Assembly (NCBI RefSeq): GCF_003130705.1
Contig: NZ_CP021354.1
Span: forward strand, 5,456,001-5,520,000
Source of the DNA: Rhodococcus oxybenzonivorans
Lineage (GTDB): Bacteria > Actinomycetota > Actinomycetes > Mycobacteriales > Mycobacteriaceae
Length of the DNA: 64,000 nt
Reading direction: 5' to 3'
Shown here: piece after piece, positions 1-64,000 of the stretch
Position numbering within the stretch: position 1 is the stretch's first letter
How the letters are laid out: each line of letters starts with the position of its first letter
The notes under the pieces: generated by a model
What the model saw: the letters and a program-made list of their open reading frames with translations, nothing else
The model's database searches: none
What the model was told of the DNA's origin: nothing
Position numbers and translations under genes: made by a program

Positions 1-760
1 CGGAGGTGAAGAACGACGCCATTCGGGTGAACGGATTGAGCGGCTGGGCATCAGCCCGGTCGAGCGTGGCCTGCCAGTCGACATCGAGTCCCGCCTGGGC
101 AGGCACGAGCTCGGCGAATACGTCGCCGGCCTTCACCGACACCGGCTGATTCACGCGCGGCCCCACCTGCGCTTGCAGGATGGCTTCGGCGTCGGCGCGG
201 GACGAACCGCCCACGTCGACCCCGGCCACCGTCACTCCGCGCGGCAGCTTCCCGGACGACATCGCGAGGTCGGCCGCGTAGGCGATACCGATAATCGCGA
301 AGACACCACCGATGACCGCGGCGATCTTTCCCCACCGGGGCCCCTTCGGACCACCCGCGTCGAGGGGCAGAACGGCGGGGGGCGGAGCGGCGGGGGGTGG
401 GACGTCGCCGGTCGGTTCTCCACCCGCCGGAGGCGCCGCTTCCGGCGGTGGAGGAGATGCGGGCGCGAGGACCGTCGGTTCATCCGCCGGACCTGCCGTG
501 TACGCCTGTGTCGGCCCGCTCGCGGCGTCCGGTGTGATCACCGGGATCACCTGCGTCTCGTCCTCGTTGGGCGCAGGTTCCACCCACAGCGGTTCGGGGC
601 GTGATGCCAGATCGCCGAGGTCCAGTCGAGTCGTGGGCGCGTCGTCGTCAGCGCTCGGCGGTGTGGGCTGAGGGTCGGGCGAAACCGGGTTCTCGGGAGC
701 AGCATCAGGCGTCGACCGTTGGGGTGCTGCGCTCCCTGCTTCGCGGTCTTCGTCGTTCAC
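1..760 (-). CDS. VanW/YoaR-type envelope protein, N-terminal part (C-terminus outside the window)
   Basis: The reading frame stays open from a GTG at 760 down to base 1, about 253 residues, so the gene is cut by the window edge. The first ~135 residues are a low-complexity Pro/Ala/Asp/Glu cytoplasmic segment. One hydrophobic helix follows (KIAAVIGGVFAIIGIAYAAD, about residues 143-162). After it comes the pattern LPRGVTVAGVDVGGSSRADA, which is the usual entry to the PG_binding_4 domain of VanW/YoaR proteins. I therefore infer a single-pass protein with an extracytoplasmic peptidoglycan-associated domain; the VanW domain itself would lie outside the window. It reads away from fadA2 behind that gene's terminator. 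The family is widespread in Gram-positives and its biochemical role is unclear. The GTG is chosen because it is the first start before the conserved part; no strong ribosome site precedes it. Confidence 0.7.
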   Translation of the reverse strand, partial: MNDEDREAGSAAPQRSTPDAAPENPVSPDPQPTPPSADDDAPTTRLDLGDLASRPEPLWVEPAPNEDETQVIPVITPDAASGPTQAYTAGPADEPTVLAPASPPPPEAAPPAGGEPTGDVPPPAAPPPAVLPLDAGGPKGPRWGKIAAVIGGVFAIIGIAYAADLAMSSGKLPRGVTVAGVDVGGSSRADAEAILQAQVGPRVNQPVSVKAGDVFAELVPAQAGLDVDWQATLDRADAQPLNPFTRMASFFTS

Positions 761-897
761 CGTGGCCCTCTCACCGAGTATCTTCGTTGCCGGCTTCAGC
801 TTGCCGTCGGCGCTCGGTGCATTTCAAGCGGCGTCCGATTTCAGCGATCTCCGGTCCGGACCCCCCACGACAGACTACCGGCCGCCGAAAATGCAGG

Positions 898-944
898 AGC
901 CCCGCGCTGCTGCCAGGTCGGGGGTCAGGCAGCAACACGGGGCT
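898..944. other. GC-rich hairpin in the 330-base gap between the VanW-type gene and fadA2
   Basis: The gap 761-1090 holds no gene. Its clearest structure is an imperfect stem: AGCCCCG (898-904) and TGCTGCC (908-914) pair with GGCAGCA (928-934) and CGGGGCT (938-944), with 3-base internal loops and a 13-base G-rich apical loop. It lies in what would be the 5' leader of the VanW-type gene. A short AT palindrome, GAAATATTTC, at about 987-996 could belong to that gene's promoter. The right arm AGGCAGCAACAC recalls the apical arm of actinobacterial SRP RNA, but the GGAA tetraloop is missing. Function is unknown. Confidence 0.35.
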
Positions 945-1047
945 GATGGGAGTATCGCCAGCTAATCTCCAGCGTTACACCTGCGGAGAAATATTTCGGG
1001 GATTCGACCACCCCTCGTCGCCGGATCCCTTCACCGGACGCGCGCGA

Positions 1048-1086
1048 ACTGGCCTTTCCGATCCGACAGCTACCGGAAAGGCCAGT
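1048..1086 (-). terminator. Hairpin terminator after fadA2
   Basis: Perfect 13-base inverted repeat ACTGGCCTTTCCG / CGGAAAGGCCAGT with a 13-base loop, starting five bases past the fadA2 stop codon. There is no U-tract, as is common for actinobacterial terminators. It shares the CCTTTCyGG...CTACCGGAAAGG core with the hairpin at 25666-25715. Confidence 0.7.
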
Positions 1087-1090
1087 CGAA

Positions 1091-2449
1091 TTACGCCTCT
1101 ATGATTGCCGTCACACCCTGCCCGCCGGCGGCGCAGATCGAGATCAATCCGCGGGCCGAACCGTTGGTGCCGGCCTTCTCTCGAAGCATCTTCGCCAGCG
1201 ACGCCACGATGCGCCCGCCCGTCGCCGCGAACGGGTGACCGGCCGCCAGCGACGACCCGTTGACGTTCAGCTTGCTGCGGTCGATCGAGCCGAGGGCGCC
1301 GTCGAGCCCCAGACGCTCCTTGCAGTACTCATCCGACTCGAACGCCTGCAGCGTCGCGAGAACGACGGACGCGAAGGCTTCGTGGATCTCGTAGTAGTCG
1401 AAGTCCTGCAGGGTGAGGCCGTTGCGGGCCAGCAGCCGCGGGATGGCATAGGTGGGGGCCATGAGCAGGCCGTCCTTGCCGTGGATGTAGTCGACGGACG
1501 CGGTTTCGGAGTCGACGAGGTGGGCCAGGACCGGCAACTTGCGCTCGGCCGCCCACTCCTCGCTCGACAGCAGGACCGCGGACGCTCCATCGGTGAGCGG
1601 CGTGGAGTTTCCGGCGGTCATCGTCGCATCGCCCGCCTTCACCCCGAATACCGGCTTCAGCGTGGACAGCTTCTCGACGGTGGACCCCGGACGCAGGTTG
1701 TCGTCGCGGGTGAGGCCCAGGAACGGGGTCACCAGATCGTCGAAGAATCCGCGGTCGTAGGCGGCGGCCATGTTCTTGTGGCTCGCGGCGGCCAGCTCGT
1801 CCTGGTCCTCGCGTCGAACGCCGAACTCCTTGGCAGTGATCGCCGCATGCTCGCCCATGGACAGGCCGGTCCGGGGTTCACCGTTGCGGGGGATCTCGAT
1901 ACCCAGCATCGACGGCCGCACGTTGGCGAGCAGCTTGATGCGATCGCCCGTGCTCTTCGCCCGGTTGAGCGACAGCAGGAACTCGCGGAGGTCGTCGTTG
2001 ACGCCGATCGGTGCGTCGGACGTGGTGTCGACACCGCCACCGATACCGGCGTCGATGCGACCCGCCGCGATCGCGTCACCGACGGCGACGATCGACTGGA
2101 GGCCGGTACCGCACGCCTGTTGCAGGTCGAAGGCGGGCGTGTACGGGCTGAGCGCGCTGCCGAGCACACATTCCCGCATCAGGTTGAAGTCGCGGCTGTG
2201 CTTGAGAACGGCGCCACCCGCGACGAGTCCGAGCTTCTCGCCCTGCAGATGGAAGCGACTCACCAAGCCGTCGAGGGTCGCGGTGAACATGTCCTGGTTG
2301 GACGCCTGTGCGTACGCCTTGTCCGAGCGTGCGAACGGGATGCGATTGCCGCCGACGATGGCGACGGGACGCTGCTGCTTCCCGCCTGGCTTCGGCGTCG
2401 CGTCGGAGTTCGAATTGGTGCGAGCTTTGCTGGTCACTGACGTCTCCAA
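1091..2449 (-). CDS. fadA2: Acetyl-CoA C-acyltransferase (thiolase), FadA2-like
   Basis: 452-residue thiolase-family protein that would cleave 3-ketoacyl-CoA or condense acyl-CoAs. The nucleophile is Cys113 in DLQQACGTGLQS. The C-terminal active-site elements are NGSSLAAGHPFAATGGR (His) and the Cys/Gly loop ISICAAGGQGV. The first ~25 residues (Ser/Asn/Lys-rich) are a poorly conserved extension, so the real start could be slightly downstream. It is divergent from fabG4-htdX, matching the M. tuberculosis order Rv0243 / Rv0242c / Rv0241c. The thiolase, ketoacyl reductase and R-hydratase together supply three steps of an acyl-CoA elongation or degradation cycle. A 16-bp dyad at 2482-2497 in the shared upstream gap suggests control by the nearby TetR regulator (inference). 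Confidence 0.9.
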   Translation of the reverse strand: METSVTSKARTNSNSDATPKPGGKQQRPVAIVGGNRIPFARSDKAYAQASNQDMFTATLDGLVSRFHLQGEKLGLVAGGAVLKHSRDFNLMRECVLGSALSPYTPAFDLQQACGTGLQSIVAVGDAIAAGRIDAGIGGGVDTTSDAPIGVNDDLREFLLSLNRAKSTGDRIKLLANVRPSMLGIEIPRNGEPRTGLSMGEHAAITAKEFGVRREDQDELAAASHKNMAAAYDRGFFDDLVTPFLGLTRDDNLRPGSTVEKLSTLKPVFGVKAGDATMTAGNSTPLTDGASAVLLSSEEWAAERKLPVLAHLVDSETASVDYIHGKDGLLMAPTYAIPRLLARNGLTLQDFDYYEIHEAFASVVLATLQAFESDEYCKERLGLDGALGSIDRSKLNVNGSSLAAGHPFAATGGRIVASLAKMLREKAGTNGSARGLISICAAGGQGVTAIIEA

Positions 2450-2481
2450 GGATCTGGTGCGATTACCTGTTGGCTACTATT

Positions 2482-2497
2482 CTTACTCAGGAGTAAG
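2482..2497. promoter_or_regulatory. Probable TetR operator between fadA2 and fabG4
   Basis: The 16-bp dyad CTTACTCAGGAGTAAG has 7-bp arms, CTTACTC and GAGTAAG, around a 2-bp centre. It sits 33 bp upstream of the fadA2 start and 71 bp upstream of the fabG4 start. A near copy, CTTACTCTACGGTAAG, lies at 5464-5479 immediately upstream of the TetR gene four genes away. Two copies of one motif at these positions fit an autoregulating local repressor. The regulator assignment is inference. Confidence 0.65.
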
Positions 2498-2568
2498 TTA
2501 CTTGTCGACACCGCACTTCTTTTGGTGCTCGGTGACTGACCGCCAAACGACGAGAAGAAGGTAGGACC

Positions 2569-3918
2569 GTGGCAGCCAGCAAGGGAGCTCCCGACATCTA
2601 TTCCCAGTTTCTGTCCTCCGCGCCAGGGGCGTTCATCGCCGCGAAGGCGGGCCTGCCCCGGCCCGAGAACCTGCGGCGTTACAAGCACGGCGAGCCGCCC
2701 CTCGCCGGCCCGGTGCTGATCGGGGGCAAGGGCCGCCTGGCCGAGCCGCTTCGCGCGCTGCTCTCCGATTACCCGGCCGCCTCCGCCGCCGACGACAACT
2801 TCGGCGCCCTGGTGTTCGACGCCACCGGCATCGGCCAGGTCACCGAACTCGAGCAGCTGTTCGAGTTCTTTCAGCCGGTCATCCGTAACCTCGCGCCGTC
2901 CGCTCGCGTCGTCGTCCTCGGGACCACTCCGGAAGAGACGACCGACGTCGACGAGCACGTCGCCCAGCGCGCCCTCGAAGGCTTCACCCGCAGCGTCGGC
3001 AAAGAGGTGAAGCGTGGCGCCACCGCACAACTCGTCTACGTCTCCCCGAAGGCGTCACCCGGACTCTCCGGCGTGGAGTCGACGCTCCGATTCCTGCTTT
3101 CCGCCAAGTCCGCGTTCGTCAGCGGGCAGGTTATCCGCGTCGGCGCCGAGGATTCCACCGCCCCCGCGGACTGGGACAAGCCGCTCGAGGGCAAGGTCGC
3201 CATCGTCACCGGTGCGGCGCGCGGCATCGGTGCCACCATCGCCGAGGTCCTGTCCCGCGACGGTGCGCATGTCATCTGCGCCGACATCCCGGCGGCCGGC
3301 GACGCGCTGTCCGAGACGGCCAACAAGGTCGGCGGCACGTCCCTCGCCCTGGATGTGACTGCACCTGACGCGGCCGACAAGCTCGCCGAGCACGTCCTCG
3401 AACGCCACAGCGGCGGCGCCGACATCATCGTCCACAACGCCGGTATCACCCGGGACAAGACGCTCGCCAACATGGACGAGGGCCGGTGGAACATGGTGAT
3501 TGGTGTCAATCTCCTTGCACCCCAGAAGATCACCGAGTCGCTGGTCGCCAAGGGTGCACTGAAGGAAGGCGGCCGGGTGATCGACGTGTCCTCCATCGCC
3601 GGCATCGCCGGTAACCGTGGCCAGACCAACTACGGGACGTCCAAGGCCGGCGTCATCGGGCTCGTCGAAGCATCGGCACCCGTTCTGGCGGAGAAGAACA
3701 TCACCATCAACGCCGTCGCACCGGGCTTCATCGAAACCGCCATGACCGCGGCCATCCCCTTCGCCACCCGCGAGGCGGGACGCCGCATGAGCTCGCTGCT
3801 GCAGGGCGGTCAGACCGTCGACGTCGCCGAGACGGTCGCGTACTTCGCCAATCCCGCGTCCAACGCCGTCACCGGACAGGTCGTCCGTGTCTGCGGCCAG
3901 AGCTTGCTGGGCGCCTGA
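2569..3918 (+). CDS. fabG4: High-molecular-weight 3-oxoacyl-ACP/CoA reductase FabG4
   Basis: 449 residues, about twice the size of ordinary FabG, which is the hallmark of the FabG4 (HMwFabG) group. Residues 1-200 form the flavodoxin-like N-terminal domain. The short-chain dehydrogenase domain starts near 207, with nucleotide-binding TGAARGIG (214-221), the HNAG motif (289-292), Ser341/Ser342 and catalytic Tyr355/Lys359 in YGTSK. It should reduce 3-oxoacyl-CoA or -ACP with NAD(P)H. Start is GTG 2569, preceded by GAAGAAGGTAGGACC. The stop overlaps the htdX start (TGATG), indicating translational coupling with the R-hydratase. The upstream dyad at 2482-2497 probably controls the pair. Confidence 0.93.
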
Positions 3919-4781
3919 TGGCGGGCAAAGTGGTCGAACTTCCCGCGATGCCGGGCACTCTCGACATCTACGCCCGCGCCGTACGCAGCGCGCTTCCGGT
4001 CGTCGGGGCGAGCGGTGACCGTGCCCCGGACACCACACTGGCGCTCAGCGGCGTCAAAGTCGACCCCGACAACCTTGCGGCGTACGACAGGGTCACCGGC
4101 CTGCGCTTCGGCGACACCCTGCCGTTGACCTACCCGTTCACGCTGGTGTTCCCGATCGTGATGAAGCTGATGGTTTCGGACGGATTTCCGTTCCCCGCCA
4201 TCGGTTCCGTCCACGCCGAGAACGTGATCGAACAGTTTCGTCCCATCTCGGTGAGTGAGCCGCTGGACGTGTCGGTGCACGCCGAGAATCTCCGCGAGCA
4301 TCGCAAGGGTCTGCTGATCGACGTGGTCAGCGAGATCCGGGTGGGACGCGAACTGGTATGGCGGCAGACGTCGAGTTTCTTGCGGCAGCAGAAGACGTCG
4401 CTGTCCGGTCAGCCGGGTCCCGAACCGAAACCCGAAGAGGTGCCGCCGCCGCCCCTCCGCACGTTGCGGGTCGACCAGAAGACGATCAGCAAGTACGCCG
4501 GGGTGTCGGGCGATCGCAACCCGATTCACGTGTCGACGTTGGGCGCCAAGGCCTTCGGCTTCCCGAAGACCATCGCGCACGGCATGTGGAGTGCGGCCGC
4601 CGTGCTCGGCTCCGTGGAGGGCCGGATTCCCGAGGCCGTCACCTACAGCGTGCGCTTCGGCAAGCCCATCCTGTTGCCGGCCACACTGAATGTCTACGCC
4701 GACCATACGGGTGAAGGCTGGGAGTTGTCGCTCAAGCACCCGAAGAAGGGGTATCCACACCTCACGGCGACGCTGCGCTGA
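3918..4781 (+). CDS. htdX: MaoC-family (R)-3-hydroxyacyl-thioester dehydratase HtdX
   Basis: 287 residues with a double-hotdog layout. The N-terminal half is a degenerate hotdog; the C-terminal half carries hydratase motif 2, YAGVSGDRNPIHVS, with catalytic Asp and His, then KTIAHGMWS. It reversibly hydrates trans-2-enoyl-CoA/ACP to the R-3-hydroxyacyl ester, the step next to the FabG4 reaction. Start ATG 3918 shares its A with the fabG4 stop codon. Gene order and size match M. tuberculosis Rv0241c. A strong hairpin follows eight bases after the stop. Confidence 0.9.
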   Translation: MAGKVVELPAMPGTLDIYARAVRSALPVVGASGDRAPDTTLALSGVKVDPDNLAAYDRVTGLRFGDTLPLTYPFTLVFPIVMKLMVSDGFPFPAIGSVHAENVIEQFRPISVSEPLDVSVHAENLREHRKGLLIDVVSEIRVGRELVWRQTSSFLRQQKTSLSGQPGPEPKPEEVPPPPLRTLRVDQKTISKYAGVSGDRNPIHVSTLGAKAFGFPKTIAHGMWSAAAVLGSVEGRIPEAVTYSVRFGKPILLPATLNVYADHTGEGWELSLKHPKKGYPHLTATLR

Positions 4782-4788
4782 CGAGTAC

Positions 4789-4831
4789 GAACGGGACGTT
4801 GGTTCGATCTGACCGAACCGACGTCCCGTTC
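4789..4831. terminator. Bidirectional terminator between htdX and tetR
   Basis: 18-base arms (4789-4806 and 4814-4831) with one mismatch and a 7-base loop, between two convergent genes whose stop codons lie 8 and 3 bases away. It can serve both transcripts. Confidence 0.85.
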
Positions 4832-4833
4832 GT

Positions 4834-5433
4834 TCAGTCGGACTTCTTCTTGCCGGCGAGACCCCGCCACGCCAGCGACTCCAGCAGGTCGGCCGCCGCG
4901 TGCACCTCGACCTCGCCGCCGGCCACCCGGTCGGCGACTGCCTCACCGGCACCGACCAGGGCGATGGCGATGAGTTCGAAGTCCTGGCCCGGATCCGGGT
5001 CCTTGGTGCTGGACTGCAGCAGGTGCGCGGTCAATTCGATCAACCGGTCGCGGCTCGACTGCACCGATCCCACGAACGCTTGCTGACCCATCGCCTGCCG
5101 GTAGAGCACCATCCACGACTTGCGGTGCGCTCCGACGAAGCCGAGAAAGCCCTCGAGTGCCCGGCGCAGCTGCTCACGCGGGCTGAGTCCGGGATCTCCC
5201 GCCGGCGCGAGCGCCTCGACGAAACGCAGACCCTCACGTTGAATGCATGCGGCGAACAACTCGTCCTTGGACCCGTAATACAGGTAGAGCATCGGCTTGG
5301 AGATTGCCGCCTTGGCGGCGATCGCGTCCATCGAGGTCTCGTGAAAGCCCCTGTCGGAGAAGACATCGACGGCCGCATCCAGCATCTGCTGCTCGCGCAC
5401 TGCGCGAGGCAATCGCTTGGTGCCGCCGGCCAT
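4834..5433 (-). CDS. TetR-family transcriptional regulator
   Basis: 199 residues. The N-terminal helix-turn-helix runs from REQQMLDAAVDVFSDRGF through SMDAIAAKAAISKPMLYLYY to GSKDELFAAC, the standard TetR DNA-binding domain. The rest is the ligand-binding helical domain. The position between htdX and lpqI matches M. tuberculosis Rv0238. A 16-bp dyad 31 bp upstream of its start (5464-5479) is repeated between fadA2 and fabG4, so the likely role is autorepression plus control of the fadA2 / fabG4-htdX divergent promoters. The inducer is probably an acyl-CoA or related lipid (inference from the neighbours). Confidence 0.88.
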   Translation of the reverse strand: MAGGTKRLPRAVREQQMLDAAVDVFSDRGFHETSMDAIAAKAAISKPMLYLYYGSKDELFAACIQREGLRFVEALAPAGDPGLSPREQLRRALEGFLGFVGAHRKSWMVLYRQAMGQQAFVGSVQSSRDRLIELTAHLLQSSTKDPDPGQDFELIAIALVGAGEAVADRVAGGEVEVHAAADLLESLAWRGLAGKKKSD

Positions 5434-5463
5434 TCGTCCTCCAATAATCGTCGAACCCGCTAT

Positions 5464-5479
5464 CTTACTCTACGGTAAG
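5464..5479. promoter_or_regulatory. Probable autoregulatory operator of the TetR gene
   Basis: CTTACTCTACGGTAAG: dyad arms CTTAC/GTAAG, matching 13 of 16 positions of the dyad at 2482-2497. It lies 31 bp upstream of the tetR start and overlaps an AT-rich stretch suited to a promoter. The remaining gap to lpqI (5480-5619) shows nothing else recognisable. Confidence 0.6.
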
Positions 5480-5619
5480 AAAAGGGGCCCCACCTGGCGA
5501 ACGAACTTCTACGCAGCCACGGATCAGGGCACACTGTACTGGCCGCTCACCCGGGACACTCCGGGAGGGCCGGGTTCAAGCCGACCCTTGCACGCCGACC
5601 CGAAGCCTGTGGGCACCCA

Positions 5620-6801
5620 CTAGCAGGGCAAGGCACCCTTCGCCCGCGCCACGGTCAGCACCGCGTCGTCGACCCGTTGCTGCGGCAACTTACCCGAGGC
5701 CACAACGCTTTCGAGGTGGTCGAGCACACGCGGGACGTCGTCCGTGGTGAGCCAGAGCGCGATGTCGACGCCGGACGCCAGTGACGTCTCGACTGCCTCG
5801 GTGATGTCGTAGCGGTCGGTGATCGCCTGCATACCGCTGAGGTCGTCGGTGAAAATCGGACCCGTGAACGGAGGGGCGCCGTAGCCGGTGCCGCCGCGCA
5901 GCAGGGCTACGGCGTCGGGACTGATGCTGGCCGGAATGCCGGGCGCGGTCAGTCCCGGCACCTCGAGGTGGCCCAGCATGACACCGACGCCCGTGGTGAC
6001 GAGGTCGCGATACGGAACCAGATCGTAGGTCTGCAGCTGCTCGAGCGGCGGAGTGGTGACTGCTCCGGTGTGCGAGTCGCCCGAGGCCGACCCGTGACCG
6101 GGGAAGTGCTTGATCACCGGCAGAATTCCGGCGTCGCGCATGCCGCGGGCGTACGCGTCGGCGTACCGGGTGACGACGGCCGGATTGTCGGAATAGGAGC
6201 GGTCACCGATCACACTGTCGTCGGGCTGGGAGCTCACATCGACGTCGGGCGCGAAGTTGACGGTCACTCCGAGATCCTTCAGCCCGCGCCCCCGCTCCAG
6301 AGCCATCCGATAGGTCTCTTCCTCGGTCATGGTGGCTGCGGTCTGCCGCGCGGAGGGGTCCGGTCCGAGCAGGTCCTCGACACGCGACACGCGCCCGCCC
6401 TCCTCGTCGATGGTCACCATCAGTGGCAGCGCGGAAGCCGACGCCACCTGCGGAACCTCCCGGCCGGCGAGCATGGCCTCATCGGTCCAGCTGCCGATGA
6501 AGATGCCACCCACCTGCTCGTTCCGCACCACCTGAACAGCGTCGGCGGTCCCCGTCACGCCGACGTTCAGCAACTGAGCGAGCTTGCGCCGCAACGGCAA
6601 AGACTGCAGGAAGTTCGTTTCGCACGACACCGGCGCGGCAGTGGGCACATCGGTATGCGAGGCCGGCTCCGCCGTGGTCGGGGACGACGGTGTCGAGGAC
6701 GGTGCCGTCGAGGACGACGGCGCGGCAGTGTCGCCGCCCGAGGAGCACCCGGCGACCAGGCCGGTACAGGCGACGAGCGCGAGGGCATACTTGATCCGCA
6801 T
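5620..6801 (-). CDS. lpqI: Lipoprotein beta-N-acetylhexosaminidase LpqI (glycoside hydrolase 3)
   Basis: 393 residues. A signal peptide ends in the lipobox LVAGC (Cys19), so the protein should be lipid-anchored on the outer face of the membrane. A Ser/Thr/Pro linker follows to about residue 60. The GH3 domain has IKHFPGHGSASGDSHTG, the substrate-binding and catalytic His/Asp loop typical of NagZ-type enzymes, and FTDDLSGMQAI with the nucleophile Asp. It would remove N-acetylglucosamine from peptidoglycan turnover products. Position and lipoprotein form match Rv0237. Start ATG 6801 is chosen because it opens directly on a positively charged signal peptide. Confidence 0.9.
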   Translation of the reverse strand: MRIKYALALVACTGLVAGCSSGGDTAAPSSSTAPSSTPSSPTTAEPASHTDVPTAAPVSCETNFLQSLPLRRKLAQLLNVGVTGTADAVQVVRNEQVGGIFIGSWTDEAMLAGREVPQVASASALPLMVTIDEEGGRVSRVEDLLGPDPSARQTAATMTEEETYRMALERGRGLKDLGVTVNFAPDVDVSSQPDDSVIGDRSYSDNPAVVTRYADAYARGMRDAGILPVIKHFPGHGSASGDSHTGAVTTPPLEQLQTYDLVPYRDLVTTGVGVMLGHLEVPGLTAPGIPASISPDAVALLRGGTGYGAPPFTGPIFTDDLSGMQAITDRYDITEAVETSLASGVDIALWLTTDDVPRVLDHLESVVASGKLPQQRVDDAVLTVARAKGALPC

Positions 6802-6917
6802 GCCCCCGACGGTAGCCCAGTGACCCGATTCGCCGTCCCGGCCACTCCGAATCTCCTGTCAAGACCGGCGCTCTTGGTAATCTGGTGGGCGAAAGGTCCC
6901 TTTCCCAGGAGGTCGTC

Positions 6918-7388
6918 GTGCCTGCAGGTCTGATGTTGATCGCTTACGACGGATCCGACAACGCCAAGCGCGCCGTGCAGTGCGCGGGCCGCTTTCTCGC
7001 GTCCAATCGCGCTGTGCTGGTGACGGTATGGGAACCGATGGTCCGTCAGGCCGCACGCATGTCGGGACTGTCGGGGGTGATGCAGCCCGAGTGGGTTCCC
7101 GACGAGGAGACCGAGGACGTCGCCTTCTCGGACGCCAAGGTCACCAACGCCGAAGGTATCGAACTCGCCGAGGCCGCCGGATTGACCACGCAAGGCCGAA
7201 CCATCGAATGCACCACCACGATCTGGACAGCAATCGTCGAGACCGCCGACGAACTCGGAGTGGACATCATCGTCACGGGGACCCGGGGTACGACGGGACT
7301 GCGGTCCCTGCTGCAGAGCAGCGTCGCCGATCACGTGCTGCGGCACAGTCACCGTCCCGTGCTGATCGTGCCGCCCTGCGGCAAGTGA
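6918..7388 (+). CDS. Universal stress protein (single UspA domain)
   Basis: 156 residues. The N-terminus LMLIAYDGSDNAKRAVQCAG carries the conserved Asp of the Usp fold. The C-terminus GTRGTTGLRSLLQSSVADHV approximates the G-2X-G-9X-G(S/T) ATP-binding motif, but the final Gly is Ser, so nucleotide binding is uncertain. Start GTG 6918 is preferred over the in-frame GTG at 6885: AGGAGG at 6907-6912 is ideally spaced for 6918, and a possible -10 (TAATCT, 6878-6883) would start transcription near 6890. It stands alone and runs towards the entC-like gene 41 bp downstream. Confidence 0.9.
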   Translation: MPAGLMLIAYDGSDNAKRAVQCAGRFLASNRAVLVTVWEPMVRQAARMSGLSGVMQPEWVPDEETEDVAFSDAKVTNAEGIELAEAAGLTTQGRTIECTTTIWTAIVETADELGVDIIVTGTRGTTGLRSLLQSSVADHVLRHSHRPVLIVPPCGK

Positions 7389-7429
7389 TCGGATGAGGGC
7401 TGCGCCGGCCGACTACTGTCGGCAGCACC

Positions 7430-8521
7430 ATGGACGGCTTCCTCCTCTCCCGCGCCGACCGGACGTTACGCACGGTCGGCGCCCGCAGTAGATACGACTC
7501 CGCGTCGGCGGCGATCACCGCGCTCGCCGACGGTGACACCGAACTCGTCGTGGGCGCACTGCCCTTCGATCCCGCCCGTCCGGCTGCGCTAACCGCTCCC
7601 GCCTGGTCGGAAGTCACGAGCGGCCCGTGGCGGCCCCCTCGCGTGGAGCGCCTCCCGGCCGTCCGCGTGGCTCGGCAGGTACCCGAGCCGGCTGAACACG
7701 TAGCCCGGGTCGGTGCTCTCGTCGACCGCCTGCGGAGCGGCGCGCTGGGAAAGGTGGTGGCCGCGCGCAGTGTCGTCCTGGCGTCGGAGACACCGGTCGA
7801 TCCGGAGGCGTTGGCGGCGCGGCTGATTCAGTCGAACCCCCTGGCCAACGGGTTCGCCGTCGACCTCACGTCGGCCGGAGACGGTTTTCGCGGCCACAGC
7901 CTGGTCGGTGCGAGCCCCGAAATGTTGATCAGCCGTCGCGGCCGCTCGATCACTTGCCGTCCCCTCGCCGGGACCGCGCCGCGGCGCACCGATCCCGGCG
8001 CCGATGAACGCGAAGGTCGCGGGCTCCTGGACTCGACGAAGAACCTGGCCGAGCATGCGTTCGTCACCGCCTGGATCGAGGAGGTCCTCGCCCCGCTGTG
8101 CACAGAGCTGAGTGTTCCCGAGGCACCCATCCTGACGAGCACTCATGAGGTGTGGCATCTCGCGACACCGATCCGGGGGCTGTTGCGGGATCCGGCGACC
8201 GACGCACTCACTCTTGCGACACTGCTGCATCCCACCCCGGCCGTGTGCGGCACCCCTTCCGACCTGGCGCTGGCCGCCATTCGCGAGGTAGAAGGGGAAC
8301 GGCGGTTCTACGGCGGCGCCGTCGGATGGTGCGACGCGCAGGGAGACGGCGACTGGGTGGTAGCCATCCGCTGCGCCGAGATCACCGCCGACGGCCTCGA
8401 GGTGCTTGCGACCGCGGGCGGCGGCATCGTCGCCGGATCGGACCCTCGATCCGAGCTGGACGAGACGACCGCCAAGCTCCGCACCCTCCTGGGAGCGCTC
8501 GGCGTGGTCGCCGCAGACTGA
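7430..8521 (+). CDS. entC: Isochorismate synthase
   Basis: 363 residues of the chorismate-binding (TrpE/EntC) fold. Recognisable elements are GALGKVVAARS (catalytic Lys of isochorismate synthases), FRGHSLVGASPEMLISRRG, PLAGTAPRR, HPTPAVCGTP and EGERRFYGGAVGW, with the metal-binding Glu residues. It converts chorismate to isochorismate, for salicylate/DHB siderophores or menaquinone. No other siderophore or men genes lie in the window, so the pathway cannot be decided here. It shows similarity to mycobacterial EntC/MenF proteins. Confidence 0.88.
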   Translation: MDGFLLSRADRTLRTVGARSRYDSASAAITALADGDTELVVGALPFDPARPAALTAPAWSEVTSGPWRPPRVERLPAVRVARQVPEPAEHVARVGALVDRLRSGALGKVVAARSVVLASETPVDPEALAARLIQSNPLANGFAVDLTSAGDGFRGHSLVGASPEMLISRRGRSITCRPLAGTAPRRTDPGADEREGRGLLDSTKNLAEHAFVTAWIEEVLAPLCTELSVPEAPILTSTHEVWHLATPIRGLLRDPATDALTLATLLHPTPAVCGTPSDLALAAIREVEGERRFYGGAVGWCDAQGDGDWVVAIRCAEITADGLEVLATAGGGIVAGSDPRSELDETTAKLRTLLGALGVVAAD

Positions 8522-8662
8522 CGCCGCCACTCGCACTCGCCCGGACCTGCGGGAAAGGCACCAATGACCAGCCAGACGGGCCGCGAGTGATACCTTGGCC
8601 CGAGCAATTCGTACGCGGCGGTAAGTCGCGCGCGTCGATGGCACGACGGTGGGAGATGTGAG

Positions 8663-8836
8663 ATGGCGAAGTTCCTGGTGCCCGGTGTGATCAGCGCTGC
8701 GGCCGGTGTCGTTCTCGGCGCTGTGGCGACTTTCGGCATCACGGCAGCCGCACAGGACAACACCCGCCCCGAGATCGACCGGAGCGGCAACGCAGACTCC
8801 TCACTGCTGAACCAGGTTGAGTACGGCAGCCGCTGA
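8663..8836 (+). CDS. Small DUF2613 membrane/secreted protein (Rv0236A-like)
   Basis: 57 residues from ATG 8663: a single hydrophobic helix (LVPGVISAAAGVVLGAVATF) that could be a signal peptide or anchor, followed by a short polar tail ending VEYGSR. Length and position just upstream of aftD match M. tuberculosis Rv0236A (57 aa). It is too short for many ORF callers. GGGAGATGTGAG precedes the start. Its 3' end overlaps the possible TTG start of aftD, so the two are probably co-transcribed. Function unknown; the linkage to AftD suggests a role beside the arabinosyltransferase (inference). Confidence 0.85.
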   Translation: MAKFLVPGVISAAAGVVLGAVATFGITAAAQDNTRPEIDRSGNADSSLLNQVEYGSR

Positions 8837-8882
8837 GAGCGCCGGCTTCGCGAGTTCCCGCACTACCTCCGAGCCGGTGGCC

Positions 8883-11800
8883 ATGTCGTCCATGGCCCCC
8901 TCGGGGGAGCCTCTGTCCCGACGGTGGTTGTTCGGCGCCTCTGTCGTAGCGTTCTTTCTCTCGTTTCTGCAAACTCCCGGCCGGCTCGCGGCCGACACCA
9001 AATATGACCTCACCCAGAATCCGATCGGATTCCTGGAACGGGCTGCACATCAGTGGAGCAGCCAGGCGCCGATGGGCCAGGTCCAGAACCAGGCCTACGG
9101 GTACTTCTTTCCGCACGGTGCCTTCTTCGCGCTCGGCGACGTCCTCAGCATTCCTCCCTGGATAACCCAACGCGTGTGGTGGGCCCTGCTGCTCGTGGCC
9201 GGGTTCTGGGGCATCGTCCGTCTCGCGGAGGCCCTCGGCGTCGGGAGTCGCTCCTCGCGGGTCATCGCCGGAATCGCCTTCGCATTCTCCCCGCGCGTCC
9301 TCACCACCCTCGGCTCGATCTCCTCGGAAACTCTGCCGATGATGCTGGCCCCGTGGGTTCTGCTGCCGCTCGTCGTGGCGTTCGGCAATCCGAGTCCCGC
9401 AGTCCGCTGCCCGCTACTGTCGCGTTCACCTGCGCGGCTGGCGGCACAATCGGCGCTGGCTGTGGCGCTGATGGGTGCGGTGAATGCCGTCGCGACCGTC
9501 GCAGCGTGCCTGGTGGCGGGCCTCTGGTGGATATCGCACCGGCCCAACCGGCGCTGGTGGACGTTCACCGTGTGGTGGTTTCCGTTTCTCGCACTCGCCA
9601 CCCTGTGGTGGATCGTCCCCCTCCTGCTCCTTGGGAAGGTGAGCCCGCCGTTCCTCGACTACATCGAATCGTCCGGGGTGACCACCCAGTGGACCTCGCT
9701 CGCCGAGATCCTCCGCGGCACCGACAGCTGGACGCCGTTCGTCTCCCCCGAGCGCATCGCCGGTGCCGTCCTCGTCACCCAGCCCGCCGCGGTTGCCGCC
9801 ACCGGAGTCATCGCGGCGGCCGGGCTGGCGGGACTGTGCATGCGCGCGATGCCTGCGCGCGGACGCCTCGTGCTCATCCTGTTCGTCGGCGTCACCGGAC
9901 TGGCCGCCGGCTACATCGGTGAACTCGGATCTCCCGTCGCGGAACAGGTACGTCTGTTCCTCGACTCCACCGGCGCTCCGCTGCGCAACGTGCACAAGCT
10001 CGAGCCGCTCGTGCGGCTACCGCTGGTCCTCGGACTCGCTCATCTGCTCGCCCAGGTGCCCTTGCCGGGTTCGGTCCCGGCGGTACGGTGGCGCCGCGCG
10101 CTCGCTCATCCCGAACGCGAACCGATGGTCGCGGTCACCAGCCTGGTCCTCGTCGCCCTGACGCTCGCCACCTCCCTGGCCTGGACGGGGAAACTCGCAC
10201 CGCGCGGGACCTATCCGGAAGTGCCCGACTACTGGCAGCAGGCCGCGACCTGGCTCGAGCACAACGCCGGCGGAACGAGCCCGGACGGGTCCGACGCCGA
10301 GCGAGCACTCGTCGTACCGGGTGCGCCTTTCGGCAGTCAGGTGTGGGGGCTCACCCGCGACGAACCGATCCAGGCGCTGGCAACCACACCGTGGGCGTCC
10401 CGCGACGCGGTCCCGCTCACCCCGCCCGGCACGATCCGCGCGATGGACTCGGTCCAGCGCCTCATCACCGACGGCCGCCCGTCGGACGGTCTGGCCCCGA
10501 CGTTGCTCGGCCAGGGCATCCACTACCTGGTACTCCGCAACGATCTCGATCCCGACACGTCGCGGTCGACGCGACCGATCATGGCCCACCAAGCGGTCAC
10601 CGGCTCACCCGGTCTGACCCGGGTGGCCGAATTCGGCGAGGACATCGGGCCCGGCGAGGTGGACGGCCTCGTGATCGACAGCGATCTCCGGCCCCGGTAT
10701 CCGGCCATCGAGATCTTCGCGGTGTCGATGCCGGACGGCTCCCCGGCGACGAGCGGGCCGTACACCGCCGACCTCGACGACGTCCCGCTCGTACAGGGTG
10801 GCCCGGAGTCGCTGCAGCGCCTGCGCGAGAACGGGACCCTTCCCGGGGCGGGGCCGGTGCTCCTCGCGGCCGATGCCCAGCAGGCCGGGTTGCCGGTGCA
10901 AGACGTCACCGTCACCGACACTCCCCGGAACCGCGAGACGGATTACGGTCAGGTCGACAACCACAGCTCGGCGCTGCGGTCCCCGGAGGACGCGCGCCGC
11001 ACCCACAACCTCGTACCCGACTATTCGGTGGCCGATACACCGCTGGTCGAGGGCAAGTGGGAAGGTGCCCGGCTCAGCGTGTCCAGTGCCGCGTCCGACG
11101 CCACACAGCTAGGCGGAACCTCACCTGCCAGCAGTGCCGCCGCGACCGTGGACGGTGACCCCGCGACGGGCTGGTTCAGCAACGGCATCGAGCGGGCGCT
11201 CGGCCAGTGGCTTCAGATCGACTTCGACACTCCTCCGACGAGCTCCCTGCTGCAGATCACAACGAGCCCGGCGGCCATCGGCGCTCCCGTCCGCTGGATG
11301 GAGGTGTCCACGCCCAACGGCAGCACCGCCGTCAAGGTGGATGCACCCGGGAAGCCGATCACGGTGTCCGTCCCGGGCGGCGACACTCCGTGGGTGCGCA
11401 TCACCGCTACCCGCACCGAGAACGGTTCCGCCGGAACTCAATTCGGGATCAGCGAGGTGTCGGTGCAGGATTTTTCCCGCCGCGACGCACCACCCGTGAC
11501 CGTCCCCATCCGATACCGCACGGTGCTGCCTCCCACCCCCGACGGCGCGTCGGTGTCCGGGTGGAACCTCACCCAGGAGTTGCCCGGCCGCAATGCCTGC
11601 GCCGAGGCCCCCGACCGTGTCCGCTGCAGCAACGCCTTCGCGCTGCCACCGGAAGAGGCCGGCACTTTCCAGCGCACCTTGTCGGTGCCCGCCCCCACCG
11701 CCGTCACACCGCAACTCACAGTGCGGGCACGCCACGGCGCCGCGCTCGAAGAGCTTCTGACCCGCCCGGACCGACCGACTGCGCACGGCACGAGCAACAT

Positions 11801-13202
11801 CGGCGATCTCCGCGGATCCGCCTTCGCCGCCACCGACGGTGACCCGCGGACCAGCTGGTCGGCCATGCAGGACACCACCAGCGGCAAAGGGGCGAAACCC
11901 AGCCTCACCCTTCGCCTTCCGGAGCCCACACTCGTCACGGGCCTCGAGCTGACCCCCAGCGCAGGAGCCATACCCGCCGCTCCGACGACGGTCGCCGTCG
12001 ACCTCGGCGACGGCCCTCAAGTCCGAGACGTCGGCGACGATCTCACCGTCGCCGTGGAACCCCGCGTGACGGATCGGATCATGCTCAGCCTGGTGTCCTG
12101 GCAGGACGTTCTCGATCAGAACGCCCTCGGCTTCGCGCAGCTGCAACCCGCGGGGCTCGCCGAGGTCGGGGTGCTGGGTGCGGACGGCGCCCTGCTGCCG
12201 GGGTCGGGCCCCAGCGACGACTCCGGTGACCACCCCGTCTCGGTGCCCTGCGAGGAGGGCCCGGTGATCTCGGTCGCCGGACGCCTCGTGCGCACGAGCA
12301 TCTCCACCACCGCGGAACAGTTGCTGTCGGGTGACCCCGTGCCGGCCACGCTGTGCGATTCCCCTGCCCCTGTTCCGCTCGCCGCCGGCGCGCAGGACGT
12401 TTTCGTGCAACCCGGGTCGGCCTTCTTCGTCGACGATCTCCGCCTCGACGCGGGGACGGGCGCGCGTGCGGTGCCCACCGAACAGATGTCGACCACCGCC
12501 TGGACGGAGAATCATCGAGAACTTGCCGTTTCCCGGTCGGAGTCCGATCGCCTGGTCGTCGTCCCCGAGAGCACCAATGTCGGCTGGATCGCCACCGCAC
12601 CGGACGGACGCGAACTTGCCCCCGTCGTCGTCGACGGGTGGCAGCAGGGATGGATCCTGCCGGCCGGAACAGAGGGCACCGTCACCCTCGACTTCCCCAC
12701 CGACCGCTGGTACCGCCTGGGCATCTTCGGCGGGCTGCTGCTCCTCGTACCGCTGATCGCGGCGGCATGCCTGCCTCGGCGCGCACGGGAAGCTGTCCGA
12801 GACCTCGGCGCCGCGCCGAGGACGTGGGGCAGCGCGACAGCCGGATGGCTGGGACTTCTCGTGGCGTCGACGGTGATCGCCGGACCGGTCGGCGGCGCGA
12901 CAACCATCCTGCTGACCGCGCTCGCCGCCGGCCTGATTCGCCTACGCGGATCTGCCACCACGGCAAGGGTTCTCGTCGGCGTAGCAGGTGCCTCCACGAT
13001 GCTCGGGGTGGCGATGCTCTCCACGGGACCGTGGCGTGCGCCCGGTGGATACGTGGGGCACTCGTTCCTCGTTCAGTTCCCGGTGCTGGTGGCGTTGATC
13101 GCCGCCGGACTCGCCGTGCTGCCCGTCGGTGGCTCCGCGACCGCGCGGCGGGTGTTCCACCGGATGACCGCGCGCCGTGCAGGCTCCTCCACCAGCGCGT
13201 AG
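8883..13202 (+). CDS. aftD: Alpha-(1->3)-arabinofuranosyltransferase AftD
   Basis: About 1440 residues. The N-terminal ~430 residues hold many membrane segments of the GT-C fold, with an early acidic loop (PGRLAADTKYDL) and NQAYGYFFPHG as in mycobacterial AftD. The long extracytoplasmic middle contains beta-rich, discoidin/carbohydrate-binding-like modules (around DGDPATGWFSNG and again DGDPRTSWSAM). The C-terminus has further membrane helices from about residue 1280. The enzyme adds arabinofuranose from decaprenyl-phosphoryl-arabinose to arabinogalactan and lipoarabinomannan. The frame is open from TTG 8817; ATG 8883 or 8892 fits the usual start just before the first helix (LSRRWLFGASVVAFF). 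Its 3' end overlaps the convergent acyltransferase by 130 bp. Confidence 0.92.
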   Translation: MSSMAPSGEPLSRRWLFGASVVAFFLSFLQTPGRLAADTKYDLTQNPIGFLERAAHQWSSQAPMGQVQNQAYGYFFPHGAFFALGDVLSIPPWITQRVWWALLLVAGFWGIVRLAEALGVGSRSSRVIAGIAFAFSPRVLTTLGSISSETLPMMLAPWVLLPLVVAFGNPSPAVRCPLLSRSPARLAAQSALAVALMGAVNAVATVAACLVAGLWWISHRPNRRWWTFTVWWFPFLALATLWWIVPLLLLGKVSPPFLDYIESSGVTTQWTSLAEILRGTDSWTPFVSPERIAGAVLVTQPAAVAATGVIAAAGLAGLCMRAMPARGRLVLILFVGVTGLAAGYIGELGSPVAEQVRLFLDSTGAPLRNVHKLEPLVRLPLVLGLAHLLAQVPLPGSVPAVRWRRALAHPEREPMVAVTSLVLVALTLATSLAWTGKLAPRGTYPEVPDYWQQAATWLEHNAGGTSPDGSDAERALVVPGAPFGSQVWGLTRDEPIQALATTPWASRDAVPLTPPGTIRAMDSVQRLITDGRPSDGLAPTLLGQGIHYLVLRNDLDPDTSRSTRPIMAHQAVTGSPGLTRVAEFGEDIGPGEVDGLVIDSDLRPRYPAIEIFAVSMPDGSPATSGPYTADLDDVPLVQGGPESLQRLRENGTLPGAGPVLLAADAQQAGLPVQDVTVTDTPRNRETDYGQVDNHSSALRSPEDARRTHNLVPDYSVADTPLVEGKWEGARLSVSSAASDATQLGGTSPASSAAATVDGDPATGWFSNGIERALGQWLQIDFDTPPTSSLLQITTSPAAIGAPVRWMEVSTPNGSTAVKVDAPGKPITVSVPGGDTPWVRITATRTENGSAGTQFGISEVSVQDFSRRDAPPVTVPIRYRTVLPPTPDGASVSGWNLTQELPGRNACAEAPDRVRCSNAFALPPEEAGTFQRTLSVPAPTAVTPQLTVRARHGAALEELLTRPDRPTAHGTSNIGDLRGSAFAATDGDPRTSWSAMQDTTSGKGAKPSLTLRLPEPTLVTGLELTPSAGAIPAAPTTVAVDLGDGPQVRDVGDDLTVAVEPRVTDRIMLSLVSWQDVLDQNALGFAQLQPAGLAEVGVLGADGALLPGSGPSDDSGDHPVSVPCEEGPVISVAGRLVRTSISTTAEQLLSGDPVPATLCDSPAPVPLAAGAQDVFVQPGSAFFVDDLRLDAGTGARAVPTEQMSTTAWTENHRELAVSRSESDRLVVVPESTNVGWIATAPDGRELAPVVVDGWQQGWILPAGTEGTVTLDFPTDRWYRLGIFGGLLLLVPLIAAACLPRRAREAVRDLGAAPRTWGSATAGWLGLLVASTVIAGPVGGATTILLTALAAGLIRLRGSATTARVLVGVAGASTMLGVAMLSTGPWRAPGGYVGHSFLVQFPVLVALIAAGLAVLPVGGSATARRVFHRMTARRAGSSTSA

Positions 13203-14290
13203 CTGGCCGAGGCCACCGCAATACTGAGCACCGCGGTGAGGATCAGTACGTAGACGAAGTGCCCGGCGAACGGCACGAGACCGAACACCGGAAAGACGAT
13301 CGAGAGCACCGCCAGGTGCCAGATGAAGATTCCGTACGACCAACGGCCGACGGCCAGAGCAACGGGACTGGCCAGGAATCGGTGCCGCGACGTGTCGGAC
13401 AACACCAGCGGAGCCATCAGCGCGAAGCTCATCACGGCACCGAGAGCCATCTTGATGGCGTATTGCCACGGTTCGGGTCGTACCAGCCCCTCCGGCCCGG
13501 CGAGCTCGGTGGTGGTGAGACCGAAGGCGACCGCCGCGACGAGGAACATCGCGACCCGGTGCCGTGCCCAGCGGTGCATCCGCCCGGGTGGGCACACCGA
13601 CAACTCGGCCAGCACCATCCCCGCGCCGAACCACGGCAGGTATCCGGGCAACCAATTGTCGTGATGGATGCCCTCCGGCGCCGGGATGGGTAGGAAGGCC
13701 CACGTCAGGCTCACCGCGATGAGTGCCGTGATCGCGGGGATCCGCAGTCGGGCGGCCGAGCCCCGCAGTCGGACCAACGCGAAGGCCAGAAGGGGAAGCA
13801 CCAGATAGAACGCCACCTCCACCGACAGGCTCCACATCTGGGTGAGCCCGTCCGTGAGGGTCAGCGGCACGAACACCTGCACGAGACCGAGATTGGCCCA
13901 CCAGGTGCGGAAACTCGCGTGCGCGGTGGGGAGGAAAGTCAGGACGACCGCCACCGCGACCCAGTAGGCGGGCAGGATGCGTGTCGCCCGTGACAACCAG
14001 TACCGCACCATTCCCTGCGCGGGTCCCAAGCCCCGCGCGGCCCCGGCGTGCCCGCGCCACAACAAGAACCCCGACAGCGCGAAGAACACAGCCACCGCCA
14101 GATCGAACCGTCCCCAGATCCGACCCAAAACCGCGGTGTGCGTCGCTCCTGTCTGGAAGGCGACATGCGTCACCAGCACACCGAGAGCGGCGAGCCCACG
14201 CATTCCCTCGAGGGCGGGAATGAACCCTCGAGGTGTGTCGCGGGTCTCGGCGGGCACCGGCGCCTCCGAGGTCGGAACTGAACTGGTCAT
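13073..14290 (-). CDS. Membrane acyltransferase 3 (OafA/YrhL type)
   Basis: About 405 residues with roughly ten membrane helices. The N-terminal family signature is FIPALEGMRGLAALGVLVTHV (the His of the first helix), followed by FDLAVAVFFALSGFLLWR and the terminal SYALVEEPARR. Such proteins move acetyl or succinyl groups across the membrane onto envelope sugars or lipids. ATG 14290 (MTSSVPTSEAP) is preferred over 14344, which only adds a poorly conserved tail. It is convergent with aftD and overlaps it by 130 bp. It probably corresponds to the Rv0228 acyltransferase next to an Rv0227c-like gene. The acyl donor and glycan acceptor are unknown. Confidence 0.85.
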   Translation of the reverse strand: MTSSVPTSEAPVPAETRDTPRGFIPALEGMRGLAALGVLVTHVAFQTGATHTAVLGRIWGRFDLAVAVFFALSGFLLWRGHAGAARGLGPAQGMVRYWLSRATRILPAYWVAVAVVLTFLPTAHASFRTWWANLGLVQVFVPLTLTDGLTQMWSLSVEVAFYLVLPLLAFALVRLRGSAARLRIPAITALIAVSLTWAFLPIPAPEGIHHDNWLPGYLPWFGAGMVLAELSVCPPGRMHRWARHRVAMFLVAAVAFGLTTTELAGPEGLVRPEPWQYAIKMALGAVMSFALMAPLVLSDTSRHRFLASPVALAVGRWSYGIFIWHLAVLSIVFPVFGLVPFAGHFVYVLILTAVLSIAVASASYALVEEPARRAVIRWNTRRAVAEPPTGSTASPAAINATSTGN

Positions 14291-14510
14291 CAACAACAGT
14301 GTGCCTGGTCCCGGCCTCGAGACGGAAAACTGCGCCCGTGTCACTTCGCTGGAGAAGCGCCGGTGCGTTTACTATCCGATGGGGCAGATGGGCCTTCGGG
14401 ACTGTTAGTGTTTTGCCTCACGTGGTGTCGATGTGGGCTCCATGCGATCCGTGCAGCCATGCTGCCGGTGGGGGAATCTCAATCGACAGAATTGGGTTAG
14501 GAGAGACAGC

Positions 14511-15659
14511 ATGGCGGAGCGCTCAGGGCCGAGCCGGATACTTGCTTGCATTCTGGTGGGCCTCGGTGCCTTCCTCTTGGCCGTCGCCATACTCATTCCC
14601 ACCTACACGGTGGGCAAGTTGGAGAAGACGCCGTTGGACCTCGAAGTGACGACGATTGCCGAAGGCTCCGGCAGCGTACTCAATTCGCAGGCTCTCCTCG
14701 CAGGCAAGGCCGAAGTAAACACGAACGTTCCACTGGTGTCACAGCGCTACGTCACCACCGAAGACCCCGCGAACGCGGACGTCGTCACTCTCCAGGCGGG
14801 GCAGACGCTGCGGCGCACCGACAAGCAGGGCGACACCGGCCTGCTGTCCGCGATCGTCGACCGCAACACCGTCGACCGCCAGACGTCGATGCCGACGAAC
14901 GACCCGGTCGGCACCATCCAGACGCAGCCCAACCAGCCTGCCGAGGAAGTTCCGCGCGACGGACTGCAGTACAAGTTCCCGTTCAACGCGGAGCAGAAGA
15001 GCTACCCCTACTTCGACCTCAGCGCTCGCGCCACGCAGGACATCAACTTCGTCGAGGAGACGGAGATCAACGGCCTGAAGGTGTACCACTACAACCAGAC
15101 CATCGAGCCGGTCGATCTGTCGAAGGTGGTCAACTCGCCCACCAACAAGCTGACCCTGCCCGCCGAAGCCTGGGGCGTCCCCGGCGGCACGCTGCCCGTC
15201 ACCATGACGCGCTGGTACACCAACGTCCGCGACCTGTGGGTCGAGCCCGAAACCGGTGTCGTCGTCAAGGGCCAGGAGCAGCTGCACCAGTACTACGCCC
15301 GCAACAAGGCCCGGCCCGAAATCGACGTCCTGAAGGTCGAACTGCCCTTCAACGAGGAGACCATCGAGTACCAGGTCCAGCAGGCCCGTGACGGAATGGA
15401 CAAGATCAGCACCTTCGGGCGCACCGTCCCGATCATCGCGGGCATCCTCGGACTCATCGCACTGATCGCGGGCATCATCCTCGGACTCCGCGGCGGCAAG
15501 GGCCCGCAGCCGGCCCGGACCACCGGCGGAGGCGTACCCCCCGCGGAAGGTGGACGCCACTATGAGGGTTCGGACGCGCCGACGGAACAGCACGACTGGA
15601 CCACGGACAAGACCGAAGAAATTCCGGTCGCCGATCCGCGCAGGTACGACCAGCGGTAG
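14511..15659 (+). CDS. DUF3068 membrane protein (Rv0227c-like)
   Basis: 382 residues. An N-terminal helix (ILACILVGLGAFLLAVAILIP) is followed by a long extracytoplasmic domain. A C-terminal helix (VPIIAGILGLIALIAGIILGL) and a short polar cytoplasmic tail complete it: the DUF3068 arrangement also annotated as PorA-family porin. Start ATG 14511 has GGTTAGGAGAGACAGC before it; the in-frame start at 14433 lacks this. No catalytic residues are recognised. It lies between two convergent membrane-gene pairs in the glycan region, and a strong terminator follows. Confidence 0.85.
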   Translation: MAERSGPSRILACILVGLGAFLLAVAILIPTYTVGKLEKTPLDLEVTTIAEGSGSVLNSQALLAGKAEVNTNVPLVSQRYVTTEDPANADVVTLQAGQTLRRTDKQGDTGLLSAIVDRNTVDRQTSMPTNDPVGTIQTQPNQPAEEVPRDGLQYKFPFNAEQKSYPYFDLSARATQDINFVEETEINGLKVYHYNQTIEPVDLSKVVNSPTNKLTLPAEAWGVPGGTLPVTMTRWYTNVRDLWVEPETGVVVKGQEQLHQYYARNKARPEIDVLKVELPFNEETIEYQVQQARDGMDKISTFGRTVPIIAGILGLIALIAGIILGLRGGKGPQPARTTGGGVPPAEGGRHYEGSDAPTEQHDWTTDKTEEIPVADPRRYDQR

Positions 15660-15683
15660 AGCAGTCCACCCGGACACCACGTA

Positions 15684-15731
15684 GACACGACGAAGGGGAC
15701 CTCGGAATAACCGGGGTCCCTTCGTCGTGTC
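15684..15731. terminator. Terminator after the DUF3068 gene
   Basis: Arms GACACGACGAAGGGGACC (15684-15701) and GGTCCCTTCGTCGTGTC (15715-15731), with one bulged base and a 13-base loop. It lies between convergent genes and can act in both directions. Confidence 0.85.
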
Positions 15732-15778
15732 TGCGGCCGGTGGGCTGGGTGCCGCACGAAGCGATCCGAGCGAGCGAC

Positions 15779-16981
15779 CTAGACCGCTACCGCGTGCCGG
15801 GCGCTCCGGACCGCGAGAACGCTTGCGACCATCGCGGTGCTCGCCGCAACGGTGACGGCCACACCGATGAACTGACCAACGGTGGAGGCGAGGGTGAGCA
15901 TGCCGGCCATCTCGACGGCGAAGCCGATCCAGGCGATGACTGCCAGGTACGTCCGCTCCCCGGCGATGGCGGACAGCAAGGCGCCTTGGAGCACCGCCAG
16001 GCAGGCCCCCTGGAGGGCGAACAGCCACAGCAGTGACTGCACCGGCTGGTACGCCTCGCCGACGAGGAGTGGGACCAGCGGGGCGCTCACTGCGACGACC
16101 GCGACCAAAACGGCGCCGAGGCCGACCAGGACGGCGATCGCCGATCGGACTGCCTGCACGGAGTGTGCTGGGCTGGCCATCCGGGGATACAGCACCACAC
16201 CGACCGCCTGTGGAAGCCAGAACGCGGCTTTGGTCGCGACTGCGCCGAGGGCGTAGAGACCGGCGTCGTCGTTGCTGAGGACTATTCGGGCGAGGACGAG
16301 GTCCATCGACGACAACGCGATCAGCGCCAACTGCACCTGCGACGCCTTCAGGACGGCTGCGACTCCGATGGGCGTGCTCGTCGCCCCGGCCGGGTCCGGG
16401 TCGGCGAACACGCGCGCGGCCAGCGCGACGACCCCCGTTCCGACTGCACTGGCGGCGAGCGCGAATCCCGGACCGCCGCCCACGGCGAGGACCACGACGG
16501 CGGGGGCCACCTTCGCTATCCCGGCGCCGGCGAGGACGATGCTGAGGGGACCGAAACGCGCGGCGCCCTGCAGGAGTCCCTGTTCGGTGGCGAGCAGGAC
16601 CAGCACCGGCGCGGTGATCAACGCGGAGACGGTGGCGAGCATGCCCGTCTCCAAAGCCCATGCAACGGCGGGTGCGAGGAGAAGCGCCGCGATTCCGACG
16701 ATGACGGCGCATCGATAGCCGAGTTGACGCACCGCGTGCGCACCCCTGCCCCTGACTACTTCGCGCGCGACGACGGTCTGCAGCGCGAGCGCAGGCACGG
16801 CCAGAACCAGCTGGGCGGCCAGCAGGCTCGCGAATTCGCCGTAACCGGCAGGCCCGAGCCAGCGGCTGGCCGGAAGATGCAGCAGGTAGGACGCCACGTT
16901 CGCGACCATCGACCCGGCCGTCACCATGGTCACTCCGGCGACTGCCGAGGTGGTGAGGCTCTGGCGGGTCATGCGCCCCAT
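15779..16981 (-). CDS. Polysaccharide flippase-like membrane protein (MATE/Wzx superfamily)
   Basis: 400 residues, about twelve hydrophobic helices, starting with SAVAGVTMVTAGSMVANVASYLLHLPASRWLGPAGYGEFAS, which is typical of O-antigen/teichuronic-type flippases. It likely moves a polyprenyl-linked glycan or lipid across the membrane. It is divergent from the GT-C-like gene starting at 17036 (54 bp apart), so they may share a promoter region. Start ATG 16981 or 16972 (MTRQSL). Substrate unknown; the adjacent glycosyltransferase, methyltransferase and acyltransferase genes suggest an envelope glycan. Confidence 0.82.
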   Translation of the reverse strand: MGRMTRQSLTTSAVAGVTMVTAGSMVANVASYLLHLPASRWLGPAGYGEFASLLAAQLVLAVPALALQTVVAREVVRGRGAHAVRQLGYRCAVIVGIAALLLAPAVAWALETGMLATVSALITAPVLVLLATEQGLLQGAARFGPLSIVLAGAGIAKVAPAVVVLAVGGGPGFALAASAVGTGVVALAARVFADPDPAGATSTPIGVAAVLKASQVQLALIALSSMDLVLARIVLSNDDAGLYALGAVATKAAFWLPQAVGVVLYPRMASPAHSVQAVRSAIAVLVGLGAVLVAVVAVSAPLVPLLVGEAYQPVQSLLWLFALQGACLAVLQGALLSAIAGERTYLAVIAWIGFAVEMAGMLTLASTVGQFIGVAVTVAASTAMVASVLAVRSARHAVAV

Positions 16982-17035
16982 GATGCACTACGCGGCGAAC
17001 GAGCCGAGCCGATGTACCACGTATCGTGGCCGCTC

Positions 17036-18790
17036 ATGACCGCCCGGAGCCGAACACTGTCCGTTCCGGCGGGCTACAGCCTGGTCTTGGCCGCACTGAT
17101 TCTCGGCCCTCTTTTCGGTCCCGGATATCTGCTGCTGCGTGACGCGGTGAGCACACCACGCTCGTATCCGACGGATTCGGCGTTGGGTCTGACGGATGCC
17201 GCGGCGCGCGCGGTACCGCAGGACGCTCTGATCGCGGCGTTGAGCACGATCGTCGACGGTGGGCTGGTGGTGAAGGCGGCCTTGTTCCTCTCCCTCTGGG
17301 CCGCCGGCTGGGGCGCGGCCCGGATGGTTCGCGCCGTGCTGCCCACGGCAGGGCTCGGCTCCCAGCTGGTGGGTTCGACGGTGATGCTGTGGAACCCGTA
17401 CGTAGCCGAGCGACTACTCCAAGGTCATTGGAGCCTGCTGGCCGGGTATGCGGCGCTGCCGTGGACGGTGTGTGCCGCGCTCGCCATTCGCCGGGGTCGC
17501 CGGTCGGGCTGGTTCGCGCTCGCCGCCTGCTTCGCGGCAGCAGGCCTCACCCCGACCGGTGTGATGCTCGCGGCAGTGACGGCGCTGGCGGTCCTGGTGG
17601 TTCCGGGTGGGCGACCGTCTGCGCTGTGGAGGTCGGCCGGTGTGTTGGTGCTGTTCGGTCTCGCGAGCGCGCCCTGGCTCGCGGCCACCGCGCTCTCCAC
17701 GGGAGGTGCCGACAGCTCCGACCCCGCCGGGGTCGCGGCGTTCGCGGCGCGCGCCGAGCCGGGACTCGCGACAGTGGGCAGCCTGCTCGGACTCGGCGGG
17801 GTGTGGAACGACGCTGCCGTTCCGAACAGTCGCATGACGCTGTTCGCCCTGGTAGGAACCGTGATGTTGCTCGCCGTGGTCCTCTGTGGGGTACCGGCGT
17901 TGTGGCGGCGACGTCGCCATCCCGTGGTGAAGGCCCTGGCGGTCCTCGCCGTGGCGGCGGTAGTGATGCCGACGATCGGCGCCACGCCCTGGGGTCTCGA
18001 CCTCGGCCGGTGGGCGGTGCAGAACGTGCCCGGCGCCGGCCTGTTCCGGGACGGTCAGAAGTGGGTGGCCGCGGCGGCACCGCTCTACGTTCTGGCCGCG
18101 GCCGCGGCGGTGCTGCGACGCCCCGCCCTCTGGTCGGTGTCGGCCGCCCTGATCGTGGTGCTAGCCCTGCCCGACCTCGTATGGGGTGTGGGCGGCGCGC
18201 TCCGGCCGGTTCGGTACCCCCAATCATGGGAGCAGGTGACGTCCCGGCTCGAGGCCCAACCGGACAGCGGCGACGTCGCGGTCCTGCCCACCGGCATGTT
18301 CCGCCGGTTCCCGTACAGCGGGGAGGCGGCCGTCCTGGACCCGGCGCCCCGCCTGCTGCCCGTGGACGTCCTGCAGTCGGGCGAACTGGTGGTGGACGGG
18401 CGTGCCGTCGCAGGCGAGGGTTCCCGCGCGCAGAAGGTGGAACGGGTCCTCCAGGGCGGGGGTTCGCCCTCGGATCTGGCGTCGCTCGGCGTGCGCTGGG
18501 TGCTCGTCGAGCGCGACACGCCCGGGCCACACGGGCAATCCGCGAAAACATTGGCGGCGCTGCAACCGTTGTTCTCGGACGAGCATCTCGCGTTGTATCG
18601 AGTGGACGGCGACGTGACGGCCCGGGAAGCGACCGCGCAGATGCGGGCGACGGTGATCGCAGCACACGCGCTGTGGGCAGCGCTGCTGATCGGGGGACTA
18701 CTCGGCGCCGGCGTGTTCGAGGCCCTGAAGCGCACGGAGCGTGCGGTCCCGCGCCTCCGGACGCGGCAGCACCGGCGACACCAGTCCTGA
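17036..18790 (+). CDS. GT-C-like polytopic membrane protein (Rv0226c-like)
   Basis: 584 residues. The N-terminal two-thirds contains about eleven membrane helices (for instance GYSLVLAALILGPLFGPGYLLL). A soluble extracytoplasmic part near the C-terminus holds DVAVLPTGMFRRFPYSGEA, and a last helix follows (AAHALWAALLIGGLLGAG). The pattern resembles GT-C glycosyltransferases that use polyprenyl-phosphate sugars, though I cannot point to a certain catalytic Asp pair beyond the acidic residues of the first loop (YPTDSALG). Length and neighbourhood match mycobacterial Rv0226c. ATG 17036 is chosen; the upstream in-frame stretch (16163-17035) is the shadow of the flippase gene. It overlaps the convergent GT4 gene by 93 bp. 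Confidence 0.8.
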   Translation: MTARSRTLSVPAGYSLVLAALILGPLFGPGYLLLRDAVSTPRSYPTDSALGLTDAAARAVPQDALIAALSTIVDGGLVVKAALFLSLWAAGWGAARMVRAVLPTAGLGSQLVGSTVMLWNPYVAERLLQGHWSLLAGYAALPWTVCAALAIRRGRRSGWFALAACFAAAGLTPTGVMLAAVTALAVLVVPGGRPSALWRSAGVLVLFGLASAPWLAATALSTGGADSSDPAGVAAFAARAEPGLATVGSLLGLGGVWNDAAVPNSRMTLFALVGTVMLLAVVLCGVPALWRRRRHPVVKALAVLAVAAVVMPTIGATPWGLDLGRWAVQNVPGAGLFRDGQKWVAAAAPLYVLAAAAAVLRRPALWSVSAALIVVLALPDLVWGVGGALRPVRYPQSWEQVTSRLEAQPDSGDVAVLPTGMFRRFPYSGEAAVLDPAPRLLPVDVLQSGELVVDGRAVAGEGSRAQKVERVLQGGGSPSDLASLGVRWVLVERDTPGPHGQSAKTLAALQPLFSDEHLALYRVDGDVTAREATAQMRATVIAAHALWAALLIGGLLGAGVFEALKRTERAVPRLRTRQHRRHQS

Positions 18791-19957
18791 GGTCCGCAGA
18801 CCTGCGGCGGTACCGGCGAGCACCTCGTGTACACCGTTGCCGGTCTGCTCCCAGGAGAATTCTCCCGCACGCACACGTGCCTTCTCACCGAGAACCATGC
18901 GGGTCTCCGCGTCGAGGAGCAACGCACTGACGGCCGCCGTGAGGTCGCCGACGTCGGCGGTGGCGGCGTCGATGCCGCCGACGAGGACCCCGGTCACGCC
19001 GTCGACGATCGAATCCGTCAGGCCCTTGGAGCTGCGGTAACCGACGGTCGGAACACCGTGCTGCGCAGCCTCGATCACCGCGAGACCCCATCCCTCCTTA
19101 CGGGAAGGCATTACGTGCACCCACGACTGTGACAGCAGTTCGTGTTTGCGCGACTCGTCCACGTGGCCGTGGAAGGTGACTGCGTGACCGATGCCGAGTT
19201 CGTGGGCACGGTCTCGGAGGTTCTGTTCCCACCAGCCGCCGCCGATGACGTCCAGGTGCAAGTCGGCGATCGTAGGCCGCAGCGCCGCAACAGCTTCCAG
19301 GGCGTCCTCGATCTGCTTGTGCGGGACGAGACGCGAGAGGACACACACGCTCGGGTGGCCGGTCCGGGTTTGCGCGGAGCCGACCGCGACGCCGACGGGA
19401 ATGTCGTCGGCACCGTTGCGCACGACGGCGATCCGTTCGCGCTCGACACCGAGTTCGACCAGTTCGTCGGCCGAGGGCAGCGACACGGTGAGGTACTGGT
19501 TGTCGCGGTGAGTACGCGGGGACAGTCGCGATTCCACCCACCAGCCGATCTTGCCGACCAGCCTTCCTGCGACCGGCCACTGCTCGCGGTGGCAGTGATG
19601 CACCAGCAGCGTCACCGGTGCACCCGCGACGGTGCGGGAGAAGAAGGGGATGCCGTTCTGGGTATCGATGACAGCGTCCGGCCGGATTCCCTTGAGGGGT
19701 CCGAACCCGAGCCGGCCTGCCGCAATGGCCGCCAGTGCGCGCGGGTAGACGCTGTACCGACCGCCCGCGCGACTGATCTCGATACCGTCGACCGTCTCTT
19801 TCCTGGGCGCGCCCCGGTAACCGGCGGTCCGCAGAGTCACCTTGATTCCCCGCGCGGCGAGCTGCGCCCCGACCTGCTCGAGATACCGCTCACTGCCTCC
19901 ACCCTGCGGGTGCCCGGTGTCTCGCCAGCAGAGCAGCAGAACCTCGTGCACGTTCAT
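18698..19957 (-). CDS. GT4 family glycosyltransferase (Rv0225-like)
   Basis: About 419 residues of GT-B fold. The N-terminal domain begins VLLLCWRDTGHPQGGGSERYLEQ, with the acceptor-side Gly-rich loop. The donor-side motif SRKEGWGLAVIEAAQHGVP carries the E-X7-E pattern of retaining GT4 enzymes that use NDP- or GDP-sugars. ATG 19957 has AGGAGTTC before it and is preferred over 20026, which adds an unconserved tail. It is a cytoplasmic enzyme building a sugar onto a lipid or glycan. Divergent from the methyltransferase, convergent with the GT-C-like gene: the same gene group as mycobacterial Rv0224c-Rv0226c. Confidence 0.85.
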   Translation of the reverse strand: MNVHEVLLLCWRDTGHPQGGGSERYLEQVGAQLAARGIKVTLRTAGYRGAPRKETVDGIEISRAGGRYSVYPRALAAIAAGRLGFGPLKGIRPDAVIDTQNGIPFFSRTVAGAPVTLLVHHCHREQWPVAGRLVGKIGWWVESRLSPRTHRDNQYLTVSLPSADELVELGVERERIAVVRNGADDIPVGVAVGSAQTRTGHPSVCVLSRLVPHKQIEDALEAVAALRPTIADLHLDVIGGGWWEQNLRDRAHELGIGHAVTFHGHVDESRKHELLSQSWVHVMPSRKEGWGLAVIEAAQHGVPTVGYRSSKGLTDSIVDGVTGVLVGGIDAATADVGDLTAAVSALLLDAETRMVLGEKARVRAGEFSWEQTGNGVHEVLAGTAAGLRTSGLVSPVLPRPEARDRTLRALQGLEHAGAE

Positions 19958-20094
19958 GAACTCCTGTGGTCGGTGCGGCTCTTTCTCGGTCCGAGGCGGG
20001 GTTGCCGCTCGATAGTCCTCGAACACCCTATCGGTCGTACTGGGTCGAGCGTTGCAGCGTCGCGCACGATTGCCGTCCGCTGGGCCCCAGTCGC

Positions 20095-20100
20095 TAAGGT
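20095..20100 (+). promoter_or_regulatory. Possible -10 for a leaderless methyltransferase transcript
   Basis: TAAGGT lies 8 bases upstream of the GTG start at 20109. No ribosome-binding site lies in between, consistent with transcription starting at or next to the start codon. Confidence 0.4.
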
Positions 20101-20108
20101 TCTTATCC

Positions 20109-20879
20109 GTGACGACGCCACCCGTGACCCGACGATTCGGTCGACGGGCGACCTTGAAGCGGTCGTTCGGGCTGCTGAGCGACTTCCGGCACGAGCAGAC
20201 CGCGCCCGACCTGTTCTACGGGGCACTGGCCCGCGATTCGGTCGAGCTCATCGGCGACCTGTACTGCGGACTCACCGACCAGGACCTCACCGGAACCACG
20301 GTGCTCGACGTGGGCGGCGGGCCGGGCTACTTCGCCGATGTCTTCCTGGAGGCCGGTGCCCGGTACGTCCCGGTGGAGCCCGACCCGTCGGAGATGCACG
20401 CAGCCGGTCTGACCGTGGGTGGGGCCATCCGCGGTTCGGGGCTCGCGTTGCCGTTCCGCACGTCCTCGGTGGACATCTGTTTCTCGTCCAATGTGGCCGA
20501 GCACGTCAGCACACCGTGGGCGATGGCCGACGAGATGGTCCGGGTCACGAAACCCGGCGGCCTGATCGTCTTGTCGTACACGTTGTGGTGGGGACCGTTC
20601 GGCGGGCACGAGACCGGCCCGTGGCATGCGCTGGGTGGCGAATATGCCGCCCGCCGGTACGCCCGCAAGACCGGTCGTGAACCCAAGAACCGCTACGGCG
20701 TGTCGTTGTTCAAAGTCGGTGCCACCGAAGGTCTTCGGTGGGCCGAACGTACCACCGACGCCGAGCTTCTCGCAGCCTTTCCTCGTTACCATCCGCGGTG
20801 GGCGTGGTGGATGGTGCGGGTCCCGGGGCTGCGCGAATTCCTGGTGAGCAATCTCGTCCTCGTGCTGAAGAAGCGCTGA
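20109..20879 (+). CDS. SAM-dependent methyltransferase (Rv0224c-like)
   Basis: 256 residues, class I methyltransferase. SAM motif I is VLDVGGGPGYF, followed by the acidic end of strand 2 (YVPVEPDP). SVDICFSSNVAEHV and VTKPGGLIVLSYT are motifs II and III. The ending PRYHPRWAWWMVRVPGLREFLVSNLVLVLKKR is almost the ending I know from M. tuberculosis Rv0224c. The GTG at 20109 is chosen because the start of homology (RRATLKRSFGLLSDFRHEQ) lies 11 residues in. The stop is two bases before the ROK-kinase start, so they form an operon. The substrate is probably an envelope lipid or sugar (inference). Confidence 0.85.
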   Translation: MTTPPVTRRFGRRATLKRSFGLLSDFRHEQTAPDLFYGALARDSVELIGDLYCGLTDQDLTGTTVLDVGGGPGYFADVFLEAGARYVPVEPDPSEMHAAGLTVGGAIRGSGLALPFRTSSVDICFSSNVAEHVSTPWAMADEMVRVTKPGGLIVLSYTLWWGPFGGHETGPWHALGGEYAARRYARKTGREPKNRYGVSLFKVGATEGLRWAERTTDAELLAAFPRYHPRWAWWMVRVPGLREFLVSNLVLVLKKR

Positions 20880-20881
20880 CC

Positions 20882-21766
20882 GTGGCCCGCCTGGCGCTCG
20901 ATATCGGCGGCACCAAGATCGCCGCGGGACTGGTCGGAGAAGGCGGCACCGTCCCGGAACCGTCGATCACCCCGACCCCCGCGTCCGGTGTCTGGGACGC
21001 GTGCGCCACGCTGTTGCGCGAAGTCGCGGCCGACGCCACGATCACCTCCGTCGGCATCGCCTGCGCGGGACCGGTCGACTCGACGAGCGGTCGTGTCTCC
21101 CCCATCAACATCGACGAGTGGTCGGCCGGGTTCGGCCTGGTCGACGCCGTCCGCGACCTCTTCCCCGCCGCGCGGACGCGGCTCGCCATGGACGGCGCCG
21201 CAGCGGCCCTCGGCGAGCATCGCCACGGAGCCGGGCGCGGAACGTCGGATCTCGTCTCCCTGGTGGTCTCGACGGGCATCGGCGGCGGTGTGGTTCTCGG
21301 CGGACGTATCGCGACCGGGCGTACCGGAAACGCCGGACACATCGGTCACCTGGTGGTTCCGGGTGGCACCGAGGCCTGCACCTGCGGCGGCGTCGGCTGC
21401 CTCGAAACGGTGGCGAGCGGTCCCGCGGCCGTGCGGTGGGCGCGTTCGCAGGGCTGGCACGGTACGACGGGCATCGACATCGCGGCATCGGCCGTGTCGG
21501 GCGATCCTGTGGCCGTCACAGCACTCGACCGCGCGGGCACCGCCCTGGGCGTGGCCATCGCCTCCGCCGCGGCGTTGCTCGATATCGACCTCGCCGTCGT
21601 CGGCGGCGGTTTCGCCCAGGCCGGTCCGGCGCTGTGGCAGCCGCTGCGCGCGGCCGCCGCCCGGCACGCCCGCTTGACGTTCGTCTCGGATCTGCGCGTC
21701 GTACCCGCGGAGTTGGGCGCCACCGGAACGCTCGTCGGGGCCGGAGTTCTCGCGCTCGACAGCTGA
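20882..21766 (+). CDS. ROK-family sugar kinase
   Basis: 294 residues. The phosphate-binding loop is LALDIGGTKIAAGLV. The ROK zinc site is HIGHLVVPGG plus CTCGGVGCLE. The catalytic-Asp region reads LAMDGAAAALGEH: the Asp is retained, but the usual neighbouring Asn (NDANAA) is not. It probably phosphorylates glucose, N-acetylglucosamine or mannosamine-type sugars with ATP. Start GTG 20882 immediately follows the methyltransferase stop. Its place after an envelope-glycan methyltransferase suggests supply of an activated sugar, but a general glucokinase role is equally possible. Confidence 0.83.
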   Translation: MARLALDIGGTKIAAGLVGEGGTVPEPSITPTPASGVWDACATLLREVAADATITSVGIACAGPVDSTSGRVSPINIDEWSAGFGLVDAVRDLFPAARTRLAMDGAAAALGEHRHGAGRGTSDLVSLVVSTGIGGGVVLGGRIATGRTGNAGHIGHLVVPGGTEACTCGGVGCLETVASGPAAVRWARSQGWHGTTGIDIAASAVSGDPVAVTALDRAGTALGVAIASAAALLDIDLAVVGGGFAQAGPALWQPLRAAAARHARLTFVSDLRVVPAELGATGTLVGAGVLALDS

Positions 21767-21812
21767 CGCCCGTCGATCCGGGCGACAGTTCTCCCCTTCT
21801 ATTCCGAAATTC

Positions 21813-21826
21813 TGTAACGTGTTCTA
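21813..21826. promoter_or_regulatory. KstR-type operator upstream of the APH-aldehyde dehydrogenase operon
   Basis: TGTAACGTGTTCTA matches the known KstR box TAGAACGTGTTCTA at 12 of 14 positions, including the invariant AACnnGTT core. It lies 43 bp before the GTG of the APH gene, where an operator would block the promoter. A second KstR-like box is at 57293-57306. Assignment is by motif only. Confidence 0.6.
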
Positions 21827-21869
21827 GTGTTCAGGGTCACACCACGTTCAGTCGAGGAGGAGGTGACTC

Positions 21870-23033
21870 GTGAGCACGAGCGCTGCCCGATCTGCCGACG
21901 ACTCCACCCATCAGTCCGAGGTCGCCCGACCCAGCAGCTCCAAGCGCGACCCCGAGATCCTGCGCGAACGGCTCGAGCGTTGGCTGTCCGCCCAGCTGCC
22001 CGTCGGCACCGTCGCCGAGGTCACGCACGTCCACCTTCCCGACGCCAACGGAATGTCCAGCGAAACCATCCTGTTCGACGCCGTGTGGTCGGGCGAACGA
22101 CATCCGCTGGTCGCCCGGGTAGCCCCGGCCGACAGCACCATGCCCGTCTTCCCCCGCTACGACCTCGACAACCAGTTCCAGGTCATGGCCCAGGTCCGCG
22201 AACATTCGTCGGTCCCTGTCCCGGTCGTCTACTGGTCCGAGACGAATCCGGAACCACTCGGTGCGCCGTTCTTCGTCATGGCCCGGGTCTCCGGCCAGGT
22301 CCCGCCGGACGTGATGCCGTACAACTTCGGGTCCTGGGTGACCGAGGCGACCGACGCCCAGCGCGCACGACTCCAGCACACCTCGGTGGAGGTGCTCGCG
22401 AAACTGCACGACATCGACCGCCCGTGGGACCGGTTCGATTTCCTGCGGCTCCCCAATGCCGGCCCGACGGCCGCCGAGTCCCTCGCCGCGCACATCCGCC
22501 AGCAGCGTGAGTACTACGAGTGGACCACCCTGTCGGGGCCGCGGTCCCCGCTGATCGAGCGCAGCTTCGCCTGGCTCGAGCAGAACCGCCCCGACGATTC
22601 GTCACCCGCCGTCTTCTGCTGGGGAGACGCCCGCATCGGCAACATCATGTACGAAGATTTCCGGCCGGTGGCGGTACTCGACTGGGAGATGGCCACACTC
22701 GGACCACGTGAACTCGACCTCGGATGGATGGCGTACCTGCATCGGTTCTTCGAAGACATTGCCGAAGTCGCAGGCCTGGGCGGTCTGCCCGGCTTCCTGC
22801 GTGTCGACGACATCGCCGCGACCTACGACGAACTGACGGGCCACGCTCCCCGCAACCTCGAGTACTACACCGTGTACGCGGCGCTACGGCAGGCCACCAT
22901 CATGCTGCGAATCCAGACCCGCGCCATCCACTTCGGGCAAGCCGTCGCACCGGAAGACCCCGACGACATGATCATGCACCGAGCCTCGCTCGAAGCGATG
23001 CTCGACGGAACGTACGGGGAGAAGCTCCGATGA
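21870..23033 (+). CDS. APH-fold phosphotransferase (ACAD10/FadE36-like kinase)
   Basis: 387 residues, aminoglycoside-phosphotransferase/choline-kinase fold. The kinase signature is FCWGDARIGNIMYEDFRPVA followed by VLDWEMATLGPRELDLGWM (catalytic Asp and metal-binding Asp). This subgroup acts in lipid/acyl-CoA metabolism: related domains are fused to acyl-CoA dehydrogenases in ACAD10/11, and mycobacterial FadE36 is a free-standing version. Drug phosphorylation is therefore unlikely. GTG 21870 has GAGGAGGAGGTGACTC ahead. The stop overlaps the next start (ATGA). A KstR-type box lies upstream, which suggests regulation with cholesterol or steroid catabolism (inference). Confidence 0.82.
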   Translation: MSTSAARSADDSTHQSEVARPSSSKRDPEILRERLERWLSAQLPVGTVAEVTHVHLPDANGMSSETILFDAVWSGERHPLVARVAPADSTMPVFPRYDLDNQFQVMAQVREHSSVPVPVVYWSETNPEPLGAPFFVMARVSGQVPPDVMPYNFGSWVTEATDAQRARLQHTSVEVLAKLHDIDRPWDRFDFLRLPNAGPTAAESLAAHIRQQREYYEWTTLSGPRSPLIERSFAWLEQNRPDDSSPAVFCWGDARIGNIMYEDFRPVAVLDWEMATLGPRELDLGWMAYLHRFFEDIAEVAGLGGLPGFLRVDDIAATYDELTGHAPRNLEYYTVYAALRQATIMLRIQTRAIHFGQAVAPEDPDDMIMHRASLEAMLDGTYGEKLR

Positions 23034-24175
23034 ACGCAGACTTCGCGGGCAATCCGCTGTCACCGATGGACGACTACCCGGTGCATCAGGTGGCCGAGCC
23101 GATCCGCCGGGCGGGGACGTCCGATCGGAATTTCTACGACCGGTATTACTTCAATTGTTACCCGTCGACCGAGACGGATCTGTTCCTCATCGTCGGTCTC
23201 GGCCAGTACCCCAATCTCGGTGTGGCGGACGCGTTCGCGGTGCTACGCCGCGGTGACGACCACATCGTCGTGCGCGGTTCCAGGGCCCTCGGTGCCGACC
23301 GCTCCGACACCACTGTCGGCCCCTTCCGCGTCGAGGTTCTCGAGGGCCTGCAACGACTGCGGATCGTGCTCGAACCCGGCGAGTACGACCTCTCGTTCGA
23401 CCTCACCTTCGACGCCGCCGTCCCCGCGACGCTCGAGCCACGACATTTCCGCCGCCAGCTCGAACGGGTCACCTTCGACACCAGCCGTTTCGTCCAGACC
23501 GGTACCTGGACAGGCGAGCTGACGATCGACGGCGCACCCCGAACGGTCACGCCGGACAGCTGGCGCGGCAACCGCGACCGGTCGTGGGGAGTACGCCCGG
23601 TCGGCGAATCCGAGCCGCCCGGCAGACGCGCCGTGGATGGTATCCAGAACTTCTTCTGGATCTACTCGGTCATGCAGTTCGACGACTACTCGATCTGCGT
23701 GGTGCTGCAAGAAGACGAACGCGGCAGACGCATCGTCGAAGAGGCGGTCCGCATCTGGCCCGACGACGGTCGTGAGCCCGAATGGCTCGGCAGGCCCGAG
23801 CACGAGCTGAAATTCGAGCCCGGCACCCGGGACGTGACCGCGGCTTCACTCACCTTCCACCGGCCCGGGCGTGAGACCGTCAGTGTCACCTGCGAATTCC
23901 TGGTTTCGAATTACATCGGGATCGGCACCGGCTACGGGCTCGAAGCCGATTGGCGGCATGGGATGTGGCAGGGCGAACTGGTGGTTCAAGGGCTGCGCAA
24001 GCAGGCGTCCGAGATCGAGCCGGGACTGCGCATGTTCTGCCCCGTCGACAATCTGACCCGCTTCCGTCTGGACGACGGTGGCGACACCGTGGTGGGCACG
24101 GGACTCTTCGAAGTCGCGGCGATCGGCCCACACGCACGTTATGGATTCGACAGTTTCACCGACACCGCTCGCTGA
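23030..24175 (+). CDS. Conserved protein of unknown function (beta-rich, hydroxyneurosporene-synthase/DUF7064-like)
   Basis: 381 residues, no signal peptide or membrane helix. Many aromatic and beta-rich stretches (FYDRYYFNCYPSTETDLFL, GIQNFFWIYSVMQFDDYSIC, GYGLEADWRHGMWQGEL) suggest a two-domain beta-sandwich or lipocalin-like protein, as described for the hydroxyneurosporene-synthase-like and DUF7064/7065 families. WRGNRDRSWGVRP is the most conserved-looking segment. Its start overlaps the kinase stop by the ATGA tetranucleotide, and the aldehyde dehydrogenase begins 31 bp after it, so it almost certainly works with both. Catalytic function is unknown; a hydratase, or an isomerase or carrier for a hydrophobic substrate, is possible. 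Confidence 0.75.
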   Translation: MNADFAGNPLSPMDDYPVHQVAEPIRRAGTSDRNFYDRYYFNCYPSTETDLFLIVGLGQYPNLGVADAFAVLRRGDDHIVVRGSRALGADRSDTTVGPFRVEVLEGLQRLRIVLEPGEYDLSFDLTFDAAVPATLEPRHFRRQLERVTFDTSRFVQTGTWTGELTIDGAPRTVTPDSWRGNRDRSWGVRPVGESEPPGRRAVDGIQNFFWIYSVMQFDDYSICVVLQEDERGRRIVEEAVRIWPDDGREPEWLGRPEHELKFEPGTRDVTAASLTFHRPGRETVSVTCEFLVSNYIGIGTGYGLEADWRHGMWQGELVVQGLRKQASEIEPGLRMFCPVDNLTRFRLDDGGDTVVGTGLFEVAAIGPHARYGFDSFTDTAR

Positions 24176-24206
24176 CCGGGTGGGCAATCAACGAGGGAAT
24201 GGAAGA

Positions 24207-25655
24207 ATGACCGACTACGACAAGCTCTACATCGGCGGCAAGTGGGTGGCGCCGTCCACCGATCAGGTGCTCGAAGTGTTCTCTCCCGCAACCGAAGAAC
24301 GTGTCGGCTCGGTTCCGGTTGCCGGGCCGCAGGACATCGACGCCGCCGTCGCCGCCGCAAGGCGCGCATTCGACGACGGCCCGTGGCCACGCATGTCGCC
24401 CACCGAACGGGCTCAGGTGATCGCGAAGGCCGCGAAGCTTCTCGAAGAACGCGCGGCCGACATCGCGGGCGTGCTCTCGTCGGAGATGGGTCAACCTCCC
24501 GCGTCGGTGCAGATGATGCAGGTGACCCCGTCCCTCGCCACGATCAACTATTTCGCCGGACTCGCCGATTCGTTTCCGTGGACGGAAGAACGTTCGGGTG
24601 CGTTCGGCCGCTCCCGCGTCACTCGGGAGCCAGTCGGTGTCGTGGCCGCCGTGATCGCCTGGAACGTGCCCCTCTTCCTGGCGATCAACAAGTTGGGCCC
24701 GGCCCTGCTCGCCGGGTGCACGATGGTACTCAAACCGGCCCCGGAGTCTCCGCTGACCACCAATATCGTCGGCGAGATCTTCACCGAGGCCGGTCTGCCC
24801 GAGGGCGTGCTGTCGCTCGTGCCCGGTGGCGCGGAGACGGGTGAGTACCTGGTCTCGCACCCCGACATCGACAAAATCACCTTCACCGGCTCCACCGCGG
24901 TGGGCCGCAAGATCGGCGCCATCGCGGCACAGAATCTCAAGCGCTGTTCCCTCGAGCTGGGCGGAAAGTCCGCCGCGATCGTCCTCGAGGACGCCGATCT
25001 CGCGTCGACGATGCCAATGCTCGTGATGTCCGGGTTGATGAACACCGGTCAGGCCTGCGTCGGTCAGACCCGCATCCTGGCGCCGCGGTCGCGGTACGAC
25101 GAAGTGGTCGACGGCATGGTCGCCACCGCCGCTTTCTTCCCTGTCGGGCTACCGTCCGACCCGGCGGCGCAGCTCGGTCCTCTGATCTCCGAGAAGCAGC
25201 GGGAACGAGTCGAGGGCTACATCGCCAAGGGCAAGGAGGAAGGTGCGCGCCTGGTGCTGGGCGGCGGACGTCCGGCAAACCTCGAGACCGGGTACTTCGT
25301 GGAGCCGACGATCTTCGCGGACGTCGATAACTCCATGACCATCGCCCGGGAAGAGATCTTCGGACCCGTGCTGTGCGTGATTCCCTACGATTCCGTGGAC
25401 GAAGCCATCAAGATCGCGAACGACTCCGACTACGGGCTCGCCGGCTCGGTGTACACCACCGATGTCGAGAAAGGACTCGAGGTGGCAGCCCAGGTCCGCA
25501 CCGGTACCTACGGAATCAATTGGTACGCCTTCGATCCCGGTTCCCCGTTCGGCGGGTACAAGAACTCGGGCATCGGGCGCGAGGACGGACCGGAAGGCGT
25601 CGAAGCCTTCTGTGAGACCAAGTCCGTGCTCTACCCGCCCGGCTACACAGACTAG
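24207..25655 (+). CDS. NAD(P)-dependent aldehyde dehydrogenase
   Basis: 482 residues, full-length ALDH superfamily. Catalytic Cys284 is in NTGQACVGQTR and general base Glu250 in LELGGKSA. The cofactor region is ITFTGSTAVG and the end motif is EEIFGPVLCV. It oxidises an aldehyde to the acid. Start ATG 24207 follows GGAATGGAAGA. Third gene of the KstR-box operon with the APH kinase and the unknown protein; the natural substrate is probably a medium- or long-chain or steroid-derived aldehyde (inference). A strong hairpin follows. Confidence 0.9.
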   Translation: MTDYDKLYIGGKWVAPSTDQVLEVFSPATEERVGSVPVAGPQDIDAAVAAARRAFDDGPWPRMSPTERAQVIAKAAKLLEERAADIAGVLSSEMGQPPASVQMMQVTPSLATINYFAGLADSFPWTEERSGAFGRSRVTREPVGVVAAVIAWNVPLFLAINKLGPALLAGCTMVLKPAPESPLTTNIVGEIFTEAGLPEGVLSLVPGGAETGEYLVSHPDIDKITFTGSTAVGRKIGAIAAQNLKRCSLELGGKSAAIVLEDADLASTMPMLVMSGLMNTGQACVGQTRILAPRSRYDEVVDGMVATAAFFPVGLPSDPAAQLGPLISEKQRERVEGYIAKGKEEGARLVLGGGRPANLETGYFVEPTIFADVDNSMTIAREEIFGPVLCVIPYDSVDEAIKIANDSDYGLAGSVYTTDVEKGLEVAAQVRTGTYGINWYAFDPGSPFGGYKNSGIGREDGPEGVEAFCETKSVLYPPGYTD

Positions 25656-25665
25656 GCGGCTCCGC

Positions 25666-25715
25666 CGCTCGTGCGCCTTTCTGGTAGCTGCTGCTACCGG
25701 AAAGGCGCACGAGCG
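25666..25715. terminator. Terminator after the aldehyde dehydrogenase
   Basis: 23-base arms (25666-25688 and 25693-25715) with one mismatch and a 4-base loop, with the core CCTTTCTGGTAGC / GCTACCGGAAAGG. The 12-base palindrome CGAAGCGCTTCG (25716-25727) follows directly, just before the stop of the convergent secreted-protein gene. Same hairpin family as 1048-1086. Confidence 0.85.
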
Positions 25716-25731
25716 CGAAGCGCTTCGACGT

Positions 25732-26232
25732 CTAGCTGCCGAACTGGATACCATCCAGCGGGCCGCCGACGAAGACGATCTGAGGCAGCGTGGTCTGCGG
25801 GTTCGCGACGGTACTGAGCGAGAGGCACTCGCCGATCACCGCGTAGGCGCCGTCCGCGAGTTCCGATGTGGTGAACGTCTTGACCGCGTCACCGGTGGCG
25901 TTCGCAACCACCCGTTCGGGCAGTGGAGTCATCCACGCCGCAAATCCCGGCTGGAGAACGACGGCGGGGTTGGAGAGGACTTCCGGGAGCCTCGTGGCGT
26001 CGAACGCGACTGCGCCACAAGACTGTGGATCGGTGAGCTCGAAGACATTCGGGTTGGTCACCGTGATGTCGAGGGTGTTCCCGTCCACCTCGGTCACCAC
26101 GGTCGGAGGGGCTACCTCCGTTGCTGCCGAAGCAGTCGCCGGCATGGCCATGGATACGGCGGCCGCAGCGGCCGCGGCACATGCGGCACCTCCGGCGAGT
26201 CGCTTCATGCCCTTACTGGTTCCTGGCTGCAT
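25732..26232 (-). CDS. Secreted protein of unknown function
   Basis: 166 residues with a Sec signal peptide: positively charged MKRL, a very Ala-rich hydrophobic core, and probable cleavage after ATASA. The mature ~128 residues have two Cys (SCGAV and GECLS) that may form a disulphide, and beta-rich sequence (VVTEVDGNTLDITVTNPN) suggesting an immunoglobulin-like exported domain. Start may be ATG 26232 or ATG 26208 (MKRLAGG), the second giving the usual signal-peptide length. No family recognised; such small secreted proteins are common in rhodococci and mycobacteria. Confidence 0.72.
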   Translation of the reverse strand: MQPGTSKGMKRLAGGAACAAAAAAAVSMAMPATASAATEVAPPTVVTEVDGNTLDITVTNPNVFELTDPQSCGAVAFDATRLPEVLSNPAVVLQPGFAAWMTPLPERVVANATGDAVKTFTTSELADGAYAVIGECLSLSTVANPQTTLPQIVFVGGPLDGIQFGS

Positions 26233-26376
26233 TCGTCAATCCTTTCGTCGGTGAGCTTCGAAATCATGACACTTACAGACCGAATGGTATGGGATTGGCG
26301 GCAGTCCTGCCGGGTTCCCTCCGAATCGGTCGGGTTTGTTCAATGCAGACACCTGCCCGCGCGGCACACTGGGACC

Positions 26377-26856
26377 ATGACCAATGCAGACGCTGTGCGC
26401 CCTGTCCCGCACGGATACACGACCATTACGCCGTATCTGGTGGTGGCCGGCGGAGCCGCGGCCATCGACTACTACACCGAGGTGTTCGGCGCGACCGTTG
26501 TTCAGCGCATGGACGGCCCCGACGGTTCCGTCATGCACGCCGAGCTCGACTTCGGCAACGGCCGGCTGCAGCTCAGTGATCCGATGCCGACGATGGGCCT
26601 CCACGCACCCGACGGCACGAACACCGTCAACCATTCGTATGTGTTGTATTGCGAGGAAGTCGATGCCACGTTCTGCCGCGCCGTCGAGCGCGGGGCAACC
26701 GTGTTCGAGGAGCCGTCCACCTTCGTCACCGGTGACCGCTTCGGCTCCATCCTCGACCCATTCGGGCACCGGTGGGCGATCATGACCCGCGTCGAGAACG
26801 TCTCGGACGAGGAGGCCCAGCGGCGGGTCGAAGAGTGGGCAGCCGCGCAGGGCTGA
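26377..26856 (+). CDS. VOC-superfamily (glyoxalase/PhnB-like) protein
   Basis: 159 residues: paired beta-alpha-beta-beta-beta modules with TITPYLVVAGGAAAIDYYTEVFGA at the start and GDRFGSILDPFGHRWAIM at the end, the usual PhnB-like form. The metal-site residues of true glyoxalases are only partly visible (HAELDF with His/Glu; DPFGHRW). The enzymatic role cannot be named. ATG 26377 is used because the homology starts a few residues later. Convergent with pckG, sharing the terminator at 26878-26923. Confidence 0.82.
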   Translation: MTNADAVRPVPHGYTTITPYLVVAGGAAAIDYYTEVFGATVVQRMDGPDGSVMHAELDFGNGRLQLSDPMPTMGLHAPDGTNTVNHSYVLYCEEVDATFCRAVERGATVFEEPSTFVTGDRFGSILDPFGHRWAIMTRVENVSDEEAQRRVEEWAAAQG

Positions 26857-26877
26857 CCGTAATCTGCCCCTTCGACG

Positions 26878-26923
26878 CCGAATGCCGCAGTGCTCAGTCA
26901 GACTGAACTACTGCGGCATTCGG
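26878..26923. terminator. Bidirectional terminator between the VOC gene and pckG
   Basis: Perfect 14-base arms, CCGAATGCCGCAGT (26878-26891) and ACTGCGGCATTCGG (26910-26923), with an 18-base loop that itself contains AGTCAGACT. Confidence 0.85.
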
Positions 26924-26936
26924 TTACGTACGGGGA

Positions 26937-28766
26937 CTAGCCCAGGCGCTGCTTCAGTGCCTCGAACTCGTCACGAATACCGGACGGCACCTTCTCGCCG
27001 AGGAACTCGAACCATTCCTCGATGAGGGGCAACTCCTGCTTCCACTCGTCGACGTTCACCTTCAGTGCCTCGTCCACGTCCGCCGTGTTCACGTCGAGAC
27101 CGTCCAGCTCGAGGTCCGCTGCGGTGGGGACGTAACCGATCGGGGTCGACTCGGCGCCGGCCTTGTGCTCGATGCGGTCGACGATCCACTTCAGGACGCG
27201 CGAGTTCTCGCCGAAACCTGGCCACAGGAACCGGCCGTCGTCGCCACGGCGGAACCAGTTGACGTAGAAGATCTTCGGCAGCTTCTGGGAGTCGGCATTC
27301 TTGCCGACGTTGATCCAGTGATTCAGGTAGTCACCGGCGTTGTAGCCGATGAACGGCAGCATCGCCATCGGGTCGCGGCGCACGGTGCCCACGGCACCTT
27401 CCGCGGCTGCGGTCTGCTCGGACGACAGGGTGGCACCGAGGAACGTGCCGTGCTGCCAGTCGAACGACTCGCTGACCAACGGGACCGTGGTCTTGCGACG
27501 TCCACCGAACAGAATCGCCGAGATCGGCACACCCTGCGGGTCGTCCCACTCGGGAGCGAGGATGGGGCACTGCGACATGGGGGTGGTGTACCGCGAGTTC
27601 GGGTGGGCGGCCTTCTCACCGGACTCGGGCGTCCAGTCGTTGCCCTTCCAGTCCGTCAGATGCTGCGGGTCGCCTTCGAGGCCTTCCCACCACACATCGC
27701 CGTCGTCGGTGAGGGCGACGTTGGTGAAGAGCGTGTTGCCCGACTCCATCGTCTTCATGGCATTCGGGTTGGAACCATGGTTAGTGCCCGGTGCGACACC
27801 GAAAAATCCGAACTCCGGGTTGACGGCGTACAGGCGGCCGTCTTCGCCGAATCGCATCCACGCGATGTCGTCACCGAGGGTCTCGGCGCGCCAGCCCGGA
27901 ACGGTGGGCTGGATCATGGCGAGGTTGGTCTTGCCACATGCGCTCGGGAAGGCAGCGGCGATGTAGTACGCCTTGTCTTCCGGCGAAATGAGCTTGAGGA
28001 TCAGCATGTGCTCGGCCAGCCAGCCCTCGTCGTGGGCCATGGCCGAGGCGATGCGCAGCGAGTAGCACTTCTTGCCGAGCAGGGCGTTGCCGCCGTAGCC
28101 GGAACCGTAGCTCCAGATTTCCCGGGTCTCGGGGAAGTGGGTGATGTACTTGGTGTCGCTGCACGGCCATGGCACGTCGGCCTGACCCTCTTCGAGGGGC
28201 GCACCCACCGAGTGCAGTGCCTTGACGAACGGCTTGTCCTTGCCCAGCTTCTCGAGGGCAGCGGTACCCATGCGCGTCATGATGCGCATCGAGACGACCA
28301 CATACTCGGAGTCGGTGATCTCGACGCCCAGTTTCGGATCCTCGGCACCGAGAGGTCCCATGCAGAACGGGACGACATACATGGTCCGACCCCGCATCGA
28401 ACCGCGGTAGAGGTCGGTCATGAGGGCCTTCATCTCGGCCGGGTCCATCCAATTGTTGGTGGGACCGGCTCCGATCTCCTCGTTGGTGCAGATGTAGGTC
28501 CGCGATTCGACACGTGCCACATCCGACGGGTCGGAGTTGCCGAGGAACGAGTTCGGCTTCTTCTCCTCGTTGAGGCGGGTGAACGTACCGGCGTCGACCA
28601 GTTGCGAGGTCAGTCGATCCCATTCGTCATCCGAGCCGTCTGCAAAGACGACGCGATCGGGCTGCGTGAGTTCGGCAACCTCTCGAACCCAGGCGAGCAG
28701 CTCACTGTGCTCCGTGGGGGGCGTGCCGTCAGTTCCGTTCAGACCGGGAATGGTCGCTGAGGTCAT
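26937..28766 (-). CDS. pckG: Phosphoenolpyruvate carboxykinase, GTP-dependent
   Basis: 609 residues, standard for the GTP class. The phosphate-binding loop (kinase-1a) is [11 protein letters not shown], with the catalytic Cys of the GTP enzymes in the same loop. [14 protein letters not shown] is kinase-2, and [14 protein letters not shown] plus [10 protein letters not shown] are substrate-site segments. It converts oxaloacetate and GTP to PEP, the entry to gluconeogenesis from fatty acids or steroids. ATG 28766 has AGGAGAG just upstream and matches the family's N-terminus; the frame extends to 28949 but that part is not conserved. Adjacent to Rv0210- and Rv0209-like genes as in mycobacteria. 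Confidence 0.95.
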
Positions 28767-28808
28767 CAAACTCTCCTGGGGTGAGCCGGAACCGGACCAT
28801 CTGCCGTC

Positions 28809-28833
28809 CGTTGCGAAAGAGCCCCTCGCAACG
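28809..28833. promoter_or_regulatory. Inverted repeat in the pckG upstream region
   Basis: CGTTGCGA (28809-28816) and TCGCAACG (28826-28833), 9 bases apart, 43-67 bp before the pckG start. It could be an operator for a carbon-source regulator or a leader hairpin. The rest of 28834-29045 shows only an imperfect CCCTAG/CTAGGG repeat near 28920-28960. Confidence 0.35.
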
Positions 28834-29045
28834 AGTGCCAGACGGTCCGATTTTCCCCTCTCGGCGGGGTCCAGCCAGGCCGTCCATGCCACATGGAAGA
28901 CGCGGGCGCCGGGTGTCCTATCCCTAGAGGTTAACGCCGCGGGTCCCATCTAGGGGAACCGGGTGCGGTCGGAAAGGTCACAGAAACGATTCAGTAGAGC
29001 CGTCCGGCGCCTTTCCCGCGCCTGACGGGCGTTTTCGGGGAGATA

Positions 29046-29357
29046 CTAGCCGTTACCGAGGGTCCCGTCATCAGTCTGTTTCCACTGCGCGACGCCGTCC
29101 GTGCCGCGGTGGAATTCCCAGGATGCGTAAGCGCCGTTGTCGGAAATCGTCGTCAGGTAGTCGGCATCCCCGTCGCCGTCCAAATCCGAGATGACTACCA
29201 GCGCATTTCCGGATTCGAAGGTCTGCGTGTCCAGCAGGCCGTCACCGTCGATGTCATGCGTGGGCGCGGTCAGAGCCACGGCTCCGGAGTCCTCACCGAA
29301 CGTGTCGGGATCGAACGAGGGCACATCGGGGACCAGAAAACTCTCAGCGGTGGCCAC
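29046..29357 (-). CDS. Small acidic protein with calcium-binding-like DxDxDG repeats (DUF6802-like)
   Basis: 103 residues, very acidic. Two segments, DIDGDGLLDT and DLDGDGDADYL, follow the DxDxDG calcium-loop pattern of dockerin/FG-GAP/thrombospondin-3-type repeats. The C-terminus has WEFHRGTDGVAQWKQTDDG. No signal peptide is visible from this start, so it may be cytoplasmic or exported without a classical signal. Probably binds Ca2+ (inference). Stands alone upstream of pckG, same strand; CDS boundaries are supported by the acidic composition. Confidence 0.62.
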   Translation of the reverse strand: MATAESFLVPDVPSFDPDTFGEDSGAVALTAPTHDIDGDGLLDTQTFESGNALVVISDLDGDGDADYLTTISDNGAYASWEFHRGTDGVAQWKQTDDGTLGNG

Positions 29358-29450
29358 GGCGATCTCCCTTCACATCCCACAGTTTCACAGAGAGGCGGAC
29401 GCAATTCAACATGGTTCCACACACATGTGGACACATTCGGCCGACCGCCT

Positions 29451-30917
29451 CTACGTAGTCTGACGTTCCGGACGATGTTTCGGTTCCTTCGAGATGTCGC
29501 GAATTTCCCGCAGCCCGCGATCGATGGCCGCGATGTCCCGTTCGCATGAAGCAAGCTGACCGTTGCGCCTCGACGTCAGTTTCCGCAACTCTCCGTCGAT
29601 CGACGCCACTCGAGTGTCGACCTCCTGGGCGCGCGACCTGCTCTCCTCGAGGATCATCTCGCTGATCTCCGCTTCGGCGGACAACAACCGGCCGAGAACC
29701 CGCTGCTCCCATTGCGCACGCACGGTCGTGAGCGACTCGCTGGCCCACTGACGCACATGGGAGCGCTCGGCGATGTGACCACGCGCACGGGCGAGCCACC
29801 AGGCCACCACGCCGCCGAGGGTCAGGGTGAGCGGGACGGACGCGATGTCGAGGGCGGGCACCACCGACAACGGTGCGACCATCAGGCGGCCCAGCCCGAG
29901 ACCCGCCGATGCCCCGATCAGGATCGTCATGCGGTCTTCCAGCCCCCGGTGGCGAGGTTCGGGGCGCCCCGGGACGAGGTAATCGGGTTTCGGGCCGGTG
30001 TCCCGCCGAGCGGGCGCGGCGACACCGGCGCGCGCAAGCAGGTGGTCGAGTCGCGTGGTCACCACGCCTTCGAGGTCGACGCCCAGCTGCGCCACGATGT
30101 CGGCGAGCCGGTCCGGGTAGTCGGCGAGATTCGCACGTCCCGCCCGATCGATGTCGGCGCGCACCGTGACCCCCGCCGCCCGGATCTGCGTGGACACCTC
30201 ATGTATCAATTCGACCTTGCCGAGCTGCACCTCGCTGCGCAGTCGAGCAACCCGCTCGGCACGCCGGCCGTCGCGGTGCGCGAGCAGGTGGGTCCGTTCG
30301 GCACGAAGGTCGGCACCGGAATCGGCCTCCCGAATGGATCGGCCGGTGGCCACGATCATCCGGCGAGTCTGCTCGAGAACCCTTTCGGCGCTCGACCGCG
30401 CGCTCCTCGATTGGCCACCCGCCGCGGACAGGAGGGCCTCGAGCAGTGCCTCGACCCCGGATCCGCGGGCCGGGGCGCGCCCGGCTCCGGCCGCGACCGG
30501 GTGGATGGTCACGTCGGCGAACCGCTCCGCATGACCGGCGAGCAGGGCGCGGTCACGCTCGCGGACGGTGGCCCACTCTCTGTGGACATCGATTTTCGTC
30601 AGGGCGAACACCACCGGGCATGCGGGACGCAAGACCACATCGAGAACGGCCAGTTCCTCGCGCCCGAGTGGCGCGGCGGCGTCGAGCACCATCAGCACCA
30701 CGCCGGCGTCGAGCGGGTCGTCGACGAGATCGAAGGCGGACTCGTCGAGGAAGCGGAGCGCGTCGACGAGGGTGGTCTTGCCCGCCCGACGTGGCCCGGC
30801 GACGAAGAGCTCGTGTCTGGAGTCGGTCCGGGCCACGAGCCGGACGGTTGCTGCGGGATTCCACCGGGAAACGACATCGACGGTCTCAGCGGGCAGATCC
30901 GTCAACTCCTGCGTCAT
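29451..30917 (-). CDS. Dynamin-like/GTPase-domain membrane protein (Rv0210-like)
   Basis: 488 residues. The GTP-binding domain has G1 FVAGPRRAGKTT (intact Lys) and G4 ALTKIDVHREW; a hydrophobic pair near residues 330-380 (ILIGASAGLGLGRLMVAPLSVV, IASVPLTLTLGGVVAWWLA) may insert in the membrane. Long charged helices on both sides (for example AERTHLLAHRDGRRAERVARL and ISEMILEESRSRAQEVDTRV) give a coiled-coil, dynamin-like arrangement. Start ATG 30917 overlaps the stop of the preceding GTPase-like gene (ATGA), so they are coupled. Same order as mycobacterial Rv0209-Rv0210 beside pckA. The role, possibly membrane remodelling or envelope quality control, is inference. Confidence 0.78.
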   Translation of the reverse strand: MTQELTDLPAETVDVVSRWNPAATVRLVARTDSRHELFVAGPRRAGKTTLVDALRFLDESAFDLVDDPLDAGVVLMVLDAAAPLGREELAVLDVVLRPACPVVFALTKIDVHREWATVRERDRALLAGHAERFADVTIHPVAAGAGRAPARGSGVEALLEALLSAAGGQSRSARSSAERVLEQTRRMIVATGRSIREADSGADLRAERTHLLAHRDGRRAERVARLRSEVQLGKVELIHEVSTQIRAAGVTVRADIDRAGRANLADYPDRLADIVAQLGVDLEGVVTTRLDHLLARAGVAAPARRDTGPKPDYLVPGRPEPRHRGLEDRMTILIGASAGLGLGRLMVAPLSVVPALDIASVPLTLTLGGVVAWWLARARGHIAERSHVRQWASESLTTVRAQWEQRVLGRLLSAEAEISEMILEESRSRAQEVDTRVASIDGELRKLTSRRNGQLASCERDIAAIDRGLREIRDISKEPKHRPERQTT

Positions 30918-31960
30918 CCGGGACCGCGGGCGGCGACGGGCCGGCTGTCGTCCGGACGGCCGCCCATCCGCTGCCAAATCCGTAGGTAATGCCGCCGGAC
31001 GTCGACGATGGCCCCTCGTTGCCGGGCAGTGGGGTTTCCACTGAGTTGCGTGCGCCACCACTGCGCGCACCGGACGGCGTCCTCGGCGGTGCCGGGCTCG
31101 GCCGGGGCCTCCCGATTCCAGTCGGCCAGGTGGAGTCGGCCGGCCGCGGCCGCGAGCGCCGCGGCGGCATCTCCCGCGAGGTACTCCTCGAGTGCGTCGC
31201 GGACTCCGGTGTTGCGGGCTGCCAACGACCGGAGAGAACGGAGCGCACACTCGCCTCGGCCCGCCCGGACGTGCGCCACTCGCGCGGCGACCGCTCCCAC
31301 TACCTCCTCCACGCCGCTGGCCATGCGTAGCAATGCGGTGACTGCCGGCGCGCCGAGCTGCGGATTCGCCTCGAGCGCCGCACTCGCTATCGCGACACCG
31401 TGGGCATCCCACACTGACGAAAGGTCGTGCGGACGCTGACGAAGGACGGCCAGGTCGGCCTCCGTCACAGCTCGTGCGGTCGCCAGGGAGCCGATGAGCG
31501 GCAGCACGGGCAGGCCGGCGTCCGACGAGCACTCCGCCGCCCGCGCGAGCGCCGCCACCCACACGTCGGCCGGCTCGCGTGATTCGCCGAGTGCGTCCAC
31601 CTTGTTGAGTACGAGCAGTGCGCGCTCGGCGTCCACCCCGGCGACTGCCACACGATCGGCGGCACGCACCGATTCGACGAGAACACACACCACGACGTCA
31701 CCGTCCAGAACGGGGTCGGGCGCGCCGGGCACATCGAGCGGGCCGGGCTCTTCGATCTCGGCACCCGGAATTGCTCCTTCTTCTACTGCGGTCGCGACAG
31801 TGGTTCTCCCCACACCCGCACGACCGGTGATGTGCACACGAATCGGCGCGTGGAGTAGTGCCGCGACTTCCCGAACGCTCTCCCCCGCCGCACGGTCCGA
31901 TACCGCCACCCGATCTGCGAGTTCGTCCAATTCCCCGCCCCTGGCATCTACAGTGCCCAT
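30914..31960 (-). CDS. P-loop GTPase-like protein with altered Walker A (Rv0209-like)
   Basis: 348 residues. The nucleotide-binding loop reads ITGRAGVGRTTVATAV: the invariant P-loop Lys is Arg, encoded by AGA, a rare codon in this GC-rich genome. The G4 element ALLVLNKVDALGE is normal. The C-terminal half is Ala-rich helical, ending at QWWRTQLSGNPTARQRGAIVDVRRHYLRIWQRMGGRP. No membrane helix. Translationally coupled to the membrane GTPase partner by a 4-base overlap. The Arg for Lys change may reduce or abolish GTP hydrolysis, suggesting a regulatory or heterodimer partner (inference). Confidence 0.75.
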   Translation of the reverse strand: MGTVDARGGELDELADRVAVSDRAAGESVREVAALLHAPIRVHITGRAGVGRTTVATAVEEGAIPGAEIEEPGPLDVPGAPDPVLDGDVVVCVLVESVRAADRVAVAGVDAERALLVLNKVDALGESREPADVWVAALARAAECSSDAGLPVLPLIGSLATARAVTEADLAVLRQRPHDLSSVWDAHGVAIASAALEANPQLGAPAVTALLRMASGVEEVVGAVAARVAHVRAGRGECALRSLRSLAARNTGVRDALEEYLAGDAAAALAAAAGRLHLADWNREAPAEPGTAEDAVRCAQWWRTQLSGNPTARQRGAIVDVRRHYLRIWQRMGGRPDDSRPVAARGPG

Positions 31961-32099
31961 GACGCGATCACCCCCCTTCGTACCGTCAGGATTCTGTCAG
32001 ACTTCCGCGAAACCGGCGTGGGCAACCATGCAGGCTGCGCCGCCGATCGACCAGAAAGTCTCAATGTCAACTTCAGACCCGTATGCCAGAAACGCCCCC

Positions 32100-32858
32100 A
32101 TGCGTGACAATGGTCCGGTGAACCACGCCGATCAGGAAGCACCCGCCGTCCCCGAGGAGGGACAGACTCCGCGTAAGACGGGATCTCGACTGCACCCCCG
32201 GGTGACGAGTTTCCGCTCCCGCCGGGGGGCGCTGACCCCTGCCCAGCAGGAGTCGTGGGATCGGCAGTGGCCGAAAATCGGTGCCGAGGTCTCGGACACC
32301 CGCCTCGACGCGGCCACGTGGTTCGGGCGCGACGCACCTCTGATCCTCGAGATCGGCTCGGGCACCGGAACCGCCACCGCGGCGATGGCGAAAGCCGAAC
32401 CGCACGTGAATCTGATGGCCGTCGAGGTGTACCGCCCCGGGCTCGCACAGCTACTGCAGCAGATCGAGCGCGACGGCATCCCCAACATCCGCGTTCTGCG
32501 CGGTGACGCCATGGACGTTCTCGAGAACATGGTCGAACCCGAATCGCTGACCGGTGTCCGTGTCTTCTTCCCGGACCCGTGGCCGAAGGCCCGTCACCAC
32601 AAGCGCCGCCTGTTGCAAGCCCCCACCTTTGCGCTGATCGCGAGCCGGTTGAAGCCCGGTGGCGTGTTGCACGTTGCAACCGATCACGCCGAGTATGCCG
32701 AGGCGATCGCCGAGGCGGGAAACGCGGAACCACTGTTGACCTCCCTCGACTGGGAGTCCCCGATGACACACGAGCGTCCGGTGACGAAGTTCGAGGACAA
32801 GGCCCATCAGGTCGGGAGTGCGATCACCGAGTTGATTTGGGGGAAGATCAGGTCATGA
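32100..32858 (+). CDS. trmB: tRNA (guanine-N7-)-methyltransferase
   Basis: 252 residues from ATG 32100 (or 246 from GTG 32118). The SAM motif is LILEIGSGTGTATAAMA, and the TrmB hallmark is VRVFFPDPWPKARHHKRRL, followed by HVATDHAEYAE. It makes m7G46 in the tRNA variable loop. The first ~40 residues are a polar extension common in actinobacteria. Divergent from the Rv0209-like gene and overlapping the NYN gene (ATGA): the order of mycobacterial Rv0208c-Rv0207c-Rv0206c. Confidence 0.93.
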   Translation: MRDNGPVNHADQEAPAVPEEGQTPRKTGSRLHPRVTSFRSRRGALTPAQQESWDRQWPKIGAEVSDTRLDAATWFGRDAPLILEIGSGTGTATAAMAKAEPHVNLMAVEVYRPGLAQLLQQIERDGIPNIRVLRGDAMDVLENMVEPESLTGVRVFFPDPWPKARHHKRRLLQAPTFALIASRLKPGGVLHVATDHAEYAEAIAEAGNAEPLLTSLDWESPMTHERPVTKFEDKAHQVGSAITELIWGKIRS

Positions 32859-33589
32859 GCGTCAGCGAGCAGTACATCTCCGGCGGGTTGCCTACGGGCT
32901 CTGCCGGCACCGCGGTGTCGTCAGGATCTCCCGTGGTGGGTGCACGTGACGGACGCCACCAGAAGCGAGTCCTTCTCGTCTGGGACGCTCCGAACCTCGA
33001 CATGGGCCTGGGCGCCATCCTCGGCGGTCGCCCGACCGCGGCCTACCGGCCGCGATTCGACGCCCTCGGCCGCTGGCTCCTCTCCCGGACCGCCGAACTG
33101 TCGGCGTCCGGCACCGACACACTCGAACCCGAAGCGACCGTCTTCACCAATATCGCGGCTGGGAGCGCCGATGTTGTGAGACCGTGGGTCGAAGCCTTGC
33201 GTAATGTGGGCTTCGCGGTGTTCGCCAAGCCGAAGATCGATGAGGACAGCGACGTCGACTCCGACATGCTGGACCACATCGCGCTCCGGCACGGTGAGGG
33301 GCTGGCCGGTGTCATGGTCGCCTCCGCCGACGGTCAGGCATTTCGTGAACCGTTGGAGAACATCGCCGCGACCGGCATACCGGTCCAGATACTCGGGTTC
33401 CGCGAGCACGCCAGCTGGGCGGTTGCGTCCGACCTTCTGGACTTCGTCGATCTCGAGGACATCCCCGGCGTGTTCCGGGAACCACTTCCTCGGGTCAGCC
33501 TCGACACATTGCCCGACGAGGGTGCCTGGTTGCAGCCGTTCCGACCGCTTTCCGCCCTGCTCGTCGGGCGGAAGAGTGCTGCCGAGTAG
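32855..33589 (+). CDS. NYN-domain putative RNA-binding/nuclease protein (Rv0207c-like)
   Basis: 244 residues. The PIN-like NYN fold shows metal-binding acidic residues in VLLVWDAPNLDMG, in DEDSDVDSDMLDHIA and in VMVASADGQAF. Family members are proposed endonucleases acting on RNA. Start overlaps the trmB stop by 4 bases; mmpL3 begins 10 bp after its stop, so trmB-NYN-mmpL3 form one transcription unit. Why an RNA-processing pair is tied to mycolate export is unknown; the order is conserved in mycobacteria. Confidence 0.8.
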   Translation: MSVSEQYISGGLPTGSAGTAVSSGSPVVGARDGRHQKRVLLVWDAPNLDMGLGAILGGRPTAAYRPRFDALGRWLLSRTAELSASGTDTLEPEATVFTNIAAGSADVVRPWVEALRNVGFAVFAKPKIDEDSDVDSDMLDHIALRHGEGLAGVMVASADGQAFREPLENIAATGIPVQILGFREHASWAVASDLLDFVDLEDIPGVFREPLPRVSLDTLPDEGAWLQPFRPLSALLVGRKSAAE

Positions 33590-33599
33590 GAGTTGATCA

Positions 33600-36500
33600 G
33601 TGTTCGCGAGCTGGGGAAGCGTCGTCTACCGGGCCCGATTCACCGTCATCGGCATCATGGTGGCTTTGTTGCTCGGTTCCGCTGCATACGGTCTGGGTCT
33701 GGAGAAGCATCTCAGCCAGTCCGGCTGGGATGATCCGGGCTCGGAATCGGTCGCCGCGTCCAAGCTTGCCGACAGCACCTTCGGCCGCGACACCAACAGT
33801 GATGTGGTGGCGCTCTACACGGCTCCCGAAGGCAAGACCATCGAGGATCCGGAGTTCCAGGCGAAGATCGTCGCCAACCTCGAATCGCTGGCCGCGGAAC
33901 ACCCCGACAAGATCCTCAAGATCAACGGCGGGTACTTCAAGGTCGGGTCTGCCCCGACCCTGATCGCCGCCTCGAGCCCGGACAAGCAGCACGCGATCGA
34001 GAGCATCGCCATCGTCGGTGACAACGACACCGAGGTCACCGCCAACTTCCGCGACATCAAGGACGAGTTCTACATCGACGGCGTCGACGTGCAGCTCGCC
34101 GGCTTGCAACCGGTGTCGGGCGCGTTGAACGACACGATGGCCAAGGACATCAAGCGGATGGAGATCCTTGCGATCCCAGCCGTCGGCCTCCTGCTCTTCT
34201 TTGTATTCGGTGGTGTCGTAGCGGCGGCGTTGCCGCTGATCATCGGCGGTCTCACCGTCGTCGGCGCCAACGGCGTCGTCCGCCTCATCACCAACTTCAC
34301 CGAAGTCAACTCGTTCGTCGCGCCTGTGGTCTCCCTCGTAGGTCTCGGCCTCGCCATCGACTACGGGTTGTTCGTCGTCAGCCGTTTCCGAGAAGAGATG
34401 GCGGAGGGGTACGACACCCGCTCCGCCGTCCGGAGAACAGTGATGACCGCGGGACGCACCGTGGTGTTCTCGGCCACCATGATCGTCGCCAGCCTCGGTG
34501 GTCTGCTGCTGTTCCCTCAGGGCTTCCTGAAGTCCGTTGCCTACGGCGCCATTGCGACGGTGGGACTCGCGGCGCTCACGTCCATCACGATCCTGCCCGC
34601 GATACTGGGCATCCTGGGCAAGCGCATCGACGCCCTCAGTTTCGAGCGCTTCCGCCAAACCAAGAACACGGAGGAGATCGAGGCCAGCGTCTGGGGCCGC
34701 CTCACCCGCTGGGTGATGCGCAATCCGCTGAAGGTCACCATTCCGATCGTGGTCGGGCTGCTCCTGTTGATCGTCCCGTTGACGGGCATCAAGTTCGGTG
34801 GCATCAATGAGACGTACCTGCCGCCGGACAGCTCGACTCGTGCCGCGCAGGAACAGTTCGACGAGATCTTCCCCAGCATGCGCACCGAACCCGTCAAGCT
34901 GGTGGTGTCGAACGCCGACAACAAGGCGCTGGGCCAGATCATCAAGGAAGCCAGCGGCGCGCCGGGTCTGATCGAGAAGTTCTCCCCGGAGGGCGCGGTC
35001 AAGGACGGCGTCGTCGTCCTCAAGGCGGGCCTGGTGGACCGTAACGAGTCGAAGCCCACGATCGACTATCTGCGCGCGATGGACGCTCCCGACGGCACGC
35101 AGGTGCTGGTCGGTGGAACGCCGGCCATCGAGCAGGACAGTATCGCCGCACTGCTCGAACACCTGCCCACCATGGTGATCTCTGTCCTTTTCCTGACCAC
35201 GTTGCTGATGTTCCTGACGTTCGGATCCCTGGTGCTGCCGATCAAGGCCGCGCTGATGAGCGCCTTGGGTCTCGGTTCCACGCTCGGCATCTTGACCTGG
35301 ATCTTCATCGACGGTCACGGGTCGGCCTGGTTGAACTTCACCCCGGGCCCGATCATGTCGCCGGTGCTGGTACTCATCATCGCCATCGTTTACGGCCTCT
35401 CCACCGACTATGAGGTGTTCCTGCTCTCACGCATGGTGGAGGCGCGTGCGCAGGGCGCGAGTACGACGGAATCCATCCGCGTCGGCACCGCACACACCGG
35501 GCGGATCATCACCGCCGCCGCCCTCATTCTCATCGTCGTCACGGGTGCGTTCGGGTTCTCGGAACTGGTGATGATGAAGTACATCTCCTACGGCATGATC
35601 GCCGCGCTGATCATCGACGCCACGCTCATCCGTATGTTCCTCGTCCCGGCCACGATGAAGCTCCTCGGCGACGACTGCTGGTGGGCGCCCGCGTGGATGA
35701 AGCGCATCCAGGAGAAGACGGGTCTCGCCGAGCCGATCCTCGACAGCGAACTGATGCCTGCGGACGTCCCCGAACTGACCCCTGTGGGAGCAGCACCCCC
35801 GCGCAGGAAGCCTTCGGCGCCGCCCGCTCCCCGTAAGCCCGAACCGCTCACCGAGCCGATTCCGCTCGTCACCGCTCAGGCGCTCGCCGCGAAGATGTCC
35901 GAGGACGAGGCGAAAGCACGGCGCGCGGAGACCGAGGCCCGGAGGTCGGCCACGGGCAGGCCTGCCCAGCCGCCGAAGCGGGTCGACGACGCACCACCAG
36001 CCGAGCCCCCCACCACGGTTCTGCCCTCGCCGGCCGCTCCGCGTCCTGCCACCGCTCCGTCGCGCACCAATCGGCAGACCCGTCCCGCGCAACCGCCTCG
36101 CCCGGCCCAGCAGCCGCCACGGCAAGCGGCGCCGGCTCCCGGCCCTGCCACGCAGTCTCGGCCGATCGAGAGTTGGCTCGCAGATTTGCGGTCCACCTCC
36201 GCGGCCGGACCCCGCCCGGTCTCGTCACCCGCGGAACCGCGGCCGAGCACGCCCACGCAACAGGCCCCGTCGCTTCCCACCCGATCGCCGCGTTCGGTGC
36301 CGGCACCGTACGAGCAGGAGACCCCCCAGTCGTCTCCTGCCCGGCCGGTTCCCTCGATGCCGACCCGGCGTCGTGCCCTGCCCGACGCCCCGGACCCCGC
36401 GAGTAGCACTCGACGCGCGGGCACCAACGGCAACTCAGGTGCCACCGGCGGCACGGCACACGTCAGTCCGGCCACCAACGGCAGTCCAGGGACCAACGGC

Positions 36501-36644
36501 AGTCCGGGGACCAACGGCTCCCGTCGACGCGGTGTCGAACACCCGCCGGCCGACGTGGAAGACACGTCGAGCGGCAGGCACCGCGCGGACGACGGCAACG
36601 CCGTGAGCGTCAGCGAACTCATCGCTCGGCAGAATCGGCGCTGA
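33600..36644 (+). CDS. mmpL3: Trehalose monomycolate exporter MmpL3 (RND superfamily)
   Basis: 1014 residues: an N-terminal helix, a large periplasmic loop (about 35-185), five helices, a second loop (about 405-520) and five more helices. The proton-relay Asp-Tyr pairs are present: D254/Y255 in LGLAIDYGLFVVSRF and D603/Y604 in LSTDYEVFLLSR. Residues after about 720 form a Pro/Ala/Arg-rich cytoplasmic tail ending in Gly/Asn/Thr repeats (TNGSPG). It exports trehalose monomycolate, so the organism makes mycolic acids. GTG 33600 follows AGGAGTTGATCA. The tail overlaps the convergent DUF2339 gene by 26 bp. Confidence 0.95.
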   Translation: MFASWGSVVYRARFTVIGIMVALLLGSAAYGLGLEKHLSQSGWDDPGSESVAASKLADSTFGRDTNSDVVALYTAPEGKTIEDPEFQAKIVANLESLAAEHPDKILKINGGYFKVGSAPTLIAASSPDKQHAIESIAIVGDNDTEVTANFRDIKDEFYIDGVDVQLAGLQPVSGALNDTMAKDIKRMEILAIPAVGLLLFFVFGGVVAAALPLIIGGLTVVGANGVVRLITNFTEVNSFVAPVVSLVGLGLAIDYGLFVVSRFREEMAEGYDTRSAVRRTVMTAGRTVVFSATMIVASLGGLLLFPQGFLKSVAYGAIATVGLAALTSITILPAILGILGKRIDALSFERFRQTKNTEEIEASVWGRLTRWVMRNPLKVTIPIVVGLLLLIVPLTGIKFGGINETYLPPDSSTRAAQEQFDEIFPSMRTEPVKLVVSNADNKALGQIIKEASGAPGLIEKFSPEGAVKDGVVVLKAGLVDRNESKPTIDYLRAMDAPDGTQVLVGGTPAIEQDSIAALLEHLPTMVISVLFLTTLLMFLTFGSLVLPIKAALMSALGLGSTLGILTWIFIDGHGSAWLNFTPGPIMSPVLVLIIAIVYGLSTDYEVFLLSRMVEARAQGASTTESIRVGTAHTGRIITAAALILIVVTGAFGFSELVMMKYISYGMIAALIIDATLIRMFLVPATMKLLGDDCWWAPAWMKRIQEKTGLAEPILDSELMPADVPELTPVGAAPPRRKPSAPPAPRKPEPLTEPIPLVTAQALAAKMSEDEAKARRAETEARRSATGRPAQPPKRVDDAPPAEPPTTVLPSPAAPRPATAPSRTNRQTRPAQPPRPAQQPPRQAAPAPGPATQSRPIESWLADLRSTSAAGPRPVSSPAEPRPSTPTQQAPSLPTRSPRSVPAPYEQETPQSSPARPVPSMPTRRRALPDAPDPASSTRRAGTNGNSGATGGTAHVSPATNGSPGTNGSPGTNGSRRRGVEHPPADVEDTSSGRHRADDGNAVSVSELIARQNRR

Positions 36645-38565
36645 CCGACGAGCCGCGCCCGGTGTCGCGCTCCGCGAACTCCCTGGCGTAACGCGTACCC
36701 GCGAGCAGTAGCAGCAAGCCGACCACTAGGAAGGCGAGTACACGGAACAGGCCGTCGAGCATGGCCAGGTCGAACACGAACAGTTTGGCCAGTGCGGCCG
36801 CAGTCAGCGCCAGTCCGGCACCCAGTGCGGTGTGGGCATACTCGCGGTGAGCCAGACCGAACACGAGTGCAGCAGTTGCGGCCATCATCCACACGATCGT
36901 GGCGACGCAGTGACCGGCGATGAAACCGACGGATGTGCCCGTAATCGCCGTCCCCACCGACACCGCGACCGTGGTGACCGCATAGAGGATCACGAGTCCG
37001 GCAAGAACCCAGACGGGTTGTGCGGTAGCGCTGCGGATCAGCCGCAACGAGTGCGCGTACCAGACGAGCAACACCACCGTGCCGATCAGAACCAACCCGG
37101 ACAGCACCGTCGTGATCCCGAGCAGGTCGACCGCGCTGTACTCGTCGACGAGGACGAACGGCGGGGCGCTGTCGAGGAAGATCAGACCACCGATCACCGC
37201 GAACGCTGCACCGACCGCGTAGGCGATGCGTGAGGACACCTGGCCACCGATGGTGAGGAACAACGTTGCCATCCCGAGTACGACGAGCGGTGCACTCTCT
37301 CCACCGGCACCGACCAGGCACGCGAGCAGCAGCGCAAGGGCCCCGGTGCCTGCGAGCGCACTGCGCGCATGCAGAGGCAGCGGCCGCACCACCATCCAGG
37401 TCCCGAACATCGCGGCCGCGAGCGCGAGTGTGATCAAGGTGGACTGCACTCGGCCGAAGAGGTCTGACACCAGAAGCATCGGGACTGCGGTGGTCACGAT
37501 CATCGCAGTCGCGGTGATGTCACGCCCATTTCTCCGGAGCAGCATGATCGACGAGACCAGACCGAACGACGCGACCAGCACAGCACTGGCCAACGCCCAA
37601 GTTCTCATCTGCCCGTCGTCGGCCGCGAGGTCGACGATCACGATCAGCAGCGCAAGCACCACGGGAAGGGTGCGCGTGATCGCCAGATAAGGCCACGCAC
37701 GAACGAGTTGGGCCGGGAAGCCGGCCACCTGGACGACGAAGAGGAACCCGATCAGGGTGAGCGAGATGCCGTCGGTCAGGACCGGGGCGAGCACCGCGGC
37801 ACCCGTCACGACCAGTACGGCGAGCGGTTGCGACGACCATCTGACGGCCAAAGCGACGCCGACTCCGGCGACCCCGAGTGCCACGACCATCGCCAGGGCT
37901 GGAAGCAGCCAGTGATACACGACGGCGACGGCGACCACGTCGAGATACGCACCGGCGATACCCGTTGCGGTGAGGGCGATTCCGCCGACCCTGCCACCCG
38001 GTCGGTCGAACACACGCGCACCGAGGAGAACGAGTACCACTGACAAAATCGCTCCGGAGGCGACCCGCAGTCCCGGACCGAAGAACCCGGCCTGGGCAGC
38101 CAGCACCAGCAGCATGACAACCCCGATGAGCGTCACACCCACACCCGCGACCGCGAGGATGCGGCTGATGACCCCGTCGCGTTGCCACCACGGTTCCCGG
38201 GCCACTCTGGGCGGCGGGATGGGTGCAGGCCGGAACTGCGGCGGCGCCTGGGATACCGGAGGTGGAGGCGCAGAAGGATGAGGGGCCGGCGGCCGGTACA
38301 TCGGCTGGGGAGGTTGCTGGGGCTGGGGAGGTTGCTGGGGCTGGGGAGGTTGCTGGGGCTGGGGAGGTTGCGCCGATCTCGGCTGCGGTACGGGTCCGGG
38401 CCGAGGTGCCGGCTCGGAGGAAGGCTGCGAAACGGTCGACAATTGCGCCTGCAGGATGGCGAGATTTTCGCCGACGTGCCGCATCTGCTGGCCGAGAGCG
38501 GAGAAATCGCCGGACAGCTGGGCGATCAGGCGCGGATCGACGGAGGGATTGCCGGGTGTGGACAT
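36619..38565 (-). CDS. DUF2339 polytopic membrane protein with Pro/Gln repeat linker
   Basis: 648 residues. The N-terminus (DPRLIAQLSGDFSALGQQMRHVGENLAILQAQL) is a short helical segment. A Pro/Gln-rich linker (PQPQQP units) follows, then WWQRDGVISRILAVAGVGVTLIGVVMLL opens a membrane domain of about 18 helices, as in DUF2339 proteins. Function unknown. ATG 38565 (MSTPGNPSVDPR) is preferred over 38598. Its 3' end overlaps mmpL3, so transcription of one may interfere with the other. The linker is encoded by an 18-bp tandem repeat that may vary between strains. Confidence 0.8.
   Translation of the reverse strand: MSTPGNPSVDPRLIAQLSGDFSALGQQMRHVGENLAILQAQLSTVSQPSSEPAPRPGPVPQPRSAQPPQPQQPPQPQQPPQPQQPPQPMYRPPAPHPSAPPPPVSQAPPQFRPAPIPPPRVAREPWWQRDGVISRILAVAGVGVTLIGVVMLLVLAAQAGFFGPGLRVASGAILSVVLVLLGARVFDRPGGRVGGIALTATGIAGAYLDVVAVAVVYHWLLPALAMVVALGVAGVGVALAVRWSSQPLAVLVVTGAAVLAPVLTDGISLTLIGFLFVVQVAGFPAQLVRAWPYLAITRTLPVVLALLIVIVDLAADDGQMRTWALASAVLVASFGLVSSIMLLRRNGRDITATAMIVTTAVPMLLVSDLFGRVQSTLITLALAAAMFGTWMVVRPLPLHARSALAGTGALALLLACLVGAGGESAPLVVLGMATLFLTIGGQVSSRIAYAVGAAFAVIGGLIFLDSAPPFVLVDEYSAVDLLGITTVLSGLVLIGTVVLLVWYAHSLRLIRSATAQPVWVLAGLVILYAVTTVAVSVGTAITGTSVGFIAGHCVATIVWMMAATAALVFGLAHREYAHTALGAGLALTAAALAKLFVFDLAMLDGLFRVLAFLVVGLLLLLAGTRYAREFAERDTGRGSSVSADSAER
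38303..38374. repeat. 18-bp tandem repeat (four units) in the DUF2339 gene
   Basis: Three exact units of GGCTGGGGAGGTTGCTGG (38303-38356) and a fourth diverged at its end (38357-38374). On the minus strand they encode the PQPQQP repeats; unit length is a multiple of three, so copy-number change keeps the frame. Confidence 0.9.
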
Positions 38566-38643
38566 GCATTCATCGTCCGGCGACCAGTCCGTCCGCACAT
38601 GAGTAGACCTACTCGAGCGGGGTGGGGGTTTCGACGAACCCGC

Positions 38644-39312
38644 TCACTGGAACATATTGCGGAGCGAGGTGCCGAACGGATGCCGGGCAGTGACGGTGCC
38701 GAACCGGACTTTGCCGCGCACCACCAGGTGCAGGGGGCCGATGGGCGGGCCGCTGCGCACCTTGTTGGTGGCGCTGCCGCCCACCGTCTCGATCCCGTTG
38801 AGGTCGACGGTCGCCTCGGCGGGGACGATCAGGGTGAGGGAACTCGCGTAGTCGTCGACATCGAGGTACACCACCTGTGTCGCCATGACTGCGCGGGTGA
38901 AGTCGAGATTCACGCTCGACACCCGGGTGTCCACTCTCAGGGACGCCGGCACACTCCACGAGCCCGTGCGGGTGATGGAGGACATCCGACCGCGGATGAT
39001 CTCACCGGGCGGCGGCACGGACACGTGGTGGCCCACCGACGGTGCAGGTGCAGGTGCCGGCGAGGGTGGGACCGGCCTAGCGGCGTACGGCCGGTCGGGA
39101 TACGGGGGCGGGACGAACTCCGAGATCAGCTGAATCCCCGGCAGGTCGACGAGGACGGCGTTGAGTTCGCCGCGCGTTTTCGCGGCCAGCGCCGTATCCA
39201 TTCGTTCTGTGAACTCCCCCAGCGACAGCATCCCCTGGCCCACCGCTCGCTGCAGCAGTTCACCGACGTGTTCGCGCTCCGCATCGGATACGCGTAGATC
39301 CCGTGCCTCCAT
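38644..39312 (-). CDS. DUF1707 (SHOCT-like) protein with cell-wall-response-type C-terminal domain
   Basis: 222 residues. Residues 2-55 are DUF1707: DLRVSDAEREHVGELLQRAVGQGMLSLGEFTERMDTALAAKTRGEL. A Pro-rich linker (PPPYPDRPYA) follows, then a beta-repeat domain (RMSSITRTGSWSVPASLRVDTRVSSVNLDFTRA) like the LiaF/cell-wall-active-antibiotic response fold. No membrane helix. ATG 39312 fits the family start. Same strand and just downstream of the MacRS-like two-component genes, though a 44-bp palindrome separates them. It probably senses or tunes envelope stress (inference). Confidence 0.8.
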   Translation of the reverse strand: MEARDLRVSDAEREHVGELLQRAVGQGMLSLGEFTERMDTALAAKTRGELNAVLVDLPGIQLISEFVPPPYPDRPYAARPVPPSPAPAPAPSVGHHVSVPPPGEIIRGRMSSITRTGSWSVPASLRVDTRVSSVNLDFTRAVMATQVVYLDVDDYASSLTLIVPAEATVDLNGIETVGGSATNKVRSGPPIGPLHLVVRGKVRFGTVTARHPFGTSLRNMFQ

Positions 39313-39340
39313 GCCGACCAGGTTAGTGCGCCTCCGCCGC

Positions 39341-39384
39341 CCGTGAGTACTTGTTAACAACGCGTTGTTAACAAGTACTCACGG
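39341..39384. terminator. 44-bp perfect palindrome after the response regulator gene
   Basis: Two 22-base halves are exact reverse complements; the left half begins CCGTGAGTACTTGTTAACAA. It starts directly after the regulator's stop codon, so it probably forms a terminator hairpin. A related hairpin with the same GTGAGTACTT arms is at 63936-63975. Confidence 0.8.
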
Positions 39385-40053
39385 CTACTCGAGGCCCTGC
39401 TCAATGGCGTACCGGGTGAGTTCGACGCGGTTGGCCAATTGCAGCTTGCGCAAGGTGGCCTGCACGTGGTTCTCGACGGTGCGGTGACTGAGCGACAGCT
39501 TGGTTGCGATCTGCTTGGCGCTCAATCCTTTCGCGACGAAACGCAGCACCTCGGTTTCCCGCTCGGTGAGCTTCGGAACGGCGGGTCCCCGCTCATCGGC
39601 GTGCGCACTCGACATCCGGCGATACTCGCCGAGAACCAGGCCGGCGAGGCCCGGGGTGAAGACGGCCTGCCCGGCGGCGGTGGCTCGCACAGCCTCCCGC
39701 AGCTCCTCCACCGATGCGCTCTTCACGAGGTACCCGGATGCGCCGGCCTTCACTGCGTCGAGGACGTCGTCACGCTCCGACGACGCCGACAGCACGAGGA
39801 CCCGGCTGTCGGGAGACACCTCGAGCACCGCAGCGGTGGCGGTCGCCCCGTTTCCGTCGGGCAGCTGCATGTCCATGAGTACGACGTCCGGGCGCGCTGC
39901 GGCGGCGCGGCGGCCTGCGGCGGCGACGCCGTCCGCCGTCGCGACGACGGTGAACCCGGCACCCTCGAGGTCCCGGGCGACGGCGTCGCGCCACATCGGG
40001 TGATCGTCGACGACCATCACGGTGATGTGACCGCCGGCCTGCTCCTCATCCAT
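39385..40053 (-). CDS. NarL/LuxR-family response regulator (MacR-like)
   Basis: 222 residues. The receiver domain has VMVVDDHPMWRDAV (acidic pocket), PDVVLMDMQLPDG (phospho-acceptor Asp) and SGYLVKSAS (conserved Lys). The C-terminal HTH is LTERETEVLRFVAKGLSAKQIATKLSLSHRTVENHVQATLRKLQ. Start ATG 40053 overlaps the kinase gene by 8 bases; the long in-frame extension to 40224 lies within the kinase and is a shadow. Partner of the upstream histidine kinase. Output genes are not known; the adjacent DUF1707 gene is a candidate. Confidence 0.88.
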   Translation of the reverse strand: MDEEQAGGHITVMVVDDHPMWRDAVARDLEGAGFTVVATADGVAAAGRRAAAARPDVVLMDMQLPDGNGATATAAVLEVSPDSRVLVLSASSERDDVLDAVKAGASGYLVKSASVEELREAVRATAAGQAVFTPGLAGLVLGEYRRMSSAHADERGPAVPKLTERETEVLRFVAKGLSAKQIATKLSLSHRTVENHVQATLRKLQLANRVELTRYAIEQGLE

Positions 40054-41254
40054 GCTGGTCCTCTCCTTTCGGCACGCGGATCTCCCATTCGGTGCCCTGC
40101 CCGGGTTCGGTGTCGAGTTCGGCAGTCCCGCCGAGTACTCGGACCCGCCCCAGGATCGACTTCGATATTCCCATGCGCCCTTCGGCTTCCGCCTCGGCCA
40201 GTCTGCCGGGGGCGATCCCGGCACCGTCGTCGCGCACGCTGACGATCACCTCGTCCCCGAGGTCTTCGAGCAGCACGTAAGCCCTGGCTCCGGCCCCGGC
40301 ATGCTGCGCCACATTGGACAGCGCCGTGTCGACGATCGCGGCCAGTTCCGTGGCCCGTCCCCGCTCGATCGTCACCGGGTCGGCCGGCGTCGACACCGAC
40401 ACCGTGGTGCTGGCCCGGGTGCTCAGGAGGAGCCGCAAGTCGATCACCGCACCGCCCAGGTCTGCCGTCACCCCGGCGCCCTGTTCGGAGATCAGCATGC
40501 GCAGCGCCACCTCCTGCTCCCCCGCCAGATGCGCGAGCTCGGCTGCGGGACCACCGATTTCGTTTCCGCGCCGACGAACGAGGGCAAGTACCTGGAGAAC
40601 CCCGTCGTGGACTTCGCGGGCGAGGCGTTCGCGTTCCTCCGTCGCGGCTGCCAGCCGTACGGCCCGTTCCAGCTGGGCCTGCGCCCGTCTCGCCGTCGTG
40701 GTGGCAAGCCCGAGCGCAAGTCCGACGGACACCAGCACAGGCGCCGTGGCGTCACGCCACAAATCGAGGTTGACCTGGTCGCGTACCACCGCGCTCACAG
40801 TGGCCATCAGGACGCCCGATGCCATCCCCAGCCACGGCCCGCCGAAGACAGCGGCCGAGATCACCGCGTTGGTGACCCACAACGTCGTCGGCAGAGTCTG
40901 GTGGTGCTGATACCAGTCGGGGTCGGACACGAGTCTCGTCGACGCCATCAAGGCGATGACGACGAGTTGGTCCGCGATGACGATCTGATAGCGCGGTGTC
41001 TTCCCGTGCGAGAGCAGCACCGCCGAGACTCCCGACCACACCGCCATCAGCGCAACGAAGAACCAGCTCAGCCGCTGATGGGAGTAGTACTGAACGGACA
41101 CGAACTGGTAGCTGACCGCATACACCAGGGTGACCAGCCGGAACGCCTGCGCCGCACGCCACAGCGGTGCATCCGGCTGGGTGTCTCGCTCGGCGGCGGC
41201 TCGCACGGTCGGCCGGTAGTGCAGCCGAGTGCGGCGCTCATGGTCGTCGGTCAT
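40046..41254 (-). CDS. Membrane sensor histidine kinase (MacS/DUF5931 type)
   Basis: 402 residues. About five or six membrane helices (residues 30-170) are followed by a HisKA_3-like dimerisation segment, ERERLAREVHDGVLQVLALV (phospho-acceptor His), and a GHKL ATPase part with SNVAQHAG (N-box) and SVRDDGAGIAPG (D/G-box). ATG 41254 (MTDDHERR) limits the overlap with the AI-2E gene to 17 bases and is preferred over 41296. The RefSeq-style description of this architecture is 'MacS family'. Coupled with the response regulator. Stimulus unknown. Confidence 0.83.
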   Translation of the reverse strand: MTDDHERRTRLHYRPTVRAAAERDTQPDAPLWRAAQAFRLVTLVYAVSYQFVSVQYYSHQRLSWFFVALMAVWSGVSAVLLSHGKTPRYQIVIADQLVVIALMASTRLVSDPDWYQHHQTLPTTLWVTNAVISAAVFGGPWLGMASGVLMATVSAVVRDQVNLDLWRDATAPVLVSVGLALGLATTTARRAQAQLERAVRLAAATEERERLAREVHDGVLQVLALVRRRGNEIGGPAAELAHLAGEQEVALRMLISEQGAGVTADLGGAVIDLRLLLSTRASTTVSVSTPADPVTIERGRATELAAIVDTALSNVAQHAGAGARAYVLLEDLGDEVIVSVRDDGAGIAPGRLAEAEAEGRMGISKSILGRVRVLGGTAELDTEPGQGTEWEIRVPKGEDQHG

Positions 41255-42533
41255 GGGAACCGTCGGATCGAGAGTGTTGCGGTTCATCCGGTTCATCCGG
41301 TTCGTCGGGTTCCGCCGGGTAGAGGGGAACAGCGGGATCGTCGACCTCGATCGCGTCGAAGGTGGCCTCGGGGTCCCCGGACAGCAGCGAACGGACCGCC
41401 GTGTTGAGCACCGCGACGATCGGAACGGCGAGTAGCCCGCCGACGATCCCGGCGAGCACGATTCCGGTCGTGATCGCGAGAACCACCGCGAGGGGATGCA
41501 GGCGGACGGCGCGACCGAGCAACAGCGGTTGCAGCACGTGCGCCTCGAGCTGCATCACGCCGATGATGATGCCCAGCACGATCAGTGCGGTGAGAAGGCC
41601 TTTGGTGACCAGTGCGACGAGGACAGCCAGAAATCCGGTGAGGAACGCACCGACGATCGGGATGAACGCACCGATGAAGACCAGCGACGCGAGGGGAAGT
41701 GCGAGAGGCACGCCCAGGATGGCGAGTCCGGCCCCGATGCCGATGGCGTCAGCGGCTGCGACCGCAACGGTGGCGCGGACGTAACCGATGAGCGAGCCGA
41801 ACCCCTGGCTTCCGGCCAGCCGAACGCGGGGGCGGGAAGCAGCAGGCACGAGCCGGGTGACGAACTCCCAAATCTGGCTACCGCCGTAGAGGAAGAAGAT
41901 GAGAGTGAAGAGGGTCAGCAGTGCCCCGGTGAAGATCTCCCCGATGACGGTGGCCGTGGTCAGCGCACCACTGGTGAGCTGCTCGCGGTTGTCCTGGATC
42001 GACTTGACCACGGAGTCGCCGGCCTGGTGGATCTGATCCTCGCTGAAGTGGAACGGCCCACTGGTGAACCAGTTCTGGATCTGGGCGATGCTCGCCTCGA
42101 ACTGGTCGGTCAGGGCTGGAAGACCCGCGACGAACTGTTCGACCACGAACGTCATGATCCCGGCGACGACGCCGATGGACGCGACCAGGACCACCACTAC
42201 CGCCGCCGATCGGGGCACACCCTTCTCCTGCAGCCAGTCCACGAGTGGCACCAGAAGAGCCGAGGCAAGCAGTGCGAGCCCCACGGGAATGAGCACGGTG
42301 TCGAGCCTGGCGACGATGTAGCCGAGAGTCAGCAAACCGGCGAAGATGACGAGCAGGCGCCACGTCCACTCCGCCGCCACCCGCACCACCGGATGCACGG
42401 ACGCCGAGGCACGATGCCTACGTTCCGCTGTGGTCACCGGTATCGAGCCCTCGTTCGAGTTCACCTGCGGAGCGTATCGAGCTTCACCAGGTGCCGGGGA
42501 GTTCGCGCCCGAAACAGGCGTGTCCGGACCCAT
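41238..42533 (-). CDS. AI-2E family transporter/permease-like membrane protein (Rv0205-like)
   Basis: Up to 431 residues with about eight membrane helices. Family features are RLLVIFAGLLTLGYIVARLDTVLIPVGLALLASALLVPLVDWL and QLEAHVLQPLLLGRAVRLHPLAVVLA. Substrate unknown; some relatives export signalling molecules or Na+/H+. The ORF begins at ATG 42533, but GTG 42437 (VTTAERRH) starts nearer the conserved part and would leave a 148-bp gap for a divergent promoter. The acidic C-terminus has DEPDEPDEP, encoded by 9-bp repeats at about 41283-41310. Confidence 0.82.
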   Translation of the reverse strand: MGPDTPVSGANSPAPGEARYAPQVNSNEGSIPVTTAERRHRASASVHPVVRVAAEWTWRLLVIFAGLLTLGYIVARLDTVLIPVGLALLASALLVPLVDWLQEKGVPRSAAVVVVLVASIGVVAGIMTFVVEQFVAGLPALTDQFEASIAQIQNWFTSGPFHFSEDQIHQAGDSVVKSIQDNREQLTSGALTTATVIGEIFTGALLTLFTLIFFLYGGSQIWEFVTRLVPAASRPRVRLAGSQGFGSLIGYVRATVAVAAADAIGIGAGLAILGVPLALPLASLVFIGAFIPIVGAFLTGFLAVLVALVTKGLLTALIVLGIIIGVMQLEAHVLQPLLLGRAVRLHPLAVVLAITTGIVLAGIVGGLLAVPIVAVLNTAVRSLLSGDPEATFDAIEVDDPAVPLYPAEPDEPDEPDEPQHSRSDGSHDRRP

Positions 42534-42571
42534 TAGGGGATGTGTCCTGCGCTCCCGAACTTGCCCACCGC

Positions 42572-42577
42572 TAAATT
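42572..42577 (+). promoter_or_regulatory. Possible -10 for a leaderless cyclase transcript
   Basis: TAAATT, 7 bases upstream of GTG 42585. It favours 42585 over the ATG at 42540 as the translation start. Confidence 0.45.
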
Positions 42578-42584
42578 GAACGGC

Positions 42585-44099
42585 GTGCGGAAATCATATA
42601 GAGCGATCGCGGCGACGGTCCGCAGCAGGTGGCCGCTCTATATGGTCTCGATGCTCCTCGCCAATTTCATCGGTGCCATCCTGGTTTTCGCGTTCGTGCG
42701 ATATGGCGTGCCGATTCCCGAATCGCAGGCCATTATCGCCGACCGGGTGCGCAACGTTGCGATCTTCGGCGGGTATCTGGCCTTCGCCGCGGTGGTGAGT
42801 CTCACTGCGGCAGCGATGATGCTGCGGTCCGTCATCCGCTGGCAATTACGCGGCGGCCCGCCCACCCGCAGTGAACAGATGTCGGCGCTGCACGCACCGC
42901 TGCGGCAGGCGATCGTGCATCTGGTCCTGTGGATACTCGGCGGGATCATCTTCGTGCTGCTCACCATCACCGAGATGCCCGAACTGGCGGTCGCAGTGAT
43001 CGTCACCGTCTGCATGGCCGCGACCACCACGTTCGGCTTCACCTACATGCTCGGGGAACGCATTCTGCGCCCGGTGGCGGCGCGCGCCCTCAGCGAGGGG
43101 GAATTCGACCGGACCATGGCCCCCGGAGTCGGCACCCGCCTGGCGATGACGTGGGGCCTCGGCACGTTGATGCCCGTCATCGGCATCATCCTGCTCTGCG
43201 TCACACAGTTGACCACCGACCTCGTGTTCTCCCCCAACGCATTGGCCTGGGCGATCATGCTGCTGTCGATCATCGCGATCGCACAGGCCTTCGCACTGTC
43301 GATGCTGACCGCCAGCCAGATCTCCGACCCCATCAAACAGTTGCGGCGGGCCATCGAACGGGTTCAGCGCGGCGCCACCGACGTGCGGGTGGAGGTGTTC
43401 GACGGAAGCGAGATCGGACGGTTGCAGGTCGGGTTCAACCGCATGATGCGCGAATCGGACGAACGGCGGCTGCTGCGCGAACTGTTCGGTCAGCACGTCG
43501 GTGAGGACGTCGCGCGGCGGGCGCTGCAGTTCGGTACCGAACTCGGCGGCGAGACGAGGTTCGTGGCCGTTCTGTTCGTCGACATGGTCGGCTCCACCGG
43601 CGCCGCCGCGGAGCGTCCCCCGGGCGAGGTCGTGAACCTGCTCAACGAGTTCTTCCGCGTAGTCGTCGATGTGATCGACCGACACCATGGATTCGTCAAC
43701 AAGTTCATGGGTGACGCGGCTCTCGCAATCTTCGGCGCCCCGCTCGACCGCCCCGACGCCCCGACCGCCGCACTGGCGGCCGCGCGCGAGCTGAGGTTCG
43801 CGCTCCACGAGATCACCGGTCTCGACATCGGGATCGGCGTGTCCGCGGGCCTGGCCGTCGCCGGAAATATCGGTGCCGCAGAAAGGTTTGAGTACACCGT
43901 GATCGGTGACCCCGTCAACGAGGCGTCGCGCCTCACCGAGCTCGCCAAGCTTCATCCCAGCCGCGTCCTGGCGTCCACCAGCGCGCTGTACTTCGCCGAC
44001 GAGGAGGAGCAGGCGCACTGGGAGCTGGGCGAACAGGTGCAGTTACGTGGGCGTCGTCGCAACACCCATCTGGCTTGGCCGGAGGACTATCCGGAGTAA
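42585..44099 (+). CDS. Membrane adenylate/guanylate cyclase (class III) with HAMP domain
   Basis: 504 residues from GTG 42585. Six membrane helices lie in the N-terminal half. A HAMP linker follows (ISDPIKQLRRAIERVQRGATDVRVEV), then a class III cyclase domain. Catalytic residues appear intact: metal-binding Asp in VLFVDMVGST, Lys-Phe-Met-Gly-Asp in FVNKFMGDAALAIF (purine-specifying Lys, second metal Asp), and YTVIGDPVNEASRL with the transition-state Asn. It resembles mycobacterial Rv1318c-Rv1320c and Rv3645. The ATG at 42540 is in frame but sits only 6 bases from the AI-2E start codon, and the -10 at 42572-42577 makes 42585 the better start. Confidence 0.88.
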   Translation: MRKSYRAIAATVRSRWPLYMVSMLLANFIGAILVFAFVRYGVPIPESQAIIADRVRNVAIFGGYLAFAAVVSLTAAAMMLRSVIRWQLRGGPPTRSEQMSALHAPLRQAIVHLVLWILGGIIFVLLTITEMPELAVAVIVTVCMAATTTFGFTYMLGERILRPVAARALSEGEFDRTMAPGVGTRLAMTWGLGTLMPVIGIILLCVTQLTTDLVFSPNALAWAIMLLSIIAIAQAFALSMLTASQISDPIKQLRRAIERVQRGATDVRVEVFDGSEIGRLQVGFNRMMRESDERRLLRELFGQHVGEDVARRALQFGTELGGETRFVAVLFVDMVGSTGAAAERPPGEVVNLLNEFFRVVVDVIDRHHGFVNKFMGDAALAIFGAPLDRPDAPTAALAAARELRFALHEITGLDIGIGVSAGLAVAGNIGAAERFEYTVIGDPVNEASRLTELAKLHPSRVLASTSALYFADEEEQAHWELGEQVQLRGRRRNTHLAWPEDYPE

Positions 44100-44115
44100 T
44101 CCGCTACCCGTTGGT

Positions 44116-44121
44116 TACGCT
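44116..44121 (+). promoter_or_regulatory. Possible -10 for a leaderless YbhN-like transcript
   Basis: TACGCT followed by six bases and GTG 44128. The identical TACGCT-N6-GTG arrangement occurs at 46024-46038. Confidence 0.45.
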
Positions 44122-44127
44122 TGGGAT

Positions 44128-45249
44128 GTGGCCCTGCCTCGTTCCGACCCGCCCACTGCCGAGCCACCTCGGCAGCGAAGTCGATTCTGGTGGATCAAGT
44201 GGCTGCTCGGGGCCGGGCTGCTCACCCTCCTGACCATCGAGGGCATATACCTGTGGCCGACCCTCAGCGATTCGTGGAAAGCACTCACCGAGATCCATTG
44301 GGGATGGGTTGCAGCCTGCATCGCGGCGCAGGCGGTGTCGCTGAGCGGCTACGGCGCCGTCCAGCAGCGGTTACTGCGAGCCGGAGGCGTCGTCGTCTCC
44401 CAGTTGAAGTCCGTGTCCGTCATCTACGCGAGCACTGCGATGGCCGTCAGCCTGCCGGCAGGCCAGGTCTTCTCCACCGCGTTCACCTACAAGCAGACCC
44501 GCAAGTGGGGCGCGACGCCTGTCGTCGCATCGTGGCAGCTCGCGATCTCCGGGGTGATCGCCGCAGGCAGCCTCGCGTTTCTCGGCGTGGCCGGCGCGTT
44601 CGCCGTCGGAACCAGAGTCAGCCCCATCACCCTGGTGTTGTCACTGATAGCCGCATTCGCCCTGTTCTACGGCTTGCGATACATATCCCGTAACCCCGAC
44701 TGCATCGAGTCGACGGGACATCGGGTTCTCACTCGGTACAACAGGTTCCGTAAGAACCCTCCGGAAACCGGTGTCGAGCGATGGAAGGAGATCCTCAGCC
44801 AGCTCGATTCGGTGGAGTTGGGCCGGCGCGATTCCCTCGCCGCCTTCGGGTGGTCGGCGGTGCACCGCCTCGCCGATGTGGCCTGTCTCGGGTTCGCCTG
44901 CTGGGCCGTCGGCGCCGAACCCTCGTTCGCCGGCTTGCTCATCGCGTTCGCTGCCGCCAAGGCGGTTGCCAGTATTCCGCTGGCGCCGGGAGGACTCGGG
45001 TTCGTCGATGGCACCTTGATTGCCACCCTGACGGCGGCGGGAACGACGGCGTCGCAGGCGCTTGCAGCCGTCTTCGTCTACCGCGTGGTCAGTTACATTC
45101 TCGTGGCCCTGATCGGGTGGATCGTCTTCCTCATTCTCTTCCGCCACAATCAGCATGAGGACCTAGAGATGGACCTCGAGTTCGAGCGCCGGGAGCAGCC
45201 GGGGGCGAGACACACCCCGCACAGCACCGGCGAAGCCGACACTGCCTAG
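44128..45249 (+). CDS. YbhN/UPF0104 flippase-like membrane protein
   Basis: 373 residues with about eight membrane helices, beginning IKWLLGAGLLTLLTIEGIYLWPTL. SLPAGQVFSTAFTYKQTRKWG and ASIPLAPGGLGFVDGTLIATL match the lysylphosphatidylglycerol synthase TM region/YbhN family. Members move or modify phospholipids or glycolipids. GTG 44128 is chosen because the upstream in-frame stretch overlaps the cyclase and is unconserved. No ribosome site precedes it; a -10-like TACGCT suggests a leaderless mRNA. Ends 3 bases into the convergent MerR-like gene. Confidence 0.8.
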   Translation: MALPRSDPPTAEPPRQRSRFWWIKWLLGAGLLTLLTIEGIYLWPTLSDSWKALTEIHWGWVAACIAAQAVSLSGYGAVQQRLLRAGGVVVSQLKSVSVIYASTAMAVSLPAGQVFSTAFTYKQTRKWGATPVVASWQLAISGVIAAGSLAFLGVAGAFAVGTRVSPITLVLSLIAAFALFYGLRYISRNPDCIESTGHRVLTRYNRFRKNPPETGVERWKEILSQLDSVELGRRDSLAAFGWSAVHRLADVACLGFACWAVGAEPSFAGLLIAFAAAKAVASIPLAPGGLGFVDGTLIATLTAAGTTASQALAAVFVYRVVSYILVALIGWIVFLILFRHNQHEDLEMDLEFERREQPGARHTPHSTGEADTA

Positions 45250-45548
45250 CTGCTGGTATTTTCGCGCCGAGCCTCGGCGAGCTGGTCTTCGAGCGAGATG
45301 ATGCGGCAGGCCGCTTCGACTGCCGTGCCGGTGTCGACGAGCTCCCGGACGCGGGCGGCAAGCCGGAGCTGACGCCGCGAATAGCGGCGATGTCCGCCCT
45401 CCGAGCGGTACGCCACCAGCAACCCCATGTCGTCGAGACTCCGAAGAAACGCTGCGGTGACACCGAGAAGATCGGCGGCGCGCCCCATGGTGTATGCGGG
45501 GTAGTCGTCGTTGTCGAGTTCATTGGTGGTGCCGGTGGAGTTATCCAC
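45246..45548 (-). CDS. MerR-type DNA-binding protein (small)
   Basis: 100 residues from GTG 45548 (the frame is open to GTG 45647, 133 aa). The winged-helix MerR domain is YTMGRAADLLGVTAAFLRSLDDMGLLVAYRSEGGHRRYSRRQLRLAARVRELVDTG, followed by a short helix that could dimerise. There is no effector domain, so it would act alone or respond by folding. The 45548 start is preferred because the upstream extension is encoded by a 30-bp perfect palindrome (45583-45612) that looks like a leader hairpin. The two ends of the region differ in codon quality. Target genes unknown. Confidence 0.72.
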   Translation of the reverse strand: MDNSTGTTNELDNDDYPAYTMGRAADLLGVTAAFLRSLDDMGLLVAYRSEGGHRRYSRRQLRLAARVRELVDTGTAVEAACRIISLEDQLAEARRENTSS

Positions 45549-45582
45549 AGTTCCTGCGTCAAGCCCTTCGTTGCGTCGTAAG

Positions 45583-45612
45583 GGACCCCGGCGCGAGCTC
45601 GCGCCGGGGTCC
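45583..45612. other. 30-bp perfect GC palindrome upstream of the MerR-like gene
   Basis: The right half begins CTCGCGCCGGGGTCC, the exact reverse complement of the left half. Placed 35 bases before the preferred MerR start, it would form a strong hairpin in that mRNA's leader, where it could act as attenuator or terminator, or in the opposite direction terminate the YbhN-like transcript. Confidence 0.6.
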
Positions 45613-45692
45613 GAAGGGGTTATAGCTGCACCGGCCGCGGCCGGCACAAGGACAAGACATTCATTGCATACGGATCCTGATGATGGATACGC

Positions 45693-45806
45693 AACACCCG
45701 CCTCTCACCTCGACTTCTTGTGAACAGCGTGAGTAGCTGACCTTCTCCTTCTCACGCCGGGTGTTCGGGGGGCGGAGCCACCTCTTCGTCATTCCGGCTC
45801 CGCCCC
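45693..45806. other. Structured non-coding region between the MerR-like and DUF3054 genes
   Basis: Gene-free stretch of about 390 bases (45649-46035) with nested inverted repeats. AACACCCG (45693-45700) pairs with CGGGTGTT (45758-45765). Inside are TCAC/GTGA (45705-45708 / 45720-45723) and GCGTGAG/CTCACGC (45727-45733 / 45751-45757), giving a three-way-junction fold of about 73 bases. GGGGCGGAGCC/GGCTCCGCCCC (45769-45779 / 45796-45806) forms a following hairpin. It could be a small RNA or leader of the MerR-like gene (minus strand). A short ORF of 43 codons overlaps it but has no family I recognise. Confidence 0.45.
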
Positions 45807-46023
45807 GTGCCTTCGTCTTTCCTCGGCAGCCCGTCGGCCACCCCGCTAATTGATTCCCTCTGTTGACGATCAATACTTTAGAACCGTCGCTACCAAAAGT
45901 CTACAGTCTCGGCTGGAGATTTTGAGGAGATGGTCAACACGGTCCACGTCGCCCCGGATGCTGCGCCTCCGCTACGAGAGAACAAGAGTCGGCCGTGCAC
46001 GTGGGTCGCATGTGCCGCCGCAT

Positions 46024-46029
46024 TACGCT
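46024..46029 (+). promoter_or_regulatory. Possible -10 for a leaderless DUF3054 transcript
   Basis: TACGCT with six bases to GTG 46036, the same layout as before the YbhN-like gene. Confidence 0.45.
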
Positions 46030-46035
46030 GACCGG

Positions 46036-46413
46036 GTGAAGAAGTTCCTTCCCGCACTGGTCGTCGATGTCGTGCTCGTGGTCGTCTTCTGCGCAATCGG
46101 CCGCCGGAGCCACGACGAAGCCACCGCGCTGACGGGACTCGCCATCACGGCGTGGCCCTTCCTCAGCGGCCTCGCCGTCGGCTGGGTCGCGACCGTAGCG
46201 CTGTACCGCGACAAGTTCGACGCCGCGTTGATCGTGCCGACGGGGCTGCTGGTGTGGTTCTCGACACTGGTGGTCGGCATGCTGCTCCGCGTTGTCAGTG
46301 GTCAGGGCACGGCCTTCAGTTTCATCCTGGTGGCGGGCACTGTTCTGGCGGTGTTCCTTCTCGGCTGGCGTGCGGTCGCGAGAGCCGTCACGAAGGTACG
46401 CACCCCCAGCTGA
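46036..46413 (+). CDS. DUF3054 membrane protein
   Basis: 125 residues, four membrane helices: FLPALVVDVVLVVVFCAIGRRSHDE, then AWPFLSGLAVGWVATVALY, LIVPTGLLVWFSTLVVGMLL and FSFILVAGTVLAVFLLGW. Length and R-S-H-D-E after helix 1 fit DUF3054 of actinobacteria. Function unknown. GTG 46036 is used rather than the longer frame from 45850, which begins inside non-coding DNA. Confidence 0.78.
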   Translation: MKKFLPALVVDVVLVVVFCAIGRRSHDEATALTGLAITAWPFLSGLAVGWVATVALYRDKFDAALIVPTGLLVWFSTLVVGMLLRVVSGQGTAFSFILVAGTVLAVFLLGWRAVARAVTKVRTPS

Positions 46414-46473
46414 TCGGCAGCGAATCCGCCGCGTCGCCGCCCGAACCGACGTGCGAAGTGGGACAGTCGTTGC

Positions 46474-47946
46474 ATGAGTGACACCGTCGATCCGCGGCAG
46501 GACGAAAAGCGAGCCGACACCGGTTTCTTCGGCCAGCCGTTCGCCCTCGCGAACCTGTTCGGCGTGGAAATGTGGGAGAGGTTCTCGTTCTACGGGATGC
46601 AGGGCATCCTGATCTATTACCTCTACTATTCGGCAGCCGACGGCGGGCTCGGAATCTCCGAGGCCTCGGCCACCAGCATCGTCGGCGCCTACGGCGGCAC
46701 GGTGTATCTCTCGACGATCCTCGGGGCGTGGATCGCCGACCGGCTCCTCGGTTCCGAGCGCACCCTGTTCTACAGCGCGGTACTCGTCATGCTCGGGCAC
46801 ATCGCACTGGCCGTCTTCCCGGGCCTGTGGGGTGTGGGGGTCGGACTCGTGTGTGTGGCCTTCGGCAGTGGCGGTCTGAAGGCGAACGCGACCTCGCTGG
46901 TCGGCGACCTCTACGACGAGCACGACGAGCGCCGCGACGCCGGATTTTCCATCTTCTACATGGGTATCAACCTCGGCGCTCTCGTCGGTCCCCTGCTGAC
47001 CGGCTGGGCGCAGGACACCATGGGCTTCCACGCCGGTTTCGCCCTCGCCGCCGTCGGTATGGCGTTCGGTCTGGTTCAGTACACGCTGGGCCGCAAGCAT
47101 CTGCGCGGCATCGGTGCGACCGCCCCCAACCCGCTGCCGTCGGACCAGCGCACCAAGTGGATCGCCATCGCCGCCGCAGCAGTGATCGTGATCGCCGCGG
47201 CGTGCCTGACCGGTCTGGTCACCACGAGCAACATGTCGGATGTCGTCGTGGCGCTCACAGTCGTCGCGGCCATCGGCTACTTCGCCATCATCCTGTCGAG
47301 TCGCCGCATCACCGCGATCGAGCGGAGCCGGGTCTACGCATTCATTCCGATGTTCATCGCGAGTGCCGTCTTCTGGTCGCTGTTCCAGCAGCAGTTCACC
47401 ACCGTCGCGGTCTACTCCGACAAGCGACTCGACCGCAACCTGTTCGGATGGGACTTCCCGCCCTCCTGGGTGCAATCGATCAACCCGGTCTTCATCATCA
47501 TTTTCGCGGGCGTGTTCGCCGCCGCATGGACGAAGCTCGGGCCACGCCAGCCGTCCTCCCCCGTCAAGTTCGCGATGGGCACGATGATCATGGGGCTGGC
47601 GTTCCTGGCGTTCATTCCGATGTCCGGTGGTGGCGCCAACAGCGCTCCACTCCTCGGCCTGTGCGGCATTCTCCTGCTGTTCACCTTCGCGGAACTGCTC
47701 CTGTCGCCGGTAGGGTTGTCGCTGTCGACCAAGCTCGCCCCGGAGGCTTTCCACACGCAGATGGTTGCCCTATTCTTCCTGTCCGTGGCGCTGGGTACTG
47801 CGATGGCGGGCACGTTGGCCGGTTTCTACAACGAGAACAACGAGGTCCCCTACTTCACCGCTATCGGCCTCGGGTCCATCGCGGTGGGCGTGCTGCTGGC
47901 GGTCGGCTCACCGTGGATCAAGCGTCTGATGAAGGGAGTGCACTGA
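46474..47946 (+). CDS. Proton-dependent oligopeptide (POT/PTR2) transporter
   Basis: 490 residues, 12-14 helices. PTR2 signatures: EMWERFSFYGMQGILIYYLYY (the ExxERFxYYG motif), AFGSGGLKANATSLVGDLYDEHDERRDAGFSIFYMGINLGAL, and SLSTKLAPEAFHTQMVALFFLSVALG. It imports di- and tripeptides with protons across the cytoplasmic membrane. Stands alone; convergent with the TauE/SafE gene 20 bp beyond. Confidence 0.9.
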   Translation: MSDTVDPRQDEKRADTGFFGQPFALANLFGVEMWERFSFYGMQGILIYYLYYSAADGGLGISEASATSIVGAYGGTVYLSTILGAWIADRLLGSERTLFYSAVLVMLGHIALAVFPGLWGVGVGLVCVAFGSGGLKANATSLVGDLYDEHDERRDAGFSIFYMGINLGALVGPLLTGWAQDTMGFHAGFALAAVGMAFGLVQYTLGRKHLRGIGATAPNPLPSDQRTKWIAIAAAAVIVIAAACLTGLVTTSNMSDVVVALTVVAAIGYFAIILSSRRITAIERSRVYAFIPMFIASAVFWSLFQQQFTTVAVYSDKRLDRNLFGWDFPPSWVQSINPVFIIIFAGVFAAAWTKLGPRQPSSPVKFAMGTMIMGLAFLAFIPMSGGGANSAPLLGLCGILLLFTFAELLLSPVGLSLSTKLAPEAFHTQMVALFFLSVALGTAMAGTLAGFYNENNEVPYFTAIGLGSIAVGVLLAVGSPWIKRLMKGVH

Positions 47947-47966
47947 CCCGGTTCGTGGTCGTCCGC

Positions 47967-48704
47967 TTACCGCATCCACAGCCACCCGGCGAGGCCGAAC
48001 CCTGCCACCGCGATCACGACACGGAGTATCGACGGCGGAATCCGCTTGACCACCGGCGGACCGCACCAACCGCCGGCAAGGGCACCGATCGCCATCGCCG
48101 CCGCGGCGCCCCAGTGAACGGGTCCGAACACCGCGAAGCCGAGAGCCGCCACGAGATTCGCGATACCCAAAAGGAAGCTCTTCAGGATGGTGGCGCGCCA
48201 GATCGTCTCGGACGTGAGGATCAATGCGCTCGCCAGGAAGATCACGCCGGCTCCTGCGCCGAAATAGCCGCCGTAGATTGCGACGACGAACAGGGACAGC
48301 ATGTAGGTACGGGGCAGGTCGCGCTCCCCGGCGAACGCGCGGATCCGCGGCTGCAGGAGCAGGGCAAGCGCGGCGAACGCCACCATGAACGGCACCACGG
48401 CCTCGAAGGAACCCTCGGGGGCGCCCAGGAGGATCGCGGCCCCGACTATTCCACCGGCAGCGGACGCCAGCACCCAGCGCCACAACTTCGGGCCCGTGTC
48501 CGCCACCTCGCGCGTCGAGTTGGAGAGCGCACCGACGCCGACGGCCACCATCGCAACGGTGTTGGTGACGTTCGCGGTGACAGGCGGCAGTCCCGCTGCG
48601 AGTAAGGCCGGGTACGACACGATGGAGGCCAGTCCGGTGACGAAGCCGACCAGTCCCGCGAAGAACCCCGCGACGATGAGTAGACCGATATCGAGCAGGG
48701 GCAC
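47967..48704 (-). CDS. TauE/SafE family anion permease
   Basis: 245 residues, about seven to eight helices. The two halves each begin with the family pattern: GLLIVAGFFAGLVGFVTGLASIVSYPAL and VVAIYGGYFGAGAGVIFLASALI. Family members export sulfite, sulfoacetate or related anions. GTG 48704 is the start; TAAGTT 8 bases before it (48713-48718 on the plus strand) could be a -10 for a leaderless mRNA. Substrate not determinable from context. Confidence 0.83.
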   Translation of the reverse strand: MPLLDIGLLIVAGFFAGLVGFVTGLASIVSYPALLAAGLPPVTANVTNTVAMVAVGVGALSNSTREVADTGPKLWRWVLASAAGGIVGAAILLGAPEGSFEAVVPFMVAFAALALLLQPRIRAFAGERDLPRTYMLSLFVVAIYGGYFGAGAGVIFLASALILTSETIWRATILKSFLLGIANLVAALGFAVFGPVHWGAAAAMAIGALAGGWCGPPVVKRIPPSILRVVIAVAGFGLAGWLWMR

Positions 48705-48771
48705 AGGTGAAAAACTTACCCTTGCGTACTGACCCCTTCAGCGCTGCCGCACGACGCCGGTGGGCGCAGGG

Positions 48772-50481
48772 TCAGCTCGCCGGCTTGGCCATCTCCCGGA
48801 ACAGCATGTCGGTCATCTTCACGGCGCGGTCGCCACCGTCCGCGTCGGCAACGAGCACCGCGAAGGCGAGGTCTCCGCGGGATCCGTAGAACCAGCGGTC
48901 ATCGCCACTGGCCCCGTTCATGCCGATGAGGTCGGGGTAGCCGTTCAGCAAGGAAGCGCCGCCGCGCACCACGTTGTCCCGCATCATTGCGCGCAGCTGA
49001 TCGGTGACGTTCGCGGGAAGCGGCTGAGCCGCCACCTCGCTGGTCCCCGGCTGACCCTGCACGATCATCGGTGCGGGCGCACTGCCCCGGGCGATCGACG
49101 CCGCCACCATTGCCATTCCGAACGGTGTCACGGCGGGCAGGTCCTCGTTCTTGCGGTTCATCACCTGGTTCATTCCCGACTGGTCGGCAGTGAACACCGC
49201 GGTCTGGTGGTCGAGCCCCGGAACGTTGTAGTTCATCCCGAGTCCGAATTGGTTCCCTGCCTTCGCGATGTCCTCCATCGACAGCGACGACGGGTCGACA
49301 CCCTTCTGCAGTCCGGCGGCCTTCTTGATCAGGTCGAGGTTCGACCCGGCCGGGTAGAGACCTTGGAAGGTGATCGGCCCCTGCTCCATCGCTTGGTTGT
49401 TCTGCGCGGCGGCGAGAACGGCCCCGGTGGACGGCTGGATCGCGATGATCGAGGCCGGGGTGCCCACACTGACCACCGCTTCTTCAGCAGCCAACTGCAG
49501 CCGCGAATCCATGGTGGCGACGATGTCGGGTCCGGGTGGGCCCTGGAATCCCGCCTGCGGGATCAGCGTGCCGTTCGGATCGACGAGGTGGACGGCCCAG
49601 CCGGCGGTGGCGTCACGGTTGGCTTGCCACACCTTCCGCAGCGGGTCGAGCAGCGGAGTGGTGATGCGGCGATCCGCAGTGATCAGTTTCGGTGTCTTGA
49701 TAACCACGACCCCGGGGATGTTCAAGTCCTCCTCGAGGTACAGGTAGTCCTGATCGCGCAGGAGGACTGCGGTGACTTGCTCTCCCGGTTTCTGGGCGAG
49801 GTCGGCCATCATCGTGTCTGCCGTCACCAGCGGAGCCACCGGTTCGAGGACTTCGGCCAGGCGGCGGGTGGTCACGACAGGATCCGGCATCGTGGCCGGA
49901 TCCAAGGTGATCGCATTGATGGTCTGCTCGTTCATCAGCAGCGCACCGGCGGCGTCGAAAATCCTGGGCGGAGCGGCGTCCGTCCGGTCGTATCGGACGC
50001 TACGCCCGTTACCGAGGTCGGGCGCGAGGATCGACGGATCCCACGAGATGCGCCAGCCCACCGACAGGTGCCGCACGCCGCCCTGCACCTGATAGCTCCA
50101 GTCCTTGCCCTCACCGAAGTTCCACGCGGCACCGACGGTGAAGAACCCGGAGTCGGAACCGAGGTCCATGAACTGGGTGAGGTCGAACTGGGCGTCCTCG
50201 GGTTTCAAGCCGTCGAACATCTGCTGAATCGCCGACTCTGCGGCGTTGGGATACGAGGTGTGTGCGGCAGCGGCAGCGGCATCGCGCTCGTTCAGCGCTT
50301 CGACGAAGGAGGCGACGACCGACTTGGCGTCGGCCTCCTCTGTCGACATCACGCAGGACGCCAGAACGACCGCTGATATCACAGCCGTTATGAGGGCGAT
50401 CACGTATTTGTTGCGGCGTCCAAGCGATCGTCCATTCCCCATGTCCACCATCTTGCTTTCAGTCACATGCGTAACAAGCAC
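48772..50481 (-). CDS. Degenerate penicillin-binding lipoprotein (transpeptidase-like pseudoenzyme)
   Basis: 569 residues with the same architecture as its neighbour: lipobox VVLASC (Cys43 from this start), NTF2-like MecA_N domain (about 50-150), dimerisation part (150-300) and transpeptidase domain (300-569). The active site is lost. Where the neighbour has STFK it has SNLD (380-383), so the catalytic Lys is Asp. About 47 residues containing the SxN motif are missing between KKAAGLQKG and KAGNQFGLG. KTG has become MNG (521-523). Otherwise the domain is well preserved (TPFGMAMVAASIARGSAPAPMIV), with no frameshift, so it is probably a selected non-catalytic partner or regulator. Start could be an ATG 10 or 13 codons inside. 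Confidence 0.83.
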   Translation of the reverse strand: MLVTHVTESKMVDMGNGRSLGRRNKYVIALITAVISAVVLASCVMSTEEADAKSVVASFVEALNERDAAAAAAHTSYPNAAESAIQQMFDGLKPEDAQFDLTQFMDLGSDSGFFTVGAAWNFGEGKDWSYQVQGGVRHLSVGWRISWDPSILAPDLGNGRSVRYDRTDAAPPRIFDAAGALLMNEQTINAITLDPATMPDPVVTTRRLAEVLEPVAPLVTADTMMADLAQKPGEQVTAVLLRDQDYLYLEEDLNIPGVVVIKTPKLITADRRITTPLLDPLRKVWQANRDATAGWAVHLVDPNGTLIPQAGFQGPPGPDIVATMDSRLQLAAEEAVVSVGTPASIIAIQPSTGAVLAAAQNNQAMEQGPITFQGLYPAGSNLDLIKKAAGLQKGVDPSSLSMEDIAKAGNQFGLGMNYNVPGLDHQTAVFTADQSGMNQVMNRKNEDLPAVTPFGMAMVAASIARGSAPAPMIVQGQPGTSEVAAQPLPANVTDQLRAMMRDNVVRGGASLLNGYPDLIGMNGASGDDRWFYGSRGDLAFAVLVADADGGDRAVKMTDMLFREMAKPAS

Positions 50482-50548
50482 AACTTGCCTACGAAGGAGT
50501 TACGGTTGAGCCACAACTTATCTCGTCGAGCACGACCCGCGAACCGGT

Positions 50549-52351
50549 TTAGCGCAGAAAACGCCCCGCGGCCTGCACAGCAGGGGCCGAGCTGTCTCCT
50601 GTGGCGACAAATACGGCAAATGCGAGATCGTCCTTGATTCCGACGAACCAGCCGTGGGCCGGACCGTTACCAGACTCCGCCGTGCCGGTTTTTCCGAGCA
50701 GTCCCGGAATGTCCTGTAGCGCAGTAGCGGTACCGCCGGTCACAGTTTCACGCATCATCGTTCGCAGATCCGCGGTCACCTCGGCAGGTACCGGCGGGGC
50801 CGTCCGATCGGCAGTGCCCGGTTGCCCCGTCACGATCATGGGCGCCGGCGTGGAGCCGCGAGCGATCGACGCCGCAACCAATGCCATTCCGAAGGGGGAC
50901 GCGGTCACCTGACCCTGACCGATCGCAGATTCGACACGGGCCGCCGAGCTGTCGGCGATCGGTACGTTGCCGGTCACGGTTGTCAAACCCGGTGTCACAT
51001 AATCCACCCCGAGTCCGAACTGCAGGGCCGCGTTCTGTAGGGCATCGGCCGGAAGCCCCACAGCCAACCGGCCCATCGTGGTATTGCACGATCGGGCGAA
51101 GGCGGTGTGCAGCGGGACCTGACCAAGGTCGAATTGATCGTCGTTGGGTATCTGCCTGCCCTCGATGTTCTCGGTTCCGGGGCAGGGCAGCACGGTGTCG
51201 ATGGTGGCGGATCCGGCCTGCAGGGCAGCCGACGTCGTGACCGTCTTGAAGGTGGACCCCGGCGGGTACAGGCCGGTGAGCGCGATCGGGCCGAGCGCGT
51301 CGGCGGGAGCGTTCTGCGCGACCGCCAGCACGGCACCGGTGGACGGGCGCAGGGCGACGATCGCGGCCTGCTGCGGCATGTCCGCCAGAGCCCGCTCGGC
51401 CGCCGTCTGCATCGGGAGGTCGAGGGTGGTCGTGATGTCGGGGGCGACGGGGCCGTCCTCCCCCGCGATGCTCTCCGCCGAGCCATCGGCTGAGACCAGC
51501 TGGACGGCCCACCCGGCGGAGGCGTCCTGCCCCTGCTGCCACAGGTCGGCGAGTCCGGACAGCGTCGGGGATGCGAGTGCCTTGTCGGTGCTCAGCAGTC
51601 GCGCCTGCGGGACGAGCGTCACCCCTGGAAGTGCAGTCAGTTGCGCCTCGATGGGTGCCAGATCCTCCGCGCGCAGACTGATCGCGGTGACGGGTTTGCC
51701 CTGGGCATCGGCCACATCCTTCTGCAGTGACGCCGGGGTGATCGTGGGCGCGAGGGGGGCGAGCAGCGCTGCCACTGCGGCGGTGTCCGCACCCTGGTCC
51801 AGGTTCACCAGAGTGACCACTTGCTCCGTGAGAATCGGCGCGCCAGACGACGACAGCACCTTCGGCGGCCGCCCGGTCGTCGGGGTGTAGCGAACGGTCG
51901 TGTCTTCCGTGAGCCCGGGCGCAAGCACGGCCGGATCCCAGGTGATCTTCCAGTCGTCACCCTGCTTCGCCGCGTTGCCACTCGTGCTGTACTTCCACTC
52001 CTGCCCCTCGGCGAAGGGCCAGGTGACCTCCATCGTGAAGGTTCCGGCGTCGTCGCCCGACTCCTGCACGTCGGTACGGGCGAAGGTTCCGTCCTTGTTG
52101 CCCAGCCCGTCGTAGAGGGCGGTGATGGCCGCCGATGCGGCGGCGGGGTCGGTGGTGAGGGCCGCGGCTGCCTGGACGTCGTCGGCATTGAGAGCATCGA
52201 CGAACTCCTGGCTGACGGTATCCGGCTGATCAGGTCCGAAGAGGCCGCAGGCGGACAGCGTCATCGCGAGGACGGCTATGCCGGCGGTGGCCTTACGCCT
52301 GGGGCCGGTGGGACTGTGACGAACTGTTGAGGTGCGCACGTAGTCGATCAT
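50549..52351 (-). CDS. Penicillin-binding lipoprotein, class B-type transpeptidase with MecA_N domain
   Basis: 600 residues. Lipobox LSAC (Cys35), an NTF2-like MecA_N domain (about 42-155), a PBP dimer domain, and the transpeptidase with all three motifs: S366-T-F-K369 in YPPGSTFKTV, S421-C-N423 in ARSCNTTMG, and K554-T-G in LLGKTGTAE. It would cross-link peptidoglycan outside the membrane; relatives include mycobacterial PBP-lipo (Rv2864c). The degenerate copy starts 67 bp downstream, suggesting tandem duplication and co-transcription. Divergent from the gene at 52446. Confidence 0.9.
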   Translation of the reverse strand: MIDYVRTSTVRHSPTGPRRKATAGIAVLAMTLSACGLFGPDQPDTVSQEFVDALNADDVQAAAALTTDPAAASAAITALYDGLGNKDGTFARTDVQESGDDAGTFTMEVTWPFAEGQEWKYSTSGNAAKQGDDWKITWDPAVLAPGLTEDTTVRYTPTTGRPPKVLSSSGAPILTEQVVTLVNLDQGADTAAVAALLAPLAPTITPASLQKDVADAQGKPVTAISLRAEDLAPIEAQLTALPGVTLVPQARLLSTDKALASPTLSGLADLWQQGQDASAGWAVQLVSADGSAESIAGEDGPVAPDITTTLDLPMQTAAERALADMPQQAAIVALRPSTGAVLAVAQNAPADALGPIALTGLYPPGSTFKTVTTSAALQAGSATIDTVLPCPGTENIEGRQIPNDDQFDLGQVPLHTAFARSCNTTMGRLAVGLPADALQNAALQFGLGVDYVTPGLTTVTGNVPIADSSAARVESAIGQGQVTASPFGMALVAASIARGSTPAPMIVTGQPGTADRTAPPVPAEVTADLRTMMRETVTGGTATALQDIPGLLGKTGTAESGNGPAHGWFVGIKDDLAFAVFVATGDSSAPAVQAAGRFLR

Positions 52352-52445
52352 GCCTGAGATGCTGGCGGCCCTGAGGATAAGGGTGTAATCATGTAATCAA
52401 TGCTTCGTCACACAGACAGAGCATCCAGGCTCCCAGGAGGACGCC

Positions 52446-53012
52446 ATGAAGAACGCCCAGGCCCCCGGAGACCGCCGTTTCGGCCGTCCCGGCGGATGGC
52501 AGCAAGCAGATGTTCCCGATGCGAGCGACGCGGCCGACTGGTTCGCCGGCCGACTGCCCGACGACTGGTTCACCGGGCCGGCCACCGTCGAGGTCGACCG
52601 TGAAGAGATCGTCGTCGTGGGAGAGCTGCCTCCCGTCGAGTCCGGCGACTCCGCCTCGGAGGCCGCCGTCGACGGGCGCATCGCACGCTTCCGCGAGAGC
52701 ACTCGCGCCGACCGAATGCGCATCGCACACGAGGCCGAACTCCGCTACGGACGGAAGGTGGCGTGGGGAGTCACCCTCGACGGCCGCCGCTCGTTGTTCA
52801 CTCACCTCGCCGTCCCGGTGATGACCCGACTTCGCCAGCCCGAACGCAAGGTTCTCGACACACTGGTCGACGCCGGGGTGGCGCGATCTCGCTCGGACGC
52901 CCTGATGTGGACGGTTCGACTCGCAGGCAAGCACAGTGAGCAGTGGCTCACCGAACTGCGCGAGGCGATGGCGAAGGTGGACGAACTGCGCGCGGACGGC
53001 CCGCAGATTTAA
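52446..53012 (+). CDS. Conserved actinobacterial protein of unknown function
   Basis: 188 residues, soluble. The N-terminal half is acidic (FAGRLPDDWFTGPATVEVDREEIVVVGELP). The middle ARFRESTRADRMRIAHEAELRYGRKVAWGVTL is charged helical. The end, VLDTLVDAGVARSRSDALMWTVRLAGKHSEQWLTELREAMAKVDEL, looks like a ribbon-helix-helix or short helical bundle. No catalytic motif recognised. GAGGACGCC precedes ATG 52446. Divergent from the PBP gene across 94 bp. A small DNA-binding or adaptor role is possible but unsupported. Confidence 0.7.
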   Translation: MKNAQAPGDRRFGRPGGWQQADVPDASDAADWFAGRLPDDWFTGPATVEVDREEIVVVGELPPVESGDSASEAAVDGRIARFRESTRADRMRIAHEAELRYGRKVAWGVTLDGRRSLFTHLAVPVMTRLRQPERKVLDTLVDAGVARSRSDALMWTVRLAGKHSEQWLTELREAMAKVDELRADGPQI

Positions 53013-53025
53013 TTCGATTGCCGAG

Positions 53026-53061
53026 GCATCGGGTGGGCCCTACCCTGAACTCACCCGATGC
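53026..53061. terminator. Hairpin between the 188-aa gene and the ABC-F gene
   Basis: GCATCGGGTG (53026-53035) pairs with CACCCGATGC (53052-53061), 16-base loop, 14 bases after the stop codon. It may end the upstream transcript or belong to the ABC-F leader, because a short ORF starts within its right arm. Confidence 0.6.
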
Positions 53062-53111
53062 GCGCAGGGCGCGTCAGACGAAAGGACACGGGCCGTTGCT
53101 CCTGACGAGGT
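53058..53111 (+). CDS. Possible 17-codon upstream ORF in the ABC-F leader
   Basis: ATG at 53058 reads MRRARQTKGHGPLLLTR and stops at 53109-53111, 41 bases before the ABC-F start. Its start codon lies in the right arm of the hairpin 53026-53061. Leader peptides of this size control several antibiotic-resistance ABC-F genes by ribosome stalling; whether this one does is inference. No clear ribosome site precedes it. Confidence 0.3.
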
Positions 53112-53152
53112 AGTTCCGCGAGTCTTCATCCGCACACACCTCGGAGTACCCC

Positions 53153-54733
53153 ATGGCCCAGTCATATCTGTCCCTGTCCGATCTCACTTTCTCGTGGCCT
53201 GACGGCGAACCGGTCTTCGACGGCGTCGACGCCGTGTTCGGCTCGGGCCGTACCGGCGTGGTCGGCCTCAACGGTGCCGGAAAATCCACCCTCCTTCGCC
53301 TGATCGCCGGCGTACTGCAGCCCGACCGGGGGTCGATCGTCGCACGCGGCGAGGTGGCCTACCTGCCGCAGGACATCACCCTCGATCCGGGTCTGCGGGT
53401 AGACCGCATCCTCGGTATCGCCGATCTTCGCCACTCGCTGCACCGGATCGAATCCGGGGTGGGCACCCCCGAGGACTTCGACGCTGCCCAGGGTCGCTGG
53501 GACATCGAGGAACGCGCGATCTCGACGCTGCACAAACTCGGGCTCGAACGGGTGCTCGGCTCCGCGAGCGACCTCGATCGCACGGTCGGCACACTGTCCG
53601 GGGGTGAAACGGTCCTGCTCGGCCTCACCGCAAAGCTGCTGACCGAACCGGAGATACTTCTGCTCGACGAGCCCACCAACAATCTGGACGGGAGTTCGCG
53701 CCGCAGGCTCTACTCCGTCGTCGAGCAGTTCTCGGGCGCCATGCTGGTGGTCAGCCACGACCGTGATCTGCTCGACCTCATGGACGCCACCGCGGAGCTG
53801 CGCGGCGGCGGCATCCGGATGTTCGGCGGCAACTTCAGCGTCTACCAGGAGATCGTGGACGCGGAGCAGGAAGCTGCATTGGCCGCGGTGCGGGACGCGC
53901 GTGGTGACGTACAGAAGCAGAAACGGGAGCTCGCCGAGGCGCGGATCAAGCTGGATCGGCGCAAACGCTACGGCCAGAAGATGTTCGAGACCAAGCGTGA
54001 ACCGAAGATCGTGATGGGGATGCGGAAGCGTCAAGCCCAGGAATCGGCGGGGAAGCTGCGAAACAACCACATCGCGAAGGTCGACGAGGCCAGGGAGTCT
54101 TTGACGGAAGCGGAGAGTGCCGTCCGGGACGACCGCGAGGTGCGCATCGAACTTCCCGACACCGAGGTGCATTCGGGCCAGGACGTGATTTCGGTGCAGG
54201 ACCTGAAACTCGGCAGCGGACAACGGGTGTCGCTACACGTCGTCGGGCCGGAGCGTATCGCACTGGTCGGGCGCAACGGTGTCGGCAAGACGACGCTGCT
54301 CGACGCAATCGTGAAAGCGGGACCGCGCGTACCGTTCAAGTCCCTGCCACAGCGGCTCGACGTCTTCGACGAGGCGCTCACGGTGGCGCAGAATGTCGCC
54401 GCGGCGGCGCCGCATGCCTCGCAGGAGCAGATTCGCGCACAGTTGGCTCGATTTCTGTTCCGAGGGAACGACTCCGACGTGCTCGCCTCGGCATTGTCGG
54501 GCGGCGAACGGTTGCGAGCAGCTCTCGCAACGATATTGCTGGCCGAACCTGCACCCCGCCTGCTACTGCTGGACGAGCCGACGAACAACCTCGACCTCCC
54601 GAGTCTGTCGCATCTCACGCAGGCGCTCCGCAGTTTTCGCGGAGCACTGATCGTGGTGAGTCACGACCGTCGTTTTCTCGAGGACATCGGGGTGACGCGG
54701 CGGCTCGAACTCACCGAGGACGGGCTGCTGTAG
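53153..54733 (+). CDS. ABC-F subfamily ATPase
   Basis: 526 residues, two ABC cassettes with no membrane segments. Walker A motifs: GLNGAGKST and GRNGVGKTT. Signatures: LSGGE in each half. Walker B: LLLDEPTNNLD twice, each followed by VVSHDR. The charged inter-domain linker (QKQKRELAEARIKLDRRKRYGQKMFETKREPKIVMGMRKRQAQ) fits the ribosome-acting ABC-F type. It binds the ribosome E site; possible roles are antibiotic protection or translation-factor activity like EttA. GGAG lies 9 bases before ATG 53153. A possible upstream ORF would support antibiotic-inducible expression. Confidence 0.88.
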   Translation: MAQSYLSLSDLTFSWPDGEPVFDGVDAVFGSGRTGVVGLNGAGKSTLLRLIAGVLQPDRGSIVARGEVAYLPQDITLDPGLRVDRILGIADLRHSLHRIESGVGTPEDFDAAQGRWDIEERAISTLHKLGLERVLGSASDLDRTVGTLSGGETVLLGLTAKLLTEPEILLLDEPTNNLDGSSRRRLYSVVEQFSGAMLVVSHDRDLLDLMDATAELRGGGIRMFGGNFSVYQEIVDAEQEAALAAVRDARGDVQKQKRELAEARIKLDRRKRYGQKMFETKREPKIVMGMRKRQAQESAGKLRNNHIAKVDEARESLTEAESAVRDDREVRIELPDTEVHSGQDVISVQDLKLGSGQRVSLHVVGPERIALVGRNGVGKTTLLDAIVKAGPRVPFKSLPQRLDVFDEALTVAQNVAAAAPHASQEQIRAQLARFLFRGNDSDVLASALSGGERLRAALATILLAEPAPRLLLLDEPTNNLDLPSLSHLTQALRSFRGALIVVSHDRRFLEDIGVTRRLELTEDGLL

Positions 54734-54749
54734 GACCGACGGGAAGATC

Positions 54750-55553
54750 GTGCACACTGGGCGGGTGAAGCACGCTACCAATCCCGTCGACGGTGTCCGG
54801 GTCGCGTACGAGACCGTCGGCGACGGGGAACCCTTCGTCCTCATCCACGGCACTGCGCTGTCACATGCCATCTGGCGCGGGTTCGGTTACGTTCGCGCAC
54901 TTCGGGATCGGTACCGGTTGATCCTCGTCGACCTCCGTGGACACGGCCGCAGCGACAAACCACACGATCCGGCGTCGTATGCCATGGACTTGATGAGCGC
55001 CGACATCGTGGCGGTCCTCGACGAGGTCGGGCTGCCCAGCGCGCACGTTCTGGGCTACTCGCTCGGTGGACGTGTCGCGCTGACACTGGCCGTTCAGAAC
55101 CCCGAACGCCTCGAGAGTCTGATCATCGGAGGCGGCAGCAGCCTCCCGCAGGCCGGCGCCTTCGATCGCTTGTTCTTCCCTGGCTGTATCGACGTGCTCG
55201 AGCAGGACGGGATGGATGCGTTCCTCGAACGATGGAATGCCCGACGCTCCTGGCCGATCGACGCAGGCACCCGTGCGGCATTCAAAGCTAACGACGCGAA
55301 GGCATTGGCCGCGTACATGCGGCGTTCGGGTGACGAACCGGGTGTAGACGACGAGGTGCTACGTCGGATCGCCGTCCCGACGCTGCTGTTCGTCGGATCC
55401 AAGGATGCCGAACGTTTGGGGGACACGCGGCGGGCGGCGTCCCTCATTCCAGGGGCGTCGTCGGTGATTCTTCCTGGCTTCGACCACTCGAGCGCGGTGG
55501 CCGCGAGCACCGAAGTGCTCGCGGCCGTCGAGCCGTTCCTGGCTTCGGTGTGA
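54750..55553 (+). CDS. Alpha/beta hydrolase
   Basis: 267 residues. The oxyanion segment is FVLIHGTALSHAIWRGF, the nucleophile elbow GYSLGGRVAL (Ser), the acid residue region LLFVGSKDAERLGD, and the final His is in PGFDHSSAV. Likely an esterase or a lactone or C-C hydrolase; substrate unknown. GTG 54750 or GTG 54765 may be the start. It begins 16 bp after the ABC-F stop and may be co-transcribed with it. Confidence 0.83.
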   Translation: MHTGRVKHATNPVDGVRVAYETVGDGEPFVLIHGTALSHAIWRGFGYVRALRDRYRLILVDLRGHGRSDKPHDPASYAMDLMSADIVAVLDEVGLPSAHVLGYSLGGRVALTLAVQNPERLESLIIGGGSSLPQAGAFDRLFFPGCIDVLEQDGMDAFLERWNARRSWPIDAGTRAAFKANDAKALAAYMRRSGDEPGVDDEVLRRIAVPTLLFVGSKDAERLGDTRRAASLIPGASSVILPGFDHSSAVAASTEVLAAVEPFLASV

Positions 55554-55557
55554 ACGG

Positions 55558-55935
55558 CTACACCCACTCCACCAACTGGATGATCACTCCGTTCGGGTCG
55601 CTCATCTGGAAGTAGCGCTCACCCCAGGGTTCCGTTTCGATGGGCGTGACGATCGGGACACCCTCGGCCTGCAGCCGCTCGTACTCGGTGTCGATGCCGT
55701 CGACGACCAGCGCGATGAGCAGACCCTCCCCGGCCGCACCCGCGATGTGCGCGGGCTTGAACGTTTCGAGTCCTGTCCGCAGGAAGACCAGGCTGAAGCC
55801 GACGTCCTCACGCTTCAGCGACACGAATCCGTCGGCTGCCATGTCCTCGACGAAACCGAGATGGGTCTTGGCGAAATCGGCCGATGCAGTCGGGTCGGCG
55901 ACGTTCAGTGACAGTGCGCTTGCCGTGACCTTCAC
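55558..55935 (-). CDS. VOC-superfamily (glyoxalase/bleomycin-resistance-like) protein
   Basis: 125 residues, one VOC module pair: ALSLNVADPTASADFAKTHLGF at the start and GERYFQMSDPNGVIIQLVEWV at the end. Glyoxalase-type metal Glu (IQLVEW) is present. Possibly a dioxygenase, isomerase or drug-binding protein. A CGTACG dyad lies 34 bp upstream of its start. Overlaps nothing; convergent with the alpha/beta hydrolase. Confidence 0.82.
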   Translation of the reverse strand: MKVTASALSLNVADPTASADFAKTHLGFVEDMAADGFVSLKREDVGFSLVFLRTGLETFKPAHIAGAAGEGLLIALVVDGIDTEYERLQAEGVPIVTPIETEPWGERYFQMSDPNGVIIQLVEWV

Positions 55936-55968
55936 AGTGGTGTCCTTTCCTTGACGACACCCCTCTAA

Positions 55969-55981
55969 CGTACGCCGTACG
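55969..55981. promoter_or_regulatory. CGTACG-C-CGTACG dyad upstream of the VOC gene
   Basis: Two CGTACG half-sites around one base, flanked by TAA and ATA, in the 73-bp gap between the VOC gene and the acyl-CoA dehydrogenase stop. Symmetric sites of this style are typical TetR-family operators; the regulator is not in the window as far as I can tell. Confidence 0.45.
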
Positions 55982-56008
55982 ATATTTGTTCCCGGGGCAT
56001 CGACGACC

Positions 56009-57244
56009 TCAGACGCCGAGCAGACCCTTCGCGATGTGCGTCACCTGAATCTCGTTGCTTCCGGCGTAGATCATCAGCGACTTCGCGTCGCGCGCCAGCT
56101 GCTCGACCCGGTACTCGGCCATGTAGCCGTTACCGCCGAACAACTGCACCGCCTCCATCGCCACCTCGGTGGCCGCGCGCGAGGAGTACAACTTCATCGC
56201 CGACGCTTCTGCCAGTGTCACCGGGTCCCCCGCCTCCGCCCGTTCGATGGCGTTGAAGACCATGTTCTGCACGTTCATCCGGGCAATCTCCATCTCGGCC
56301 AACTTGAGCTGCACCAGCTGGAACTGTGCGATCTCCTTGCCCCACAACTTGCGGGACTTGGCGTAGTCGACACACAGACGGTGACATTCGTTGATGATCC
56401 CGAGCGACAACGAGGCGATGCCGATACGTTCGGCGGCGAAGCTCTCCTTCGCACTGGACTTCCCGTCCGATGCGCCGCCCTCTTCCGTCTCGCCGAGCAG
56501 TCGATCGCGGCCGACGCGCACGTTGTCGAAGAACAACTCACCGGTGGGCGAGGAGTTCATCCCCATCTTCTTGAACGGCGCACCCTGGGTAAGCCCCTCC
56601 ATGCCCGCGTCGAGGACGAACGTGAGCACCTTGCGGTCGCGGCGGTCGATCGACGCGTCGCCGTCGTCGAGCTTCGCGTACACGATCATGACGTCGGCAT
56701 AGGGCCCGTTGGTGATGAAGGTCTTCTGCCCGTTGAGGATGTAGTCGTCTCCGTCGCGCCGGACATAGGACTTCATGCCACCGAAGGCGTCCGAGCCGGA
56801 ATCGGGTTCGGTGATGGCCCAGGCGCCCACTTTCTCGAAGGTGACCAGGCCGGGTAGCCAACGCTCCTTCTGCGCCAGAGTGCCTCGACTGCGGATGGTG
56901 CCCGCCGCCAGGCCGAGGCTCACGCCGAGGGAGGCGACGAGCCCGAGACTCACCCCCGCCAGCTCGGCATTCATGATGACGCCCATGCTGCCCGCACCGA
57001 GACCGGCCGATTTCTCGCCTTTCTCCGCGGATTCGGGGTCTTCGCCGCGTTCGCGGGCCAGCGACTTCTCGAGGGCGTCCCGCGCCATCTCGTCGATACC
57101 GAAAGTGGCGAAGAGCTTGCGGATGATGTCGAACGGAGGCAACTCCCCGGTCTCGAGCTTGTCGACGTGGGGTCGAATCTCCTTGTCGATGAAGCCGCGG
57201 ATCGCGTCGCGGAACATCAGATCGGTGTCGGACCACTGATACAT
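56009..57244 (-). CDS. Acyl-CoA dehydrogenase
   Basis: 411 residues from ATG 57244 (MYQWSDTDLMFRDAIRGFI). FAD/substrate segments: AWAITEPDSGSDAFGGM and GNGYMAEYRVEQLARDAKSLMIYAGSNEIQ. At the position of the usual MCAD catalytic Glu (YEGT) it has Ala (YAGSNEIQ). Like isovaleryl-CoA and long-chain dehydrogenases, it probably uses the helix-G Glu in FAAERIG. An insert, RGEDPESAEKGEKSAGLGAG, lies near residue 80. It makes trans-2-enoyl-CoA. A KstR-type box ends 49 bp upstream of this start, suggesting a steroid or lipid catabolic role. The frame is open to ATG 57289, but the added residues are unconserved. Confidence 0.88.
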   Translation of the reverse strand: MYQWSDTDLMFRDAIRGFIDKEIRPHVDKLETGELPPFDIIRKLFATFGIDEMARDALEKSLARERGEDPESAEKGEKSAGLGAGSMGVIMNAELAGVSLGLVASLGVSLGLAAGTIRSRGTLAQKERWLPGLVTFEKVGAWAITEPDSGSDAFGGMKSYVRRDGDDYILNGQKTFITNGPYADVMIVYAKLDDGDASIDRRDRKVLTFVLDAGMEGLTQGAPFKKMGMNSSPTGELFFDNVRVGRDRLLGETEEGGASDGKSSAKESFAAERIGIASLSLGIINECHRLCVDYAKSRKLWGKEIAQFQLVQLKLAEMEIARMNVQNMVFNAIERAEAGDPVTLAEASAMKLYSSRAATEVAMEAVQLFGGNGYMAEYRVEQLARDAKSLMIYAGSNEIQVTHIAKGLLGV

Positions 57245-57292
57245 GCCGGGGACTCCAGTCGCTGAAAAGACAATGACACTTCCCCGCAAATA

Positions 57293-57306
57293 TAGAACAG
57301 GTTCTC
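57293..57306. promoter_or_regulatory. KstR-type operator upstream of the acyl-CoA dehydrogenase
   Basis: TAGAACAGGTTCTC matches the KstR box TAGAACGTGTTCTA at 11 of 14 positions with the AACnnGTT core intact. It lies 49 bp upstream of the preferred start. A second inverted repeat, CTCGTT-N6-AACGAG, overlaps its end (57304-57321). Confidence 0.6.
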
Positions 57307-57331
57307 GTTATTGGGAACGAGACCGCGCCCG

Positions 57332-58633
57332 CTACCTGATGAGCCTCAACCGTTGCGCGAGCCAGGGCGTTTCCTTCTCCAGTCCGGCAGACCACACGGC
57401 GAAGCTGTGACCCCCGGGGACCTCGAGGTACTGCACATCCATGCCCGCATCCTTCGCGGCCTGGAAAACCTTCTGCGCGCCGGGCCGGTAGTCCGCGTCG
57501 TCGCTGCCGACGACGAAGACCCCGGCCGAGTCCGGGTATTTCTTCGTCGCCATCAGATCGAGCGGATTGACTTTCTCGAATGCAGACTCGCTTCCGCCGA
57601 ACGCTGCGTCGAGCGTCCTCTGACGATCACCGAGTGTGGGCTCTTCCTGTCCGGAGATGTCGAGGAACGTGGGGTACACCTCGGGATAGTTGGTTGCCAT
57701 CTGCAGCGAACAGGTGCCGCCGTAGGAGAGGCCGCCTATCGCCCAGGCTCGGGGGTCCCGGTTGACCTGAAGGTTCGAGGCCACCCAGGCCGGAACGTCT
57801 TTGGCCAGATAGGTGGCCACGTTGCCCATGGGCGAGTCGACGCACAACGGGTTCGCGATCTGTGAGCCGGTAGCGTCCGCGACCACCACGACGGGAGCAA
57901 GACCTTCGTGCTCGGCCGCGAAGGCATCCATCGTAGATGTCAGCTTGCCGCCCGCGAGCCAGTCCTCCGGAGCGCCGGGCTGGCCGGCGAGAAGTACCAG
58001 CACGGGCAGCAGAGGCCGAGGATTCGTGAAATATGCAGGGGGCAGATAGATTTCGGCGTCGCGGGCGGTGAAATTCGATTGCGTGGCGGGGATGTGCGCG
58101 GTGAGGACGCGGCCCTCATCGCCCATCCCCGGCGGAGGAGTCCACAACGCGTCGAGAGGCGTCCCGGTGACAACCCTCTCGGTGACACCCCCCAGATCGT
58201 GAAGATCCACGCGATCGAACGGTTCGTCTCCGAAAGCGGTGCCCACAGTGGGATACGCGTCGAACACCAGATTGATCTGCGTCGCCGACGCGAGCACGAC
58301 CGCGATTACCGCCAGTACCGACACCGCCGCCGATGCCGCCGTACGTCCGGCCCGAATCCTCGGAATCAGCAAAAGAATTGCGGCCAGACCCACCCCGATC
58401 CACACATAGATGGAAATTTCGATCGGGTCAGGAAAGGGTCGGAGGATCTTCTCGACGGCGATATAGACGGCGAGGGTGACCACGGCGGCCACTGCGAGAC
58501 AGAGCGGCAGGGCTTTCCTGCGAAACCACGGGACACGGGCGGCCAGCAACCACACGCCACCGAGTGCGCCCAGGCCGGTGAGAATCCAGGGCAGAGGCCC
58601 TGAAATCACGCTGAGGTCGCTGAGCCATTCCAC
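57332..58633 (-). CDS. Membrane-anchored esterase (PF00756-type alpha/beta hydrolase)
   Basis: 433 residues. Four N-terminal membrane helices (for example LPWILTGLGALGGVWLLAARVP and ALPLCLAVAAVVTLAVYIAV) are followed by an extracytoplasmic esterase-D/mycolyltransferase-like domain: TAHIPATQSNFTARDAEIYLPPAYF, nucleophile elbow GGLSYGGTCSL (Ser), Asp in VVGSDDADYRPG, and His in VPGGHSFAVW. It may act on mycolates or other envelope esters (inference from the fold and the topology). GTG 58633 is the start (VEWLSDLSV); the frame upstream to 58945 is antisense to trpF and not coding. Confidence 0.8.
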   Translation of the reverse strand: MEWLSDLSVISGPLPWILTGLGALGGVWLLAARVPWFRRKALPLCLAVAAVVTLAVYIAVEKILRPFPDPIEISIYVWIGVGLAAILLLIPRIRAGRTAASAAVSVLAVIAVVLASATQINLVFDAYPTVGTAFGDEPFDRVDLHDLGGVTERVVTGTPLDALWTPPPGMGDEGRVLTAHIPATQSNFTARDAEIYLPPAYFTNPRPLLPVLVLLAGQPGAPEDWLAGGKLTSTMDAFAAEHEGLAPVVVVADATGSQIANPLCVDSPMGNVATYLAKDVPAWVASNLQVNRDPRAWAIGGLSYGGTCSLQMATNYPEVYPTFLDISGQEEPTLGDRQRTLDAAFGGSESAFEKVNPLDLMATKKYPDSAGVFVVGSDDADYRPGAQKVFQAAKDAGMDVQYLEVPGGHSFAVWSAGLEKETPWLAQRLRLIR

Positions 58634-58687
58634 GTCACGAAGCCTAGAGCGCGAACCCGCACTGCGTCGGCTACTCGAAGCGACCGT

Positions 58688-58693
58688 TAAAAT
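58688..58693 (+). promoter_or_regulatory. Possible -10 for a leaderless trpF transcript
   Basis: TAAAAT, 6 bases before the second of two tandem GTG codons (58697 and 58700). No ribosome-binding site is present. Confidence 0.45.
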
Positions 58694-58696
58694 CGT

Positions 58697-59287
58697 GTGG
58701 TGACGTTCATCAAGGTCTGCGGTCTGCGTGACCAAGCCTCGGTCGATGTGGCCGTGCGACTCGGTGTCGACGCCGTGGGCTTCGTCTTTGCCGAGAGCGT
58801 GCGCCGAATTGCGGTGGAGGATGCGGCGGCGCTGATCCGCTCCGTCACCGGTCCCACCGTGGCGGTGGGGGTGTTCAAGGGAAGTTCTGTACCGGAGGTG
58901 ATCGAGATCGCGGCCGCAGCCGGGCTCGGCACCGTCCAGGTGCACGATGTGAGGTCCGCCGAGGACGTCACCCGATTGCGAGAGGCAGGGCTCACGGTGA
59001 TCCGTGCGGTGGTTGCCGGGGATTCGTCCGGCGATTTCGGGGCCGACCGCCTCCTCGTCGACGGGGCGACAGCCGGCGCGGGAGTGCCGTGGGACTGGGC
59101 GGGGCAGGCCCGACCCGACGGTGAGTGGATCCTCGCCGGCGGCCTGAATCCCGGCAACGTCCGGACCGCAATCGACGCCACCGGCGCGTGGGGTGTCGAC
59201 GTGTCGAGCGGTGTGGAATCTTCCCGCGGCGTCAAGGACGCGGCGCTGATCGAGCAGTTCGTTTCCGCGGTCCGATCAGGAGCGTGA
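58697..59287 (+). CDS. trpF: Phosphoribosylanthranilate isomerase
   Basis: 196 residues, TIM barrel. FIKVCGLRDQASVD contains the general-base Cys8. DRLLVDGATAGAGVPWDW has the catalytic Asp and phosphate loop. ILAGGLNPGNV and GVDVSSGVESSRGVKD complete the barrel. It isomerises PRA to CdRP in tryptophan synthesis. Many actinobacteria, including M. tuberculosis, rely on bifunctional PriA and lack TrpF, so a stand-alone copy away from other trp genes is notable. Start GTG 58697 or 58700; the second fits a leaderless transcript. Confidence 0.88.
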   Translation: MVTFIKVCGLRDQASVDVAVRLGVDAVGFVFAESVRRIAVEDAAALIRSVTGPTVAVGVFKGSSVPEVIEIAAAAGLGTVQVHDVRSAEDVTRLREAGLTVIRAVVAGDSSGDFGADRLLVDGATAGAGVPWDWAGQARPDGEWILAGGLNPGNVRTAIDATGAWGVDVSSGVESSRGVKDAALIEQFVSAVRSGA

Positions 59288-59288
59288 C

Positions 59289-60185
59289 TCAGGCGGGCAT
59301 CCCTGTCACGGAATCTTCGGCGTCCCAGGAGGCAAGGACGGTGCGGATACCCACCACTAACGCCAACGGCTGGTCGATCATCACGTGATGCCCCGCGTCC
59401 GGGATGTCCGTCACCAGCGCGGTCGGGCCGAATCGCGCCCTCATAGTCCTCATCATCTCTTCGTCGACGATCCCGTTCTCGGCACGGAAGAACGCGATGC
59501 GGCAGCGGGGTTCTGCCGCGACCAGCCGATCGCTGCCGCTGCGGGCGAAGAATCCGGGGTCGAACTTCCACGACCAGCCGCCCTCCACCTCCCGCATCGA
59601 GGTCTCCGCGACGTGGTCGCGGACGGCCGGAACCGCCGACTCCTGCGGCGGCACGAACCGGAAATGGGCGAGCGCATCGGCCTTGCTCGAATACACCTTC
59701 TTGGGCCCGAACGCCCGCTGCTGCCGTGCCGCTTCCTCCTCGGGTGTCTGGGCGCGAACGGGTGAATCGATCAGTTGGACCCCGGCCAGATCCTCGCCGA
59801 ACAACTGGGCGGCCACATAGGACACCATTCCGCCCATGCTGTGTCCGACGAAGGCCGGTGGACCGGAGATACCAGCGGGTTTCGCGACGGCCAGGGCCTC
59901 TTCGGCCCACTGCTCGAGCCCGTAGTGCTCGCGAGAGTCACTGTCTCCGTGTCCGGAGAGATCGAGAGCGACCACCCGTCGTCCGGTGGCCAGCATGGGT
60001 GCGACGTGATCCCACCACCTGCTGTGTGCCGCTCCACCGTGCACCAACACGATTCCGGGGGTTCCCGTCGGCCCCCACGCGCGGTACCGGATCTGTGCGG
60101 CGGCCACATCCACCTGGCCGACCTCCACCGGGCAGGCCAGGGCCGAGGCGAACCAGTGGGGCGCGCCACTCTGTACGTTGCTCAT
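59289..60185 (-). CDS. Alpha/beta hydrolase
   Basis: 298 residues from ATG 60185 (MSNVQSGAPHW). Oxyanion motif IVLVHGGAAHSRWWDHV, nucleophile in FVGHSMGGMVSYV, acid region IAFFRAENGIVDEE, and His in IPDAGHHVMIDQP. Likely an esterase or hydrolase of small esters; substrate unknown. Stop is 2 bases past the trpF stop. Another hydrolase lies 16 bp upstream on the same strand, so they are probably one transcript. Confidence 0.83.
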   Translation of the reverse strand: MSNVQSGAPHWFASALACPVEVGQVDVAAAQIRYRAWGPTGTPGIVLVHGGAAHSRWWDHVAPMLATGRRVVALDLSGHGDSDSREHYGLEQWAEEALAVAKPAGISGPPAFVGHSMGGMVSYVAAQLFGEDLAGVQLIDSPVRAQTPEEEAARQQRAFGPKKVYSSKADALAHFRFVPPQESAVPAVRDHVAETSMREVEGGWSWKFDPGFFARSGSDRLVAAEPRCRIAFFRAENGIVDEEMMRTMRARFGPTALVTDIPDAGHHVMIDQPLALVVGIRTVLASWDAEDSVTGMPA

Positions 60186-60201
60186 CAATCGAACATACCG
60201 A

Positions 60202-60846
60202 TCACTTTTCCCGACGCTGAAGAAGGTCGAACATCGCGGCGACAGCACGGTCGACCACGGGAAACTTGTCCGGGGCCAGGTCGTGGCGCGCACCGTCGAA
60301 CTCGACGAGGATCGTCGTCCCCGGAATCAGTTCGAGTGCCGATTCCATTTCTTCGGTGGTTGCGAACGGATCCTTCGAACCGTGCACGATCACTGCGGGC
60401 GTGCGCAGGTCCGGAAAATGGTCTGTGCGAGGCTTCTCGGGTTTCGCCGGTGGATGCAGCGGATAGGACAGCAACAGGAGGGCATCGATCCCGGCGGGCA
60501 CCTCCGCGGCCAGCATGGACGCTTGACGACCGCCGTACGAATGCCCGCCGGCCCACACCGGCTCGGGCCCGAAGTCACGCATGACGGCGACGGCCTCCGC
60601 AACGCCCTCGCGATCCTCCGCTGCCCTCGACGGATGCGGCGGGCCCGACGCACGGCGCTGTCGAAAGGGCAGGTCGAACAGCAGGACCAGCACGCCTCGT
60701 TCCACGAAACCCTCGGCCATCGCTCGTAACAGCTTTGTGTCGCAGTTACTTCCCGCCCCGTGCGTCAGCACCAACCCGGCCACCGGATCACCCTCCGGGC
60801 GATGCAACTGCCCCCGCACCCCCTGCTTCTGCAGCAGTTCAGTCAT
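60202..60846 (-). CDS. Small alpha/beta hydrolase (KANL3/Tex30-like, dienelactone-hydrolase fold)
   Basis: 214 residues. GLVLTHGAGSNCDTKLLRAMAEGF, then nucleophile GGHSYGGRQASML, then VIVHGSKDPFATTEEM (Asp) and FDGARHDLAPDKF (His). A short cytoplasmic hydrolase; natural substrate unknown. ATG 60846 begins directly at the conserved part. First gene of a two-hydrolase unit with the gene at 59289-60185. Confidence 0.82.
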   Translation of the reverse strand: MTELLQKQGVRGQLHRPEGDPVAGLVLTHGAGSNCDTKLLRAMAEGFVERGVLVLLFDLPFRQRRASGPPHPSRAAEDREGVAEAVAVMRDFGPEPVWAGGHSYGGRQASMLAAEVPAGIDALLLLSYPLHPPAKPEKPRTDHFPDLRTPAVIVHGSKDPFATTEEMESALELIPGTTILVEFDGARHDLAPDKFPVVDRAVAAMFDLLQRREK

Positions 60847-60919
60847 TCGATCACGGTAGCCGGTTCCGTTCCCTGGCCACCGCGCCCGCCCACAGTTGGT
60901 TTCGATTGGCTTTCGATCT

Positions 60920-60945
60920 GTTTGCCGAGGGGGTCGAGTGGGTAT
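60920..60945 (+). promoter_or_regulatory. Sigma-F/sigma-B-type stress promoter
   Basis: GTTT (60920-60923), 16 bases, GGGTAT (60940-60945) matches the GTTT-N15-17-GGGTAT promoter used by general-stress sigma factors in mycobacteria and relatives. It is 29 bases upstream of the start of the small membrane protein at 60975. Confidence 0.6.
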
Positions 60946-60974
60946 CTTTACCCTACGACTGCTGGGAGTAGCAC

Positions 60975-61472
60975 ATGGATACCACCACGACCGTCATCTG
61001 GATCGTCGTCGCGATCGTCGTCGTCCTTGCCCTGATCGCGCTGGCCGTTGCCGCAACGCGCAAGCGCAAGCAAGCACGGCTCCACGAGGCCCAGGACATC
61101 CGCACAAAAGCCCAGGAACAGGCTTCCATCGTCGGGCAGCGTGAAGCGATCGCCGATCAGACTGCCGCCGAGGCACGGCGGGCCCAGGCAGATGCCGAGG
61201 CCAAAGCCGCGGAGGCGTCGCGACTTCAGCACGAGGCGGCGACGCACCAGCGCACTGCCAGCACGTCCCGGGAAGAGCTGGACAAGGAGTGGAAGCGGGC
61301 CGACAAGCTCGATCCCACCACCAAGTCCACGAATGCGGACGCGAACACGAATACGGACACGACCGGCACCCGGTCGAACGACACCCGGACCAGTGACGTC
61401 CGATCGAATGAGACCCGATCGAACGACACGCCCGGTGCCCATTCAAAGCCGACCGATACAACGCCGACGTAA
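60975..61472 (+). CDS. Single-pass membrane protein with charged helical domain
   Basis: 165 residues. One N-terminal membrane helix (TVIWIVVAIVVVLALIALAVAA). A long Ala/Gln/Glu/Arg-rich amphipathic segment follows (QEQASIVGQREAIADQTAAEARRAQADAEAKAAEASRLQHEAATH), likely coiled coil. An Asn/Thr/Asp-rich disordered tail (TRSNDTRTSD, RSNETRSNDT) ends it. No family named. GGGAG precedes ATG 60975. Expression is probably stress-induced from the GTTT/GGGTAT promoter. Such proteins may act as envelope scaffolds (speculative). Confidence 0.78.
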   Translation: MDTTTTVIWIVVAIVVVLALIALAVAATRKRKQARLHEAQDIRTKAQEQASIVGQREAIADQTAAEARRAQADAEAKAAEASRLQHEAATHQRTASTSREELDKEWKRADKLDPTTKSTNADANTNTDTTGTRSNDTRTSDVRSNETRSNDTPGAHSKPTDTTPT

Positions 61473-61561
61473 CAACATCGGCGCGGCCTGCCTCGCCCCA
61501 CAGAAGCAAAGTGTGACACTGTGCCCCGGCTCGAGCCGGCACTCACCATGGGAGGTCGGAA

Positions 61562-61768
61562 ATGCGCATCGGACGACTCGTCACGATCATCGTCGTGGTG
61601 TGGTTGATCATCGGGGCTATCGCCGTCTGGCAGCGCGGCTACTTCCAAGAGGCCAACGCCGACTGCGCGAGCGCGGGCACCATCGCCGTCACCGTGATCG
61701 CAGGCCCACTCAACTACGCAGGCGTGAACCCGAAGGTGAACTGTGAAGTGCCACAGCCGAGTCAGTAG
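61562..61768 (+). CDS. Small membrane protein of unknown function
   Basis: 68 residues: one helix (LVTIIVVVWLIIGAIAVWQRGYF) and a short outer part with two Cys (ADCASAGTIAVTVIAGPLNY...KVNCEVPQ) that may pair as a disulphide. ATG 61562 with GGGAGGTCGGAA before it. Follows the coiled-coil protein by 89 bp and precedes the DUF6131 gene by 34 bp: a cluster of three tiny membrane proteins. Confidence 0.75.
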   Translation: MRIGRLVTIIVVVWLIIGAIAVWQRGYFQEANADCASAGTIAVTVIAGPLNYAGVNPKVNCEVPQPSQ

Positions 61769-61802
61769 TCTCGGTCCGTCGAAAAGGAAATGAGGCAATA
61801 CC

Positions 61803-61958
61803 GTGATCATCCTCGGAATCATTCTGCTGATCATCGGTCTCGTCGCGAAGATTTCGATCCTCACGACAATCGGGATCATCCTCCTGGTCATCGGTCTCGT
61901 CCTGATGGTGCTCGGTACGACAGGGCGCGCCGTCGGCGGGCGAAAGTACTGGTATTGA
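61803..61958 (+). CDS. DUF6131 small hydrophobic protein
   Basis: 51 residues from GTG 61803: two hydrophobic helices, IILGIILLIIGLVA and IGIILLVIGLVLMVLG, joined by a short loop, and an aromatic basic end (GGRKYWY). The size and the repeated G-I-I-L-L-x-I-G pattern match DUF6131. Too short for the listed ORF cutoff. AAAAGGAAATGAGG lies upstream. Function unknown; a terminator follows 29 bases after its stop. Confidence 0.75.
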   Translation: MIILGIILLIIGLVAKISILTTIGIILLVIGLVLMVLGTTGRAVGGRKYWY

Positions 61959-61987
61959 CGGCTCGACCGTCCTCCGGTAACTGACCC

Positions 61988-62023
61988 TCTCCGACCGCCG
62001 TCGATCCCGACGGCGGTCGGAGA
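61988..62023. terminator. Terminator after the small membrane-protein cluster
   Basis: Perfect 15-base arms TCTCCGACCGCCGTC and GACGGCGGTCGGAGA, loop GATCCC, between the DUF6131 gene and the convergent ZIP transporter gene. Confidence 0.88.
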
Positions 62024-62074
62024 CGCACGGAGCCGGCATCCGGTCCGGCTGTCCGGATTTCAGCTGTCCGGGCT

Positions 62075-62914
62075 TCAGACGGTGGCGAGGACGTACGAGA
62101 GGACGAATCCGGCCGCAGTGCTCAACGCGACTGTCGGGCCGCCTTTTTCGTATGCCTCGGGCATGAGGGTGTCGGCGAGCGAGGCCAGTACGGCACCGGC
62201 GGCGAATGCAAGTGGCAGAGAAATGGTCTCGGGTGAACTCGTGGCCAGCGGACCCGCGCCGATGACGACGGCCGCGGTGAGCAGAGCGGCGCACACCACC
62301 CAGGTGCCGACAACGAAGGCCTGTGTCCTTCCTTGTGCACGCATCGATGCACTGCCGACCAAGGCCTCGGGAAAGTTGGAGACGAAGATCGCGACGAGAA
62401 GGGTTACGCCCCCGGTACCCTCACCGAGAGATACGCCGAGCGCAATGTTCTCCGGCACGCCGTCGAGCGTCACCGCGGCGAGGAGCGCGAATCCGGCCAT
62501 CCCGCTCACAGAAGCCGTCGAGGGGGCAGTCTCCGACGCGGCTGCGTCGACGTCGAGTTTCTCGCTCCCCTGACGTTGTCGATGCGTGCCCTCGGCGAGA
62601 CGGTCGAGCCGCTCGCTGAGAACGGTGAACACGACGGCCCCCACAGCCAGACCGAGCACGGCCCGCCAGATACCGCCCTTCTCGTACGACTCCTCGAAGA
62701 GTTCGAAGGTCAACGCCGTAATCAGGGCGCCCGAGGCAAACGCCAGCATGCCGGCGAGCATGCGTTTGGGAATGGTGAATCGGCCGCCGACCAGCGCTCC
62801 GATAACCAGCGCGCTCGACGCGATCACCCCGAAGATCAGCGACTCGACGATGATGATGCCTCCTCGTGCGGAGAAGGCCCGATGACCTTCCTGGATACAC
62901 CGAGTACCCCGCAC
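62075..62914 (-). CDS. ZIP-family divalent metal transporter
   Basis: Up to 279 residues, about eight helices with a central His/Gln-rich loop (GTHRQRQGSEKL). ZIP motifs are VTLDGVPENIALGVSLGEG (transport-site Glu/Asn) and FVSNFPEALVGSASM. It would move Zn2+, Fe2+ or Mn2+. The only standard start is ATG 62914, but residues 1-18 are unlike the family. A strong AGGAGG lies at about 62862-62867, next to an ATC ATC ATC GTC run that begins the first helix (VESLIFGVIASSALVIGALVGG), so the true start may be a non-standard codon there. Confidence 0.82.
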   Translation of the reverse strand: MRGTRCIQEGHRAFSARGGIIIVESLIFGVIASSALVIGALVGGRFTIPKRMLAGMLAFASGALITALTFELFEESYEKGGIWRAVLGLAVGAVVFTVLSERLDRLAEGTHRQRQGSEKLDVDAAASETAPSTASVSGMAGFALLAAVTLDGVPENIALGVSLGEGTGGVTLLVAIFVSNFPEALVGSASMRAQGRTQAFVVGTWVVCAALLTAAVVIGAGPLATSSPETISLPLAFAAGAVLASLADTLMPEAYEKGGPTVALSTAAGFVLSYVLATV

Positions 62915-62999
62915 AGATGAGTTTGCGCAGCACCGACGAGGTCATGTGGTTCAGCGGAGAAAATGCGACGGCACCGACCGGATGGTAGAAGATCGCACC

Positions 63000-63917
63000 A
63001 TGGCTTCTCGTTCGTGGATCGACACCCATGTCCATCTCGTCGACTTTCTGCAAGCTCCCGCCGACACCGCCGAGCTGCGCGACGCGCTCGTCCGCAACGG
63101 GGCCCGGCGTGCCGTAGTCTTCGGTCTTCCGGTGAAGAAGAAATGGTCGGTCGCCGAGCCCGTTCAGCCCGACTACTACCTCGACGACAATGCACCGTGC
63201 CACTACCATTCGCTGACCGATGCGACCGTCCTCGACCTCCTCCCCGACCTCGAGGCGGAGGGGCAACTCGAGGTGGCGCCGTTGATCTGCGGCTTCGATC
63301 CCACCGATAAGCTGGCGATAGACCACCTGGAATTCGTCTGGAGCCGCTCGGACCGGTGGGCCGGGATCGGTGAGGTGATGTTCCGCCACGACGATCTCAC
63401 CAACCTGACACTCGGCGACGTTCCCGCACCCGATCACGAGGCCATGGACGCGGTTCTCGATTTCTGCGCCCAGCAGAAGGTCCCGATCTCCCTGCACCAC
63501 GACTCGGCGTCACCGGGCCTTCCGGACCGGCACGAATACGTCGGCAAACTCGAGAACGCGCTCGACCGGCATCCGACCACCTCGGTGGTCTGGTGCCATG
63601 CCGGTGTCTTCCGCCGCACCCGTCCCTCCAACCAGCTGGATCTGGTACGCCAACTGATCGAACGTCACGCCCGCCTGACCATCGAACTGTCCTGGGTGCT
63701 GCTCGACCACATCACCGACGGCACCGATACCGACCCGGACTGGATCGCACTTCTCGCCCGCCACCCCGATCGCTTCGTGGTCGGCACCGACACAATCGCA
63801 AGCGCGGATACCGTCGACGCCCGCGCCCGCCAGATCCACGCCCTGCTCGACGCTCTCCCCGACCCCGCCGCGAGGTGCCTCGCCGAGGACAACGCGCAGG
63901 CACTGTGGTTCCCCTGA
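63000..63917 (+). CDS. Amidohydrolase (TIM-barrel metal-dependent hydrolase, PF04909 type)
   Basis: 305 residues from ATG 63000. SWIDTHVHLVDF provides the first metal ligands (HxH). GIGEVMFRHDD, VPISLHHDSASPGLPD and VVWCHAGVFRR carry the further His ligands, and RFVVGTDTIAS the catalytic Asp. Relatives are decarboxylases or hydrolases of aromatic or lactone substrates; the substrate here is unknown. The upstream in-frame start at 62946 adds an unconserved tail. Divergent from the ZIP gene. Confidence 0.83.
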   Translation: MASRSWIDTHVHLVDFLQAPADTAELRDALVRNGARRAVVFGLPVKKKWSVAEPVQPDYYLDDNAPCHYHSLTDATVLDLLPDLEAEGQLEVAPLICGFDPTDKLAIDHLEFVWSRSDRWAGIGEVMFRHDDLTNLTLGDVPAPDHEAMDAVLDFCAQQKVPISLHHDSASPGLPDRHEYVGKLENALDRHPTTSVVWCHAGVFRRTRPSNQLDLVRQLIERHARLTIELSWVLLDHITDGTDTDPDWIALLARHPDRFVVGTDTIASADTVDARARQIHALLDALPDPAARCLAEDNAQALWFP

Positions 63918-63935
63918 CAGCGCGCTACCGCGCCT

Positions 63936-63975
63936 GTGAGTACTTAATAACCGCGGAAGGTTAATAAGTACTCAC
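63936..63975. terminator. Terminator hairpin after the amidohydrolase (GTGAGTACTT family)
   Basis: 17-base arms GTGAGTACTTAATAACC (63936-63952) and GGTTAATAAGTACTCAC (63959-63975), one mismatch, loop GCGGAA. It shares its GTGAGTACTT arms with the 44-bp palindrome at 39341-39384. Nothing recognisable follows to the window end. Confidence 0.8.
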
Positions 63976-64000
63976 GGGTGCCGGAGGCGCTACTCGGGGG

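Follow-up and report, generated by a model that had tools for sequence, protein, structure and literature searches.

Class B penicillin-binding proteins (PBPs) of the MecA_N type include S. aureus PBP2a; this protein, E. faecium PBP5 and B. subtilis PBP3 are active transpeptidases. PBP2a has, in addition, an allosteric site that binds wall fragments. A further member, PBP-lipo, is described in the available excerpts of two reports as a MecA_N class B PBP and hypothetical lipoprotein (PMC9170245, PMC3987819). In the excerpt of the first of these, the S364A allele of M. abscessus PBP-lipo fails to rescue, i.e., the catalytic serine is needed; as far as that excerpt reaches, related proteins are therefore not generally functional without catalysis (PMC9170245). 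In B. subtilis, the class B PBP 2B was engineered into a dead form, S309A, that still has a structural role (PMC5656894). Titles and abstract openings, mostly of non-subscription literature and in one search largely unrelated because of the term ‘MecA_N’, yielded no published description of a dead PBP family of the kind considered here.

The window, i.e., the whole stretch of 64,000 nucleotides of Rhodococcus oxybenzonivorans DNA that was analysed, carries two tandem genes on the minus strand, and both open reading frames are confirmed as the initial annotation had placed them. The upstream gene (50549..52351) encodes a lipoprotein of 600 residues, referred to here as ACT, which its reading frame, motifs and Pfam match identify as a live class B PBP of the MecA_N type, and in which the annotated STFK (51245..51256), SCN (51083..51091) and KTG (50684..50692) motifs are all intact. 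Downstream on the same strand, the stop-free reading frame of a pseudo-PBP, PSE (48772..50481), is listed with a GTG start and 569 residues, and shares 40% identity with ACT. This listed start is doubtful because equivalent proteins in the database begin at Met11 or Met14; judging from these relatives, it lies upstream of the true start, which is probably Met11, at about 50451. The pair is flanked by AbmR (NF058631; 52446..53012, plus strand), which is divergent from it, and a gene for a DUF3054 membrane protein (45850..46413, plus strand) is used as a synteny marker.

From its N terminus, PSE comprises a lipobox, LASC, with Cys43 (50353..50364, minus strand, as are all PSE features), a MecA_N (NTF2-like) domain (residues 52–159; 50005..50328), a linker or pedestal region whose boundaries we chose (residues 160–325; 49507..50004), and a degenerate transpeptidase domain defined by Pfam and by the model fold (residues 326–562; 48796..49506). 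The lipobox, annotated as a retained feature, is indeed present in the window copy but not general: a pattern search finds it in no more than 27 of the 47 orthologues, and lipidation is therefore not conserved in PSE. MecA_N (PF05223) is matched in both proteins; in PSE it scores 32.3 bits against a cut-off of 22, and it is also found in 38 of the 39 members of the PSE alignment set. The Pfam Transpeptidase model, which gives ACT 124.6 bits, gives PSE only 22.4 (cut-off 22.1), with residues 344–399 as the best stretch. Alignment with ACT bears out the annotated loss of each catalytic motif: SNLD replaces SxxK (residues 380–383; 49333..49344), a gap of 47 residues around residues 394–399 (49285..49302) deletes SxN, and MNG replaces KTG (residues 521–523; 48913..48921). 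Unlike PBP2a, PBP5 and PBP3, PSE thus has neither the triad nor these 47 residues of the catalytic domain.

The loss is not a chance feature of the window copy. None of the 47 tabulated orthologues retains SxxK, SxN or KTG, whereas all three are intact in 45 of 45 live copies from the same loci; in two Nocardia loci (L069 and L070), PSE has no live copy beside it. Two of the 42 named loci were excluded from the orthologue count, L073, where PSE is split into three pieces, and L076, where frameshifts affect the whole locus, as were 19 of the 25 loci L006–L030, whose identity marked them in our judgement as near-duplicates or fragments. At the former nucleophile position the 47 orthologues have Ser (18), Gly (11), Thr (10), Asn (7) or Ala (1); the SxxK lysine is kept in none of them and SxN falls in a gap in all, and in a mainly Gordonia alignment the former KTG site reads TNG in 41 of 46 rows. 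The protein searches scored 7,992–7,999 candidates each, and among the 320 homologues listed from them (the best 120 or fewer per search, fragments included), all three motifs occur in two, P0318 and P0320, which are ordinary PBPs by score, and four (P0157, P0158, P0182 and P0215) have a string resembling SxxK but lack both SxN and KTG. PSE is, on the evidence of its motifs, a pseudoenzyme, i.e., an enzyme homologue without catalytic residues. The same columns bear on the suggestion that PSE acts as a beta-lactam decoy or sensor, a reading encouraged by the presence of PBP2a among MecA_N-type PBPs and by the GO term ‘response to antibiotic’, assigned electronically to a Tsukamurella copy. We consider it extremely unlikely, because the serine acylated by beta-lactams varies among orthologues and the segment with SxN is missing, and covalent trapping is not expected from a protein with a variable serine column and no lysine.

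In two trees, PSE forms one side of a branch with support of 100/100, and the family has a single origin and is not a recent relic. The nearest group is the ACT clade. This second lipoprotein PBP with MecA_N, present in Rhodococcus and Nocardia, has the same MecA_N–linker–transpeptidase order but differs from PSE in its intact STFK, SCN and KTG motifs (45 of 45) and in a constraint peak in the catalytic domain. A ‘third’ MecA_N PBP copy, which we infer to be PBP-lipo (Rv2864c/MAB_3167c), groups apart from PSE with support of 100/99 or better for each; on this assignment PSE and PBP-lipo share the MecA_N class B type but belong to separate clades, with PSE outside the PBP-lipo-type clade in both trees. 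The trees are unrooted, one was thinned by 15 rows and a quick Gordonia tree by 19, and the base order within PSE is unsure because long branches meet there (L082 with the Gordonia copies, with a tool warning).

PSE matches occur in 41 of 41 sampled Gordonia genomes, 39 of 39 Nocardia and 26 of 28 of the genus Rhodococcus, and also in Tsukamurella, so the family appears to span Nocardiaceae, Gordoniaceae and Tsukamurellaceae. Genera were called by match to named sequences, i.e., Nocardia (L078 = L069), Gordonia (L085 = P0121) and Tsukamurella (L082); the g4 genomes could be called only Rhodococcoides-like. Among the matches listed, none comes from the 26 genomes of a genus taken to be Mycobacterium (g2), at a sensitivity of 5–6 candidates scored per genome, and in one Rhodococcus genome (G014) ACT is retained and PSE cleanly absent. 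PSE is missing from these genomes and is hence not universally essential.

Coding integrity and substitution rates both speak to whether these copies are maintained. No stop is flagged inside the PSE match in any of the 41 Gordonia copies. One stop is flagged in 17 of the 39 Nocardia matches; in L078, the one inspected, it comes before the frame begins, and the length of the open frames, 563–568 residues, suggests the same position for the other stops. Broken copies, which the initial annotation had treated as a sign of decay if frequent, are rare: L073 is the one candidate, and L076 reflects damage to its whole locus. The pooled pN/pS of 16 species-disjoint close pairs (not dense strain sets) is 0.103 for PSE, far from 1, and 0.123 for ACT, from a set of 39 species after six truncated ACT rows, L073 and L076 were dropped. 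A decaying pseudogene, for which the missing copies in G014 and g2 and the broken one in L073 could be cited, is refuted by this ratio of about 0.10, and the gene is retained in the sampled genera. We note that the constraint is shifted within the protein: the MecA_N domain and linker of PSE evolve more slowly than those of ACT, whereas its transpeptidase domain evolves faster, and constraint on ACT is strongest in the catalytic domain. Part of the pooled contrast comes from two pairs in which the ACT ratio is high (L056/L057 and L040/L041). Without them (14 pairs), the overall difference vanishes (0.093 for PSE and 0.096 for ACT), but the domain contrast stays, with PSE and ACT values of 0.058 and 0.104 in MecA_N, 0.096 and 0.127 in the linker, and 0.108 and 0.072 in the transpeptidase domain; by per-pair dN/dS, the sign of this contrast is less even than by pN. 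The claim of a maintained pseudoenzyme thus stands on one clade, a low pN/pS and stop-free Gordonia copies.

Whether PSE serves ACT can be judged from their co-occurrence. ACT lies in the same locus as PSE in 45 of 47 tabulated loci, and 36–96 bp separate the stop of ACT from the open frame of PSE in 38 of the 39 measured, as might be expected if PSE formed an obligate heterodimer with the adjacent enzyme or regulated it allosterically. The pair is conserved across species, as proposed, but only within Rhodococcus-type genomes. ACT does not adjoin PSE in the fetched Nocardia, Gordonia and Tsukamurella loci, and lies 107 kb away in Nocardia G210; no ACT-clade gene was found in the 41 Gordonia genomes or the single Tsukamurella genome searched. 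In 25 of these 41 Gordonia genomes, the only homologue besides PSE is of PBP-lipo type, at 35–39% identity. The remaining 16 have an additional live PBP, which by its identity (46–49%) could be taken for ACT; this assignment was rejected, as none falls in the ACT clade, either in a careful tree with six of them or in a quick one with the full 16. Together with the retention of ACT without PSE in G014, these observations count against regulation of ACT as the general function of PSE, which we regard as improbable; partnership with ACT could be an extra, Rhodococcus-specific role. ACT is best read as a sister paralogue of PSE and not as an obligate partner. The neighbours that do persist are others: DUF3054 directly adjoins PSE in the fetched Gordonia, Nocardia and Tsukamurella loci, AbmR adjoins it in Nocardia G210 too, and none of the constant neighbours is a peptidoglycan gene by name. 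Over 15 loci only, the partial correlation of rates is 0.39 for PSE and ACT and 0.54 for PSE and AbmR, against 0.71 for a control pair (ABC-F/PTR2).

Predicted models of PSE keep the class B PBP fold, including that of the transpeptidase domain. Foldseek ranks PBP2a, PBP5 and PBP3 highest, with matches that cover the model from end to end (E about 1e-25) but a loose full-length superposition (rmsd 7–11 Å). The single origin, the loss of the triad, the fold kept in the models, lasting purifying selection and the shifted constraint together indicate that PSE is kept for a non-enzymatic job, and a selected non-catalytic job is supported. Selection has preserved the family in Rhodococcus, Nocardia, Gordonia and Tsukamurella, and in some of these genera its nearest working relative does not accompany it; the job is therefore probably one in the cell envelope.

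We put at about 0.5 the probability that PSE, as a dead class B PBP, is a membrane-anchored docking or regulatory subunit of peptidoglycan synthesis whose action depends on surfaces of the N-terminal part and the pedestal. In such an extracytoplasmic subunit of the synthesis machinery, the MecA_N and pedestal surfaces would bind a conserved partner, for which the best candidate by analogy is a SEDS glycosyltransferase (RodA/FtsW) or some other protein of synthesis or division, and the degenerate transpeptidase domain would be a scaffold, so that PSE may tune synthesis without cross-linking. A bolder proposal, in which a clade-wide natural pseudo-PBP joins a peptidoglycan synthase, SEDS or other, as its transpeptidase-free subunit and regulates the wall via MecA_N and pedestal contacts, is more tentative. 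The greatest constraint, in MecA_N and the linker, and the Foldseek match to PBP2a would also suit a sensor of peptidoglycan or muropeptides, in which these regions bind wall fragments and signal without docking to a synthase; no signalling gene constantly adjoins PSE across the compared loci, and we find this reading possible but rather unlikely. For the docking subunit, a parallel is PBP 2B S309A, also a dead class B PBP, although a laboratory mutant and likened to PSE here by function. That engineered protein showed a structural job apart from cross-linking, a split that evolution appears to have made in PSE and to have kept across the three families.

Near-fixed polar residues of the PSE linker include Arg166, Arg271, Arg272 and Gln313. 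With the recurrent TNG at the old KTG site, they could hint that PSE has gained a different catalytic activity elsewhere in the protein; no conserved Ser/Cys/His set is seen among the near-invariant PSE columns, and such an activity is very unlikely. The family calls into question the database names it carries, i.e., penicillin-binding protein, transpeptidase-domain protein and antibiotic-response protein, and offers a natural means of mapping which surfaces of MecA_N-type PBPs serve purposes other than catalysis. Ten of the 13 PSE-specific conserved residues lie in the linker or pedestal, a mild excess only, because this region also holds 28 of the 53 highly conserved PSE positions.

Two MecA_N-type class B penicillin-binding protein (PBP) genes lie in tandem on the minus strand, the live copy ACT (50549–52351) being located 5′ of its homologue PSE (48772–50481), with which it shares 40% identity in a full-length pairwise alignment. 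Pfam places MecA_N in both; its transpeptidase model gives a score of 124.6 bits for ACT and of 22.4 bits for PSE. The motif state claimed in the initial annotation is confirmed: ACT has STFK, SCN and KTG, whereas PSE has SNLD and MNG, 47 gap positions at SxN, and a frame open throughout. The host genome (8.01 Mb, four contigs) has a third MecA_N PBP at 3.82 Mb; among named relatives, Rhodococcus tibetensis comes nearest by PSE identity (95%).

As read from alignments and trees, the motif loss of PSE is old and common to its orthologues. In 47 of these (the window copy, 40 of 42 named loci, and six of the 25 unnamed loci L006–L030), SxxK, SxN and KTG are each intact in none, and all three are present in 45 of 45 live copies from the same loci. 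The serine column holds S (18), G (11), T (10), N (7) or A (1), the lysine column D (35), E (8) or A (4), and the SxN columns are gaps in all 47. Among the database homologues in the matches listed, the triad is present in two of 320, both ordinary PBPs by score, and absent from 318 in an alignment that includes fragments; four of the latter show an SxxK-like string alone. PSE was placed with ACT, the third copy and outgroups in two trees, both unrooted and midpoint-drawn and one flagged for long branches within PSE. In these, a 100/100 branch sets PSE apart from everything else, and a 100/99 branch separates PSE and ACT jointly from the remaining sequences. At the former KTG position of a mainly Gordonia alignment, 41 of 46 rows have TNG, which indicates continued constraint on this strand.

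The dN/dS of PSE is not near 1. Nei–Gojobori medians are 0.147 for PSE versus 0.183 for ACT over 185 close pairs (dS < 1), which are non-independent and, when distant, near saturation; pooled pN/pS over 16 species-disjoint close pairs is 0.103 versus 0.123. By domain, the same 16 pairs give 0.075 versus 0.166 in MecA_N, 0.106 versus 0.143 in the linker and 0.114 versus 0.089 in the transpeptidase domain, pN being lower in PSE in 15/16 (MecA_N) and 14/16 (linker) pairs and higher in 11/16 (transpeptidase). Without two outlier pairs, the domain contrast stays and overall pN/pS is equal (PSE 0.093, ACT 0.096). Mean identities, from 741 non-independent pairs of 39 species, run in the same direction (0.666 versus 0.553, 0.674 versus 0.602, and 0.571 versus 0.771, respectively), as do the differences among 14 representatives (+0.129, +0.071, −0.204). 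In a comparison of 80 PSE, 49 ACT and 17 third-copy sequences, conservation reaches 93% or more at 53 PSE positions, of which the linker holds 28. The linker also holds 10 of the 13 PSE-specific conserved positions, R166, R271, R272, Q313 and G314 among them. This distribution is as expected if the working surfaces now lie in the N-terminal and pedestal (linker) parts. We conclude that PSE is, as judged from its sequence, a pseudoenzyme that selection has preserved and in which constraint has shifted to MecA_N and the linker, and we assign a probability of about 0.97 to its being a maintained, non-transpeptidase protein.

PSE extends beyond one species, being present in Rhodococcus, Nocardia, Gordonia and Tsukamurella and, by name among the matches listed, in Williamsia, Skermania, Aldersonia and Antrihabitans. 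All 41 sampled Gordonia genomes have a match (50–100% to a Gordonia query, no stop flagged), as do all 39 sampled Nocardia genomes (44–47% identity to the window PSE), 17 of them with one flagged stop, which precedes the frame in the copy inspected (L078). Together with the pooled pN/pS, these counts bear out the earlier proposal that the degenerate copy is selectively maintained. Among 28 Rhodococcus genomes, including the window's own, PSE is full in 25 and partial at a contig end in one; those without it are G014, where ACT abuts TauE, and G016 (74% complete). No PSE was found among the matches listed for 26 genomes of a genus inferred to be Mycobacterium. Eight of these have, among the matches listed, a closer second homologue, with the three motifs in all eight loci read (L086–L093); it fits the "distal duplication of PBP-lipo" mentioned for environmental mycobacteria in PMC3987819, the equation being our own.

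Two PSE matches (C1, C2) occur in genome G015, and a further PSE-like match (44% identity) lies at C34 in Nocardia G271. In Prescottella defluvii (L073, CP121458.1, 5001–6710), PSE is in three frame-shifted pieces, either a sequencing error or a real lesion, and ACT is open. The GO term "response to antibiotic" is attached to a Tsukamurella PSE (L154, NZ_LR134454.1), whose record is labelled plasmid 12, an assignment for which the missing active site gives no support. By pattern, 20 of the 47 orthologues (L017, L050–L052, L055–L067, L071, L074, L075) have no lipobox cysteine, which suggests a change of anchor type.

PSE has no need of ACT. The two genes are adjacent in Rhodococcus-type genomes, 36–96 bp apart in 38 of 39 loci and 395 bp apart in L055. 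The suggestion that PSE serves as partner or regulator of its neighbour is nonetheless not supported as a general role, since they lie ~107 kb apart in Nocardia G210 and no ACT-clade gene was found among the 41 sampled Gordonia genomes, every one with PSE. Beyond PSE, 25 of these 41 have only a 35–39% homologue, which belongs to the PBP-lipo type where placed. An additional live MecA_N PBP (46–49% identity) is present in the remaining 16, with the three motifs in 16/16; it falls outside the ACT clade and groups with one Tsukamurella and one putative Mycobacterium sequence (16/16 in a quick tree, six also in a careful tree). An ACT-like second match, assigned by score class alone, occurs in 36 of 39 Nocardia genomes. 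In the quick tree, the live MecA_N group to which those 16 Gordonia copies belong (L155–L170, L115 and L116; 16 Gordonia, one Tsukamurella and one putative Mycobacterium), with the three motifs in all, lies outside both the ACT and PBP-lipo clades.

At roughly even odds, PSE would act in wall synthesis by binding a partner through its MecA_N and linker surfaces. The proposal draws on analogy with a Bacillus subtilis PBP 2B serine mutant that still supports division, with activity from PBP 3 (PMC5656894), and with the pedestal–ECL4 interface of SEDS–bPBP complexes (PMC8078798). Pseudoenzymes and MecA_N PBPs are already known; a natural clade-wide pseudo-PBP seems a new form of them, and no such family is named in the literature searched, which lay mostly outside subscription journals.

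A DUF3054 gene stands tail to tail with PSE in the loci compared from Gordonia, Nocardia and Tsukamurella, followed by an LPG-synthase-TM gene wherever the contig extends so far; an MMPL gene lies upstream in two of three Gordonia loci, and in Nocardia there is a cyclase and an AI-2E gene. Three of four putative Mycobacterium regions fetched (L150, L152, L153) have LPG-synthase-TM and DUF3054 together with AI-2E and MMPL and no PSE, and the fourth has DUF3054 alone. This arrangement is consistent with loss of PSE there, the alternative being gain elsewhere. Most Rhodococcus loci have TauE and PTR2 between PSE and DUF3054 (exceptions L049 and L072), and ACT, usually with AbmR, upstream of PSE. 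AbmR, an ATP-binding transcription factor (52446–53012; NF058631, 270.6 bits), is oriented divergently from the PBP pair, and in Nocardia G210 (L141) it lies next to PSE. At 40046–44099 the window holds a DUF5931 histidine kinase, an AI-2E transporter and a HAMP-cyclase; in Nocardia, these genes accompany the PSE locus.
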